IMG/VR virus record: IMGVR_UViG_3300044796_000042
Coordinates: 1 to 43,998 of that record
DNA: 43,998 nt
From: a virus
Direction: 5' to 3' (one strand)
The notes under the pieces are model-generated. The model was not told the origin of the DNA. It made no database searches and saw nothing but the letters and a program-made list of their open reading frames with translations. The first letter of the stretch is position 1; each line of letters opens with the position of its first letter. A program made the translations under genes and the position numbers. Of the stretch, positions 1-43,998 are shown piece by piece.

Positions 1-50
1 TTATGTTCCGAAGTGATGAGATCGGTATAAGGGGTTACATCGCCGGACAT
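1..50 (-). CDS. DUF2612 baseplate/tail protein, N-terminal fragment (cut by window edge)
   Basis: The start codon at 48-50 overlaps the TGA of the upstream gpJ-like gene as ATGA. Sixteen codons are readable before the window ends, giving MSGDVTPYTDLITSEH. The pattern Y-x-x-LITSEH is typical of the N-terminus of DUF2612 phage proteins, which follow gpJ in many small myophages and are thought to be baseplate wedge or tail-tip parts. The right edge of the window (43465-43998) carries the rest of the same family, starting at DIDTAVGQQLD. I infer one gene split by the window cut, with about 30 residues missing. The two pieces do not join in frame directly. Confidence 0.75.
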   Translation of the reverse strand, partial: MSGDVTPYTDLITSEH

Positions 51-1231
51 CAGGTCACCGAAAGAGTGACGTTGCCAGTGACGCAGACCGGAATATCATT
101 GAAGGGGATCGTCAGATCGGTCGATGCTGGGCTTCCCGGCGAGATAGCGATGGCGAGGCTGGTGACATTGAAAGTGTTGGCGTTCGGGACGCTATAAGCC
201 ACGCTGTAAAGCGATGACAGAGAGAGCAGTCCTGCATTAGCACCTATGCCTTCATTATTGATCGCGGTCACCAGCGCGGCGATGATAAGAGCTCCTGTGG
301 TGGATTGATACCCAGCTAGAGCCTTGATTCCTATAGCGATGAGGATCGTTAGCTGACCAGGGATAAAGAAATTGATCAGGACGGGAATACCCTTCGGATC
401 GACCACAAGCTCTGAGGTGGTGCCATAGGTGCCGCAACCTGGTCCTTTCTTGAGTGCAATAGTCTGAGCAATGGTGACGGCATCGCCGCCCGATACGACA
501 CAAGCAATGCTATGCGGCGGCACACCGTTGCCATCCGTGGTGTTGGTATCGTTTTGATAAATCTTGAGCAACTGCACGCCGGTGAGATTATCCAAAGCCG
601 CATAAATCGCATCGATGACGCTTTGCGCTGGCAGAGAGGTGGAGACTGACTGACGTTGCCGCAGAGTTGCATCATTTTCTACCGGAGCTCCAGGCGTCGC
701 CGGCGCGGTTGCGGTTGCCGTCTGCCAGCCAGCGGTAGGGGTAACGATCTGCATCGCGCCGGCGGGAGACAAAATTGCTCCTTGAACTGTGCAGGTTGCA
801 GTTTCCACGATGCTGCCGCCTATGGGGATGGTGATAGGAGAAGGGAGCGCGAACTGGTTGGTGCCATCACCAACAAGCCCATTGGTGATAATCGTCCCGA
901 CCTGTCCCACGATACTGACGGGGATCGTGGAATTGCTGGGGATCAGTCGCGCCAGACCGTTAATCTTGACGTTGCTCGAAAGACCTGCGCCCTGCGCCGT
1001 GGCGGGGCTCATGTTGTTGTAAGCCGCGATGATGGCGTTGTTGTTATCGCTGATCGCCTGGGCGATGACAGCGATCCATTGCCCGTCCTGAGATGATGGA
1101 TCGAGCACGGCATCTGGGTAGATGATCAGATAGCTGGCTTGAAGGCTGGCATAAATATCGGGATACGCCGGTGCAGAAATGCCGGTCGCATCGATAGTTG
1201 GGGAAAGGGTTGGCAGAGGATAAGTCGTCAT
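50..1231 (-). CDS. Baseplate wedge protein, gpJ-like
   Basis: 393 residues. The size, the position just before DUF2612 and the extended Ala/Thr/Ile-rich middle fit the baseplate J family (P2 gpJ, Mu gp47). These proteins form the baseplate wedges that clamp the hub and trigger sheath contraction. The N-terminus (LPTLSPTIDATGISAP) followed by a YASLQASYLIIYPDA stretch is the usual opening of small-myophage gpJ proteins. It is coupled to its neighbours: its start lies next to the stop of the gp25-like gene at 1231, and its stop overlaps the next start. The family call comes from recognition and synteny, not from a search. Confidence 0.8.
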   Translation of the reverse strand: MTTYPLPTLSPTIDATGISAPAYPDIYASLQASYLIIYPDAVLDPSSQDGQWIAVIAQAISDNNNAIIAAYNNMSPATAQGAGLSSNVKINGLARLIPSNSTIPVSIVGQVGTIITNGLVGDGTNQFALPSPITIPIGGSIVETATCTVQGAILSPAGAMQIVTPTAGWQTATATAPATPGAPVENDATLRQRQSVSTSLPAQSVIDAIYAALDNLTGVQLLKIYQNDTNTTDGNGVPPHSIACVVSGGDAVTIAQTIALKKGPGCGTYGTTSELVVDPKGIPVLINFFIPGQLTILIAIGIKALAGYQSTTGALIIAALVTAINNEGIGANAGLLSLSSLYSVAYSVPNANTFNVTSLAIAISPGSPASTDLTIPFNDIPVCVTGNVTLSVT

Positions 1232-1584
1232 CAGAGCACCTGCGTGGGCTGTGTGATACCGTAAATCGTGTCGAGCACCACCGTCACCGTCAAAGCCCTT
1301 GTATCAGGATTCCGCGTGCTTGAATAGGAAACGATCTCCAAAACCCCCTGCGTGTCAAGGATGTGATCGCGGATCGCAAGGTCATAGGTGGCCTGAGGTT
1401 GCTTGCCGAGAACCTCCTGCGACCACGGCATGCCCTCGGTGACATCGAGAAACCATTCGCCGCGGAAAAGCTTCATGCGCGTCATCACGAGCTGGGCTAC
1501 AGCCGCCGGTGAATTTACAAGGAAGTTTTCGCTGCCCTGTCCGAAGGTCATATCGCCATTGGCGTCGAGTGCTCGGTATCTCAT
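1231..1584 (-). CDS. Baseplate wedge protein, gp25-like/lysozyme-like fold
   Basis: 117 residues. It sits between the Gp138-like spike gene and gpJ, where small myophages carry a gp25/gpW-type wedge protein. The sequence GEWFLDVTEGMPW, followed by a short acidic/hydrophobic domain ending in the beta-strand run TVTVVLDTIYG, fits this family: a wedge subunit that joins gpJ to the sheath end. The start overlaps the spike gene's stop, which indicates translational coupling. An alternative is a DUF2634-type wedge protein with the same role. Confidence 0.65.
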   Translation of the reverse strand: MRYRALDANGDMTFGQGSENFLVNSPAAVAQLVMTRMKLFRGEWFLDVTEGMPWSQEVLGKQPQATYDLAIRDHILDTQGVLEIVSYSSTRNPDTRALTVTVVLDTIYGITQPTQVL

Positions 1585-2252
1585 GTCGGTACCTCTGGCG
1601 GAGTCGGGTTATGGTGATTCGATGTCACGCCATCAGTATAGGTGTCGATCTGGGCTGGTTGATAGACGAAACCGGTGCCGCCGGCGTCAAAGCAATTTTT
1701 GACCCTGCCATGTGAAACGATTTCATCAGCGATCAAGGAAATTTTACCAGGAGCGATCTCGATACATTCGCCCGTGCCGGCAGGGCCGGTGTAGTTATCG
1801 CTGCGGATTTGCAATGCCGTGGTGGACACATTTGCCAACGCGCGCGGGTTACTGCGGAATCCGATGAAGGCGAACCCATCGCTGAGGTCATGGATGCGAT
1901 ATTCGGCTGGGGGTTGCACGCCACCGTTCTGCCACCACGAATCGATACAGCGATCAGCGAAGGCGATAAAGCACTCATCGCCCTCCGCGACCGGCGTGGT
2001 CACGCTGAAACCACCACCAGAAAGGAAAAAGACGGGCACATCGACGCAAAGCGGCATCGTGACGAAGCTGATGGTACCGGCGGGATTGATCAGCCTTCCC
2101 TTGATGGCTGGTTGCACGCTGACAGTCTGCAAAGCGGCATTATAGTCCACGATGATGCCTGGTCCGCCAACCCATAGCCCCGCCATCATTGCTGTCACAG
2201 CTGTGCGGAAAGCTTCCTCGGCATCGCTAAGTCGTTCATTTTGAGTTGCCAT
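1581..2252 (-). CDS. Baseplate central spike, Gp138 N-terminal family
   Basis: 223 residues from the ATG at 2250-2252. This start is chosen because AAGGG lies just upstream and because the reading frame before it overlaps the hub gene. The N-terminus is helical, then comes an OB-fold-like region (LWVGGPGIIVDYNAAL..., VSVQPAIKG...) as in Gp138/gp5-type spikes, with C-terminal beta strands. Proteins of this family trimerise at the tail tip and pierce the outer membrane. WWQNGG and HDLSDGFAFIG are further family-like stretches. It lies directly after the hub gene and before the gp25-like gene, the conserved order for small baseplates. Confidence 0.75.
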   Translation of the reverse strand: MATQNERLSDAEEAFRTAVTAMMAGLWVGGPGIIVDYNAALQTVSVQPAIKGRLINPAGTISFVTMPLCVDVPVFFLSGGGFSVTTPVAEGDECFIAFADRCIDSWWQNGGVQPPAEYRIHDLSDGFAFIGFRSNPRALANVSTTALQIRSDNYTGPAGTGECIEIAPGKISLIADEIVSHGRVKNCFDAGGTGFVYQPAQIDTYTDGVTSNHHNPTPPEVPT

Positions 2253-2253
2253 T

Positions 2254-3237
2254 TCAAGGCCCTTGATACGGGTTGACGGGACCAGGAGGCACGGGGCCCG
2301 CGCTGAGACGTGACGCGATCTGCGGCGTGCTGACACCGACAGCCGTCTTGTCGACGGCGATGCAGGTCAGCTCGGTGTAATAATCGTTTCCTCGGGTATC
2401 GCCACGATGCTGCGCCCAGAGCACCTTATACATGCCATCGGCATCGAGCGAGGGCACCAGAGAGTTTGCGGCTTGCGCTGAAACTGAAAGCGGAAAGCGG
2501 AAACGTTGCACGCTGTTGTTATCGATCTGCACTCTGCCTCCCATTTTGATCGCCGGATTAAGGAGGCACCTGATGATGATGCCATTCTGGGTCTGTTGCG
2601 GGAAGCCGATGAGACCCGTGGCGGAGGTCAGCACAATGGGATCGCCTGGGCGATAGCTGGTTTTCAGCACGAATTCGAGATTGTTGTCCTGCAAGCTCCA
2701 TGTCGCATTGCAGTCGCCGGCGGTTTTGCGAAGCACATCGCGCGCGAGACCATAAAAAACTTTGCCGCGGGGCAGGGCATTACCGGAAAATGTCGGATTG
2801 ATGCTGTTGTCGAAGTTGACATCGTAGGTCGCCATCGCTTGCGCGGCGACATTGATATGATCTGCCGGCGTGCTGCCGGCCGCCAGCGTGCTATTCACCA
2901 CGGCGAAATTGTAAGGCTCATCACCATCGGCTCCCACGATGTCCACGAAGCTGTCCACAGCGGTGTCGTTGCCGTTATAGACATACTTGATCGTGCCGCT
3001 GAAAAGCAGACCATAGTTGTCATTATATCCACCCTGCATCACGACACTGGTGAACTCTTTCGACTTCAACTTATTGACCGTTTGCTTCGACAAATTATAG
3101 ACGCGGAACACGCTTGTGTTCGGAGTCTGGATGTCGCCACGCTCGATGATGAATCGAAATTGCATCTGCGACAGATCGATCGCCTGAGTCTGTGATCCCA
3201 CCAGCAATGTGGTTTTGCGGAGGTAGAGATTGCTCAT
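2254..3237 (-). CDS. Baseplate hub protein
   Basis: 327 residues. The opening is beta-rich, with LSQMQFRFIIERGDIQTPN and F-R-V-Y-N-L-S, the common form of the first hub domain (gp27/gpD-like) in small myophages. Hubs form a trimeric ring between tube and spike. The C-terminus is rich in Pro and Gly. The gene overlaps the plug gene by four bases and is followed directly by the spike gene. Assignment is by N-terminal pattern and by gene order (plug, hub, spike, wedge, gpJ). Confidence 0.7.
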   Translation of the reverse strand: MSNLYLRKTTLLVGSQTQAIDLSQMQFRFIIERGDIQTPNTSVFRVYNLSKQTVNKLKSKEFTSVVMQGGYNDNYGLLFSGTIKYVYNGNDTAVDSFVDIVGADGDEPYNFAVVNSTLAAGSTPADHINVAAQAMATYDVNFDNSINPTFSGNALPRGKVFYGLARDVLRKTAGDCNATWSLQDNNLEFVLKTSYRPGDPIVLTSATGLIGFPQQTQNGIIIRCLLNPAIKMGGRVQIDNNSVQRFRFPLSVSAQAANSLVPSLDADGMYKVLWAQHRGDTRGNDYYTELTCIAVDKTAVGVSTPQIASRLSAGPVPPGPVNPYQGP

Positions 3238-3542
3238 GAAGTCACGAAGTACAGCTTGCCTTGCACTCCCAGATTCTCGAAGGTCGGCACGGCTTGCAGG
3301 TCACCATCGGTCTGGGCGATCAGCTTGCCGCCGAAATTGAAATAAGCATATTGCTCGAGCAGATCGGCGCCGGTGATGATCGGCACGCCGGAGAGAATTT
3401 TGACGCTGTTTTGATCAGCGATGTCCATGACCCAGCATTGCGCTACAGTGTTCCACTTCACCGTGAGGTTATAGGTCACGCCGGCGAGGACGATGCCGAA
3501 GTTCTGCGGTGCTGGCGTCAAAGGGATGATGTAAACGCTCAT
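3234..3542 (-). CDS. Baseplate plug-like protein (DUF6983 type)
   Basis: 102 residues, almost all beta strand. It starts MSVYIIPLTPAPQNF and has the pattern V-x-Y-x-L-x-V-x-W-N before a YFNFGG stretch near residue 70. This matches the small baseplate plug proteins found between the Dit-like/tape-measure genes and the hub of small contractile phages. Such a plug is thought to close the tail tube before DNA release. ATGA-type overlaps on both sides place it in the baseplate operon. Confidence 0.65.
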   Translation of the reverse strand: MSVYIIPLTPAPQNFGIVLAGVTYNLTVKWNTVAQCWVMDIADQNSVKILSGVPIITGADLLEQYAYFNFGGKLIAQTDGDLQAVPTFENLGVQGKLYFVTS

Positions 3543-3874
3543 TCCTCGATCCCTCCAAACGATCTAGGAGCGTGCGGCCATTCCGGCACATCGACTGTCT
3601 GACCTTTGAGCTCATGCGTGCAGTCTGGCAGAAACCTGATGCGCCCATCGGTGACGAAGGAATGGCAGACATCAGGCGGATTATTTTCTCCGCTTCTCCA
3701 CCGGCGCGACAAGATCGAGGGTTGCAAGGTAGGCTTTTCAAAGTCACCGTTAAAAATCCATGACGGATGAACCTCCTGTTGACCCGGCACTCGTATCGTC
3801 AGCGAATGATAGCCTTTGCATCCAGGGCACTGAAAGATGATGCCGCCGCCCGAAGTTTTGCGAAATTTGCTCAT
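3539..3874 (-). CDS. DUF6527-like small protein within the baseplate module
   Basis: 111 residues with Cys pairs (FQCPGCKGYH near residue 15), then HPSWIFNGDFEKPTLQPS and CHSFVTDGRIRFLPDC. The paired Cys/His residues suggest a metal-binding fold, and the pattern resembles the DUF6527 family, which phages often carry as a stray small gene. It overlaps the Dit-like gene by four bases and the plug gene by four bases. I cannot say whether it is structural. Its function is unknown. Confidence 0.6.
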   Translation of the reverse strand: MSKFRKTSGGGIIFQCPGCKGYHSLTIRVPGQQEVHPSWIFNGDFEKPTLQPSILSRRWRSGENNPPDVCHSFVTDGRIRFLPDCTHELKGQTVDVPEWPHAPRSFGGIEE

Positions 3875-4560
3875 TGATGAATCCCCACCTGCTGCCCGAT
3901 GCTGCCGTCAGGATTAAGGACAAAGGCGGTGATTTGAGGTTGCACCGATCCTGTATTCTGCACGCCTCCGGTGCTTTGCGGGTTGGCTTGCACGGATGGA
4001 TCGGGAAAAGTCGTCGCCACGGTAACGGCGACAATGGCTTCCTCGAGCATCATGGTGACAAAGATCGAGTTTTCGGTCTCGCTGGTTGTCGGAGCCTTCA
4101 TGCGTTTGATCAGCATGTTCTGATATTTGCGCTTGCCAGTCGTGATGTTGATCGGCACCCGGCTCAGCTGGATGGCAAGCAGCTGATTATAGACTTTTTT
4201 CGCATAGTTGAACGTGCCACCTCCACCCGTGAGCAGAGATGCGCCGGCAAGGACATCATTGGCGAGAGCCTGAAAACCGCTATTAGACCAGCCGACCTCG
4301 AGCACCAGCTGGGCTTGCAATTTGAAACTGTGATCCGTCATCGATGCGCCGTATTCGACGGGGTGACGGGTGATCTCCAGCTCGTCAATAGGATCCTCTT
4401 TAACCGTGACCTGCGCGATGAGAGGAGAGAATTGTGAGACGCCATCTGGCAGGGTAAAGCCCGAGCTATATGGCCCGATCTTGCGTCCAGGCGACAGGAT
4501 GCCGAGATCGGCGAACTGCTCTCCCACGCTTCCGAAAAGGTTGGTTGTCAGCGCACTCAT
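3871..4560 (-). CDS. Dit-like baseplate/tail protein
   Basis: 229 residues. The pattern ELEITRHPVEYGASMTDHSF is characteristic of the Dit-like N-terminal domain seen in small myophages, a ring component at the junction of tail tube and baseplate. After it comes a beta/alpha region, and the Gln/Asn/Ser-rich tail (from about residue 180) looks flexible. It follows the tape-measure gene and overlaps it by four bases, the usual order tape measure, Dit, hub. Confidence 0.7.
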   Translation of the reverse strand: MSALTTNLFGSVGEQFADLGILSPGRKIGPYSSGFTLPDGVSQFSPLIAQVTVKEDPIDELEITRHPVEYGASMTDHSFKLQAQLVLEVGWSNSGFQALANDVLAGASLLTGGGGTFNYAKKVYNQLLAIQLSRVPINITTGKRKYQNMLIKRMKAPTTSETENSIFVTMMLEEAIVAVTVATTFPDPSVQANPQSTGGVQNTGSVQPQITAFVLNPDGSIGQQVGIHQ

Positions 4561-5951
4561 TGCGGTACCCCAGACGACATCCTGATCAGGTTTTTATTGA
4601 CATCGTTCTGGCCGGCAAGGACATCACTGGCGACCGTGCTCGGGTCGCGTGAACCGTTGACGTTGATCGTGGTCTGCGGCGAATAGGTGTTGCCGCTGAT
4701 CTGCTGGGCGAGGGCGCCCGTCCGCGCGCCTTCGCTGACGAGGTTGGCGGGACGTTCATAGTTTTGCCGGAACACGTTGCCGGCATCATAGGCATTGCCG
4801 GTGTTGCGGAGCGCATCTCCAGCTGATTTTTCGTTGTGCGTCAGTTCGTACTGCACGAATTCAGCTTGCTCCGCGCCGGTCGCTGAATAGATGTCATGTC
4901 CATATTTTTGCTTGAATATCGCGGCGCGATCCTTGTGCCATTGCCCGAGCCCGGTGGCGTGGTTGTTGTCGCCCATGCGATGCGGATCAAAGGTGTCGTT
5001 TTCGCTTTGCAGGCCGGCGACGATGCCGGAGGCTTGATTCGCCGTCCATCCCTGCGATTTGAAATAATCGAGGAGATATTTTTGCCGTTCGGAAACGCTT
5101 TTTTGCTGCCAAGAATCAGTGGGTTTTTGCCCCAATCCGAGAGTCTCATCGTAATTTTGCGCCCACTTCATTGGATCGGTACCGAGAAGCTTGGCACCCT
5201 TGACGATCAGTGAGGGATCATGCGCGGTCTGCGCCCCGATCTGGAGATATTTATCCCATGCCGACACCGCTTTCGTCAGGCTCGGCACGAGTTTCTCCTC
5301 GAGCAAAGCACCCACGATCTCAGCTTCGGAGCCAAGCCCACGCAACGCGACCATAAAGTCATGACCTTTTTCGCCGGCATCCTGCATGTTTACGCCGGCG
5401 TTAGCGACCCGCTTGTTGTATTCATCAAGGGACTGCTCCAATTTGCCGCTGGTCAGGGCGAGGAAGGTTTTCTCATCCATGCCGAGCAGGTTGGCATAAG
5501 CCAACCCTTGATATTGCGGCATCGCTTTGAGGACGGGGATGAGATCACGCAACGCGGCCTCAGCATCCTTGACATGCTCCGGTGCTACACCGAGCTGTTG
5601 AAGAAACTGACTGCTGCCTGGATAGGCGCGGATGAAGTGGGCGAGGTTCTCGAGGCTGGCTTGCGCTGCGTCCGAGGAGCCGCCCAGCTGTGAGACTCCA
5701 TAATCGAACGCCATGATCGATGACACGGAGGAATTCGTGCGCTGGCTGACATAATAGAGCTTTTCCATCACCTCTGAAACTTTGGCGATGGCGGCGGTGG
5801 TGCCGATGATGGCGGCGGCTGCACTCAGCCCGAGCTTGTTGGTCTCTGTCGTCGCGCCCTGCACAGAATCAAGATATTTTTTGTACTGTGCGGCATCGAC
5901 TTTGAAGCCGAGGGCAACCAGAAACTCCTTGAGGATGTCAGACTCTTCCAT
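4557..5951 (-). CDS. Tape measure protein with tail lysozyme domain
   Basis: 464 residues. The N-terminal half is helical, with a hydrophobic stretch at about residues 42-58 (AAAAIIGTTAAIAKV) as in tape measures. Residues about 295-385 carry a phage tail lysozyme-like domain: a helix GWTANQASGIVAGLQSE with a catalytic-type Glu, then ATGLGQWHKDR. The domain would locally cut peptidoglycan during entry. Since tape-measure length sets tail length, 464 residues imply a very short tail. The start is at 5949-5951 and overlaps the DUF6889-like gene by 14 bases. Confidence 0.8.
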   Translation of the reverse strand: MEESDILKEFLVALGFKVDAAQYKKYLDSVQGATTETNKLGLSAAAAIIGTTAAIAKVSEVMEKLYYVSQRTNSSVSSIMAFDYGVSQLGGSSDAAQASLENLAHFIRAYPGSSQFLQQLGVAPEHVKDAEAALRDLIPVLKAMPQYQGLAYANLLGMDEKTFLALTSGKLEQSLDEYNKRVANAGVNMQDAGEKGHDFMVALRGLGSEAEIVGALLEEKLVPSLTKAVSAWDKYLQIGAQTAHDPSLIVKGAKLLGTDPMKWAQNYDETLGLGQKPTDSWQQKSVSERQKYLLDYFKSQGWTANQASGIVAGLQSENDTFDPHRMGDNNHATGLGQWHKDRAAIFKQKYGHDIYSATGAEQAEFVQYELTHNEKSAGDALRNTGNAYDAGNVFRQNYERPANLVSEGARTGALAQQISGNTYSPQTTINVNGSRDPSTVASDVLAGQNDVNKNLIRMSSGVPQ

Positions 5952-6120
5952 GATTCGCCTCCTGCGCCGCCCTTACCCTGCGCGTGTTTTCATCCCGCAC
6001 ATCGATGGCATCGTTCAGAATGGCAATATCGCATATATTGAGCGAACCGTCACCGAGACTCTCATATTTGATCATGTGCTCGAGCACTGGGCGCATCAGC
6101 CAGTCCTCGCCCTCCGGCAT
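5938..6120 (-). CDS. Small tail protein, DUF6889-like
   Basis: 60 residues opening with MPEGEDWLMRPVLEHMIKYE, then LNICDIAILNDAIDV. This resembles small proteins (DUF6889) encoded between the tail chaperone and the tape measure in contractile phages, where many phages make a chaperone by frameshift. Here it starts 18 bases after the chaperone stop and in another frame, so separate translation is the simplest reading. The ribosome site is weak (GTCGGG). Confidence 0.6.
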   Translation of the reverse strand: MPEGEDWLMRPVLEHMIKYESLGDGSLNICDIAILNDAIDVRDENTRRVRAAQEANHGRV

Positions 6121-6137
6121 CCCGACAAAATCTACCG

Positions 6138-6563
6138 TTACGCGCTGGTCTTGCCAGTAATCGCTGAAACGAGGGATGGGAGGGCGGCGATAAAAGGCGC
6201 GAAGTGCTCGTAGAGAACGTTAAAGATGATTAGGTTTAGATCATCCAGCCCGAGGTCATTGAATTGCAGGGTGTTGGTTCCCTGCGTTTTGAGGGGCACC
6301 CAGAGCTGACCCTGCTGGACATGGACGAGATCAAGGCACGCATCGATCACGAAGTCCCAGTCGGCATCATTGAGTCTCAGCATCGCGTTGGTGATGTAGT
6401 TGATGGCGACCGGCGGGCCGGTGATGGCATCGCCTTCGATGATAGCTTTCGCTGCGGCGAAGGCTGGATAAACGATGCCGATGCGCCGTTGAACGTGGAA
6501 CTGCTTCCGCAACTCCATGCGCCCCGAACGAAACACCATATTTTTTAGTGAAAACTCAGCCAT
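6138..6563 (-). CDS. Tail assembly chaperone
   Basis: 141 residues between the tube gene and the tape-measure gene, the place of tail assembly chaperones (gpG/gp41/XkdN type). The motif LNDADWDFVIDACLDLV near the middle is typical of these proteins, which coat the tape measure during tube growth and are absent from the virion. It is rich in hydrophobic and acidic residues. No slippery heptamer is obvious near its end, so frameshift extension is not supported. Confidence 0.65.
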   Translation of the reverse strand: MAEFSLKNMVFRSGRMELRKQFHVQRRIGIVYPAFAAAKAIIEGDAITGPPVAINYITNAMLRLNDADWDFVIDACLDLVHVQQGQLWVPLKTQGTNTLQFNDLGLDDLNLIIFNVLYEHFAPFIAALPSLVSAITGKTSA

Positions 6564-6578
6564 GCGTCCTCCTCTGGC

Positions 6579-7058
6579 TTAGACCGTTCCAACCCCGAAC
6601 GAGGTCAGGTTGGCTATGATCCCACCGCCAAGGCTGACATCGCAATCGATGCTTTCGAATGTCCATTCGTTCATCGACGGGTTCTTGGCCCATGTGATCG
6701 ATGGAAATTTGGCGAAGGCCGTCAGAGCCGCGACTGCGGAGTCGCCGCTGATCGTATTTTTCAGCGAGATCACATTGTTGCCCCACGCGCCACTCGATGC
6801 CTTCTGGATGGCATACATCTGCGAGAGCTGCTGGTTGACCGGTGACGTTTTCAGGAGTCGCACGCTAATCTTGTAGGACTTCGTCGGGTTAAGGCTGTGC
6901 ATGCCGGCTCCGTCCGCGCCCGTGGTCATCGTGTTGTCAGCCTCAACCTTTTCGAAGGTGATGCCTTCATCAGCGACGGCGGCGCCGCTGCCGAGGCTGA
7001 TCGTGCCGCCTGGTCCAGCGATGGTGGCTTGGGTATCCAAAAAGCTATATGTCGGCAT
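6579..7058 (-). CDS. Tail tube protein, DUF3277-like
   Basis: 159 residues, beta-rich. It opens with PTYSFLDTQATIAGPGG and has GITFEKVEADNTMTTGADG and SYKISVRLLKTSPVN, the pattern of DUF3277 tube proteins. These stack as hexameric rings to make the inner tube through which DNA passes. It follows the sheath gene and precedes the chaperone, the standard order. A good ribosome site precedes it. Confidence 0.8.
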   Translation of the reverse strand: MPTYSFLDTQATIAGPGGTISLGSGAAVADEGITFEKVEADNTMTTGADGAGMHSLNPTKSYKISVRLLKTSPVNQQLSQMYAIQKASSGAWGNNVISLKNTISGDSAVAALTAFAKFPSITWAKNPSMNEWTFESIDCDVSLGGGIIANLTSFGVGTV

Positions 7059-7070
7059 GGTGCTGGCTCC

Positions 7071-8543
7071 TTATGGGTTGGCGTAAACGTTCAACTGCGC
7101 GGACTGGATGCCACCTGCCAGCTTGAGGGCGATCTGGAGGCTGGGGCACTTGCGCGCGGCGCGATCTGCGCTGGCTTGCTGAGAAACCGGTGGCGCATAA
7201 ACATAGAAGCCTGTCGGCATATAATCGCCAGGGTTCAAGGTGCCGAACGCCTGACCGCCCCATGTGCCGGGTGCAGCGATGCCGTTATTGACCGCACCCT
7301 TGCAGGTCGCCTCAGCTGTCGTGACAACACGATGCACGCCTGGATCAGTCTGCGGCACCTTCGTGCCGGCCTGATAGAACAGGTTGTAAACGTTGGTCTG
7401 CAAGGCATTGCTGAACCAGTCCAGATCATGAACCTGATCGATGAACACCAGACCAGCCATGAAGCCGTTGCGGATGATGGCGGTGCCATTGTTATAGTTG
7501 ACGAAGTAATTGTAACGCTTCGCATTGAGCGATGCCGCCTGAGTCGGCGTCAAGGTTTCCGGTATCACACCAGGCTCCTGCTGGAACATCAGGATGATCA
7601 CCGAATTGTTGGCGTTGAAGTCAACGGTGAACTCACGGCCAAACATCGAAGCCACGGCATACGCCGAGCTCGAGCTGTACTGGTAGAACGTGCGCTTATA
7701 GCCGAACTGCGCGAGTTGATAACCGATGTCGGATGTCGTGTTGCTGACAAGGGCACCAGCCTCCTGCGTGGTCAGACCATAGATGTGGAATGTCGCCTCG
7801 ATATAGGCGGCGATGGCGAGGTGATCGGCATCCACGATATGGGTGGATGCGAACATCAGGCCGTACCACTGGGTGGTCAGGTTATCGAGCAGGGCAACGG
7901 CGGCGACAGCGGTTTCCGCAATGATGCCAGGCACGACATACGCACCCGAGGATGCTGCTGTCATGCCGATCAGGGTCGAGATGTCAGTGCCGCCTCCGGT
8001 GGTAGCGAAAGCCACGGTCGAGGATGCGCCAGTCGAGGATGATGTCACGGCAAAGTTCGTGCCGTTCCATGTGCAGGTTCCATGAGTCGACAACGCCGTG
8101 GCGATAACAGCGGCGACACCGTTGAGATTTGTCTGGGACGAGAAATCGAGCCCCGTGAGATTGCGTGCCACGCCATCGATTGTGAAGTCGATGCCGCCAT
8201 TGGTGATCGGCGTGAAGTTCGCCATCTGCTGCTGTGAGGCGGAGAGAGGGGCACCTTGCAGGATGCCGGAGGTCGCGGATTGAGCCCAACGCCCGATATA
8301 AAGCTGGGTAGGTTGTGGTTGCTGCGAGAAAAAGTTGAGGGCGGCAAGATATTCGGGTGCGCTGGTGCCGAAATCTGCGGCAACGCCGGCGATACCTGCA
8401 TAAGTCCTGATTCGCTGCACCGTATCGATGACAGACGAGCTGCCGACGATCAACAGGCTGTCCACATTTGCGAACTGAGCGGCCTGAGGAGTGAGAAAAA
8501 TGTCAACGTTGACGATGTCGGAAACTGGAAGGCCTTGGGACAT
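7071..8543 (-). CDS. Tail sheath protein, DUF3383 family
   Basis: 490 residues. The opening (LPVSDIVNVDIFLTPQA) and DFGTSAPEYLAALNFFSQ are typical of DUF3383 contractile sheath proteins, which wrap the tube and contract on infection. The C-terminal part has GYVYAPPVS-like beta strands and a conserved helical end. Together with the tube gene 12 bases downstream it shows that the phage has a contractile tail. A long reading frame on the opposite strand (6897-8042) is a shadow of this gene. Confidence 0.85.
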   Translation of the reverse strand: MSQGLPVSDIVNVDIFLTPQAAQFANVDSLLIVGSSSVIDTVQRIRTYAGIAGVAADFGTSAPEYLAALNFFSQQPQPTQLYIGRWAQSATSGILQGAPLSASQQQMANFTPITNGGIDFTIDGVARNLTGLDFSSQTNLNGVAAVIATALSTHGTCTWNGTNFAVTSSSTGASSTVAFATTGGGTDISTLIGMTAASSGAYVVPGIIAETAVAAVALLDNLTTQWYGLMFASTHIVDADHLAIAAYIEATFHIYGLTTQEAGALVSNTTSDIGYQLAQFGYKRTFYQYSSSSAYAVASMFGREFTVDFNANNSVIILMFQQEPGVIPETLTPTQAASLNAKRYNYFVNYNNGTAIIRNGFMAGLVFIDQVHDLDWFSNALQTNVYNLFYQAGTKVPQTDPGVHRVVTTAEATCKGAVNNGIAAPGTWGGQAFGTLNPGDYMPTGFYVYAPPVSQQASADRAARKCPSLQIALKLAGGIQSAQLNVYANP

Positions 8544-8554
8544 TTGGCTAACTC

Positions 8555-9226
8555 CTATGGGCTAGTGACGGTAAAGGCACGGGTCTGGCCGGCATCATCG
8601 CTCACCGTACCCTGCGCCGACACCAGATCGAGCACGGGATAGGCACGCACCACGGCGCGGCGAAAATACAATATCACATCGGCTCGGCGATACCACAAAT
8701 TATTGAAAAGCTCGGGAAGCATGCGGAGTCCGCCGGCACCAACATAGGCCATGTTATAGGTCGGCAGACCCTCGCGGTTTTGCGGTATCTGCATGCCGGC
8801 ACGCATCTGCGCCGCATTGCCTCGACAGTTCGGGCCGTAGAAGCTGAGAATCACTTCGATGTCCTCTTGCTCCTGCAAAATATCGCGCTGGCTATTGATC
8901 GGCGTCTCATCCCATGTGTCGGTGCCATCATCATATTGAGGGCGGCTGTTCTGATCGAAAGCAAGGCTCTGATGAACAATGGCGGCGTTGCCAGTGCTAT
9001 CGTTCACGGTGACGCCAAGGGCGCACCAGTTAATCGTGTTGTTGGGGCGATTCGGCATCACGGGTTGCCAGCGCGGGACAACGCTGCTTCCAGCGATTCC
9101 GGTGACCCCCGTGACAAGGGTCTGAAAAATAGCATCGAGCGCGTCATCGTAAGGGGGCGCGGGAGCATCTGGGAAGTTGGTCGATGGGAGGAGAAGTCCA
9201 CCGGTGCTGCTGTTATTTGCGGTCAT
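8555..9226 (-). CDS. Neck/tail terminator protein (LIC_12616-like)
   Basis: 223 residues from the ATG at 9224-9226, which overlaps the stop of the upstream gene. The middle has FQTLVTGVTGIAG, VPRWQP and EVILSFYGPNC, a pattern I associate with phage neck-terminator-like proteins placed just before the sheath. They would cap the tail tube and join it to the neck. The position between connector genes and sheath agrees. Confidence 0.6.
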   Translation of the reverse strand: MTANNSSTGGLLLPSTNFPDAPAPPYDDALDAIFQTLVTGVTGIAGSSVVPRWQPVMPNRPNNTINWCALGVTVNDSTGNAAIVHQSLAFDQNSRPQYDDGTDTWDETPINSQRDILQEQEDIEVILSFYGPNCRGNAAQMRAGMQIPQNREGLPTYNMAYVGAGGLRMLPELFNNLWYRRADVILYFRRAVVRAYPVLDLVSAQGTVSDDAGQTRAFTVTSP

Positions 9227-9600
9227 GATGTGGTCACCGTGCTCTGCAATTCGCACTCTGCCATCGTGAATCCGGCACCATAATGCGACCAGTTATAGGA
9301 TTTTTTGACCACATAAGGATCCCCGCCAAACACCACGATGTCCGGTTGTTTTCCAGGCTGAGCATCGATGAGCCGGAATCCGCGAGTGTGGACGGTGATC
9401 ATGTTGGTGTCGGCTTCGTATTCTGCCGTGCGAATCACCCCTTTAGGCGATCCGATGGTGATGACCCCATACGGCGTCAGAGTTGTGGTCGTGTTCGTCA
9501 CGATCCCATTCGAGCCAACGCTTTGGGTTGTTCTGGTCACATTGAGCAGATCGCAGAAATCAGGATCGAGCAGGATGTCGGTGACATCTAAATCAGCCAT
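9223..9600 (-). CDS. Head-tail connector/neck protein
   Basis: 125 residues, beta-rich (TTLTPYGVITIGSPKG, MITVHTRGFRL). It is one of four small genes between the major capsid and the sheath, the slot for head completion and neck proteins. Overlaps of four to eight bases on both sides show tight coupling. I do not recognise a more exact family; the role is inferred from position. Confidence 0.55.
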   Translation of the reverse strand: MADLDVTDILLDPDFCDLLNVTRTTQSVGSNGIVTNTTTTLTPYGVITIGSPKGVIRTAEYEADTNMITVHTRGFRLIDAQPGKQPDIVVFGGDPYVVKKSYNWSHYGAGFTMAECELQSTVTTS

Positions 9601-10087
9601 CTCGATCCCTCAATACATAGGTGATGTTGTTGCGATATTCGCCGGTTTCGTTGAGCGGCGTCTCGCTTTCGTGTCCGCGGCGACGGCGCGCGGCGAGGGT
9701 GTCATCAGCCAAGGATGGCGGGATCACATCCAGAATGGTTTTCCGCACGCTGTCGGCACCGATCTGACCGGCCGCCATGAGACCGGCTTCGGCGGCTGCG
9801 GTATCGCCATCAAGCGCGGCTTTGCCGGCGGTGCGGAGCACGTTCGTGATGCGCTCCTGGGCGGCAACGATGCCAACATCGAGATGGGGGCGCGCGGGGA
9901 TGTTGAGCAAGGGACTGCCGCGCTGGTTCAGCCAGCCTATGGCGGCATTGCCAAAACTCGAATCATTCGCCTCGCGGGTGTTGTTGTCCTGCGGGATGCC
10001 GACATAAACATCCTTTTTTGTCAGGGATAGAAGCGCATCGCTGAGCTTATTCGTCCTGTCGATCACCGTGGTCATGGCTGATTTCAT
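9593..10087 (-). CDS. Virion morphogenesis/neck protein, HK97 gp10-like position
   Basis: 164 residues from the ATG at 10085-10087, which overlaps the TGA of the DUF4054 gene (ATGA) and has GAGG upstream. Features: KDVYVGIPQ near the N-terminus, PARPHLDVGI (the P-x-R-P-F/H-L motif common in Mu gpG/HK97 gp10-like proteins), and a basic run LAARRRRG. These proteins sit at the head-tail joint. Assigned by motif and position. Confidence 0.6.
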   Translation of the reverse strand: MKSAMTTVIDRTNKLSDALLSLTKKDVYVGIPQDNNTREANDSSFGNAAIGWLNQRGSPLLNIPARPHLDVGIVAAQERITNVLRTAGKAALDGDTAAAEAGLMAAGQIGADSVRKTILDVIPPSLADDTLAARRRRGHESETPLNETGEYRNNITYVLRDRDG

Positions 10088-10536
10088 GGCCACCTCGGCA
10101 GACCGTCTTGCCATTGTGCGAGGGCTGGCGTCACGCTGTATCCGGCGCCGGAGGCAATAGCCCCGCCCGACCCGAACAGACGCGCCAGCTGGATGAATTG
10201 TGTCCCATACATGGTCAGGTTCCAGTGCCCCTGTCCTTCGATCGATCCAGCCGTGGTGTCGTAACCAGCCGAGACCTTGTCCACTGATTTGTTGGCAAGC
10301 GGGCCGGTATTGCCGCCGGCATCGCCGCCGGTCGCCGCCGCCTTCGCGCTGCGGAGTTGCAGGGCGAGGTGGTGGGCGATGAACAGGGACATGCCATCAT
10401 CGAGCATGTCCTGCCACGCGCACGGGCGCAGGAGCTTGGTGCCAACGCTGAGCCAGTAATTAAACCAAGGCTGGGGATATTGTGAGCCGCTGAACTCTGG
10501 GAAGTTCGTGGTGAAGGTGGAATAGGTAAGCGTCAC
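10084..10536 (-). CDS. Head-tail connector, DUF4054 family
   Basis: 150 residues. The opening FTTNFPEFSGSQYPQPWFNYWLSVG and later DKVSAGYDTT plus WNLTMYGTQFIQLAR follow the DUF4054 pattern, an adaptor-like protein common next to DUF2184 capsids. AGGGAGG lies just upstream of the ATG, a strong ribosome site directly behind the capsid terminator, so the gene could start a lower-level downstream transcript section. Confidence 0.75.
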   Translation of the reverse strand: MTLTYSTFTTNFPEFSGSQYPQPWFNYWLSVGTKLLRPCAWQDMLDDGMSLFIAHHLALQLRSAKAAATGGDAGGNTGPLANKSVDKVSAGYDTTAGSIEGQGHWNLTMYGTQFIQLARLFGSGGAIASGAGYSVTPALAQWQDGLPRWP

Positions 10537-10555
10537 ATCGTCCTCCCTAAAGAAA

Positions 10556-10588
10556 AACCCCGACCCGAGTTTTCACCGGATCGGGGTT
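10556..10588 (-). terminator. Rho-independent terminator after the major capsid gene
   Basis: Arms AACCCCGA (10556-10563) and TCGGGGTT (10581-10588) pair perfectly, with a further CCG/CGG inside. On the minus strand the stem is followed by a T-rich run. It stands 26 bases after the capsid stop codon and before the DUF4054 gene. It probably ends part of the transcripts, so capsid mRNA exceeds connector mRNA. Confidence 0.75.
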
Positions 10589-10613
10589 ATATTTCTGCGG
10601 TCTTTTGGATCGT

Positions 10614-11606
10614 TTAGCCGATGCCTTGAGCGTAGCCCACGGTTTCAGGATAGACGAATTCGACCAGACCCAGCTTGGCAACATAGGGGCGGATTTGAGA
10701 CGCACCCTTGAACTGGTTCGGCAGACCGATCATCGGCACCATCGGGAAACGAACGAGTTCGTATTCCTGAGTGTAAACGATCATGCTGTCCGTGGCTGCT
10801 GGCCCCAGAGCGTTGCCGTTGTTCGTGCCCGTCAACCACTTCATGGCGACGATCTCGAGCGGCGTGCCGTTTTCCTGCAAGCTGATGCAGTTGTCGCGCA
10901 GGAATTGCAGGATCGAGATGTTACCCGCTGAGCTAACCTTCTGACTGACGATATATGCCAGTTCAGCCGGAGGCAGACCGAGCTTCTTCGGGCATTTCGT
11001 GTAGCCCGTAGCCGCCCAGACCGCATTGATCAGCGTATTGACATCGCCGAGGATTTGGTCGGCTGTTTTGGTTGTCCACAGCGTGGACGAACCGGAGCCG
11101 CCATTTTCGACGTTGCCCGTGGTTGGCACCTGCGGACTGTTGAGCAGACCGTAAGCGTTCGGGATGTCGGTGTCGCCCAAGTATGCCTGAATGTCGGCAT
11201 CCTGCTGGAACTTGCGCTTGATGGCGAAATGCTTCTGCTCATCGATACCCTGACCGAGCAACTGCGCGGATTCGAGTTCGAAGAACGAATAATTCAGCTC
11301 GAGACCCCAAGGGATCAACGGGCTGGCAGTTTTGCCGATGTCGATCGCAACGTTCGGCAGGGTCGTGCTGTCCTTACCGATGAAGGCTTTCTTGAGGGGA
11401 TTGATACCGCCCACCGAAGCCATCGCCATGTTGGTGAAGGACGAGAAATCGTGACCCATCGTCACATCGGTACGGGTAACGAGATCGCGGCTCCACTTGA
11501 AGTCCTGCAAGGGCTCGTGGATGGTGCGGTCAAGCTGTTCAAGCTGACCGACCAGAAACGCGCCGAGGCTGTCCACCGTGGCTTGGTCGTAAGTGCGAAA
11601 AGTCAT
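10614..11606 (-). CDS. Major capsid protein, DUF2184 family
   Basis: 330 residues. The opening MTFRTYDQATVDSLGAFLV and the C-terminal IRPYVAKLGLVEFVYPETV are typical of DUF2184 capsid proteins (HK97-like fold). PWGLELNYSFFELESAQLLG near residue 100 is also a conserved family stretch. It assembles the head shell. A clear terminator follows the gene, as expected for the most highly expressed late gene. The cement protein gene lies just upstream. Confidence 0.85.
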   Translation of the reverse strand: MTFRTYDQATVDSLGAFLVGQLEQLDRTIHEPLQDFKWSRDLVTRTDVTMGHDFSSFTNMAMASVGGINPLKKAFIGKDSTTLPNVAIDIGKTASPLIPWGLELNYSFFELESAQLLGQGIDEQKHFAIKRKFQQDADIQAYLGDTDIPNAYGLLNSPQVPTTGNVENGGSGSSTLWTTKTADQILGDVNTLINAVWAATGYTKCPKKLGLPPAELAYIVSQKVSSAGNISILQFLRDNCISLQENGTPLEIVAMKWLTGTNNGNALGPAATDSMIVYTQEYELVRFPMVPMIGLPNQFKGASQIRPYVAKLGLVEFVYPETVGYAQGIG

Positions 11607-11639
11607 TTTTCTCTCCCTTTATTAAGCCAATTACGGCGG

Positions 11640-12392
11640 TTAGATGTTGTACGCGACCTCGGCGTTGTTGCTGGCATCCATGCCGCCCGTGAAATAAGTA
11701 TTTCCAGGGACGATGATGGTGTTCTGCGTCACAGTGATCGCCGTGGTGTCGCCAGTCGTCGGCGTGCCCCCCGTGGTCATCGTGAAGGTCAAGCCGTTGT
11801 CCAGCGTGTAAGCCGTGGCGAAGGCACCGCTGTGAAGCAGTTCCGCACCCTTGGCATCCAGAACATCGAAAGCCGAGCCCGAGGTCATCTTGACCGTATA
11901 GACGCCGGCGGGAGTTGTCGGCAGAGCGGAAAGCGTTCCAGCTGTCTGCGTGCCGGTGCCGACCGTCGCGGCGGCGGTGACCACCGTATCGTTAGCGGCT
12001 TCGACATCACCTACAACTTTGCCGGTGCTGGCGTTGCCGACGCGAACATAAACAACCCCGCCAGAGACGGGGGCGGTGACGCCGCCAACCTTGACGCTGA
12101 TGTAGCCACGTTTCAGAACGTCACCAGGCAGGGCTTTGTTCGGAGCCGCAACACCGAGGCCATCGGTACCGTTGCCGCTCGTCGGGTAAGGACGAACGAG
12201 GAAGCCGATGATAGCGGCGGAAAGATCGCCGGCTTGGATCGGCTGGATTTTCGCAGTCACGTTTTTGACGGGGTTACCGAAAACCGTGGGCGGAGTCGTC
12301 TGGTCGAGGATGAACTGCTCGATGGTCGAAACCTCGGGGCGGTTAACGTTGCCAGGGATGCCGGAGGGCATTTGATAGGTGTAAGAGACCAT
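11640..12392 (-). CDS. Structural cement/head decoration protein, gp24-like
   Basis: 250 residues. The N-terminus (YQMPSGIPGNVNRPE) and the DVLKRGYISVKV and YFTGGMDASNNAEVAYNI stretches match structural cement proteins that sit beside DUF2184 capsid genes. It would bind the outside of the capsid and stabilise it. Composition is rich in Thr, Val and Gly with no charged clusters, as expected for a beta-sandwich. Confidence 0.75.
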   Translation of the reverse strand: MVSYTYQMPSGIPGNVNRPEVSTIEQFILDQTTPPTVFGNPVKNVTAKIQPIQAGDLSAAIIGFLVRPYPTSGNGTDGLGVAAPNKALPGDVLKRGYISVKVGGVTAPVSGGVVYVRVGNASTGKVVGDVEAANDTVVTAAATVGTGTQTAGTLSALPTTPAGVYTVKMTSGSAFDVLDAKGAELLHSGAFATAYTLDNGLTFTMTTGGTPTTGDTTAITVTQNTIIVPGNTYFTGGMDASNNAEVAYNI

Positions 12393-12429
12393 TTTAAGCT
12401 CCTTAGACTAGAGGTTGACTTGCGCTGGG

Positions 12430-13839
12430 TTATTTCTTGCCTTGGTTCTCCCAGAATTCACGATTGATCTGCTCTTGACCGCCCTTGGCAAAAGCGTTGA
12501 CCTTCTGCTCGTCCGCAGTTTTGGTGGATGCTCCAGACTTGCCGTTGTTCTCGGCTTTCAGGAGTTCCGATGCGCCGATGAACACGGCATCGACACGATC
12601 ACAGGTGAGCTTGTCGATTGTGGCACCATCGCGGGTGTTGAGGAACTTACCGATCACAGCTTTACTGCGATCAATTTTCATGCCGGCATCCAAAGCTTTG
12701 CGCTTGCAGATGCAGATGCCGTCCGCCGTCTTTTTGGCATCCATAGCCGCATCCTTGGTCAGACGAGGCATTTTCACGCCTGGGGCAATGACCTCGGCGC
12801 GTGCTGCGAAATCGGTATAAACCGATGCGGAATCCGTGGTGCGTTTGCCGGCTTCGGCGGCGGTTGTTTCTTCTTCTTCGACAAGCTTTTCACCCGGCAC
12901 TTCATCCGTGGTGGTTTCGCCCGATTTTGCGTCCATAAGCTTTTTGAGACATTCCTCCATGTCCTTCATGCGCTCATCGATGGTTTTTTCCTTGCCACCT
13001 TCCGCGCCATACTTAGCGGCGGCTTCGGTTGCGGCGGCTTCACCACCGGCTGGCTTTTCATCGGTTGTTGCTGGCTCTTTGCCACCCATGTGGACATGGA
13101 CGTGAGTTGCGCCTTCGCCCGAACCTTCGCCGACTTCCTTGGCAAGTTCTTCGACTTCGGCGGCATCTTTGGCTTTGAAAGCGCGGAGGAGGGCGTCTTT
13201 AATGGAAAGCTTCGGCATTGATGGTCTCCTGTCTCGGATTGCACACCGAGGGCCGCATCGCCCCCGCTTCAAATACGCTACATGGTTCCCTATGATATTT
13301 TTCTGACGCCCGACACCGGGCTCGATCTGCTCGTAGTCAGCGTCATATCCGAGGGAGACTTCACGCTTACCGCCGGAGCGTATCGCAGAGATGGCGTCTT
13401 TGTCCATAACCAAAATGTCGGCGAGAAGAAAATCCGAGAGATCAGATTCGCCGCGCCGCACATTTTGCATGTGACCCTTCGAGACAGTTGACCACGTCTC
13501 TGGCGTCACATCCTCAACAGGATGATCCTCGCAAAGTGGTTTGCCTTCGAAGCTTGCCATCGCTTGCTGAGAAAAAAGTTCATCGGCATCGCGGGTGATT
13601 CGGATGATGCCGTTTTTGCCCTGCACGTCATCGATCTCGCCGTCCTTGTAGAGCATTTCGCCGAGGCGCGCGATCGGCACGTCATGACAGATGAGGAAAC
13701 CTTCCTTGGTCTCGGACATCTTATCGGACAGCTGGATCGGGGCGTAAAAGCGCATGGTTTTATCGACGGGCTTCGAGCCATCGAAGTCGGTGGTGCGCCG
13801 GCGGGGTTTGATGATGGTGATAGAGGTCGTGTTCAGCAT
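12430..13839 (-). CDS. DUF2213 protein, probable capsid maturation protease with scaffold tail
   Basis: 469 residues. The N-terminal half (about 25-210) follows the DUF2213 pattern: TMRFYAPIQLSDK, GFLICHDVPIARLG, GKPLCEDHP, REVSLGYDADYE. The C-terminal half from about residue 225 is charged, with Ala/Glu/Lys-rich helical sequence and many low-complexity segments, like a scaffold domain. Its place two genes before the capsid fits a protease-scaffold fusion, but the protease role is inferred. An internal start (SMPKLSIKDALL) could make the scaffold alone. It overlaps the fibre gene by one base. Confidence 0.7.
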   Translation of the reverse strand: MLNTTSITIIKPRRRTTDFDGSKPVDKTMRFYAPIQLSDKMSETKEGFLICHDVPIARLGEMLYKDGEIDDVQGKNGIIRITRDADELFSQQAMASFEGKPLCEDHPVEDVTPETWSTVSKGHMQNVRRGESDLSDFLLADILVMDKDAISAIRSGGKREVSLGYDADYEQIEPGVGRQKNIIGNHVAYLKRGRCGPRCAIRDRRPSMPKLSIKDALLRAFKAKDAAEVEELAKEVGEGSGEGATHVHVHMGGKEPATTDEKPAGGEAAATEAAAKYGAEGGKEKTIDERMKDMEECLKKLMDAKSGETTTDEVPGEKLVEEEETTAAEAGKRTTDSASVYTDFAARAEVIAPGVKMPRLTKDAAMDAKKTADGICICKRKALDAGMKIDRSKAVIGKFLNTRDGATIDKLTCDRVDAVFIGASELLKAENNGKSGASTKTADEQKVNAFAKGGQEQINREFWENQGKK

Positions 13840-16800
13840 TAGAATCTTCCATCTGCTACGGCATGGATATAAAGCTTATGAGCTGCTGTGAGCGTGCCCG
13901 TGGTGGAGATCAGGACACCTGTTGTACCTTTCGCCGTGTCAGGATCAACTGCAACAGTCACGTCCGCTGATCCAGCTTTGTCGCGCCAGTTCGCATTTCC
14001 TGCACTCGGATTATCTGTTGTGATTGTCGGCGATTTTGCCATTGGTGGGTCGAACTGCCAATAATATCCTGCGGAAGTCGATGTAGTGATCTCGGTTTCT
14101 GTTGATAACGCACCAGGCAATCCAGCGTTTTGTGCTGGGGCCGTGCCCTGTGGAAATGTTTTTCTGTAGAAACGACGATCATTTTCAAGTTGCTCCGCAA
14201 ATGTCTTGCGGGTTGGCGTCGTATGAGTGAATTCCGGCGCGAATTTGCAACCCGTGATCTCGAAATAGTTTCCGCTATTGGCTCCGAGGTTGGCGTTGCC
14301 GCTGGTGCCAAGGGTAAGACCCCCGTTATTCCATGCGTTTGCCGTACCTTGCCAAGTGCTTCCTGCGGCCAAAGTAACGCCGAAAGTGATGCCAGTGGCG
14401 CCCGTAGCTGTGGTCCAGGTGCCAGCCGTATCAGCTGGGATGCTGTCAAAAGCTACGTTCTGCCACACGCCAGATGTGTTCATCGTAAAGGTGTTATTCC
14501 ATGACGAACCCAGAGATGCGTTGGCAAGCCAGATAGAATAATTGCCTGTCTTGTTGGTTCGCATCCAGCATGATGCTGAGGTGTATCGTCCACCGCTTAC
14601 GCCATAGCCCAGATCAGCTGCATCGAGACCATCGATGTCCTGAAAGAGGATGGCATAGTCACCAGCGGAGAGCGTGCCGCTTCCGGTGCCGACCAGATAC
14701 TTGAGTGATTTATAATATCCCTGCGGCGCATCCGTGGATTGCTGACATGATACAGCTGAGAAATTTGCTGACGAGAATTTGCATTGCCACATGCCGGTGG
14801 CAAACGCCGCCACTGTGCTGGAGAGCGACACGCTTGCGCCCTCGTTAGCCTGATCGACCTCCATGAAAGGATCCTCGAGGCGATTATCTGCGAACTCGTG
14901 AGGTTGCAGGACAGCGGTGGTGCCGCCGTTCGCCATGAGAGGCGGAGCGGTACCTCCCAGCATAGAATTGCCTTCGCCGCCGATATTGATGACCGGCGCA
15001 AGTGCCGCCTTTTCCATTTCAGCAACTTCATGTTGACCGGCTACAGTGAAGTGTACCCCACCATATCCATCACCCACATTTACATAGACCGTGTTTGTGG
15101 CATTTTCATTATTCCACCCTATGGACTGGGTAGAGCCAAAACGTTCAGCCACTCCGATATATGGAGTTGTTGTTCCTGCTGCTGTGCGTATTGCTTCTAT
15201 GTAGGGTGCTTGTCCTGGATATGTTGATGGATTGAACCAGTCGATCGACTGCACGCTCTCATCCATCGTTGAAGATGTATTCTGCGTCAGCACGGTTGCC
15301 AGATTGGCGGCAAAGGTGCTCGAACTCACGCTGTTGATGATCTCGTTACCACCAAGCTCGACCATGACGAATTGTGCGCCGAGAGATGTAGCAAAGTTGC
15401 CTGGAGCCCACGGATCATTGGCACCGGTGAAATTGGTCTGCAACCAGTTAGCCGCTGTCGCGCCTGGCCATCCGCCATTAACCATCAGAATTTGCGGGAT
15501 CGCGCTATTATAGCAGATCGCCCCGATGATGGATGGATTGCCAGATACCCAATTGATCTTGAGCGTGTGTGTGCCAAGCTGACCAGATATGGTCGCCACA
15601 CCCAGACCATCAGCTGCGTTGCCGTTCGTGGTCGCCGCGCTGCCGTTATCAAAGGCTAGGCTGAATGATTGCGTGACAGGGTACTGCAAAAAATAAACCT
15701 TGCAGGTATCGATGGGGTCAGGATGCAACGTGCCGACCTTGTCCACCCATCCAGGGGTGAATTGTAAAGGATTGCTGCCGCCACTCGTGGCTAGAAATTG
15801 ATTGCCACCTGCGGATTGATAAGTCGTATTTGCCGTCCAGTCCGAACCCACGATGAGACGCTTGTCATAGGTGGAGCGTGGATATGTCGTGTTCCAGTCA
15901 CCGAAAAAGCTGTCCGTGGATGTCGGTATGCCAGAAGCATTGAGCATGGCCGCGAGTTGCGATGGTGGGCTGGGAGTCGGCGCATCGTTGGCTCCGTTTA
16001 GGACGCCGCTGGTGAGACTCGTGCCTAGCGCGAAAATTATGCAGTTCTGCCCCGCTCCAGTTCCATGACCTGTTACGTTGGCGATGCACCCGCGCAAATT
16101 ATTGAACTTTGAGGCATCCATGTTTGCGTCATAGCGTTTGTCGCCGTTGATAGAAGGTACACCAAGACCAGCAGAATTAAAGGCTGGAGAGATGTCCGTA
16201 TCCGTGCCGGCGGCTGTTATCGATGGGCCTGTGCCGGTCGCGGCACCGCTGAACGCAAAATAATTTACTGCGCTTGCCACGTTTGTGAAGGTAGCGGACA
16301 CCAAAGAACGAGCCCACAGACCCAGAGTGTTGGTGGCTTGAGCATTTGCACCAATGGTTGGGACGCTAGTGCCGGTGACAACAAGATCATTCGCCGCGTC
16401 GGAACCTGACCATGTCGCTGCCGCTCCTGAAACCGTACCCGTGAAAGTTGGCGAGGCCGTCAGCGCGACAGTGGTGCCCGTACCGGAGGTTGAATAGGAC
16501 GTGCCCCATGCCGAGCCCGTGGAGTTGGGGATGCCGGAGCCTGGATAGACCATTCCGCTGACAGCCGACCATGTTCCATCACCGCGCGCGAAGGTGGTGC
16601 TCGATGGCGTGCCCGTGAAGCCTCCCATGTTGCTCGTGCCGATATTCGTCAGCGTGTTGTTCGAGGCATTGATGGATTTATTCGTGAAAGTCTGTGCCCC
16701 AGCGAGATCAGCGATGGTGTCATTCGCAGCTGGAAGGTGCATCGTGAAATTGCTTGCTCCAGCATTGTCAGAGGTGACAGTCGTTGCACCCGTGCTCGAT

Positions 16801-18512
16801 CCGAGAATCAACAGGTCGCTGTTAGTGAAAGTTTTAGCGGCGGTGAAAGTCTGCGCGACATCGATATAATCGACATCGGTGGGAATGTAACTGCTGGTCA
16901 GGCGCGTGCCATTCCATACACCCGTCCCGATGGTGCCAATCGTGGCAAGATTAGGTGCGCTGGTGATGGATGACTGGGTGGCACCCGTCACCGTTGCAGC
17001 GGTACCCGTTGTGTTCTGATTCAGCGTAGGGAAGTCACCGGCCACAGCAATGGTCAACGCGCCCGTGGTTGTGGTGTTCTTGACGATGCCGGTACCAAGG
17101 GCACCAAGGAACTGTGCGCCGGTCAACCCTGAGTCAGCCGTACCCTGCACGATGAAGGCATTGGCGAACGGCACATTTGCGGAACCGTTGAAGCTGTTGC
17201 CGGCAAGCGTGCGTGCGGTGGTCAGTGTTGCCGCTGATCCCGTAGTGTTTTGGTTAAGTGTTGGCACATCTGCGGTGCCGATGCTGACGTATCCAGGCGC
17301 ACCGGTGCTGCCGGTATTGTTGCCCCAGAATTTATGTGCGGTTGCGGTGGCGAGTGATAACGTGACGCCGCCAGTCGAGGATGAATTGTTGATGAGTACT
17401 CCATCGCCTGAAACCGATGATACCCCCGAAACAGCCGCCGCAGCGTTGCCATAAATTTTCTCCAGTGAAGTCAGGATCGTATCAGCCGAGGTCACGGTGC
17501 CGGTGGTGGAAGTAAACCCGGCAAGCGTCTGGCTTAGCGTGTCCGTGATGCCATAACCGGCAATGGTCGTGGGCTTCGATGTTATCGCAGAGAATGGCGG
17601 CGCAATGGTAGCGGTGCCGATGGCGGTGAGCTGACCTGTAGCGTTCCACGTCAGGACAGGCACAACGACACCGCTGCCCGTTGGGCCACCGGCAGAGATC
17701 GTGCTGGCATTGCTGAGAGCATCCGTGATGCCATAACCGGCGCGAGTTGTCGGCGTGCTCTGGACGTTCGACCATGCCGGGGTGATCAAGTTGGATGTCG
17801 CCGCCATAGCCAAGCCTTTGCCGTTTAAGGTAATGCCGGCGGAATGGGTCGCATCCCCGAATGTGCCCGTGTTCGAGTTCACGGTGGCAAGAGTTGATGC
17901 CGTGGCACCGGCAGAGGTGCTCACATCGCCCGTGATGGCTGGCATCTGTGTCGATGCAACCGATCCGCTCAGATCGGTGAAGCCGAGCTGGGTAAGGTTC
18001 TGGGTGCCGGTGGTGTCGATGTATTGGACAACCTGATGTGCCGTGGCTGTTGCCTTTGCGAACAAACCGCCGAGAGCGGAAGTAGTTGGTGCCGGCACCG
18101 TGCTGGGTGGTAAGCGCGCGGAGTTGATCGTGCCGGAGATGATATTGTCGGCATTTGTCGTGTCAGTTGTGGCAGATGCGACGAATGAATTGCCATTCGT
18201 TTTCGTGCAGGTGATCGCCCCGCCGCCCATTGTATTAAGCGTGCAGTCGCCGCTCACCGTGATGCCGCCGGCAACCCCAGCGTTATTAAAAATCAGTTGT
18301 CCCGTGGTCGAGCTGCCGATGAAGGCGGCAACCCTCGTGTAAAGATTGTTGATGTCGTTGTAGGCGGCGAGGAAATTGGCGCGTAGCACCGAGCTCGTCA
18401 GGTAAGAGGCTTGCGAGGGCTGTGTCGGGTCGATGGTCGAAGTCGTAGCCCAGGCGACATGCGCCAGAACCAGAAACACCATGCAGAGCAAGGCGGCGCG
18501 GAAATGCTTCAT
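13839..18512 (-). CDS. Very large fibre protein with SGNH/GDSL esterase domain and N-terminal signal-like segment
   Basis: 1557 residues. The N-terminus is a signal-peptide-like segment (KHF, then a hydrophobic core, then A-x-A near residue 22). Residues to about 800 are Thr/Gly/Ser-rich fibre repeats, including three AGYGITD copies and two LNQNTTG copies. About 825-1155 forms an SGNH hydrolase: block I ALGTSLTSG (Ser), NGGWPGATAANW (Gly), ELGGNEI (Asn), VHFTVAGQ (His). The C-terminus has a carbohydrate-binding-like domain and the ENDRRFYRKTFPQ motif of phage tail proteins. It could deacetylate surface polysaccharide. Its location inside the head module, and the signal segment, are odd. Confidence 0.75.
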   Translation of the reverse strand: MKHFRAALLCMVFLVLAHVAWATTSTIDPTQPSQASYLTSSVLRANFLAAYNDINNLYTRVAAFIGSSTTGQLIFNNAGVAGGITVSGDCTLNTMGGGAITCTKTNGNSFVASATTDTTNADNIISGTINSARLPPSTVPAPTTSALGGLFAKATATAHQVVQYIDTTGTQNLTQLGFTDLSGSVASTQMPAITGDVSTSAGATASTLATVNSNTGTFGDATHSAGITLNGKGLAMAATSNLITPAWSNVQSTPTTRAGYGITDALSNASTISAGGPTGSGVVVPVLTWNATGQLTAIGTATIAPPFSAITSKPTTIAGYGITDTLSQTLAGFTSTTGTVTSADTILTSLEKIYGNAAAAVSGVSSVSGDGVLINNSSSTGGVTLSLATATAHKFWGNNTGSTGAPGYVSIGTADVPTLNQNTTGSAATLTTARTLAGNSFNGSANVPFANAFIVQGTADSGLTGAQFLGALGTGIVKNTTTTGALTIAVAGDFPTLNQNTTGTAATVTGATQSSITSAPNLATIGTIGTGVWNGTRLTSSYIPTDVDYIDVAQTFTAAKTFTNSDLLILGSSTGATTVTSDNAGASNFTMHLPAANDTIADLAGAQTFTNKSINASNNTLTNIGTSNMGGFTGTPSSTTFARGDGTWSAVSGMVYPGSGIPNSTGSAWGTSYSTSGTGTTVALTASPTFTGTVSGAAATWSGSDAANDLVVTGTSVPTIGANAQATNTLGLWARSLVSATFTNVASAVNYFAFSGAATGTGPSITAAGTDTDISPAFNSAGLGVPSINGDKRYDANMDASKFNNLRGCIANVTGHGTGAGQNCIIFALGTSLTSGVLNGANDAPTPSPPSQLAAMLNASGIPTSTDSFFGDWNTTYPRSTYDKRLIVGSDWTANTTYQSAGGNQFLATSGGSNPLQFTPGWVDKVGTLHPDPIDTCKVYFLQYPVTQSFSLAFDNGSAATTNGNAADGLGVATISGQLGTHTLKINWVSGNPSIIGAICYNSAIPQILMVNGGWPGATAANWLQTNFTGANDPWAPGNFATSLGAQFVMVELGGNEIINSVSSSTFAANLATVLTQNTSSTMDESVQSIDWFNPSTYPGQAPYIEAIRTAAGTTTPYIGVAERFGSTQSIGWNNENATNTVYVNVGDGYGGVHFTVAGQHEVAEMEKAALAPVINIGGEGNSMLGGTAPPLMANGGTTAVLQPHEFADNRLEDPFMEVDQANEGASVSLSSTVAAFATGMWQCKFSSANFSAVSCQQSTDAPQGYYKSLKYLVGTGSGTLSAGDYAILFQDIDGLDAADLGYGVSGGRYTSASCWMRTNKTGNYSIWLANASLGSSWNNTFTMNTSGVWQNVAFDSIPADTAGTWTTATGATGITFGVTLAAGSTWQGTANAWNNGGLTLGTSGNANLGANSGNYFEITGCKFAPEFTHTTPTRKTFAEQLENDRRFYRKTFPQGTAPAQNAGLPGALSTETEITTSTSAGYYWQFDPPMAKSPTITTDNPSAGNANWRDKAGSADVTVAVDPDTAKGTTGVLISTTGTLTAAHKLYIHAVADGRF

Positions 18513-18513
18513 T

Positions 18514-18891
18514 TTATGCCTCGAGGATGAGGTTAAGGGGGCTGTCTTGAGCCTGGGGGACTGGCGTGGCGAGGGTACCGCTGCGAAGCAGCAGATATTT
18601 GGCGCCGGCGAGAAAGGCTGAGCGCAGACCTTCGTCCCATGATTCGGCGAGGACGTTAAAGATCACATGCTGGTTGGCTTGCGCGGTGACCACGATCTCG
18701 TTGCCGAGCGGATCGACCACATCGTTATAATGCTGACCATCCATCGAGGTCGAGAAGGTGACCCCTGCTGCCGTCCATGCCGGTGGCATGACAATGCCGA
18801 GGATCCTTTTGCCGTGGAGGGCGATGGGTTGCGAGAGGCTCTGCCCGTTGGGAATACAAACGATTTCGTGCTTGATGTTGTCCTGCATCAT
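18514..18891 (-). CDS. Unknown protein between head morphogenesis and fibre genes
   Basis: 125 residues, beta-rich (IALHGKRILGIVMPPAW, GVTFSTSMDGQHY). The stop lies one base before the fibre start, so the two may be made together. The short beta-sandwich composition would suit a head-decoration or fibre-attachment protein, but I do not recognise a family. The function is open. Confidence 0.6.
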   Translation of the reverse strand: MMQDNIKHEIVCIPNGQSLSQPIALHGKRILGIVMPPAWTAAGVTFSTSMDGQHYNDVVDPLGNEIVVTAQANQHVIFNVLAESWDEGLRSAFLAGAKYLLLRSGTLATPVPQAQDSPLNLILEA

Positions 18892-18945
18892 GATCTCCAG
18901 CGGTGAGAGTTAAGCGGATATTATCATCGCAAGCTAAAACAATCC

Positions 18946-19692
18946 CTAATTATTTTCCAGTCGATCAGGAATCAGTGGCTCTGGATAGCATCGGCAGTTG
19001 GGAACACAACCGGCATGCCCGACAAGTCCATCCGTGGTTGGTGGCTTATTCCACGGCACATATTTTCCCTCCATCGCTCGATGGCTGGGGCGCACATCAG
19101 CATCGCGGCTCGTCCGCCAGATGTAACCCTCTGATTCGATGTGACGGGCACGGCTCTCCGTTAGCGTTGACGCCATGCGCGAGACTTCGGTGCGTGCGAT
19201 GGTTGTGGCGCGTGCGCGGCTGACTTCGCCGGAGCGCATGATCTCCTCGATGAAGTCCTTCGAGCGCGTGCCAGAGACGATGGCTTCCTCGCTTAAACGT
19301 TGCACCCGCGCGCCGGCCTCAAGCGGTAACGATTTGATCAGCCCGATCTGCTCTACCCTGAGATCGTACATGAGAGCACCCACCGGCGTGTGGTAAACCT
19401 GTCGCCGCAGCGCGGTGCTCATCTCTGCGGTGGCTTGTTGCCATGCACGGGCATCCTGATGGTTGATTTGTTGAACGATCAGATCAGCTCGTGCCTTAGC
19501 CCACGGATCGAGTATTTCGGTGTAACGGCGCAGGGCTTCGTTGATGAGCGGCACGCTGAAAGGATCGCCGGGTGGATAGCTGTCGATGATGCGACCTACC
19601 TCGCGCGCGATCTTGCGGAGATCGACGGCATAGCCTTCCTCAAGGCTTCGGGCTTTCTCGAAGGGTGATTCGCGTTTACGGCGGGAGGGCAT
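18946..19692 (-). CDS. Head morphogenesis protein, Mu F/SPP1 gp7-like
   Basis: 248 residues. The C-terminal half carries RATTIARTEVSRMAST, then TSRDADVRPSHRAMEGK and GCVPNCRCYPEP, the diagnostic pattern of phage Mu F-like minor head proteins with a Cys pair. It would act at the portal during head assembly. It follows the portal gene, its start touching the portal stop at 19692, which is the normal order. Confidence 0.85.
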   Translation of the reverse strand: MPSRRKRESPFEKARSLEEGYAVDLRKIAREVGRIIDSYPPGDPFSVPLINEALRRYTEILDPWAKARADLIVQQINHQDARAWQQATAEMSTALRRQVYHTPVGALMYDLRVEQIGLIKSLPLEAGARVQRLSEEAIVSGTRSKDFIEEIMRSGEVSRARATTIARTEVSRMASTLTESRARHIESEGYIWRTSRDADVRPSHRAMEGKYVPWNKPPTTDGLVGHAGCVPNCRCYPEPLIPDRLENN

Positions 19693-21188
19693 TAATCCTC
19701 CTCGGTGAGCTTCTCGCTGACCTTTGCGGGTGCCGCCGGCGTGCCGGTAGGCTTGCCATCAGGCCCGATCATTTCGCCTGGAGGCGGTTCATTCTCGGCT
19801 TCCGTGATGTCCTCGTCCGTGATGTTCGAGAACCTGCCGCTGACATGGCTTTGCTGGCGCAATTCCTTAAGCGCGGTGGACTTCTTGATCAGACCGCTGC
19901 CATAGGCTTTATCCACGCTTTCGGAATCCTTCGCGCTGATCTCCGCCTTTTCGCCATCGGTGAGTTGCCACAGACTGCGGAAGTCGAAGCCGAAGCCATC
20001 AGGCAATGGCTTACCCCAGAGGGATTGAGATGTGATCTGCAACAGCTTTTTGACGGGCTGACGTAGCTTGGTGTTCTGTTTCCGCTTCACGTTGCCGTAA
20101 TAGGTGCGGAGCGTCATCTCGCCCGTATCGCCGAGACCGGCTGGCTCCTCGCCAAAGAAGCGCACGCTCGGAATGTCGATGGCGCCGCAGAGTTGCTGCC
20201 CGAAATTGAGGAGCACGCTATCGAGACCAGCGAAGCTATATTGATGGGTTTCGAACTTATCCTTGGCATCGACCAGCGTGATTCCTTCGTTCGCCTGGAG
20301 CCGGCGCACGGTCTCCACGTTCTTGAGCACAGCCTCATAAGCCTTGCCGCCCATCGAGATCAGATTTCGCAAGTCCTCGATGTGCCATGTCCGCAAATAA
20401 GCCTTAAAAACCAGCTGGGCCGCGCCCACGGTGGTGCTGTCGAAGGCGATGAGGCGGTCATGGATGCGCTCGATCAGCGACTCCGCCCAGAGTTGTTCCG
20501 TCTGCTTCTGATAATGCGGGAGCTCGATGGCATCGAGGCGGATGAAGCGGGAATAGTGGATCGTGCCGAGTTTCGGGAGCAAAGCGTCTGGGTTGACGCG
20601 ATAGAATTCAGGCAAGCCCATGTCGGGCCCTAAAGTCTGGACAAGGCGCGAAGTGTCTGGGTTCAGCTGCCAGCGATCCATCGGCAGGATGCCCTTGAAT
20701 TGCCCTTTGCCGATGCTGCTGATGTTGAGCGGCGTCTCGGTGTCCTGACCATCGATCAGGATCAGCCCCATGCCGGTGCCATAAAGCCCCGACCATTTCA
20801 GAGTGGAGCAAAGGCTTTGAAAAACACGCAGATCATCAAGCGTCTCATTGAGCAGCTCGGTGTCATCCGGTTTCATGGTCGAGTTAATTTCGATGCCGCA
20901 TTGCGTCATGTCCTCGGCAGGGATGTCCACGGCTTTGCCAATGACCCAGCTGGTGCGATACATCGCCTCGAGCAGGATGCGGTTTTTCGTGATGAAATTG
21001 AAGCTATAGGTGCTGGCGTCCAGCAAATTGTTGGCGTTGGTGCCGAGCGCGGCTTCGAAGTTCGAAAGCCCGTCGACCGTCTTGCCGTCACGGGTGAAAA
21101 CCTGACGCTGACCCTTAACTTCGGCCGGCGGTGGGTTCTGATTCTGTTGTTGCTGCTGTTGGCGGCGATCCCGATTTTTCTTTGACAT
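19692..21188 (-). CDS. Portal protein, DUF1073 family
   Basis: 498 residues from the ATG at 21186-21188, which overlaps the terminase stop as ATGA. The N-terminus is unusual: basic, then a run of six Gln (RRQQQQQQNQNPPP). The body matches the DUF1073 portal family: ASTYSFNFITKNRILLEAMYR, WVIGKAVDIPAEDMT, GMGLILIDGQD, FFGEEPAGLGDTGE. Portals form the dodecameric DNA gate at one head vertex. The acidic, Pro-rich C-terminus (from about residue 455) is probably flexible. Confidence 0.85.
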   Translation of the reverse strand: MSKKNRDRRQQQQQQNQNPPPAEVKGQRQVFTRDGKTVDGLSNFEAALGTNANNLLDASTYSFNFITKNRILLEAMYRTSWVIGKAVDIPAEDMTQCGIEINSTMKPDDTELLNETLDDLRVFQSLCSTLKWSGLYGTGMGLILIDGQDTETPLNISSIGKGQFKGILPMDRWQLNPDTSRLVQTLGPDMGLPEFYRVNPDALLPKLGTIHYSRFIRLDAIELPHYQKQTEQLWAESLIERIHDRLIAFDSTTVGAAQLVFKAYLRTWHIEDLRNLISMGGKAYEAVLKNVETVRRLQANEGITLVDAKDKFETHQYSFAGLDSVLLNFGQQLCGAIDIPSVRFFGEEPAGLGDTGEMTLRTYYGNVKRKQNTKLRQPVKKLLQITSQSLWGKPLPDGFGFDFRSLWQLTDGEKAEISAKDSESVDKAYGSGLIKKSTALKELRQQSHVSGRFSNITDEDITEAENEPPPGEMIGPDGKPTGTPAAPAKVSEKLTEED

Positions 21189-22417
21189 CAGTCGAGCAAT
21201 CCTTCCCACATGCCAGCGTTGCCGCGTTTCTTGATATAGCCATCGAGCCCGTACCGGGTGGCATCCCAGCCGTGGTTGTGAGCATCCACGATGATAGGTA
21301 ACACAGCGGGCTGACCTTTGTCATCAAGTTGACGCTTATCGACCTTGTAGGAATACAGCCGCGCCTCGGTCGCCATGTGGGTGCAACGTTCATGGATGAC
21401 GATTTTATCGAAGCCGCGCAGATGCGCGATGCCGTCCTCGACCGATCCCGCCCACTTCTCAGCTGCGGAGATGTTGAAGCCCATGCGCTGCATGTAAGAA
21501 ATGGTTTCGGGACGGGCGCAGTCCGCCTTGATCGGCCACTCACGCACCCCAGGCACGCGCTCGAACAGTTGCGGGAGTTCGGGAAAATCGACCCCGTAGC
21601 CAAAGCTTTCATAATCGATGTAAAGCGTGTTGCCCTGCACGAAACAACGAATCAGCGCGGTGGGATCATTCGAGAAGCCCCAGTCGGCACCATAAAAGAA
21701 CCGCACGCCCTGCGGGGTCTCGAACGCCCTGACCTCGTACTTGCCGCGGAAAATGGTCGCCTCGGTGATCTTGCGGAAGTTGCCCTCCCAGACGTGGTCA
21801 TAGGCATCTGGATCGTTTGCCAGCATGTAGCGGCGTTCTTCATCCAACTCCTTCGGAAACCACGGGTTATCCGACCAGTTGACCTTGCGGATGATGGCGC
21901 GCGGCAGGGGCACCTTCGGGTAGATGAACATCTGCGGGGTTGCATCCTCCTCCTGCTCGGGATTGAAGGAGCAGATGATTTCGGAGCCGTCCTCGCGCAC
22001 GGTAGGGATCAGAGTTTTCCAGCTGTCCTTGGTGACGCGCTGCCCTTCCTCGATCCAGCATTTCTTGATGCCTTCGGTGGATTTGATGTCCTCGGCGTTG
22101 TGGTGGAGCCCTTTGAAAATAAACTCGGCGCCGGTTGTCCAGCTGCGGATCGACTTGTCAGTGATTCGAAAATACCGGTAAAGGTTCTGTTTCTCGATCT
22201 CGTTGACCAACAAACGATGAACCGAGTCGGCGATGCTGTTCTGATATTCGCGGGTGCAGAGAATGATCCCCGGCGCGGTGTAGGCATCCTGCACCAGCAC
22301 ACGCGCAATGGAGCGCGACTTCGCGGCGCCGCGCCCACCATAATAGACCTTGTAGCGGGCCGGCACGCACAGACCATTGAATTTTGGGGGAAGTTTAAGC
22401 CTCTGGGGTTGGGACAT
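21188..22417 (-). CDS. Terminase large subunit
   Basis: 409 residues taken from the ATG at 22415-22417; a TTG-started version extends to 22459. The ATPase shows Walker A GGRGAAKSRS near residue 30 and a CWIEEGQ Walker-B-like strand. The nuclease part has FYGADWGFSNDPTA (RNase H-like Asp), IDYESFGYGVDFPEL, ADCARPETISYM and a late VDAHNHGWDA Asp. It cuts concatemeric DNA and pumps it through the portal. The start overlaps the small subunit gene by 23 bases. Confidence 0.9.
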   Translation of the reverse strand: MSQPQRLKLPPKFNGLCVPARYKVYYGGRGAAKSRSIARVLVQDAYTAPGIILCTREYQNSIADSVHRLLVNEIEKQNLYRYFRITDKSIRSWTTGAEFIFKGLHHNAEDIKSTEGIKKCWIEEGQRVTKDSWKTLIPTVREDGSEIICSFNPEQEEDATPQMFIYPKVPLPRAIIRKVNWSDNPWFPKELDEERRYMLANDPDAYDHVWEGNFRKITEATIFRGKYEVRAFETPQGVRFFYGADWGFSNDPTALIRCFVQGNTLYIDYESFGYGVDFPELPQLFERVPGVREWPIKADCARPETISYMQRMGFNISAAEKWAGSVEDGIAHLRGFDKIVIHERCTHMATEARLYSYKVDKRQLDDKGQPAVLPIIVDAHNHGWDATRYGLDGYIKKRGNAGMWEGLLD

Positions 22418-22820
22418 CTGGCGTGCCGCTGAAATCGAGGATGTAGGTGGGGCGTTCAAGCGGCGATCCCCCTGGTCCGGTCATCTCGTTCGTCACCTTC
22501 GGGTTGTAGCCGCGCACGGCACCCTTGCGGTCAAGGAAGTATCGGATCGACTTGCCATCGCCCTGCTGCACCTTGAGCATGAGCTGGTTCTCGGCGAGGT
22601 CGAGCCCGTTCTCGAGGCTCTGCACACGGGCGGCGTCTATCGCCTTTTTGAAAGCCTCATCAGCCGCCATCCATTCATAGATCGTGGACTTGCCGACTGG
22701 GGTCGCCTCGATTGCCGAGGACAGGGTGACGTTCGACCCCTCACGCATCAGGGTGGTGATTTTCTGCTTATACGCTTCCATTTCTTCTGGTGTGAAGGCG
22801 ATGCCGGAGGTCATGATCAA
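22395..22820 (-). CDS. Terminase small subunit
   Basis: 141 residues. Residues about 20-60 form a helix-turn-helix-like region (NVTLSSAIEATPVGKSTIYEWMAADEAFKKAI), the DNA-recognition part of small terminases. The C-terminus ends in a Pro-rich tail. It is the first gene of the leftward late block and faces the divergent control region. Two nearby ATGs are possible (22820, 22814). Confidence 0.8.
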   Translation of the reverse strand: MIMTSGIAFTPEEMEAYKQKITTLMREGSNVTLSSAIEATPVGKSTIYEWMAADEAFKKAIDAARVQSLENGLDLAENQLMLKVQQGDGKSIRYFLDRKGAVRGYNPKVTNEMTGPGGSPLERPTYILDFSGTPDVPTPEA

Positions 22821-22929
22821 ACCTAAGTCTCTGATATTGTTAAAACGTGGTCAAAAGCGGCTTCATGTGGAGCCCATGCCCCGAGGAGGTGCTGACGCAT
22901 CCCATGATACAGGCAAGAAAGTTAATATG

Positions 22930-23011
22930 CCACCCCAAAGGCGTCACGCAAAGAAACAAGGCTCGAATCCTGTCATACGCAAAATGCAGATCGTGGTGCG
23001 TTTTGGGGTGG
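22930..23011. repeat. Long-range inverted repeat with tRNA T-loop-like sequence in the loop
   Basis: CCACCCCAAA (22930-22939) and TTTGGGGTGG (23002-23011) are perfect 10-bp arms, with partial pairing further in (GCGTCAC against GTGGTGC). The 62-base loop contains GGCTCGAATCC, like a T-arm loop, but no matching acceptor or anticodon arm is visible, so it is not a normal tRNA gene. It may be a regulatory RNA or a bidirectional terminator. Confidence 0.5.
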
Positions 23012-23023
23012 GTCAAGGGCAAT

Positions 23024-23051
23024 AACCGGTTCGCGGGAAAATAAACCGGTT
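23024..23051. promoter_or_regulatory. Twin AACCGGTT palindromes, candidate operators
   Basis: AACCGGTT occurs at 23024-23031 and again at 23044-23051. Their centres are 20 bp apart, about two helix turns, so a dimeric regulator could bind both on one DNA face. They lie between the divergent transcription blocks. No protein partner is known from the sequence; the role is inferred. Confidence 0.45.
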
Positions 23052-23059
23052 TATCCCTC

Positions 23060-23089
23060 AATACCCTGCTATGGCACCATACGGGTATT
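23060..23089. promoter_or_regulatory. 30-bp imperfect dyad
   Basis: Arms AATACCC (23060-23066) and GGGTATT (23083-23089) enclose a second stem TATGG/CCATA (23070-23074 with 23077-23081). The symmetry suits either an operator or an RNA hairpin in the early leader. It lies directly after the twin palindromes. Confidence 0.4.
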
Positions 23090-23259
23090 TGCGACATTTA
23101 TGCAATAAAACCCCTCGGCGCGGAGAGAAAATGAAACCCATCTGCATTTTTTAGTGGACGAGTGCAATGAACCCACTTACAAGGGAGACATCGGGGGTAA
23201 TTGCCCGATCTGGCGCGGAATGTTTCCTCGCCGGTAACTTGCAAGAAAGGGAGTGCATC

Positions 23260-23496
23260 ATGGTTAAAGAGCCGTTCAAGATCGTCGTATTCACAACCAT
23301 CCTTCGGGGTGGTGACGAGTACGGCATCGAAACGACTGGCAACTTCACATGGAACAGCAACGGGAAACCGAGGCTCGGAGAATGTGATTTTGTAAAGCCA
23401 GAAATCGCCGCAGGTGAAATCCAGCTTAGGCAGGACGAACTCGCGGAGATCGTAAGGCTCCTCTACGAGAAGGCTTACGAGGTGCATAACCTGTAG
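23260..23496 (+). CDS. First early protein, unknown
   Basis: 78 residues (MVKEPFKIVV at the start) from the ATG at 23260, chosen because AAGAAAGGGAG lies just upstream; longer in-frame versions start at 23167 without a ribosome site. It is a small mixed beta/alpha protein with a charged C-terminal helix (QDELAEIVRLLYEKAYE). It is the first gene of the early rightward block and is followed by a strong hairpin. I do not recognise a family. Confidence 0.65.
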   Translation: MVKEPFKIVVFTTILRGGDEYGIETTGNFTWNSNGKPRLGECDFVKPEIAAGEIQLRQDELAEIVRLLYEKAYEVHNL

Positions 23497-23504
23497 TGCA
23501 GACC

Positions 23505-23530
23505 GCCGGTGGGGTTACCGCCCCACCGGC
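23505..23530 (+). terminator. Strong hairpin after the first early gene (terminator or attenuator candidate)
   Basis: GCCGGTGGGG (23505-23514) and CCCCACCGGC (23521-23530) form a perfect 10-bp GC stem with loop TTACCG, nine bases after the stop codon. No T-run follows, so intrinsic termination would be weak. It may instead protect the mRNA end or partly attenuate transcription into the next gene. Confidence 0.5.
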
Positions 23531-23575
23531 ACCCTATCACACATCCATTCCATCTCCAAACAACAGGAAAAAATC

Positions 23576-24391
23576 ATGCAAAAAGTAACCACTCAGGCTG
23601 AATTCGACAAAGCTCTTGCAGCTGGTGATTCGGAAATCGAGATCGGCGCCGAGATCAAGTTCAGCATCAATATACCCCTTGATCGTTACCTCAAAATTTT
23701 TACCAGCCTAAACAATATTTTCGAATTTTTGGGCGTTTCCGCGCCGACGATCGTGTCGCGGGGAAGCTCCGCGCCGAGGATCGAGTCGTGGGAAAGCTCC
23801 GCGCCGACGATCGAGTCGTGGGAAAGCTCCGCGCCGACGATCGTGTCGCGGGGAAGCTCCGCGCCGAGGATCGAGTCGTGGGGAAGCTCCGCGCCGACGA
23901 TCGAAGCCAGAGGGTATGTTCAGCTCTCCCTAACTGGAAAAATCACCGCGAAGCTGGGAGCGAAATGCCACGCCGTTTTACATAAGGGAGCAAAAGTCAA
24001 AGGAGGCTCCAGCGTTAAGGTGGAGATCAAAAACGGCGAGGATTGGTGCGAATATTACGGCGTCGAGGTGAAAAAGGGTGTTGCGATTCTCTACAAGGGC
24101 GTCCGCAACGATTATGCCTCTGGGCGTGATGCGAGCTTTTTCTACAAGCCAGGAACGCAGCCAAAAGCGTCTCAATACGATGACGCCGAATGTTCCTATG
24201 GACTTCACTTCGTGCCGCATCCCCGCATGGCGCGGGAGTTTTATGATGCGCCCGATATGAAATGGCTGGCATGCCCCGTTAAAGTCAAGGATTTGCTGGT
24301 TTTCCCAGAAGGGAGTTATCCGAACAAGGCGAAGGTCCAGGGCGTGTGCGCCAAAATTTGGGAAGTCAACGAAGATGGAGAAAAACTATGA
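23576..24391 (+). CDS. DUF7666-like protein with tandem 10-residue repeats
   Basis: 271 residues from ATG 23576 (CAGGAAA upstream). Residues about 1-55 form a small N-terminal domain (TTQAEFDKALAAGDSEIEI). Residues about 56-110 are tandem 10-residue repeats of the type SSAPTIESWE/SSAPTIVSRG, which probably form a beta-solenoid. The C-terminal part (about 150-271: GVAILYKGV, CSYGLHFVPHPRMAREF, WLACPVKVKDLLVFP, KVQGVCAKIWEV) follows the DUF7666 pattern found in many phages. Its function is unknown. Its stop overlaps the next start as ATGA. Confidence 0.65.
   Translation: MQKVTTQAEFDKALAAGDSEIEIGAEIKFSINIPLDRYLKIFTSLNNIFEFLGVSAPTIVSRGSSAPRIESWESSAPTIESWESSAPTIVSRGSSAPRIESWGSSAPTIEARGYVQLSLTGKITAKLGAKCHAVLHKGAKVKGGSSVKVEIKNGEDWCEYYGVEVKKGVAILYKGVRNDYASGRDASFFYKPGTQPKASQYDDAECSYGLHFVPHPRMAREFYDAPDMKWLACPVKVKDLLVFPEGSYPNKAKVQGVCAKIWEVNEDGEKL
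23741..23905 (+). repeat. Tandem 30-bp coding repeat with 90-bp higher order
   Basis: Units start at 23741, 23771, 23801, 23831, 23861 and 23891 (the last partial). Each begins GCGCCGA-SG-ATCG and ends AAGCTCC. Unit 4 is identical to unit 1, unit 5 differs from unit 2 by one base, and unit 6 starts like unit 3. This suggests that a 90-bp block was duplicated. The repeats stay in frame and code for the solenoid-like part of the DUF7666-like protein. Confidence 0.85.
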
Positions 24392-24741
24392 CCCAGATTT
24401 TCGTTTTCGGGTCGAACCTCGCCGGCAAACATGCCGGAGGTTCGGCAAGGGCGGCGGTAGCTGAGCATGGCGCACTCTGGGGTTGTGGCATCGGCCCGCA
24501 AGGCAACAGCTACGCCATCCCCACGCTGGATGAATTTTTTGAACGCATCTCGCTGGATCGTATCGAGTTGCACGTCAAAAACTTTCTCGACTATGCGGCG
24601 GATAATCCTGAGATGAAGTTCAATGTTGTCGCCATCGGGTGCGGGATTGCTGGATTCTCTCCGGCACAGATCGCTCCGATGTTCAAAGGATGTGGCGATA
24701 ATGTGAATTTGCCGGCGGAGTTTCGTGAGGTGCTGTCATGA
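24388..24741 (+). CDS. A1S_2505-type phage non-structural protein
   Basis: 117 residues, starting at the ATG that overlaps the previous stop (24388). The pattern IFVFGSNLAGKHAGGSARAA, GIGPQGNSYAIPT, VVAIGCGIAGFSPAQIAPMF and NVNLPAEF is the signature of the A1S_2505 family, common in phages and possibly related to macro-domain (ADP-ribose-binding) proteins. Its exact role is unknown. It is coupled at both ends by four-base overlaps. Confidence 0.75.
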   Translation: MTQIFVFGSNLAGKHAGGSARAAVAEHGALWGCGIGPQGNSYAIPTLDEFFERISLDRIELHVKNFLDYAADNPEMKFNVVAIGCGIAGFSPAQIAPMFKGCGDNVNLPAEFREVLS

Positions 24742-24971
24742 AAAGATCAACACCGAGCCGGGTTGCGGCGCAGGAATGGGTGAACCTTCGGGATGTGCTC
24801 GTCAAAAACTACGGTATGGAGGAGCGAGAGCTCGAAGGCATGCCGGTGGGTCAACTCCGTTATCTCATCAACCAGAAAATTGCGGAACGCGATCAGCGTG
24901 ATGCTGAAAAGCTGGAGCGAGAGCAAGCCGATATGGTGGCGTGGAACCAACGCATGACGCAGGGAGGATGA
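24738..24971 (+). CDS. Small charged helical protein, unknown
   Basis: 77 residues. The C-terminal half is a charged helix (KIAERDQRDAEKLEREQAD) that could form a coiled coil. The start overlaps the previous stop (ATGA) and the stop lies two bases before the next start codon, so it belongs to a coupled early operon. No family recognised. Confidence 0.6.
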   Translation: MKRSTPSRVAAQEWVNLRDVLVKNYGMEERELEGMPVGQLRYLINQKIAERDQRDAEKLEREQADMVAWNQRMTQGG

Positions 24972-24972
24972 G

Positions 24973-25101
24973 ATGAGCAACCCAAAATTTTGGCTCTTGG
25001 TCGCCGTGCTGTTTTTGGCACCGCACCTCTCCGGTGACGGGGCGCAGACCTTAGCGGGTATCGCCGCCTTCATCGCCTTCATTGCCCTTTTTTGTGATTA
25101 A
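24973..25101 (+). CDS. Small membrane protein, unknown
   Basis: 42 residues, with two hydrophobic helices (FWLLVAVLFLAP near residues 6-17 and AGIAAFIAFIALF near 28-40) and almost no charge. GGAGG lies upstream within the end of the previous gene. Small two-helix proteins of this type occur in early phage operons. A holin-like role is possible, but the place in the early operon argues against it. Confidence 0.55.
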   Translation: MSNPKFWLLVAVLFLAPHLSGDGAQTLAGIAAFIAFIALFCD

Positions 25102-25111
25102 GGAGACTGAC

Positions 25112-25165
25112 ATGCAAGACGATGGCGACCCCCACCACATCCCGCAGGAGACATCCCATGAGTGA
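25112..25165 (+). CDS. Possible 17-residue leader peptide
   Basis: A short frame (MQDDGDPHHIPQETSHE) starts seven bases after GGAG and ends inside the next gene, whose ATG at 25158 it covers. The arrangement would allow coupled translation of the following gene. Only the ribosome site supports it, so it is weak. Confidence 0.3.
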   Translation: MQDDGDPHHIPQETSHE

Positions 25166-25403
25166 TGACGCGCACGATAAAATCATGAAGTCGATTCACG
25201 CCCTCCGCGATAAGGCGAATTCGACCAGCATGCAGGACAACATCCCTCCGATGTCTGATCTCGGAAAAATGAGTTTCGACATGCTGCAATCGATGAATCA
25301 GGTTGCCTATCATGCGTTGCAGCTGCGCGACCTCGATCAAGCGCGTGTTCTTCACCCGATCAAACGGATCAGCGATGGAGGCAAAAATGAGCCTAGTCAG
25401 TGA
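25158..25403 (+). CDS. Unknown early protein
   Basis: 81 residues (MSDDAHDKIMKSIHALRDK) from the ATG at 25158, supported by GCAGGAGA upstream; a longer version from 25122 lacks a ribosome site. Helical and polar, with a Met-rich middle (MSDLGKMSFDMLQSMNQ). It overlaps the next gene by 17 bases. No family recognised. Confidence 0.6.
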   Translation: MSDDAHDKIMKSIHALRDKANSTSMQDNIPPMSDLGKMSFDMLQSMNQVAYHALQLRDLDQARVLHPIKRISDGGKNEPSQ

Positions 25404-25575
25404 TCGCATCGGGCTTGTTATCATCACCACGCTATGTCTGCCGGTGATCTCCATCATATCGCTGGGAGAAAACCTCGGCGATGGCGTTCATTACTGGTGG
25501 CTGGATATGCGGCAGGAAGTCGCCAGCATCCGCCGCGCATGGAAACTCGGGCTCAAGGAGGGCATGAAGAAATGA
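25387..25575 (+). CDS. Single-span membrane protein, unknown
   Basis: 62 residues from the ATG at 25387, preceded by GGAGG. One membrane segment (GLVIITTLCLPVISIISLG, about 9-27) is followed by a short amphipathic region and a basic end. The stop overlaps the next start. No function can be assigned. Confidence 0.6.
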   Translation: MSLVSDRIGLVIITTLCLPVISIISLGENLGDGVHYWWLDMRQEVASIRRAWKLGLKEGMKK

Positions 25576-25928
25576 TCGCGCTCAACATCCAGACATGCGG
25601 CAAAGGGCATCAGTGGTATGCCTTCCGGTACCATGAGCGCGATTGCCCTCTCTGCCACCCCGAAAATCACATCGGTCATCTGCCGGTGCAGGACTTCATC
25701 ACCACGGACGAGGAACGCATGCTGCCCCACGATCTGCAAAAAATGATCGTGACGATGCGGATGAATCTTGCACAGCATGACCGTGATCTGGATGCTCTGC
25801 ATGAGGAATGGAGCAAAAATCTGACAGAGGCACAAGCTCTTACATCGAAAGTGTTGATCGACACGCAAAAAAAGGAATCGCGTCAGTTGACTGAAAGCCT
25901 GATCAGAATAGCGAAGGGGTTGGAATGA
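25572..25928 (+). CDS. Small protein with N-terminal zinc-ribbon-like motif
   Basis: 118 residues from the ATG overlapping the previous stop. Near the N-terminus CGKGHQWYAFRYHERDCPLC has Cys/His spacing that suits zinc binding. The rest is a long charged helix (MRMNLAQHDRDLDALHEEW...). Such small Zn-ribbon proteins are frequent in phage early operons, but the function is unknown. Confidence 0.6.
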   Translation: MIALNIQTCGKGHQWYAFRYHERDCPLCHPENHIGHLPVQDFITTDEERMLPHDLQKMIVTMRMNLAQHDRDLDALHEEWSKNLTEAQALTSKVLIDTQKKESRQLTESLIRIAKGLE

Positions 25929-26149
25929 GCATCAGCGTCACCCACACGGTTTACCGTGATGATGTCGAGATCAAGGTCACCGCGACTGGAAAATTTTATC
26001 AGGGTGAAATCGAATCATGGAGCCACGACAGCACGCCGCCGGTCGATCTGACCACGGATGAAAACGATGAGATCGTGGGGAAGCTGATCGATGCACATGG
26101 TGATGACTGGGACGAGGAAAGCTGGAAGGCTGACAGGGAAAGAGCATGA
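25925..26149 (+). CDS. Small acidic protein, unknown
   Basis: 74 residues with beta strands at the N-terminus (ISVTHTVYRDDVEIKVTAT), then an acidic helical end (GDDWDEESWKADRERA). Four-base overlaps with both neighbours put it in the coupled operon. No family recognised. Confidence 0.6.
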   Translation: MSISVTHTVYRDDVEIKVTATGKFYQGEIESWSHDSTPPVDLTTDENDEIVGKLIDAHGDDWDEESWKADRERA

Positions 26150-26319
26150 GTCGAAATCCACCATCACCGCCGGTCTGGGAAGCCGTTGTCAATGGTGATC
26201 AGATAGGCACCTATGATCCAGTCGAAAAGATCACGATCCATCTCAAAGATGGCTATACCTATGACCTCATTCCAATGGAGTGTACGCAGCTGGTATGCCG
26301 GGTGAAAAAGGAGACCTAA
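26146..26319 (+). CDS. Small basic-ended protein, unknown
   Basis: 57 residues starting at the ATG overlapping the previous TGA. The sequence PPVWEAVVNGDQIGTYDP and TIHLKDGYTYDLIP suggests a small beta-barrel-like fold. A strong hairpin follows the stop. No family recognised. Confidence 0.55.
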   Translation: MSRNPPSPPVWEAVVNGDQIGTYDPVEKITIHLKDGYTYDLIPMECTQLVCRVKKET

Positions 26320-26325
26320 CGAAAA

Positions 26326-26353
26326 GCGGCGACCCCCGCAAAGAAGTCGCCGC
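26326..26353 (+). terminator. GC-rich hairpin, terminator candidate
   Basis: GCGGCGAC (26326-26333) pairs with GTCGCCGC (26346-26353) around a 12-base loop, seven bases after a stop codon. No T-run follows. It may end or attenuate part of the early transcript; the next gene has its own good ribosome site (CAGGAGA). Confidence 0.45.
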
Positions 26354-26429
26354 CATTCCCATCCAACAGGAGGTCAAGAGGTCAATCCCGACCACTCCTG
26401 CTTACCACTACGAACAGGAGATTTCCATC

Positions 26430-26627
26430 ATGACATGCAGATTGATAAAAACCAGCGTCAGAACGAAGTGGGGCATTTTCTACGGGTTCAAATCTGCGCC
26501 GGCGGCGCCGCGCCTGGATGTGCGCCGTCTGATCGATCAGGGATCGATGAAGGTGTGCCCGTCTAACTGTTGGTTCTCGCGCATGCTCCGCGCCTTCCGC
26601 CGCTTCGGAATGTTGGTGGCACCATGA
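26430..26627 (+). CDS. Small basic protein, unknown
   Basis: 65 residues from the ATG at 26430, chosen because CAGGAGA lies upstream; longer frames start earlier without support. The sequence TKWGIFYGFKSAPAAPRLDV, then a basic C-terminus (RMLRAFRRFGM), could bind nucleic acid. The stop overlaps the next start (ATGA). Confidence 0.55.
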   Translation: MTCRLIKTSVRTKWGIFYGFKSAPAAPRLDVRRLIDQGSMKVCPSNCWFSRMLRAFRRFGMLVAP

Positions 26628-26890
26628 ACCGCGATAATTGGCCTGTTGAAAAGTTCGGAATCCGACCAGCCGGAAAACCAGACGAGTGTTTTTATTGCCG
26701 CCAGAAAAGCGGTGATCAACATGCTCCAGAGTGCGTGATCCGCGAGAGGACGGTGCTGGTCGATGTGATCATCCAGATGGTGATGACGGTACCGGAAAAA
26801 TGGACGCCTGATACCATCGAGTTCAGTCTCAACGAAAGCAGCTCGTGCGCGAATAATATGGGATTTATATACTTGACTAGCCAAGGCTAA
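26624..26890 (+). pseudogene. Early protein truncated by the IS1595 element
   Basis: The frame starts at the ATG overlapping the previous stop and gives 88 residues, but only 1-78 belong to the phage; MGFIYLTSQG at the end is encoded by the transposon's left inverted repeat. The phage part has CFYCRQKSGDQHAPECVIR, a Cys/His cluster that should bind zinc, followed by a beta strand and VPEKWTPDTIEF. The protein looks cut in the middle of a conserved fold. Whether the remnant still works is unclear. Confidence 0.7.
26860..26884 (+). repeat. Left terminal inverted repeat of the IS1595 element
   Basis: It starts GGGATTTATATA and contains TTGACT and GCCAA. Against the reverse complement of 30538-30562 it matches 22 of 25 bases. 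The repeat holds the -35 box of the transposase promoter. Confidence 0.85.
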
Positions 26891-26901
26891 TGCGCTATAT
26901 T
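26873..26901 (+). promoter_or_regulatory. Sigma-70-like promoter of the transposase operon
   Basis: TTGACT (26873-26878), a 17-base spacer and TATATT (26896-26901) form a near-consensus promoter, with the -35 box inside the inverted repeat. TAGCCAAGG occurs twice (26878-26886 and 26913-26921) around it, and CTAAT/ATTAG flanks the -10. These could be operator sites for self-control; AGGGAG follows as ribosome site. Confidence 0.7.
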
Positions 26902-26930
26902 AGGTAGCAGATTAGCCAAGGGAGTCAGTC

Positions 26931-27857
26931 ATGCCAGCCAAGAAAAAACAGCCCGAAAAAGTCAGCCTCTATGAGTTCTTCAAAAGATTTCCTGATGAAG
27001 AATCGGCTCGCTTGTTTTTTGAGAATCGCCGCTGGCCGGAAGGCGCTGCTTGCCCTCATTGCCAAAGCGCGGATGTTTCCGAATGCAAAGATCATAAGCC
27101 TATGGCGTATCGTTGCCGCAACTGTCGGAAACATTTTAGCGTTCGGACGAACACAGTCCTTGCGGAAGGCAAGATAGGGCTTCATAAATGGCTTATGGCG
27201 ATTTACATGCTCCATACATCACGCAAGGGCGTGTCCAGTGTCCAGATGGCAAAGGAAATCGGCGTGACGCAAAAGACAGCGTGGTTCCTTTGTCACCGCA
27301 TTCGTGAGGCAATGAAGCAACGTGGTGGCTTGTTCGGGGGCACCGTCGAGGTTGATGAGACTTACATCGGCGGCAAAGAAAAAAACAAGCACGTCTCGAA
27401 AAAACTTCGCGCCGGTCGCGGGGCTGTCGGCAAAACACCTGTTTTTGGTATGCGCCAGCGCAATGGGGTCGTGAGGGCTTTTCCGGTAGAAGCTACCGAT
27501 AAAGAAACTTTGCAGTCGGCCATTGCCGAGAACATAGAACAAGGCTCCACAATCTATAGCGACTCGCATAAAGCATATGAAGGTATCACCGGATACCGGC
27601 ATGAGGCCGTGTGCCATAGCGTCGGCGAATACGTCCGCGATCAAGCCCATACAAACGGCGTTGAGTCGTTTTGGGCGTTGCTCAAGCGGGGTTACTACGG
27701 AGTTCACCATTTTATGAGCGAAAAACATCTGCATCGTTATGTGAACGAATTTTCCCATCGGCACAACACAGCGCAGATGGGGATGATTGACTCCATTGGC
27801 GTGACGATTGACGGGATGGTAGGACGCAGACTTTGCTACGAGGAACTCACGGCATGA
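26931..27857 (+). CDS. IS1595-family transposase
   Basis: 308 residues. The N-terminal zinc ribbon has CPHC and CRNC (about residues 42-65), followed by a helix-turn-helix (about 90-125). The DDE-type core has Asp142 in VEVDETYIGGKE, Asp211 in YSDSHKAY and Glu245 in HTNGVESFWALLKRG, the last a typical IS1595 motif. It would bind the terminal repeats and move the element. Length and motifs look complete. The stop overlaps the start of the S-subunit gene (ATGA), so cargo and transposase are coupled. Confidence 0.9.
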   Translation: MPAKKKQPEKVSLYEFFKRFPDEESARLFFENRRWPEGAACPHCQSADVSECKDHKPMAYRCRNCRKHFSVRTNTVLAEGKIGLHKWLMAIYMLHTSRKGVSSVQMAKEIGVTQKTAWFLCHRIREAMKQRGGLFGGTVEVDETYIGGKEKNKHVSKKLRAGRGAVGKTPVFGMRQRNGVVRAFPVEATDKETLQSAIAENIEQGSTIYSDSHKAYEGITGYRHEAVCHSVGEYVRDQAHTNGVESFWALLKRGYYGVHHFMSEKHLHRYVNEFSHRHNTAQMGMIDSIGVTIDGMVGRRLCYEELTA

Positions 27858-28702
27858 AGCAGAAGCAGGGCGCGAAAGGTAGAACCGCAAGCAATGAACT
27901 CCACGGTCGGTTTGACGACATGGTTGATGCTGTCCTCGGTGTTCCTGAAAAAGTAAAAAAGACGCTCGTAAAAGATAAGGCTGTTGTCGAAACGTGGTCA
28001 GTTCCGTTGCAGGATATTTATGACAATCCAAATATGCGACTTGATGCAACCCATTACGATAGGCAAACCGCCGCCGCCTTGGATGAACTGAATAAATCGA
28101 ATTTTCCCTTGAAGCCTTTGTCAGAACTTGCCGCCGTAAATCTGCCGGGGCAATTCGTTCGTATATGGGCGAAGGATGAGGCGCACGGAATCCCTTACGT
28201 CAACGCAACCGACATGATGAGTCTAACCGGCATAGGAACGCTTGCCGGTGAACCCGGATTCCTGTCCCATGAATCCGAGGTTGATATTGATGAACTGACT
28301 ATCCACAAGGGATGGCTTTTACTGACATGCTCCGGCACCATCGGGCGCGTTTTCTATGTGCCGGAACGAATAGACGGATGGGTTGCGACGCATGACCTCA
28401 TTCGCATTATCCCGCATGATGATATTCCGGTTGGGTTTTTATATGCCTATCTGTCTTCGCCGATGGCGCAAAAGCAAATTGCAGGACATACGCATGGCGG
28501 CCAGATTGACCATGTAACGCATCATCAAGTCGGCGGCATTCTTGTCCCCGTTTTTCCGAAAGACAGGATGGCGGAAATACACAAGCAAGCTATGAAGGCG
28601 CTGAATCAAAGAGAGGAAGCCATAGCCACTCTTGCCAAGGCATCCGACGACATTCAGCAATCAATCAAAGCGAACAGCCGGGCAAAAAATGTCAAACGAT
28701 AA
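27854..28702 (+). CDS. Restriction-modification specificity (S) subunit, single target-recognition domain
   Basis: 282 residues from the ATG overlapping the transposase stop. After a helical N-terminal segment comes a target-recognition-type domain (about 100-240: PYVNATDMMSL, LTIHKGWLLLTCSGTIGR, IRIIPHDDIPVGFLYAYL, GQIDHVTHHQVGGILVPVF), then a coiled-coil-type helix (RMAEIHKQAMKALNQREEAI). Ordinary HsdS proteins have two such domains and about 400 residues, so this is a half-subunit that would need to dimerise. It supplies DNA-sequence recognition to the enzyme encoded next. Confidence 0.8.
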   Translation: MKQKQGAKGRTASNELHGRFDDMVDAVLGVPEKVKKTLVKDKAVVETWSVPLQDIYDNPNMRLDATHYDRQTAAALDELNKSNFPLKPLSELAAVNLPGQFVRIWAKDEAHGIPYVNATDMMSLTGIGTLAGEPGFLSHESEVDIDELTIHKGWLLLTCSGTIGRVFYVPERIDGWVATHDLIRIIPHDDIPVGFLYAYLSSPMAQKQIAGHTHGGQIDHVTHHQVGGILVPVFPKDRMAEIHKQAMKALNQREEAIATLAKASDDIQQSIKANSRAKNVKR

Positions 28703-30557
28703 TGTCACCTACCTAATTCCGCCCGGCAACATTCGGTGTTTCATCACGGGCAAGCTTCGCAAGGACACGCCAGAAGAAAATGTGCGCCAGCGTTGGGCGC
28801 GAAGCCTTGTTGAAGAATATGGATACCTGAAACAAGATATTATGATCGAATTTCCCATCCACATGGGAACAGCCAAAAAACGCGCCGACATTGTGATTTT
28901 TAAGCCGGGCGCAAAACAGGTGCAGGAAGAAATCACTATCATCATCGAAGCCAAGCGGGACGAGATTAAATTTTCTGATCCGAACAAAGGCGAAAGTCAG
29001 CTTAAAAGCTACATGGCGGCTAGTTCGTCCTGCAAATACGGACTTTGGGTTGGCAGCGACAGACGCGCCTATGAGAAGCAATCGGGCGGTGAATTTGCGC
29101 TGGTAAGCGACGTTCCCCGCGCCGGAGAGGAAAGGCCACGCCGCCCCGAACGTAAGGACTTGCAAGTCGCGCATGACCTCACTTCAATCTTTCGGCGTTG
29201 CCATAACTACATTCATGCAAACGGCGGCTTGCAGAAAGCGGAAGCTTTCCACGAAATGCTGAAACTTATTTTCTGCAAAATGTATGACGAGGAAGAAAGC
29301 TCGCTAGAACTGAATTTTGCCGTTGATCCAAAAGAGCAGCGTTCCGAAAGCGGCAGACGCCGTTTGATGGAAGATAGAGTCGAGCCTTTGTTTGAAAAAG
29401 TAAAAGTTCGCTACCCCTATATTTTCGGTAAAGATGAACGCCTGAAACTTGAACCTATAGTTCTGGCCTACATCGTTTCTGAAATGCAGTTTATTTCCCT
29501 GCTTGATACGGAAACAGATATTAAGGGCGCGGCCTATGAGGAACTGGTAGGGCAGAATCTTCGCGGCGACCGTGGCGAGTATTTTACGCCACGGAATGTT
29601 TGCGACATGACCGTAAAAATCATCCAGTCGATGTTTCCGCAACAGAAGCTTACCGAGGTGAAGGTTCTTGATTGTTGCTGCGGTACAGGTGGTTTTATCG
29701 TTTCATGGATCGACAATTTACGCCATATCCTCCGCGATCAAGAGATGGCGCGACACAGCAAAGATGTAGAAGGCAAAGTCCGTGACCGCATCCGCACAAC
29801 CTGCGCCCAAAATTTATTCGGCTTGGATGTAAACCCCTTTCTTGTGCGTACCGCGCAAATGAATCTGGTTATGCACGGCGACGGTTCGACAAATGTTTAC
29901 AGGGTTGATTCCTCTCGTTCTCCGGGCGAATGGACAGACGAGGAGGCGCGTCGCAAAATCCCCTATGGAAAAGCAGATGTTGTTTTGACAAACCCACCCT
30001 TCGGGTCAGAGGTCAAAATTGACGACGCGCATGTTCTTGATAGGTACGAACTTTCAAGGTGGGAATCGTCAAACATTCGGGCGTCATTGCCAGCCGAGCA
30101 ACTGTTTATCGAAACAGCAATGACGTTTTTGAGGGGGGGGGGCTTGCTTGGCATCGTCCTGCCTGACGGCATCCTGAATAATCCAGGACTTCGATTCCTG
30201 CGTTCTTGGCTTTTGCGCCGCGCCCGTATCGTGGCGTCGATTGATCTCCCAAAAGAGACATTCAGCGTAAGCGGCGGCGTCAATAATCCAAGCGTTCTTA
30301 TCGTGCAGAAATTCACGAAAGAGGAAGTTCAAAGGGCAAATGCCAACATCATAGAAAGCAGCAACATGGTTTTCATGGCCGCGCCCCGCACGGCTGGCAT
30401 CGACAAGCGCGGTAAGCAGATATTCCTGCGCCATGATGATGGAAGGGAACTTACCGACGATGAAGGCAATCGCTTTCTGGATGATGAAATATCTTCGATT
30501 CCAGAGCAATTTGCTAACTGGCTGAAAGATCACAAAGTTGGCCAGTCAACTATATAA
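28689..30557 (+). CDS. Fused nuclease and N6-adenine methyltransferase (R-M protein)
   Basis: 622 residues from the ATG at 28689, overlapping the S gene by 14 bases. The N-terminus (about 20-150) is a PD-(D/E)XK-type domain: Asp67 in RADIVIF and Glu87/Lys89 in IIEAKR. A helical linker follows, then a gamma-type N6-adenine methyltransferase with motif I (LDCCCGTGGF, Asp328), motif IV NPPFG (Asn435) and LPDGILNNPG. R and M in one chain with a separate S chain is the plan of BcgI-like type IIB enzymes; the length is also close. A G10 run at residues 482-485 could switch the frame. The gene ends in the right inverted repeat. Confidence 0.8.
   Translation: MSNDNVTYLIPPGNIRCFITGKLRKDTPEENVRQRWARSLVEEYGYLKQDIMIEFPIHMGTAKKRADIVIFKPGAKQVQEEITIIIEAKRDEIKFSDPNKGESQLKSYMAASSSCKYGLWVGSDRRAYEKQSGGEFALVSDVPRAGEERPRRPERKDLQVAHDLTSIFRRCHNYIHANGGLQKAEAFHEMLKLIFCKMYDEEESSLELNFAVDPKEQRSESGRRRLMEDRVEPLFEKVKVRYPYIFGKDERLKLEPIVLAYIVSEMQFISLLDTETDIKGAAYEELVGQNLRGDRGEYFTPRNVCDMTVKIIQSMFPQQKLTEVKVLDCCCGTGGFIVSWIDNLRHILRDQEMARHSKDVEGKVRDRIRTTCAQNLFGLDVNPFLVRTAQMNLVMHGDGSTNVYRVDSSRSPGEWTDEEARRKIPYGKADVVLTNPPFGSEVKIDDAHVLDRYELSRWESSNIRASLPAEQLFIETAMTFLRGGGLLGIVLPDGILNNPGLRFLRSWLLRRARIVASIDLPKETFSVSGGVNNPSVLIVQKFTKEEVQRANANIIESSNMVFMAAPRTAGIDKRGKQIFLRHDDGRELTDDEGNRFLDDEISSIPEQFANWLKDHKVGQSTI
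30133..30142 (+). repeat. G10 homopolymer inside the R-M gene
   Basis: Ten consecutive G residues lie in frame (Arg-Gly-Gly-Gly) after the catalytic NPPF motif. Runs of this length slip during replication, and one base gained or lost would truncate the protein at about residue 485. It is the longest homopolymer I noticed in the window. Confidence 0.85.
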
Positions 30558-30562
30558 GTCCC
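30538..30562 (-). repeat. Right terminal inverted repeat of the IS1595 element
   Basis: The reverse complement starts GGGACTTATATAG and carries TTGACTGGCCAA; only three positions differ from the left repeat. The stop codon of the R-M gene (30555-30557) lies inside it. Confidence 0.85.
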
Positions 30563-30799
30563 TTATATTTCTTCTTTTTTCTCCAAATTATTTGTTGGAT
30601 CAAAACGACAAACTTCTCCACTGATCGAAACTACTTCGACCTGCGCCGGCGTGCCGAGCACGAATCCCGCCATCTTTCTGGCGTCCTCCAGAACCTTGTC
30701 GACGGGCGTGCCTTGCGCGAGACCGGCGCGTGCATGCAGGAAGCAATTCAGGCGCAACCAGTTCTCCTGATCGATCAGAAAATCAGATTTTTGCGGCAT
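30563..30799 (-). CDS. Small protein abutting the transposon, unknown
   Basis: 78 residues from the ATG at 30797-30799, preceded by a strong AAGGAGG. The start overlaps the end of the upstream gene. The helical N-terminus (IDQENWLRLNCFLHARAGLA) is followed by GTPAQVEVVSISGEVCRFD and a charged end. The stop codon is the first triplet next to the transposon's right end, so the natural C-terminus may have been longer. No family recognised. Confidence 0.6.
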   Translation of the reverse strand: MPQKSDFLIDQENWLRLNCFLHARAGLAQGTPVDKVLEDARKMAGFVLGTPAQVEVVSISGEVCRFDPTNNLEKKEEI

Positions 30800-31724
30800 G
30801 TGTCGCCTCCTTGCGTTGTGCCATGCGATGGCTGACTTCGTCATGCCAGCCCTGCACGTTCATCATCGCGGGGTTCTGCCGCGCCAGTTCCAGCATGCGC
30901 TCTGCATCCGCAACATGATCATCCCAGTCCTTCGGTGACCATCTCGCTTTAGAGACCTCGTAGCGTTCGAAATTTCGGGGCAAGGATGCGTTCTCCCTTG
31001 GCGGGGCTAGGGTGTGACGCCGAGCCGTGGTAAAGCCAGCCAGAAGTGAACGTCGCAACATTACGGCGGCATCCAGTTCGTCTTTCATCTCTACCGGCAA
31101 CGGAAAGAACTTTTTGCCCGTCAGCCATCCGTTCATTGAATTCATAACAATATCAAACGGATACGCCTTGCAGACGGTCAAAGCGGTATCGATCAACAAT
31201 TCTGCATCGCTATCGCTTTCATTCCGGCGCATCAACGACACCCGCATGCGCGTCAGCATGCCGACCACAGTTTTGATCTGGTCAGGCATGACTGGTCTAT
31301 TAAAGAATTCAAAGGCTTCGAGGATTTTTGCCTCGCCATGTTCAAGCCGGTCAATGGTGACATCGTATCCGTTCAGAGCCTCGCTATAGACGCCGCCATC
31401 ATCATAAATCCTGCGCCACTTAGCCTTGATGACGAGCCGCGACCCGACGGCCTGCCTCAACGATTCCACCAGTTGATCGTCCGTGACCTGCGCTCCCGTT
31501 TTGGCTTGTGCCGCCAAACCTCGTAGCGTTTCCAATCCAGGTAAAGAAAGCGGCGTCCCAACTGGCGAATCTTGTCGCACGGGCAACGTGGTGGTTTCGG
31601 AACTGGTCGGCGAGGGCGGCTGGGTCAAGGCTGAGACCTCGGCACTTTTCAAGATGTTTGTCGTGAGGTTTCCAATCGTCTGGGATGGTGACGAGGGCTG
31701 GCTTTGTCTTTCGTGGTTTTGCAT
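30783..31724 (-). CDS. Possible helicase-loader-like protein, long overlap with DUF1376 gene
   Basis: 313 residues. The start at 31724 has AAGGAG at good spacing, and its first 305 bases overlap the DUF1376 gene in another frame. The N-terminal 60 residues are Ser/Pro/Thr-rich, probably disordered. The core has KAYPFDIVMNSMNGWLTGKKFFPLPVE, which resembles the pattern (YP-x-D-(I/V)...W...FFP) seen in phage helicase-loader-type proteins. A role in replication would fit its partner. The family call is tentative. Confidence 0.5.
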   Translation of the reverse strand: MQNHERQSQPSSPSQTIGNLTTNILKSAEVSALTQPPSPTSSETTTLPVRQDSPVGTPLSLPGLETLRGLAAQAKTGAQVTDDQLVESLRQAVGSRLVIKAKWRRIYDDGGVYSEALNGYDVTIDRLEHGEAKILEAFEFFNRPVMPDQIKTVVGMLTRMRVSLMRRNESDSDAELLIDTALTVCKAYPFDIVMNSMNGWLTGKKFFPLPVEMKDELDAAVMLRRSLLAGFTTARRHTLAPPRENASLPRNFERYEVSKARWSPKDWDDHVADAERMLELARQNPAMMNVQGWHDEVSHRMAQRKEATHAAKI

Positions 31725-32178
31725 CGGTCTGCTCCTTCGGTTTTGCGGGTGGGTCTATAAATAGCCCGTCAGGGCTATTATTGGTTATTGGTTCTTGGTT
31801 ACTGGTTAGGGTTACGTTTGGGTTACGACTGGGTTTATTTTGGAAACCGTCTGGGTTTTTCTTTGGTCTGCCTCCTCTTAAACCATTGGTTTTATTGGTA
31901 ACGCATTTTGCCTGATAGGTGGCTATTCTCTCATCACATTCGCTGCGGTGCCACATATTATCACCGCCAAGGGTGAAAAACTCGACCAAAATTGACCCGA
32001 CAACATCCGATTTTGAACCCATTTTAATCCGTCTGGAAACCGACTGGGTTTCGTTGGGTATCGGTGCCTCTTTGTCATAATAAAGGTCAAGCAACCGGCG
32101 ATAGGCAAGCTCCTCATCATCGGACAGATGCGAGGTGTCAGCCTTGAAGCTTTTTATGTTGAAATCGTAATAGTGCAT
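31420..32178 (-). CDS. DUF1376 (YdaU-type) replication protein
   Basis: 252 residues. The N-terminal domain (MHYYDFNIKSFKADTSHLSDDEELAYRRLLDLYYDKEAP, quoted in parts: HLSDDEELAYRRLLDLYY) is the diagnostic DUF1376 pattern, a winged-helix replication-initiation-type domain. A Pro/Lys/Asn-rich linker follows (about 100-170), then a C-terminal domain (DPAALADQFRNHHVA, SWDAAFFTWIGNATRF) as in phage O-like proteins. GAGG precedes the start. The last 305 bases overlap the next gene. Confidence 0.75.
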   Translation of the reverse strand: MHYYDFNIKSFKADTSHLSDDEELAYRRLLDLYYDKEAPIPNETQSVSRRIKMGSKSDVVGSILVEFFTLGGDNMWHRSECDERIATYQAKCVTNKTNGLRGGRPKKNPDGFQNKPSRNPNVTLTSNQEPITNNSPDGLFIDPPAKPKEQTDAKPRKTKPALVTIPDDWKPHDKHLEKCRGLSLDPAALADQFRNHHVARATRFASWDAAFFTWIGNATRFGGTSQNGSAGHGRSTGGIVEAGRRVAARHQG

Positions 32179-32284
32179 TACTCAACCTCGCCAACAAAGG
32201 GAACCAACAGGAAAGAATGGGCGCACCGTTGGCGGATGCTTGTCAGCCGGCGATCACTCCGACTCAAGCCCGAGCACATCATAT

Positions 32285-32683
32285 TTATGGAATTTTTATA
32301 TGCAAGGCACTTTTTAAGTTTTCCGCAACCTGATCGATAGACGTGGCAAAAAAAGCCACACCATTGGCTGCGTTAACTTTGGCGAGAAAGTCGGCTTGAT
32401 CTTTTTCGTGATCATCCTTCGGCGCGGTCCAGGGCGGACGCTTGACCTCGATGGCGAGGAAGCGACCATCCTTGAGTTGACCGAGGATGTCGGAGCATCC
32501 CTTGATCGTGTTGAACTTGACGGGACGCAGAGATTTCCCCCTGCCCGATGGCAACATCGCGGCACCGGAGTTGACGCGCTCAGCCCACGCAACGCTGGGA
32601 TGATAAGCCAGCTGGACGAGGATCACTTTCTGAATCTCTATCTCGTATGGCTCCGGCGCGGTGAGCTTAAACCTTTGCGACAT
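32285..32683 (-). CDS. VRR-NUC nuclease
   Basis: 132 residues from the ATG at 32681-32683; an upstream ATG at 32707 is possible. The pattern VNSGAAMLPSGRGKSLRP, KGCSDILGQLKDGRFLAIEVKRP and DFLAKVNAANGVAFFATS is that of VRR-NUC nucleases, with Asp in CSDIL and Glu/Lys in IEVKR as PD-(D/E)XK catalytic residues. Phage versions may resolve recombination structures. It overlaps the ribbon-helix-helix gene. Confidence 0.8.
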   Translation of the reverse strand: MSQRFKLTAPEPYEIEIQKVILVQLAYHPSVAWAERVNSGAAMLPSGRGKSLRPVKFNTIKGCSDILGQLKDGRFLAIEVKRPPWTAPKDDHEKDQADFLAKVNAANGVAFFATSIDQVAENLKSALHIKIP

Positions 32684-32870
32684 TTCTGGCTTTCTTCGGG
32701 CGCGCATAGATGCCCTTGGCGATGTCGGCGTTCATCGCGCTGCGGAGCCGCTCTTTCGCCAGAGTCGCTAAGCCGCGCCCGTTCTGCTGATGCTCAAGCC
32801 AGTCGATGACATCGAACTCAAGGCGGATCGGAATCTGCCGGCTCTTGCTGGTGACGGTGGTCTTTGACAT
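32667..32870 (-). CDS. Arc-type ribbon-helix-helix protein
   Basis: 67 residues. SRQIPIRLEFDVIDWLEHQ followed by GLATLAKERLRSAMN gives a beta-helix-helix pattern of small Arc/MetJ-like DNA-binding proteins, then a basic tail (ARPKKARNVAKV). It is the first gene of the leftward replication block, next to the divergent promoter, so it may repress its own operon or the rightward one. ACGAGG lies upstream as ribosome site. Confidence 0.6.
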   Translation of the reverse strand: MSKTTVTSKSRQIPIRLEFDVIDWLEHQQNGRGLATLAKERLRSAMNADIAKGIYARPKKARNVAKV

Positions 32871-32916
32871 GCGTACCTCGTTAAAAAGTTTATGGGATGC
32901 AACTGCATTTATACAC

Positions 32917-32945
32917 TTGCAAACGAATACCAGATGAATTAGAAG
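32917..32945 (+). promoter_or_regulatory. Promoter candidate for the rightward recombination block
   Basis: TTGCAA (32917-32922), 17 bases, then TAGAAG (32940-32945). The same arrangement TTGCAT-17-TAGAAC stands before the recT-like gene, and both share TGAATTAGAA at the -10 side. It faces right between the ribbon-helix-helix gene and the exonuclease operon. TGCA copies nearby may be operator parts. Confidence 0.5.
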
Positions 32946-32992
32946 AAATCAACCGCGATTCGCGGCACCGCAAAACCGAGGAGATCAAGACA

Positions 32993-33157
32993 ATGAAAAT
33001 GGAAACGATCAAAAGTGAATCGCAGTTGCCAGTTGGCAAAACGATTCGCGTGAAGCTGACCGAGGATGGGATCGGGGCGAGTATCATCGCCATCGGTCAC
33101 ATCATCAAAGACGACTGGTTTTCCCCCGCAACAGATTTCAAAAAGGACGAACAATGA
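32993..33157 (+). CDS. Small protein before the exonuclease, unknown
   Basis: 54 residues from the ATG at 32993, chosen for GAGGAG nine bases upstream; a longer frame from 32897 would start inside the promoter. Beta-strand-rich (GKTIRVKLTEDGIGASIIAIG), with an acidic end. Its stop overlaps the next start. Function unknown. Confidence 0.6.
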   Translation: MKMETIKSESQLPVGKTIRVKLTEDGIGASIIAIGHIIKDDWFSPATDFKKDEQ

Positions 33158-34254
33158 CCCCAGACCAAAAAACCTACGCCGAAGGCATCTATTTCGGCAT
33201 GCCCGAGGAAGAATATCACGCCCTCCCGATGCTCTCCGCATCCGGCATGAAAAACATTCTGATCAGCCCCACCGATTTTTATTACCGTAGTTGGCTTTTT
33301 GCTGAGCGCGAAGATCGCAATGATGAAAGCGAAGCCCTGATCGTGGGTCGCGCCTACCACAAGCGCATCCTTGAGGGCTCAGCCGCATTTGATCGTGACT
33401 ATGTCACCGAATATGACCCGCCGGCGGGATGCCTGAAAACGATTGACGACATGAAGCAAGCTCTGCTCAAGGCGGGATTTACCGGAAAGGCGGCATACAA
33501 AAAGCCTGACTGGATCAGGGATTGCCAGACCTATCTGCCGGCGCAAAAAATCCTCGAGGTGGAGAAGGAAAAATATGAGATGTTCACCAATGGCAGGACT
33601 CAACTTTCCGTTGATCTTGTCGGGCGCATCGAACTCGCCGCCGCGATGATCGAAAAACATCCCGAGCTAAGCAAGTGTTTCACCGGTGGCTATCCCGAGG
33701 TCACGATCATCTGGTTCGAGGATGGCGTCTGGTTCAAGGCACGGATCGATTATCTCAAAGCACGGGCGATGTCCGACCTCAAGACATTCACCAACACGCA
33801 AAATAAGCCCATCGATCTGGCTCTCTACAGCGCAATGGCTGGACAGAAATATCACATCCAAGCCACGCACTACATGAACGCCGGCGACAAGGCGGTGCAG
33901 TTCTGCAAGAGGGCGATGCAGGGAGAGGTCGTGATTTTTGATCGGCGTTACTATCCCGATGAAGCCACTTGTAAAACGGCAAATGTTGCCGTCATGGAGT
34001 TCTGTCAGAAAATGTCTCTGACCGAGCAACATGATTTTTTCTTCGTGTTCCAACAAAAAGGACTCGCACCTCTGGCGCGCGGGAAAAAGTTCGAGCGTGG
34101 GAGCATGTATGCGTGCGGTCAGGTCAGCATCGAGATGGCGGTGGGGTTGTTCAAAAAATACTATGCCATCTATGGCGAGGATGTCTGGGTTGATCCGCAG
34201 GGCATCACCTCGTTCGAGGATGCGAACTTCCCACCGTGGGCGACAGAGATTTAG
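33154..34254 (+). CDS. RecE-like/PD-(D/E)XK exonuclease
   Basis: 366 residues. The N-terminal IYFGMPEEEYHALPMLSASGMK and EALIVGRAYHKRILEG are typical of the DUF3799/RecE-type family. The core has ARIDYL, SDLKTF (Asp-x-Lys) and the Q-x-x-x-Y helix IQATHYMNAG, the expected catalytic and RecB-type motifs. It would resect 5' DNA ends so that the RecT protein, encoded two genes later, can anneal the single strands. Start by ATGA coupling to the small gene. Confidence 0.8.
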   Translation: MTPDQKTYAEGIYFGMPEEEYHALPMLSASGMKNILISPTDFYYRSWLFAEREDRNDESEALIVGRAYHKRILEGSAAFDRDYVTEYDPPAGCLKTIDDMKQALLKAGFTGKAAYKKPDWIRDCQTYLPAQKILEVEKEKYEMFTNGRTQLSVDLVGRIELAAAMIEKHPELSKCFTGGYPEVTIIWFEDGVWFKARIDYLKARAMSDLKTFTNTQNKPIDLALYSAMAGQKYHIQATHYMNAGDKAVQFCKRAMQGEVVIFDRRYYPDEATCKTANVAVMEFCQKMSLTEQHDFFFVFQQKGLAPLARGKKFERGSMYACGQVSIEMAVGLFKKYYAIYGEDVWVDPQGITSFEDANFPPWATEI

Positions 34255-34256
34255 AA

Positions 34257-34287
34257 TTCCCGCGAGGGAACAACCGCCCGATAGGGC
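34257..34287 (+). other. Two small RNA hairpins after the exonuclease gene
   Basis: TTCCC-GCGA-GGGAA (34257-34270) and GCCC-GATA-GGGC (34276-34287) stand side by side between the exonuclease stop and the next gene. The first has a GNRA loop and recurs with compensating stem bases at 36273-36286 after recT. They may control mRNA stability. Confidence 0.5.
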
Positions 34288-34305
34288 ACAACCAAGGAGA
34301 CGACT

Positions 34306-34647
34306 ATGCCGCAAGTGACCATCCCCGACCACGAACATAAAACCCTTCTGGAATCCGCTGCGAAGCTGAAAGAGCTTCTCGCCGGCAAACATCCTGCGAA
34401 CGATGAGCTCAACGCCACCATCGCCACGCAGAAAGAGCAGATCGAGACGCAGCAAAAAACCATCGATGATCTCGATGACAAGGTCGGCGATTTGAAAAAT
34501 GACAACGCCGCGAAGGACAAAGAAATCGAAAACTTTAAGGAAGCCGTCAAGCAATTCGAAGCCGTGCAACTGGAAAAGGACGGCATCGTCGCCGGTCTGG
34601 AAAAGCAGATCACGGAGCTCGAAGAAAAGCTCACCAAAGTCGCCTGA
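34306..34647 (+). CDS. Coiled-coil protein
   Basis: 113 residues, nearly all one coiled coil of charged heptads (TQKEQIETQQKTIDDLDD, KDKEIENFKEAVKQFEAV). No Cys and almost no aromatic residues. Between the exonuclease and recT genes, it may help the recombination proteins or be a scaffold; the family is not recognised. A clear terminator follows. Confidence 0.6.
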   Translation: MPQVTIPDHEHKTLLESAAKLKELLAGKHPANDELNATIATQKEQIETQQKTIDDLDDKVGDLKNDNAAKDKEIENFKEAVKQFEAVQLEKDGIVAGLEKQITELEEKLTKVA

Positions 34648-34654
34648 TCACGAC

Positions 34655-34686
34655 AACCGAGGGGCGTCCTGCTCCTCGGTTTTTTT
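34655..34686 (+). terminator. Rho-independent terminator
   Basis: AACCGAGG (34655-34662) and CCTCGGTT (34674-34681) form a perfect stem, followed by T (34682-34686). It ends the exonuclease/coiled-coil transcript eight bases after the stop codon. The recT-like gene further on has its own promoter. Confidence 0.85.
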
Positions 34687-34712
34687 CTCTCTCCAGCATA
34701 AGGAATCCGCAA

Positions 34713-35168
34713 ATGACCGCCTACGAGATACGCGCAATTCTGGTGTGCATAGTGATAATTGCGATCTGTTTTTACATCGCGGCAAAGCCTGAAAAACCAG
34801 CACGCCGCAAACGTATTCACGGGCGCCGTCAGCTCCTCATCGCCGAGCTGCTGCCCCATAAATATCTCGACCACTATGAACTTTCGCGGCGCACCGGCAT
34901 CCCGTTCAAAGATGTCAGCAAGCTGATGGCGACAGCGTTCAAGGCTGGCGATCCAGTGGAGCGGATCAAGAAGCAGGTCATCGTGCCGGAATCCGCCGGG
35001 CTCCTGAAAAATCACGAGACCGTATGGTGCTATCGGATCAAACGCACCCAGACCGCGCTCGGTATGGTGTCGCCGAATGTCACCATGAACAAGCTCGAGG
35101 AGCAGATCGAAACCAAGCATCGCAGTTTTTGGGAGGGCATGCCGGAAGAACAGAGAATATCCGCCTAA
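34713..35168 (+). CDS. Membrane-anchored helix-turn-helix-like protein
   Basis: 151 residues. One N-terminal membrane segment (AILVCIVIIAICFYIAA, residues about 8-24) is followed by a basic stretch (KPARRKRIHGRR) and a winged-helix-like part (HYELSRRTGIPFKDVSKLMATAFKAG, about 54-79), with a polar C-terminus. A DNA-binding domain tethered to the membrane is unusual in a phage and could hold DNA at the membrane. No family recognised; the HTH assignment is by pattern. Confidence 0.55.
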   Translation: MTAYEIRAILVCIVIIAICFYIAAKPEKPARRKRIHGRRQLLIAELLPHKYLDHYELSRRTGIPFKDVSKLMATAFKAGDPVERIKKQVIVPESAGLLKNHETVWCYRIKRTQTALGMVSPNVTMNKLEEQIETKHRSFWEGMPEEQRISA

Positions 35169-35173
35169 GTTAG

Positions 35174-35202
35174 TTGCATTTGAAACCCGTTTGAATTAGA
35201 AC
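35174..35202 (+). promoter_or_regulatory. Promoter candidate for the recT-like gene
   Basis: TTGCAT (35174-35179), 17 bases, TAGAAC (35197-35202), followed by a ribosome site before 35231. The same pattern occurs at 32917-32945. It lies just behind the stop of the membrane-HTH gene and after the terminator at 34655. Confidence 0.5.
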
Positions 35203-35230
35203 GGTAACCCACCCGCAAAGGAGAATCATT

Positions 35231-36265
35231 ATGACCGACAAGAGCAACACCGCAGAACAGACAGTTATCCCACCGACAGCAGACCCCGCCGCCCCGCCAG
35301 CCGCCAGCGAAAAGAAAGAACTTGCCGCGATGACATCAGGCGGCTCGATTGCTGCCATCGTGCCACGCGACCACGTTGAAGCTTTCCGCTTCGCCGAAGG
35401 TTTCATCCATGCCGGCATGATCCCCGCCTCCTACATGGTCAAGCGCAACGCGCAGGGCAAGGAGGTCAAGGAATGGGAGGACGGTGTGGTCGATGAGAAG
35501 GCGACGAAGTCCCGCATCGCCATCGGCATCATGAAGGGCATGGAGATCGGGTTGCCGCCGGTGACTGCGCTCAGCACGATCTGCGTGATCAATAATCGAC
35601 CATGCCTCTGGGGTGATGGAGCCGTTGCACTGGTGTCGAGGAGCGGCAAGCTGGAATATATCAAGGACAGCAGCACTGGCGACTGGAACAAGGGCGACTA
35701 TGTCCACACCGTCACGGTGAAGCGCAAGGACAGCACCGAAGAAATCACGCGCTCATTCGGCTTTGCTGATGCGAAAGCTGCATCCCTGATCGGCAAAAAA
35801 GGCCCGTGGTCGGCTGGATACGGCCCGCGCATGTGCTTCAACCGCGCCCGTGCGTGGGCTCTCCGTGATGCGTTCTCGGATGTCCTGCTCGGCATCGGCA
35901 TCGCTGAGGAAGTGCGTGACATCCCGCCAGAGGGAACACCGGAGACGCGCACTGACATCTCGAGCCTCGATGATGCGCCGGCGCAGATCGCCGCGCCCAC
36001 CGCCGATCCTCAGCCGCAGGATGAACTCGACAAGCTTCTCGATGGCGATAAAAGTGCGCCGCAGCGCGATGAGATCGATCCCGACTGGCAGTCTGTCATT
36101 GACCAGCTGAAACCTGCGCTCAAAAGTTGCGAGAACATGGCGCAGTTTCAGCTTTTCTGGGTGGACAACACCAAGGTGATCACCAGCTTCGACAGAGCAC
36201 CAGACAACGTCAAGGCGTTGTGGAAGCAACTCACCGATGAGCAAAAGGCGAAGTTCAAGAAGTAA
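35231..36265 (+). CDS. RecT-family single-strand annealing protein
   Basis: 344 residues. The core (about 50-225) has the RecT pattern: FAEGFIHAGMIPASYM, RIAIGIMKGMEIGLPPVTAL, CVINNRPCLWGDGAVALV and WSAGYGPRMCFNRARAWALR. The N-terminus is Thr/Ala/Pro-rich and the C-terminus (about 240-290) acidic and flexible. It anneals single strands made by the RecE-like exonuclease, for recombination and genome circularisation. Confidence 0.85.
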   Translation: MTDKSNTAEQTVIPPTADPAAPPAASEKKELAAMTSGGSIAAIVPRDHVEAFRFAEGFIHAGMIPASYMVKRNAQGKEVKEWEDGVVDEKATKSRIAIGIMKGMEIGLPPVTALSTICVINNRPCLWGDGAVALVSRSGKLEYIKDSSTGDWNKGDYVHTVTVKRKDSTEEITRSFGFADAKAASLIGKKGPWSAGYGPRMCFNRARAWALRDAFSDVLLGIGIAEEVRDIPPEGTPETRTDISSLDDAPAQIAAPTADPQPQDELDKLLDGDKSAPQRDEIDPDWQSVIDQLKPALKSCENMAQFQLFWVDNTKVITSFDRAPDNVKALWKQLTDEQKAKFKK

Positions 36266-36272
36266 TTCAACA

Positions 36273-36286
36273 ATCCCGCGAGGGAT
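36273..36286 (+). other. GNRA-loop hairpin after recT, homologous to 34257-34270
   Basis: ATCCC-GCGA-GGGAT. Compared with TTCCC-GCGA-GGGAA after the exonuclease gene, the outer base pair is exchanged on both sides, keeping the stem. It lies eight bases downstream of the stop codon and just before the tRNA-like RNA. Confidence 0.5.
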
Positions 36287-36288
36287 AA

Positions 36289-36406
36289 TTCAGTGTCAGC
36301 CTAGAGGTCTAGGGCGGCACCGTGTGTTTGCAGGGGTAAACCGGCGTAATGGTCGGAGCGTGTCACGGCACGAAAGCCCTTCGTAGGTTCGAATCCTACC
36401 ACTGAA
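36289..36406 (+). ncRNA. tRNA-like RNA with oversized central region
   Basis: The ends look like a tRNA: acceptor arms TTCAGTG (36289-36295) and CACTGAA (36400-36406) pair over seven bases (nine with flanks), and a perfect T arm is visible, stem GTAGG/CCTAC with loop TTCGAAT (36383-36399). A D-arm-like hairpin AGCCTAG/CTAGGGC follows the 5' arm. But 118 bases is too long, and I find no normal anticodon arm; the middle offers CCGTG/CACGG, GTTT/AAAC and CGTG/CACG stems. No CCA is encoded. It could be an interrupted tRNA or a tRNA mimic. Confidence 0.6.
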
Positions 36407-36430
36407 TTTTTAACCAAAAGGAGTCTTAAA

Positions 36431-36613
36431 ATGTCAGCAGAAAACAATGATCATAAAGTCGCGTTAGCGATCAGCGTGCCGGTGTGCCTCATGGTGGTTG
36501 TCGTCGTTACGCTTTATTTTTTCGATGCACAGACGCGATATAATCTGGTCGAAAAATGCGTGCGCGATACCGGCATGACATCCACCTGCTTACTTTTGGA
36601 AAAGGGAGAATAA
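36431..36613 (+). CDS. Small membrane protein, unknown
   Basis: 60 residues with one membrane segment (ALAISVPVCLMVVVVVTLYFF, about 11-31) and a Cys pair in the C-terminal part (EKCVRDTGMTSTCLL). AAAGGAG lies upstream of the ATG. It follows the tRNA-like RNA. No family recognised. Confidence 0.55.
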   Translation: MSAENNDHKVALAISVPVCLMVVVVVTLYFFDAQTRYNLVEKCVRDTGMTSTCLLLEKGE

Positions 36614-36615
36614 CC

Positions 36616-36822
36616 ATGCTCGGATCAGTCTGCAAAAAGTTGCGCCGTCTGGCGCGGGAAGCCACCAAGGGAAAGCTGGATCGGCAACTCATGCACCACA
36701 GAACGATCAGGGGCACCGCGATCAACAATCCAGCCACGACTCGCGGTGTTTATCGGTACCTGAAAAACAACATCCACGCCGTGCGCGTGCAGGTGAAAGG
36801 CGGCAACCATGTCGCCAGCTGA
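36616..36822 (+). CDS. Small basic protein, unknown
   Basis: 68 residues from ATG 36616 (GGGAGA upstream). Strongly basic (CKKLRRLAREATKGKLDRQL), ending in a beta-strand pair (NIHAVRVQVKGG). It could bind DNA. It overlaps the GapR-like gene by 14 bases. Confidence 0.55.
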   Translation: MLGSVCKKLRRLAREATKGKLDRQLMHHRTIRGTAINNPATTRGVYRYLKNNIHAVRVQVKGGNHVAS

Positions 36823-37087
36823 TGAAACCGCCGGCGGTGCCGGTCATAATAGCGGAGTCTCTGGTGATCGGCTGAGATCGATCATCAAGCGCATCGAGAA
36901 GCTCGAGGAGGACAAGGCTGGCGTCAGCGATGACATCAAGGAAGTCTATGCCGAAGCGAAGGGCACGGGCTTCGATGTCACCATCATCCGCCAGATAGTG
37001 AAACTCCGAAAGATTGAGATCGAGAAACGCCGCGAAAAAAGTGAGCTGCTTGATCTCTATATGTCCGCCATCGGCATGGAGGTCTGA
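36809..37087 (+). CDS. gapR: GapR/DUF2312-family nucleoid protein
   Basis: 92 residues. The sequence RLRSIIKRIEKLEEDK, SDDIKEVYAEAKGTGFDV and IIRQIVKLRKIEIEKRREKSE is the DUF2312 signature. GapR in alphaproteobacteria clamps overtwisted DNA ahead of replication forks and RNA polymerase; phages of this class often carry a copy. The N-terminal GAGHNSGV is also a common phage variant. It is a strong hint of an alphaproteobacterial host. Confidence 0.85.
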   Translation: MSPADETAGGAGHNSGVSGDRLRSIIKRIEKLEEDKAGVSDDIKEVYAEAKGTGFDVTIIRQIVKLRKIEIEKRREKSELLDLYMSAIGMEV

Positions 37088-37089
37088 CG

Positions 37090-37437
37090 ATGTGCCATTG
37101 CACCCCAGAAATGCGAACGATCAACTGTGGAAGCGATGCGTGCAAAGAAATCGCCGCGCTCAAGGCGGAGATGCCAAGCTTTTTGAAACGTCCACAACAG
37201 GAGACTGCCGTGACCCATACCGAAAAACCTGCCGCCGAAGAACCAGCGAAGCTGCCGGTCGAAGAAAATCCGGCGTCGGTGAAGGATCCTTCGATCGAAG
37301 AATTGAAGGCTGCCATAGCCCATCTCCGTAAATGCCAGACCGATTTGACCGAGCAGACGAAGGCGAAGCAATCGGAGATGTCGGGCAAGATCACGGCTCT
37401 CAAAAAAGCCCTGCATAAAAAGATCGGAGACCTCTGA
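37090..37437 (+). CDS. Small Cys-rich-start protein with helical tail
   Basis: 115 residues. The start MCHCTPEMRTINCGSDAC carries four Cys and one His, the opening of a family of small phage proteins that I know only as hypothetical. Then a Pro/Glu linker and a coiled-coil end (CQTDLTEQTKAKQSEMSGKI). The stop overlaps the next start. Its function is unknown. Confidence 0.6.
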   Translation: MCHCTPEMRTINCGSDACKEIAALKAEMPSFLKRPQQETAVTHTEKPAAEEPAKLPVEENPASVKDPSIEELKAAIAHLRKCQTDLTEQTKAKQSEMSGKITALKKALHKKIGDL

Positions 37438-37592
37438 TGGCAAAGTTCAAGGTAACGGTCAACGTCACCTATCAGAAAGAAATCACAGTCTTTGCCAACG
37501 ATGAAGCCGAGGCAAAGGAAAAAGCCACCGACATCGTCAAGGAGTGGAGCAATGTCCACGATGTCGAAGCCGTGGATGCGGAGGAGCAATGA
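37437..37592 (+). CDS. Small beta/alpha protein, unknown
   Basis: 51 residues (MAKFKVTVNVTYQKEITVFA, then NDEAEAKEKATDIVKEWS). The ATG shares one base with the previous stop and the stop overlaps the next ATG. The two-strand plus helix pattern resembles small DpnD/PcfM-like proteins, but I cannot confirm this. Confidence 0.55.
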   Translation: MAKFKVTVNVTYQKEITVFANDEAEAKEKATDIVKEWSNVHDVEAVDAEEQ

Positions 37593-37777
37593 CCGAGGCT
37601 GAGCGCAAAGAGATCGCGCTCAAGGCGCGGGAAGCACGCAACGATGGCGACTTCGTTGAAGCCGCGCTCCTCTGGGGTCATCTCAGCCAACACGAGACGA
37701 TCCCGCAATATCAAGCCTACGCCGCCGAACAAGCGAAGCGGTGCCAACAGATGTGCTGGGAGCGCAACGGTCAATGA
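37589..37777 (+). CDS. Small helical protein, unknown
   Basis: 62 residues from the ATG overlapping the previous stop; two helices with TPR-like character (EAALLWGHLSQHETIPQYQAYA). The stop overlaps the start of the membrane protein. No function. Confidence 0.55.
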   Translation: MTEAERKEIALKAREARNDGDFVEAALLWGHLSQHETIPQYQAYAAEQAKRCQQMCWERNGQ

Positions 37778-37938
37778 TGAAACTTTTCACGACATGGGAC
37801 GGTTTAATAGTGATCTCAGATTTAATCGTCCTGCTCGGTATGCTTTGCGGAATCATACCAAAATGGATCATCTATATTTGGGCTGTTTTAGGACTCGTGA
37901 TGAGCATCATTGTCAACCTTGAAAAGATTTACCCATGA
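37774..37938 (+). CDS. Two-span membrane protein, unknown
   Basis: 54 residues with two hydrophobic helices (LIVISDLIVLLGMLCGIIP and IIYIWAVLGLVMSIIVNL). Coupled by overlaps to both neighbours. A holin-like size, but placed in the early block far from the lysis genes. Confidence 0.55.
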   Translation: MMKLFTTWDGLIVISDLIVLLGMLCGIIPKWIIYIWAVLGLVMSIIVNLEKIYP

Positions 37939-38261
37939 GCTGTGTCATCATCGAGAGCCCGTATGCCGGCGAAATCGAGCGCAACGTCACCTATGCGCGA
38001 CGGGCGATGCGTGACGCGCTGCGCCGCGGAGAATTCCCCATCGCCTCCCACCTTCTTTACACGCAACCCGGCATCTTGAAAGACGATGATCCAGCAGAAC
38101 GCAAGGCTGGCATCGAGGCAGGTTTCGCGTGGTGGGACAAAGCCGACATGATCGTGTTTTATCTCGACTACGGTGCCAGCAACGGCATGGTCGATGCGCT
38201 GACGAGGGCAAAGGCTTTGAATATGCCGGTTGACTATCGCAATATCGGAGAGAACCCATGA
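37935..38261 (+). CDS. DUF7768-type protein (deoxyribosyltransferase-like fold)
   Basis: 108 residues. The pattern VIIESPYAGEIERNVTYARR, PIASHLLYTQPGIL, GIEAGFAWWDKADMIVFYLD and GMVDALTRAKALNMPVDYR is highly conserved in phage proteins now grouped as DUF7768, related to nucleoside 2-deoxyribosyltransferase folds. A nucleotide-related role is likely but unproven. It overlaps the ATPase gene. Confidence 0.75.
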   Translation: MSCVIIESPYAGEIERNVTYARRAMRDALRRGEFPIASHLLYTQPGILKDDDPAERKAGIEAGFAWWDKADMIVFYLDYGASNGMVDALTRAKALNMPVDYRNIGENP

Positions 38262-38995
38262 GCGAGATCGCCTGGTCGCCCCAACAGGAGGGCGCAATCA
38301 AAGCCGCGAAAGAATGGCTCAAGGAAAAGAACGGAGCGCAGGTATTCCGCATTTTCGGTTACGCCGGCACCGGCAAAACAACTCTCGCCAAGGAGATCGC
38401 TGAGGCGGTTAAAAACGTGCTCTATGGTGCCTTCACGGGCAAAGCCGCCAGCGTGATGCGCCGCAAAGGTTGCAGCCACGCCAGCACCATCCATTCGATG
38501 ATTTATTCGATCGATGAGGAGAACGCCAACGGTCAGCCCACCTTTGTCCTCAACGAGGAAAGCGATGTCTGCGACTCTGACCTCGTAATTTTGGATGAGT
38601 GCTCGATGATCGATGAGACCATCGGCATATTCAACGGGAGCCTCTGGGAAGTCGATAGTATGAACCCGCCGAAGAAAAAACGGCGGAGCAAATATGTTGA
38701 ACCAGGCATCCATCTCCAGTTGCACAGCATCGATGACGACACCCGTGTAAAGCACAAGGATGTGCGGGTGCTGCAACAGTTTTTCCACGGCACCGAAAAG
38801 GAGCTTGACTGGATGGCGAAGCGCGGCACGCAGGAATTCACCTACGGATATGCGCTGACCTGCCATAAATCTCAGGGTTCGCAATGGAATAGCGTGATGG
38901 TGTTCGATGAGGCCGGCGCGTTCGGAGAGGATGCACGTCGCTGGAGATACACGGCGGTCACGCGCGCGGCGGAAAAACTGACTATGGTGGTGTGA
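38258..38995 (+). CDS. RecD/Dda-like helicase with apparent internal deletion
   Basis: 245 residues. Walker A GYAGTGKTT (34-42), GKAASVMRRKG with HSMIY (Ia region), Walker B VILDECSMID (about 110-119), TCHKSQGSQW (motif V) and YTAVTRA (motif VI) are all present. In related phage helicases, 400-450 residues long, the region after DECSMI should hold the QLPPV motif III and a motif IV region before the conserved L-x-NGSLWEV strand. Here DETIG runs straight into IFNGSLWEV, so about 150-200 residues appear lost in frame near base 38620. Catalysis is doubtful. Confidence 0.75.
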   Translation: MSEIAWSPQQEGAIKAAKEWLKEKNGAQVFRIFGYAGTGKTTLAKEIAEAVKNVLYGAFTGKAASVMRRKGCSHASTIHSMIYSIDEENANGQPTFVLNEESDVCDSDLVILDECSMIDETIGIFNGSLWEVDSMNPPKKKRRSKYVEPGIHLQLHSIDDDTRVKHKDVRVLQQFFHGTEKELDWMAKRGTQEFTYGYALTCHKSQGSQWNSVMVFDEAGAFGEDARRWRYTAVTRAAEKLTMVV

Positions 38996-39198
38996 TGAAA
39001 AAAAGGAAAACCCCCTACAAGCTCGATGATCGCCTGACCTTCGGACAATATCGTGACCGGACGATCAGATCGATCATCCAGACCGAGGTGAAATATATTC
39101 ACTGGCTCTGGGCGCACGAAGCTGAATTCGAAAAGGAAGTATGGGACGAAGTCAAAAAGCAGGAAGCAGCTGAGCGCGGCGATAAACCGAATGGGTAA
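38995..39198 (+). CDS. ExoX C-terminal-like small protein
   Basis: 67 residues from the ATG sharing one base with the helicase stop. LTFGQYRDRTIRSIIQTE followed by YIHWLWAHE resembles the small C-terminal domain of exonuclease X-like and DUF3820-like proteins (F-G-K-Y-x-G-x-T). It is probably a DNA-binding helper. It overlaps the methyltransferase gene by eight bases. Confidence 0.6.
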   Translation: MKKRKTPYKLDDRLTFGQYRDRTIRSIIQTEVKYIHWLWAHEAEFEKEVWDEVKKQEAAERGDKPNG

Positions 39199-39715
39199 GC
39201 GCAGCAACTTCGAACGCAACCCCCGCGATTATTACACGACACCGCAGGAGGCGGTTTTTCCGCTTCTCGCGCATCTGCCGCGCCGCGCTCAGTTTATTGA
39301 GCCATGCGCCGGCGATGGGAGGCTGGTGCGGCATCTGACAAAACAGGGTCATTCCTGCGTTTATGCGTGCGACATCGAGCCCCAGCCCAGTGACGGAGTC
39401 CTGATCCACCGGCGCGATGTGCTTTTTTTCGATAACCAGTTTTTGCCGTCGACCGATTACATCATCACCAATCCGCCGTGGAGTCGGGAGATGCTGCACC
39501 CCATGATCGAGAAATTTCGCATGCACGCCCAGACATGGCTCCTGTTCGATGCCGGGTTCATGCACAACAAAGAATCCAAGCCCTTCCTGCGCTATTGCAG
39601 GAGGATCGTGTCCGTGGGGAGGGTTTCATGGATGGGGAATGGCATCAGCAGCATGGATGACTGTTGCTGGTACGAGTTCATCGCCAAGGAAACCACAACG
39701 CAGTTCATCATGTGA
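39191..39715 (+). CDS. Orphan adenine-N6 DNA methyltransferase
   Basis: 174 residues. Motif I FIEPCAGDGRLVRHL and motif IV TNPPW (about residue 95) are those of SAM-dependent N6-adenine methyltransferases; DYYTTPQEAVFPLLAHL at the N-terminus is also typical of phage Dam-like enzymes. No restriction partner lies next to it, so it would protect phage DNA from host nucleases or regulate it. It is small but has both catalytic motifs. Confidence 0.8.
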   Translation: MGKRSNFERNPRDYYTTPQEAVFPLLAHLPRRAQFIEPCAGDGRLVRHLTKQGHSCVYACDIEPQPSDGVLIHRRDVLFFDNQFLPSTDYIITNPPWSREMLHPMIEKFRMHAQTWLLFDAGFMHNKESKPFLRYCRRIVSVGRVSWMGNGISSMDDCCWYEFIAKETTTQFIM

Positions 39716-39722
39716 GGTCAAC

Positions 39723-40064
39723 ATGCCGGTTTTAGAATTCAGCCCGAGATTCGTGCCCCTGATCATTTCGGGGCAGAAACGTCAGACCGTGCGCCGCACG
39801 CTGAAATGCGCCCCTGGCGATGCGCTCCAGCTGATGGAAGCCGACACTACCAGGCGTCTGGTCGATCCTGACCCCATTTGCACCGCCGTCCACGGGGTCA
39901 AATTTGCCTCAACAGGCATTTTTATGGATGGGGAGCCTATCAACCCCTCAACTCACACATATTTCGCACGGGCAAGCGGTTTTACCGACCTGCACGAGAT
40001 GCTGGACTGGTATTTCGTGCTCTATGGGCGCGGAGACTTCGTCGGATTCTTAACGAAATGGTAA
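39723..40064 (+). CDS. ASCH-like phage protein
   Basis: 113 residues from the ATG at 39723 (AGGTC upstream). FSPRFVPLIISGQKRQTVRR, GDALQLMEADTTRRLVDP and a late FTDLHEMLDWYFVLYG are the pattern of small phage ASCH-like (PUA-related) proteins, possibly RNA-binding. It is the last rightward gene before the convergent hairpin. Confidence 0.65.
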   Translation: MPVLEFSPRFVPLIISGQKRQTVRRTLKCAPGDALQLMEADTTRRLVDPDPICTAVHGVKFASTGIFMDGEPINPSTHTYFARASGFTDLHEMLDWYFVLYGRGDFVGFLTKW

Positions 40065-40096
40065 ACCGCGCCCGACTGGACGATGGTCGGGCGCGG
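40065..40096. terminator. Bidirectional terminator candidate at the convergent junction
   Basis: CCGCGCCCGAC (40065-40075) pairs with GTCGGGCGCGG (40086-40096), a perfect 11-bp stem with a 10-base loop. It starts just after the stop of the ASCH-like gene and faces the end of the endolysin gene. Only a short T-run (TTTA) follows on the minus strand. Confidence 0.6.
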
Positions 40097-40130
40097 CTAC
40101 CGGCGGCGCGAGGATGAGCCCCGTCGCCGA

Positions 40131-40529
40131 TTACGCGATTTGAAAATGATCAGGATCGTGGGGATGATGCCAGGTGCCGCCCCAGACCAGCTTTAACGGT
40201 ATCAGGTCAGGCTCGGCGGCATATTTGAGCCATAAAGCTCCGGCATCCGTGTAGCACTGGGCGGCGCCATTGCTGATATAGGCACCATTGGCATCGAAAA
40301 AGCTGAGATCGTAGGCACGGGCGGCCGGCGTGCCATCCGCCAGTGTTGTGCAATGTTTCGAGGTTGAAGCCGTCACCGAGGTCACGCTGGATGCCAGAGC
40401 GTTCTCGACTTCCGGCGCGCGGTAGGTTGTTGTCGCGTGGCAGTTGTATCCCTTGGCGGTCAGATCGGCGACATGGCGATCATAAAGGGCACGGATTCGG
40501 GTATCGAGAAGGCTGAGGTCGGCGGTCAT
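40131..40529 (-). CDS. Endolysin, M15-type peptidase
   Basis: 132 residues from the ATG at 40527-40529, overlapping the previous stop (ATGA), with GGGAGA upstream. TSKHCTTLADGTPAARAYDL (His and Asp of the metal site) and GGTWHHPHDPDHFQ (second zinc His) are the motifs of M15/VanY-like L-alanyl-D-glutamate or D-Ala-D-Ala peptidases. It cuts cell-wall cross-links at lysis. No signal peptide is seen, so it depends on a holin. Confidence 0.75.
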   Translation of the reverse strand: MTADLSLLDTRIRALYDRHVADLTAKGYNCHATTTYRAPEVENALASSVTSVTASTSKHCTTLADGTPAARAYDLSFFDANGAYISNGAAQCYTDAGALWLKYAAEPDLIPLKLVWGGTWHHPHDPDHFQIA

Positions 40530-40744
40530 GGGTGTCTCCCGCATGTGTCATCGATGTTTTTGTCCAGCGCATCCACCTGCCTGATCTCATCAGGAGTCCA
40601 GCGGGTGCGATAGCCTGGATTAGGCGCGATGTCGGTGAGCCACGCGCAAGCGTTAGGCGTTGGGGTCGCGCACCCGCTTGTCGAGATCAGACTCGACATC
40701 AGCAAGGTTCTGACGGCTAACGCTCTCAGAAGTTTTAACGGCAT
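40526..40744 (-). CDS. Rz1-like outer-membrane spanin lipoprotein
   Basis: 72 residues from the ATG at 40742-40744, with AGAGG upstream. A basic start and hydrophobic core lead to the lipobox STSGC (Cys25). The mature part CAWLTDIAPNPGYRTRWTPDE and CG at the end are the pattern of alphaproteobacterial phage o-spanin-like proteins. Its first 92 bases overlap the i-spanin-like gene in another frame, as in lambda Rz/Rz1. Confidence 0.65.
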   Translation of the reverse strand: MPLKLLRALAVRTLLMSSLISTSGCATPTPNACAWLTDIAPNPGYRTRWTPDEIRQVDALDKNIDDTCGRHP

Positions 40745-40880
40745 CGCTTGCCTCTTTCGTGGTAGCGGCGAGATCATCCGCGCGCTGATCAGCGGCGGTT
40801 TTTGGAGGAAAAAAGCGGCTCACAATGGAACTGAAAATCCCACCGAAAGCCGCTTTTAACAATGTTCCCAAAAAGGACAT
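40653..40880 (-). CDS. i-spanin-like membrane-associated protein
   Basis: 75 residues. The N-terminal 24 residues (MSFLGTLLKAAFGGIFSSIV...) form a hydrophobic or amphipathic anchor; then a charged helix (ADQRADDLAATTKEASDAVK) reaches to RVRDP. The size, the order and the overlap with the lipoprotein gene fit an inner-membrane spanin partner. No cleavage site is visible. The family call rests on architecture. Confidence 0.55.
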   Translation of the reverse strand: MSFLGTLLKAAFGGIFSSIVSRFFPPKTAADQRADDLAATTKEASDAVKTSESVSRQNLADVESDLDKRVRDPNA

Positions 40881-41288
40881 TTACTGCGCGGCGGAGCCAG
40901 TAGCGGTGCCGGCGGCGGCATTTGCCGCATCAGTTTCCTCTTGCTGGATGCCAGCCTTGGCATCAGCTTCCGCATTGGCGGCGAGTGTGCCGGCCAAAGC
41001 CGCGCCCACGCTTGCCGCGATCACGGATGGATTGCCGCTCGGAGCCGAAGCGATAGCGGCATCAAGAGCATCCTTGCCTTCCTGTTGGAGCAGGGTGACG
41101 AGGAATGTTTTGATGTAGGGCGCATACTTCGTTTCGAAGGTCGAAACAGCCGCCTCAATTTTGGCGATTGTTTCTTCACCGAATTCCGCGAGATCGGCTT
41201 CAACCTTTTGCAGAAAGTCAGGAGCCGGAGCTTGCGCTGTGGTGGTACCGGCGGCGGTGTCTGTGGTGTTGGTGGTATTGTCGGTCAT
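40881..41288 (-). CDS. Ala/Thr-rich helical protein, unknown
   Basis: 135 residues. Low-complexity ends (NTTNTTDTAAGTTTAQAPAP at the start, Ala/Glu/Asp-rich at the end) flank a helical core (FLQKVEADLAEFGEETIAKI...). Between the holin candidate and the spanin-like genes. A hydrophobic stretch (SVIAASVGAALAGTLAA) may be membrane-associated. Its function is not recognised. Confidence 0.55.
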   Translation of the reverse strand: MTDNTTNTTDTAAGTTTAQAPAPDFLQKVEADLAEFGEETIAKIEAAVSTFETKYAPYIKTFLVTLLQQEGKDALDAAIASAPSGNPSVIAASVGAALAGTLAANAEADAKAGIQQEETDAANAAAGTATGSAAQ

Positions 41289-41340
41289 GGTCTCATCCTC
41301 TCATCGTTTCGTCCCGTAAACCGCCGGACGATTCGCGGTC

Positions 41341-41709
41341 TCAATTAAGCCCAATAATCTCGCTTGCAGCTTTTAACTGTTTTTCATTCAAGCCGAGTTT
41401 CGCCAGAAGATATATGAAAAACGCTGTCGATACCAGCTTGCTGCCGATTGAAAATGTCTGTTTGAAAAAAGAGATGGCGCCGCCCTTAACCAGCTTCCGC
41501 GCGCGGCGGTAACTATTCAGATTGTCGCGGATTTCCCGCATGTCTTTAAAGGCATCTTTATCATCGAGCCCAACCGTTTTTAGCGCGGTAATCGCCCCGC
41601 GCTGCGCTGCGGCTTCGAGCAACTCTCCGAGCTCAGTCGCCGAGAGCTTGTCGGCTGGTGTCGAGGCAAAGGCATCAAGGGCACGGGTGCGTTGTTGTTC
41701 GTCATCCAT
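41341..41709 (-). CDS. Holin candidate resembling DUF6127
   Basis: 122 residues from the ATG at 41707-41709, one base after the upstream stop, with AGG upstream. The N-terminal part is a charged helix (LSATELGELLEAAAQRGAITALKTVGL, in parts), then MREIRDNLNSYRRARK and one membrane segment (GSKLVSTAFFIYLLAKLGL). The ordering resembles DUF6127 proteins of alphaproteobacterial phages, which are often found near lysis genes. It is the best holin candidate here, but that is an inference. Confidence 0.55.
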   Translation of the reverse strand: MDDEQQRTRALDAFASTPADKLSATELGELLEAAAQRGAITALKTVGLDDKDAFKDMREIRDNLNSYRRARKLVKGGAISFFKQTFSIGSKLVSTAFFIYLLAKLGLNEKQLKAASEIIGLN

Positions 41710-41710
41710 G

Positions 41711-42001
41711 TCAACCTGCCGCTGGTAATGATTTCGGGAAGTCTTTGATCGCATCAAGGCAATGCGAGGCAGTCGGTATGCCAAAAATCTTGTTTTCGAT
41801 ACCGGTCAAAAGTACGTCACACTGATGAGCGATTTCCTTCTGTTCCGGCGTGCCGTAGATCAACATCTGACCCAGACGTTGCGAGATCGTTGCATGTGGG
41901 TTTCCTGCAAGCGGGATGTTGCCATCGGGGCCGAGAGCAACATTGCCGGCTTCATCGAGACATTCCAAAACGCCTACGATCCTTTGCTCCAGCCCGTTCA
42001 T
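41711..42001 (-). CDS. Small protein upstream of lysis genes, unknown
   Basis: 96 residues from the ATG at 41999-42001 with GGGAGA upstream; a longer frame to 42214 lies inside the fibre chaperone gene. The sequence GNPHATISQRLGQMLIYG is a recognisable pattern of small phage proteins of unknown role. It may belong to the tail or to the lysis set. Confidence 0.6.
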   Translation of the reverse strand: MNGLEQRIVGVLECLDEAGNVALGPDGNIPLAGNPHATISQRLGQMLIYGTPEQKEIAHQCDVLLTGIENKIFGIPTASHCLDAIKDFPKSLPAAG

Positions 42002-42011
42002 GTGATTCTCC

Positions 42012-42548
42012 CTATGCGATGGTGACAACGTTCGATGGTGCAGCACCTTGACCGCCGCCGAGAACCCATTCCTGCACGCCAGCCACAAAGGTGCAGAGCG
42101 TTTCGGCAAAAACGAGGAATTCGGCGACATCGGTGAAAGTATGACCGATCCCAGCGGTATCATACCAAGTGAAACTATTGGCCGCGCCGGGGAACTGGTT
42201 CTTAGCCTCGACATAGGCGAACACGCCCGTGATGTTGATCAGGGACACCTGATCGCATCCATAGATGCCGTTGATGGCCGGCATGCTGATCGAGGTGACC
42301 TGCAAGCCTTCGCCCATGAGTACGGCGGCTTGCTGGGCTGGCGTCAGCACCGGCGGAACTGGCGGAGTATAGGCGGCGACACCGACTTGGATCGCTGCCG
42401 CCCACACGGCCTCAACAGTTGCATCCTGCGAATTTGGCACAGCCGTGTATGGATAAGGCCCTTTGCCATTGATTGTGGCTTGGCAATCGAGGCTCGTGTT
42501 CCCCGCATTATTATATTTAGCGTTTGTAACGGTCGCGGTGATGGTCAT
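42012..42548 (-). CDS. Tail fibre assembly/chaperone-like protein
   Basis: 178 residues. The N-terminus is beta-rich with short repeats (SLDCQATINGKGPYPYTAVP), followed by an Ala/Val/Pro linker and a domain with WYDTAGIGHTFTDVAEFLVF. It follows directly after the tail fibre gene, the usual place for a fibre chaperone or small tail tip protein. Its family is uncertain. Confidence 0.55.
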   Translation of the reverse strand: MTITATVTNAKYNNAGNTSLDCQATINGKGPYPYTAVPNSQDATVEAVWAAAIQVGVAAYTPPVPPVLTPAQQAAVLMGEGLQVTSISMPAINGIYGCDQVSLINITGVFAYVEAKNQFPGAANSFTWYDTAGIGHTFTDVAEFLVFAETLCTFVAGVQEWVLGGGQGAAPSNVVTIA

Positions 42549-42560
42549 GGTGCCCTCGCT

Positions 42561-43463
42561 TTAAGCTGATCTGGTGAAGTAGAAAAGAACGTTTGAGCCG
42601 CCCCATCCGCCGATGCCAACAGCCGTCTGGCAAAGCCATGTGCCGCTACCTGCACCGATTGCGCCAGCCGAATAACTGGAACCAGGCGAGAATCCGCCCC
42701 CCCATACGAAGAAGGATGAACCAACGCCGCCAGAGAAAACGTTTGCGCCGTAATCCGTAGGCACCTCGTTCGGAGCGACTGCGTTAATGTTGCCGCGCGC
42801 CGTTGCCGCGACGGAGGTCAATTCGGCGAGAGCGTTAGCGGTCTGGAGGAAAAAGCCCACATTCTGGAACGCTGCCGAACCCAGTGCAACGCCGGAAGAT
42901 TGCAGCACCCATACAGCCGCCGTGCTGTTATATTCAATCGTGAAATTATTCCCGAGGGTAAGATCGCTTGAAGCAAGATTGACAAGCACACCGCCAGACA
43001 ATTTTTGGATAAGGGTGGCGCCGGTTGCATGGACATTGATGGTCGTGCTTCCGGTATTGGTGAAACCCGCAGTTGCGACCACGGTGAAGCCGTTATTCAG
43101 CCCGAATCCTGTGCTCGGATTGATCGTTGCAAGAACTTGAGCGTTTGCTGATCCTGTCGTCGTACCGCCCGTAAAAACGTTAGGCTGACCGACAAAGCTT
43201 TGAATGGCTTGCTGGAAGGATGTGAGCAAGTTGAAGGCATTGCCGTCATCATTGGCATCGAAGCCCTGGGTCTGAATAAATTGTCCGATCAGCGCGGCGA
43301 TGGCGGTAGCTTGCCGAAAGGTTTTATTGACCTGCGCGGATTGCGCCAGACCTGCCTGATACCCATTGGCGAGGAGAGCAGTTGCACCGGCATAGGTGGC
43401 TTGCGAGATCACATTGGCGCCGCCACCGTTGGCGAGAGCCAGAAAATCATTATTTGCCGTCAT
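42561..43463 (-). CDS. Tail fibre protein
   Basis: 300 residues. The opening MTANNDFLALANGGGANVIS, then SQATYAGATALLANGYQAGLA and NKTFRQATAIAALIGQFIQ, is the standard N-terminus of short tail fibres of small myophages. The rest is Thr/Gly/Asn-rich beta repeats, ending in a Gly-rich tip (VWGGGFSPGSSYSAGAIGAG) that probably binds the host surface. It follows DUF2612. Confidence 0.75.
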   Translation of the reverse strand: MTANNDFLALANGGGANVISQATYAGATALLANGYQAGLAQSAQVNKTFRQATAIAALIGQFIQTQGFDANDDGNAFNLLTSFQQAIQSFVGQPNVFTGGTTTGSANAQVLATINPSTGFGLNNGFTVVATAGFTNTGSTTINVHATGATLIQKLSGGVLVNLASSDLTLGNNFTIEYNSTAAVWVLQSSGVALGSAAFQNVGFFLQTANALAELTSVAATARGNINAVAPNEVPTDYGANVFSGGVGSSFFVWGGGFSPGSSYSAGAIGAGSGTWLCQTAVGIGGWGGSNVLFYFTRSA

Positions 43464-43464
43464 A

Positions 43465-43998
43465 TTAAGAGCCTCCCGAGATTAAAGCCCAGCCGCCGAC
43501 ATCAAAGCCGCTGATCGTTGAATTTTCCACATCGAACCCAAAAAGAGGATCGTCAGGCACGCTCGGCGTGGCATATCCATTTATTCTCACACTCGCCGGC
43601 TTAACGTCAAGGTATCCGTTCTCGAACAGAGCCGTGGTGACAGCATTTAGAGGCGCAGAACTGATCAGCCCCATTACCATGCTCATGTCTTGGTAATCCT
43701 GAATTATGACGTTATCGCTGGGGAAAAGCGGGTCTAAAAATGAATAGGCACCTGGGATCGTGCCATCCCATTGGTTGCTTCCGATCTTCGCGCGCAAAAA
43801 TACGCGATACGAATCATCTGGGAGCGCGGTGAGCTCTGTCGTGCTGTCAAAAGGCCCAAGCCACGTCCCCTGATCGAATCCGAGACCATCGGTGTCGAAA
43901 GAAAAATAGACCCCCGTCAAAGGAACTGTGAGCTCCCGGCTTTGACCGATCCATTGACCAACGATGTCGAGTTGCTGACCCACGGCGGTGTCGATATC
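43465..43998 (-). CDS. DUF2612 baseplate/tail protein, C-terminal part (cut by window edge)
   Basis: Readable from base 43998 in the frame DIDTAVGQQLDIVGQWIGQS, the core of DUF2612, then VYFSFDTDGLGFDQGTWLG and YRVFLRAKIGSNQWDGTIPG, to the end at TAA (43465-43467). The N-terminal 16 residues are at the other edge of the window. About 30 residues, typical for the segment between LITSEH and DIDTAVG, are missing. The protein is a baseplate or tail-tip part placed between gpJ and the fibre. Confidence 0.8.
   Translation of the reverse strand, partial: DIDTAVGQQLDIVGQWIGQSRELTVPLTGVYFSFDTDGLGFDQGTWLGPFDSTTELTALPDDSYRVFLRAKIGSNQWDGTIPGAYSFLDPLFPSDNVIIQDYQDMSMVMGLISSAPLNAVTTALFENGYLDVKPASVRINGYATPSVPDDPLFGFDVENSTISGFDVGGWALISGGS

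Follow-up and report, generated by a model that had tools for sequence, protein, structure and literature searches.

Insertion sequences of the IS1595 family are already known to carry passenger genes, and islands, prophages and plasmids are recognised as sites at which defence genes cluster. To our knowledge, it is mostly unexplained how a single defence module comes to enter a phage genome. Among restriction-modification (R-M) systems, the Type IIB enzymes BcgI and BsaXI consist of a fused PD-(D/E)XK nuclease and N6-adenine methylase, together with a separate specificity subunit, S (PMC11997821, PMC3874165). BstA is a proven anti-phage abortive-infection protein of prophages, and transposases are not mentioned in the main text of the paper concerned (PMC8585504). 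No papers describing R-M genes or BstA as cargo of IS1595 elements were found in a search of titles, abstracts and term counts, with most subscription papers lying outside this search.

The window, that is, the whole stretch of DNA that was analysed, is the 43,998-base virus record IMGVR_UViG_3300044796_000042. Matches to TerL, portal, tail sheath, major head protein, exonuclease VIII and RecT were found in this contig and correspond to tailed-phage genes. A phage-protein ORF with repeated SSAPTIESWE-type units was also observed at 23576-24391. The element considered here spans 26860-30562, and its GC content is 49.9% versus 54-56% in the phage. Its features, and those of its sister elements, are collected in Table 1.

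Table 1. Features of the element in the window and cargo of sister elements at other loci.
Feature	Locus	Position	Strand	Remarks
Left flank AATAATAT	Window	26852..26859	.	Unlike right flank
Left terminal inverted repeat GGGATTTATATACTTGACTAGCCAA	Window	26860..26884	+	22/25 versus right repeat
Candidate operon promoter TTGACT-17-TATATT	Window	26873..26901	+	10/12 consensus match; -35 within left repeat
IS1595-family transposase, 308 aa, zinc ribbon and ISXO2-like DDE domain	Window	26931..27857	+	Profile matches
S-type specificity protein, 282 aa, one target-recognition domain and long C-terminal helix	Window	27854..28702	+	Methylase_S 3.7e-8
Cargo leader NELHGRFDDMVDAVLGVP near S start	Window	27893..27946	+	Common to C5-methyltransferase of L140
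Fused nuclease-methyltransferase RM, 622 aa	Window	28689..30557	+	HSDR_N_2 residues 28-126, N6_Mtase residues 276-559
Right terminal inverted repeat	Window	30538..30562	-	Encodes last RM residues and stop
Right flank TTATATTT	Window	30563..30570	.	Unlike left flank
Complete-looking Type II pair: leader-bearing N4/N6 methylase and MvaI/BcnI-type nuclease	L111/L112	5931-8510
Element remnant: C5-methylase, next ORF looks decayed	L140	272-1750		Usual repeat at end
IS1595, Dam-type methylase (leader-like start) and PDDEXK_11 nuclease	L150	G1096:C74:14400-20300	Reverse
BstA cargo with extra leader	L009	5908-8064		Exact 8-bp duplication
BstA cargo with extra leader	L131	12160-14231		No right end identified
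KilA-N proteins related to BstA	L006, L010, L109
P63C protein and PemK/MazF-like toxin (cargo gene 2)	L008, L108			Inside repeats
P63C protein and, on opposite strand, ClpP-like SDH-type serine protease	L110/L113			Inside 25/25 repeats

The preliminary description of this DNA had proposed that inverted repeats identical at 22 of 25 bases enclose a transposase, an S gene and a fused nuclease-methyltransferase, and this anatomy withstood examination: the best of 300 dinucleotide-preserving shuffles of the same flanks reached only 20. Its statements that the RM gene ends inside the right repeat and that the three genes are coupled were also borne out. The RM stop codon (30555-30557) lies within the repeat, and the transposase, S and RM genes, all co-directional on the + strand, overlap at their ends by 4 nt (ATGA) and then by 14 nt. 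No third copy of the repeat is present within the 43,998-base window; since it contains a single transposase and no more than these two isolated repeats, a composite transposon, with an IS copy on either side, was ruled out. The left repeat and its counterpart in a related element of an Acidobacteriaceae genome, described below, are unlike at 2 of their 25 bases. The sequence listed in Table 1 as a candidate promoter may serve all three genes as an operon; promoter-like sites are no commoner in the region than expected by chance, and TTGACT-17-CATAAT occupies the equivalent position in the Acidobacteriaceae copy.

Assignment of the transposase to the IS1595 family follows from its profile scores: NF033547 (1.7e-60, 204 bits, cut-off 75), PF12762 (4.8e-43, 147 bits, cut-off 27) and PF12760 (38 bits, cut-off 25.4). 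In an alignment of the window protein with those of five other members, the Cys residues of the ribbon, D142, D211, N242, E245 and K252 are invariant. Both the combination of an ISXO2-like DDE domain with an N-terminal zinc ribbon and the terminal inverted repeats bounding the unit, which have similar counterparts in sister elements, are those characteristic of the family. The 8-bp target duplication is not visible at the window copy, where the two flanks differ, a point that the preliminary description does not mention; exact duplications were found in relatives, namely the Acidobacteriaceae element (L013/L002) and L007 (TTTAAATT), L008 (ATTAAATA), L009 (GTACGTAA), L010 (TAAAAAAA) and L147 (TTTACTTC). 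Judged by these sequence features, the window element can be classed as an IS1595 transposon, with the duplication seen in its relatives and not in the window copy itself. Rearrangement after entry, or old age, may account for the missing duplication. In the search for an empty site, the flanking 313-aa gene gave no confirmed relatives among viral contigs, and the terminase gave relatives at most 54% identical, so that no empty site could be shown for the window copy.

The transposase family, the zinc ribbon, the terminal repeats, the 8-bp duplications of the relatives and the position of extra genes between the transposase and the right end are shared with IS1595 elements carrying passengers. 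The element differs from these in its cargo, S plus a fused nuclease-methyltransferase, in the use of the same slot by several unrelated defence-type modules, and in a leader common to the N-termini of the first cargo proteins.

In its probable mode of action, the cargo itself resembles Type IIB enzymes. The best match of RM in the PDB was RM.BsaXI (Type IIB, 1e-24), and all its motifs are intact and invariant in four aligned relatives: D67...E87xK89 in the nuclease, and DCCCGTGGF and NPPF in the methylase. As in BcgI and BsaXI, a fused nuclease and N6-adenine methylase with conserved motifs and no translocase is accompanied by a separate S subunit. The latter was assigned by domain and fold, with no sequence match in the PDB; its predicted model (pLDDT 52, a low confidence at which it serves as support only) resembles HsdS and the S subunit of BsaXI. 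The model of RM (pLDDT 37) was too poor to use. Unlike the S of Type IIB systems, that of the window has one recognition domain instead of two in tandem, and it aligns with each half of full-length S relatives of 458-495 aa. In ordinary relatives, at 38-40% identity, RM comes first and is followed by such a two-domain S, whereas the window has the reversed order, S before RM. The R-M system called complete in the preliminary description is complete in its motifs, and its S is only half-size. Because the two-domain S of Type IIB was sought and not found, the cargo is likened by us to Type IIB in its probable working and is not classed as a member. A run of ten G at 30133-30142 in the RM gene, absent from relatives, was noted as a possible phase-variation switch or assembly-sensitive spot.

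Two other known classes were considered and rejected. No separate HsdR with helicase/translocase is encoded in 26860-30562, which excludes Type I R-M. Among curated models, the nearest to RM and S are MAD2 (2.7e-158) and MAD5 (4.4e-52) of the MADS system, respectively, with scores that stay below the NCBIfam cut-offs (528 versus 720 bits and 177 versus 400 bits). Only these two related genes are present in the element, the other MADS genes are absent, and S is half as long; among the relatives, at 35% identity, is a MADS-like locus that also contains kinase and AAA genes.

Evidence that the cargo belongs to the transposon came from independent copies. A scan of 84,980 genomes gave four relatives of RM at 75-83% identity. 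In an Acidobacteriaceae MAG, the three genes of the element recur with their order unchanged, the transposase, S and RM being 69, 67 and 75% identical to those of the window. The right end of this element, on contig C24 (L002), reads ...GTATATAATTCCC followed at the boundary by TTTGTTTT; on contig C53 (L013), its left end reads TTTGTTTT followed by GGGAATTATATACTTGACTAGCCA. The two ends form perfect 24-bp repeats, and an 8-bp sequence, TTTGTTTT, is exactly duplicated outside GGG...CCC. The element is split over these two contigs: its transposase is broken at CCTAGGG, after which both contigs run into other sequence, and this break is probably a second insertion. We infer that the duplication joins C24 and C53. 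In the transposase tree, the window and Acidobacteriaceae proteins are sisters (support 97/95); with the similar divergence of all three genes, the unit therefore appears to have travelled together. Since the same genes lie in this MAG within perfect repeats and an exact duplication, the cargo is part of the transposon, as the preliminary description had supposed. The repeat pair with three genes that it proposed to look for elsewhere was, in this way, found in an unrelated genome with the same gene order and the same right boundary.

A similar right end follows the RM stop directly at L002, L003 and L005. At L005, S and RM are accompanied by the right repeat only, with no transposase, and at L004 they have neither transposase nor recognisable repeats; it follows that the S-RM pair can persist without the mobile part. 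Homologous S and R-M genes with neither transposase nor repeats nearby, named in the preliminary description as evidence against its reading, are thus present in part, at L004 and, apart from its right repeat, at L005; this does not apply to the window or L002. It was observed by eye that the S-RM genes of L004 (4000-6004) have the 3' end of a tRNA and a HicAB-like pair as neighbours, so that a tRNA-linked island may be a further vehicle for them. No further close-identity copies of S-RM were found in viral contigs, plasmids, phages and E. coli; a sample of about 790 genomes from three phyla likewise yielded none besides those of the seed genomes.

Searches with the transposase and the repeats revealed sister elements, some in viral contigs and others in Acidobacteria, with ends that are GGGANYTATATAYNTRVCTAGCC or close to it. 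The cargo in their slot behind the transposase is listed in Table 1. Of the three loci with other R-M-type genes, L111/L112 has no visible 8-bp duplication, and only the right end of L150 is recognisable. The assignment of the cargo of L009 and L131 to BstA is based on PADLOC (1e-118 and 1e-112, respectively). The P63C protein and PemK/MazF-like toxin of L008 and L108 may together form a new pair of the toxin-antitoxin or abortive-infection type. In some members from Acidobacteria, no cargo resembling these is evident. In the tree of transposases, neighbouring branches carry unlike cargo, which shows the slot to be exchangeable; support is weak at several forks. Two peculiar loci were also recorded: at L134 (6827-7953), a copy of about 1.1 kb, bounded by perfect repeats, has transposase and cargo joined in a single reading frame and is apparently an internal deletion derivative, and at L132 a second, distant IS1595 transposase (34%) lies beside a truncated BstA fragment on the same viral contig (1231-1680 and 1685-2575).

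The first cargo protein in most elements opens with a related leader of about 20 aa, whatever body comes after it. In most elements it has the form KIIEPI-xxx-F-xx-VV-xx-LV, and in the S proteins and the C5-methylase the variant DLYG-x-F-xxx-VDAVL-x-AP. The leaders of the window S and of the C5-methyltransferase of L140 match at z = 6.1, a value reached in 0 of 300 shuffles. When the first 40 residues of 14 cargo proteins were compared, 45 of the 76 pairs with different bodies exceeded z = 3, and only 1 and 2 pairs did so for internal and C-terminal control segments, by which a chance origin is rejected. Codon positions of the leader differ by 0.40/0.26/0.70, a pattern that places the constraint on the peptide. 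The view that it is a mere DNA overlap with the transposase was also rejected, the overlap being a few bases and third codon positions nearly saturated. The family domains do not include the leader: the alignment between BstA of phage BTP1 and the L009 protein begins at residue 37 of the latter, so that BTP1 BstA has no leader, and full-length S relatives lack it too. Its role as a docking or adaptor peptide is a guess. One slot with interchangeable cargo and a common cargo leader is the wider point, unseen in the preliminary description.

The reading we prefer, at a probability of about 0.78, is that of an IS1595 unit transposon that transports an R-M module of Type IIB-like character, with transposase, S and RM as one repeat-bounded operon. 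Being read from the left end, such an operon would let the transposase carry the R-M genes along with itself, acting on both ends and moving everything between them, normally with an 8-bp target duplication. S and RM would be translated from the transposase operon, and RM subunits, by analogy with BcgI and BsaXI, which as Type IIB enzymes cut DNA at either side of their site, would methylate and cut DNA as directed by S. As S has one recognition domain, two half-size chains would be needed, giving a symmetric bipartite site. Methylated DNA of the carrier would be safe and incoming unmethylated DNA cut, so that the carrier phage or lysogen might be protected from competitors and loss of the element punished. 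The cargo probably protects or stabilises the carrier of the element, and the expected gain is superinfection defence, addiction or both. This reading is favoured by other members of the subfamily having exact duplications and other R-M cargo in the slot; against it stand the missing duplication in the window, the loci L004 and L005 without transposase, the distribution of the Acidobacteriaceae copy over two contigs and the half-size S, unlike the S of characterised Type IIB enzymes.

Some of the same observations could be explained otherwise. If R-M genes merely lay beside an IS1595 element by chance, were not mobilised by it and bordered on a fortuitous right repeat, the S-RM genes without transposase at L004 and L005 and the missing duplication would be natural. 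This coincidence is nearly refuted by the Acidobacteriaceae element, with its same repeats, same boundary and exact duplication, by the end of RM within the repeat, by the right end beside RM in L003 and L005, and by a leader common to other cargo of the subfamily. Far less improbable, and still rather unlikely, is that the copy is dead, immobile in the phage with only its R-M genes under selection: imperfect repeats, the lack of a target duplication and the one-repeat S-RM remnant at L005 agree with this, and the complete transposase frame with invariant catalytic residues and the intactness of all three genes argue against it.

Other alternatives concern the function of the cargo. According to Kobayashi, Type II R-M systems reportedly can act as selfish addiction modules, and with a PemK/MazF-like toxin in two sister elements it is possible, if less probable than not, that R-M, like this toxin, is kept because cells or phages that lose the element are killed, with no gain for the phage. 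The presence of anti-phage BstA (PMC8585504) in the same slot of sister elements fits defence better, and both may hold. Anti-restriction methylation is frequent in phages, and MAD2 and MAD5 are the closest curated models; an S-RM module related to these might only mark DNA and so shield the element or phage against host restriction, its HSDR_N-like domain being non-cutting. We consider this unlikely, the least probable of the functional alternatives, in view of the scores below the cut-offs, the absence of other MADS genes between the repeats, the invariance of D67, E87 and K89 in four aligned relatives and the dedicated restriction nucleases beside methylases in sister elements.

Returning to the unit transposon with R-M cargo, it may be concluded that its novelty lies in being an IS1595 variant with S and fused R-M genes, from a little-described group that swaps defence genes, passenger genes as such being known in the family. 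We put forward only tentatively, with the odds somewhat against it, the broader idea that single defence modules (R-M, BstA, toxins) are conveyed between phages and bacteria by this IS1595 subgroup as their dedicated carrier, with one slot behind the transposase and the leader grafted on as an adaptor, e.g., docking cargo to the transposase or the ends. A transposon of 2-4 kb with an exchangeable defence slot is a concrete, testable vehicle for single modules, and a common leader on unrelated cargo would, if true, connect a transposon with its passengers in a new way.
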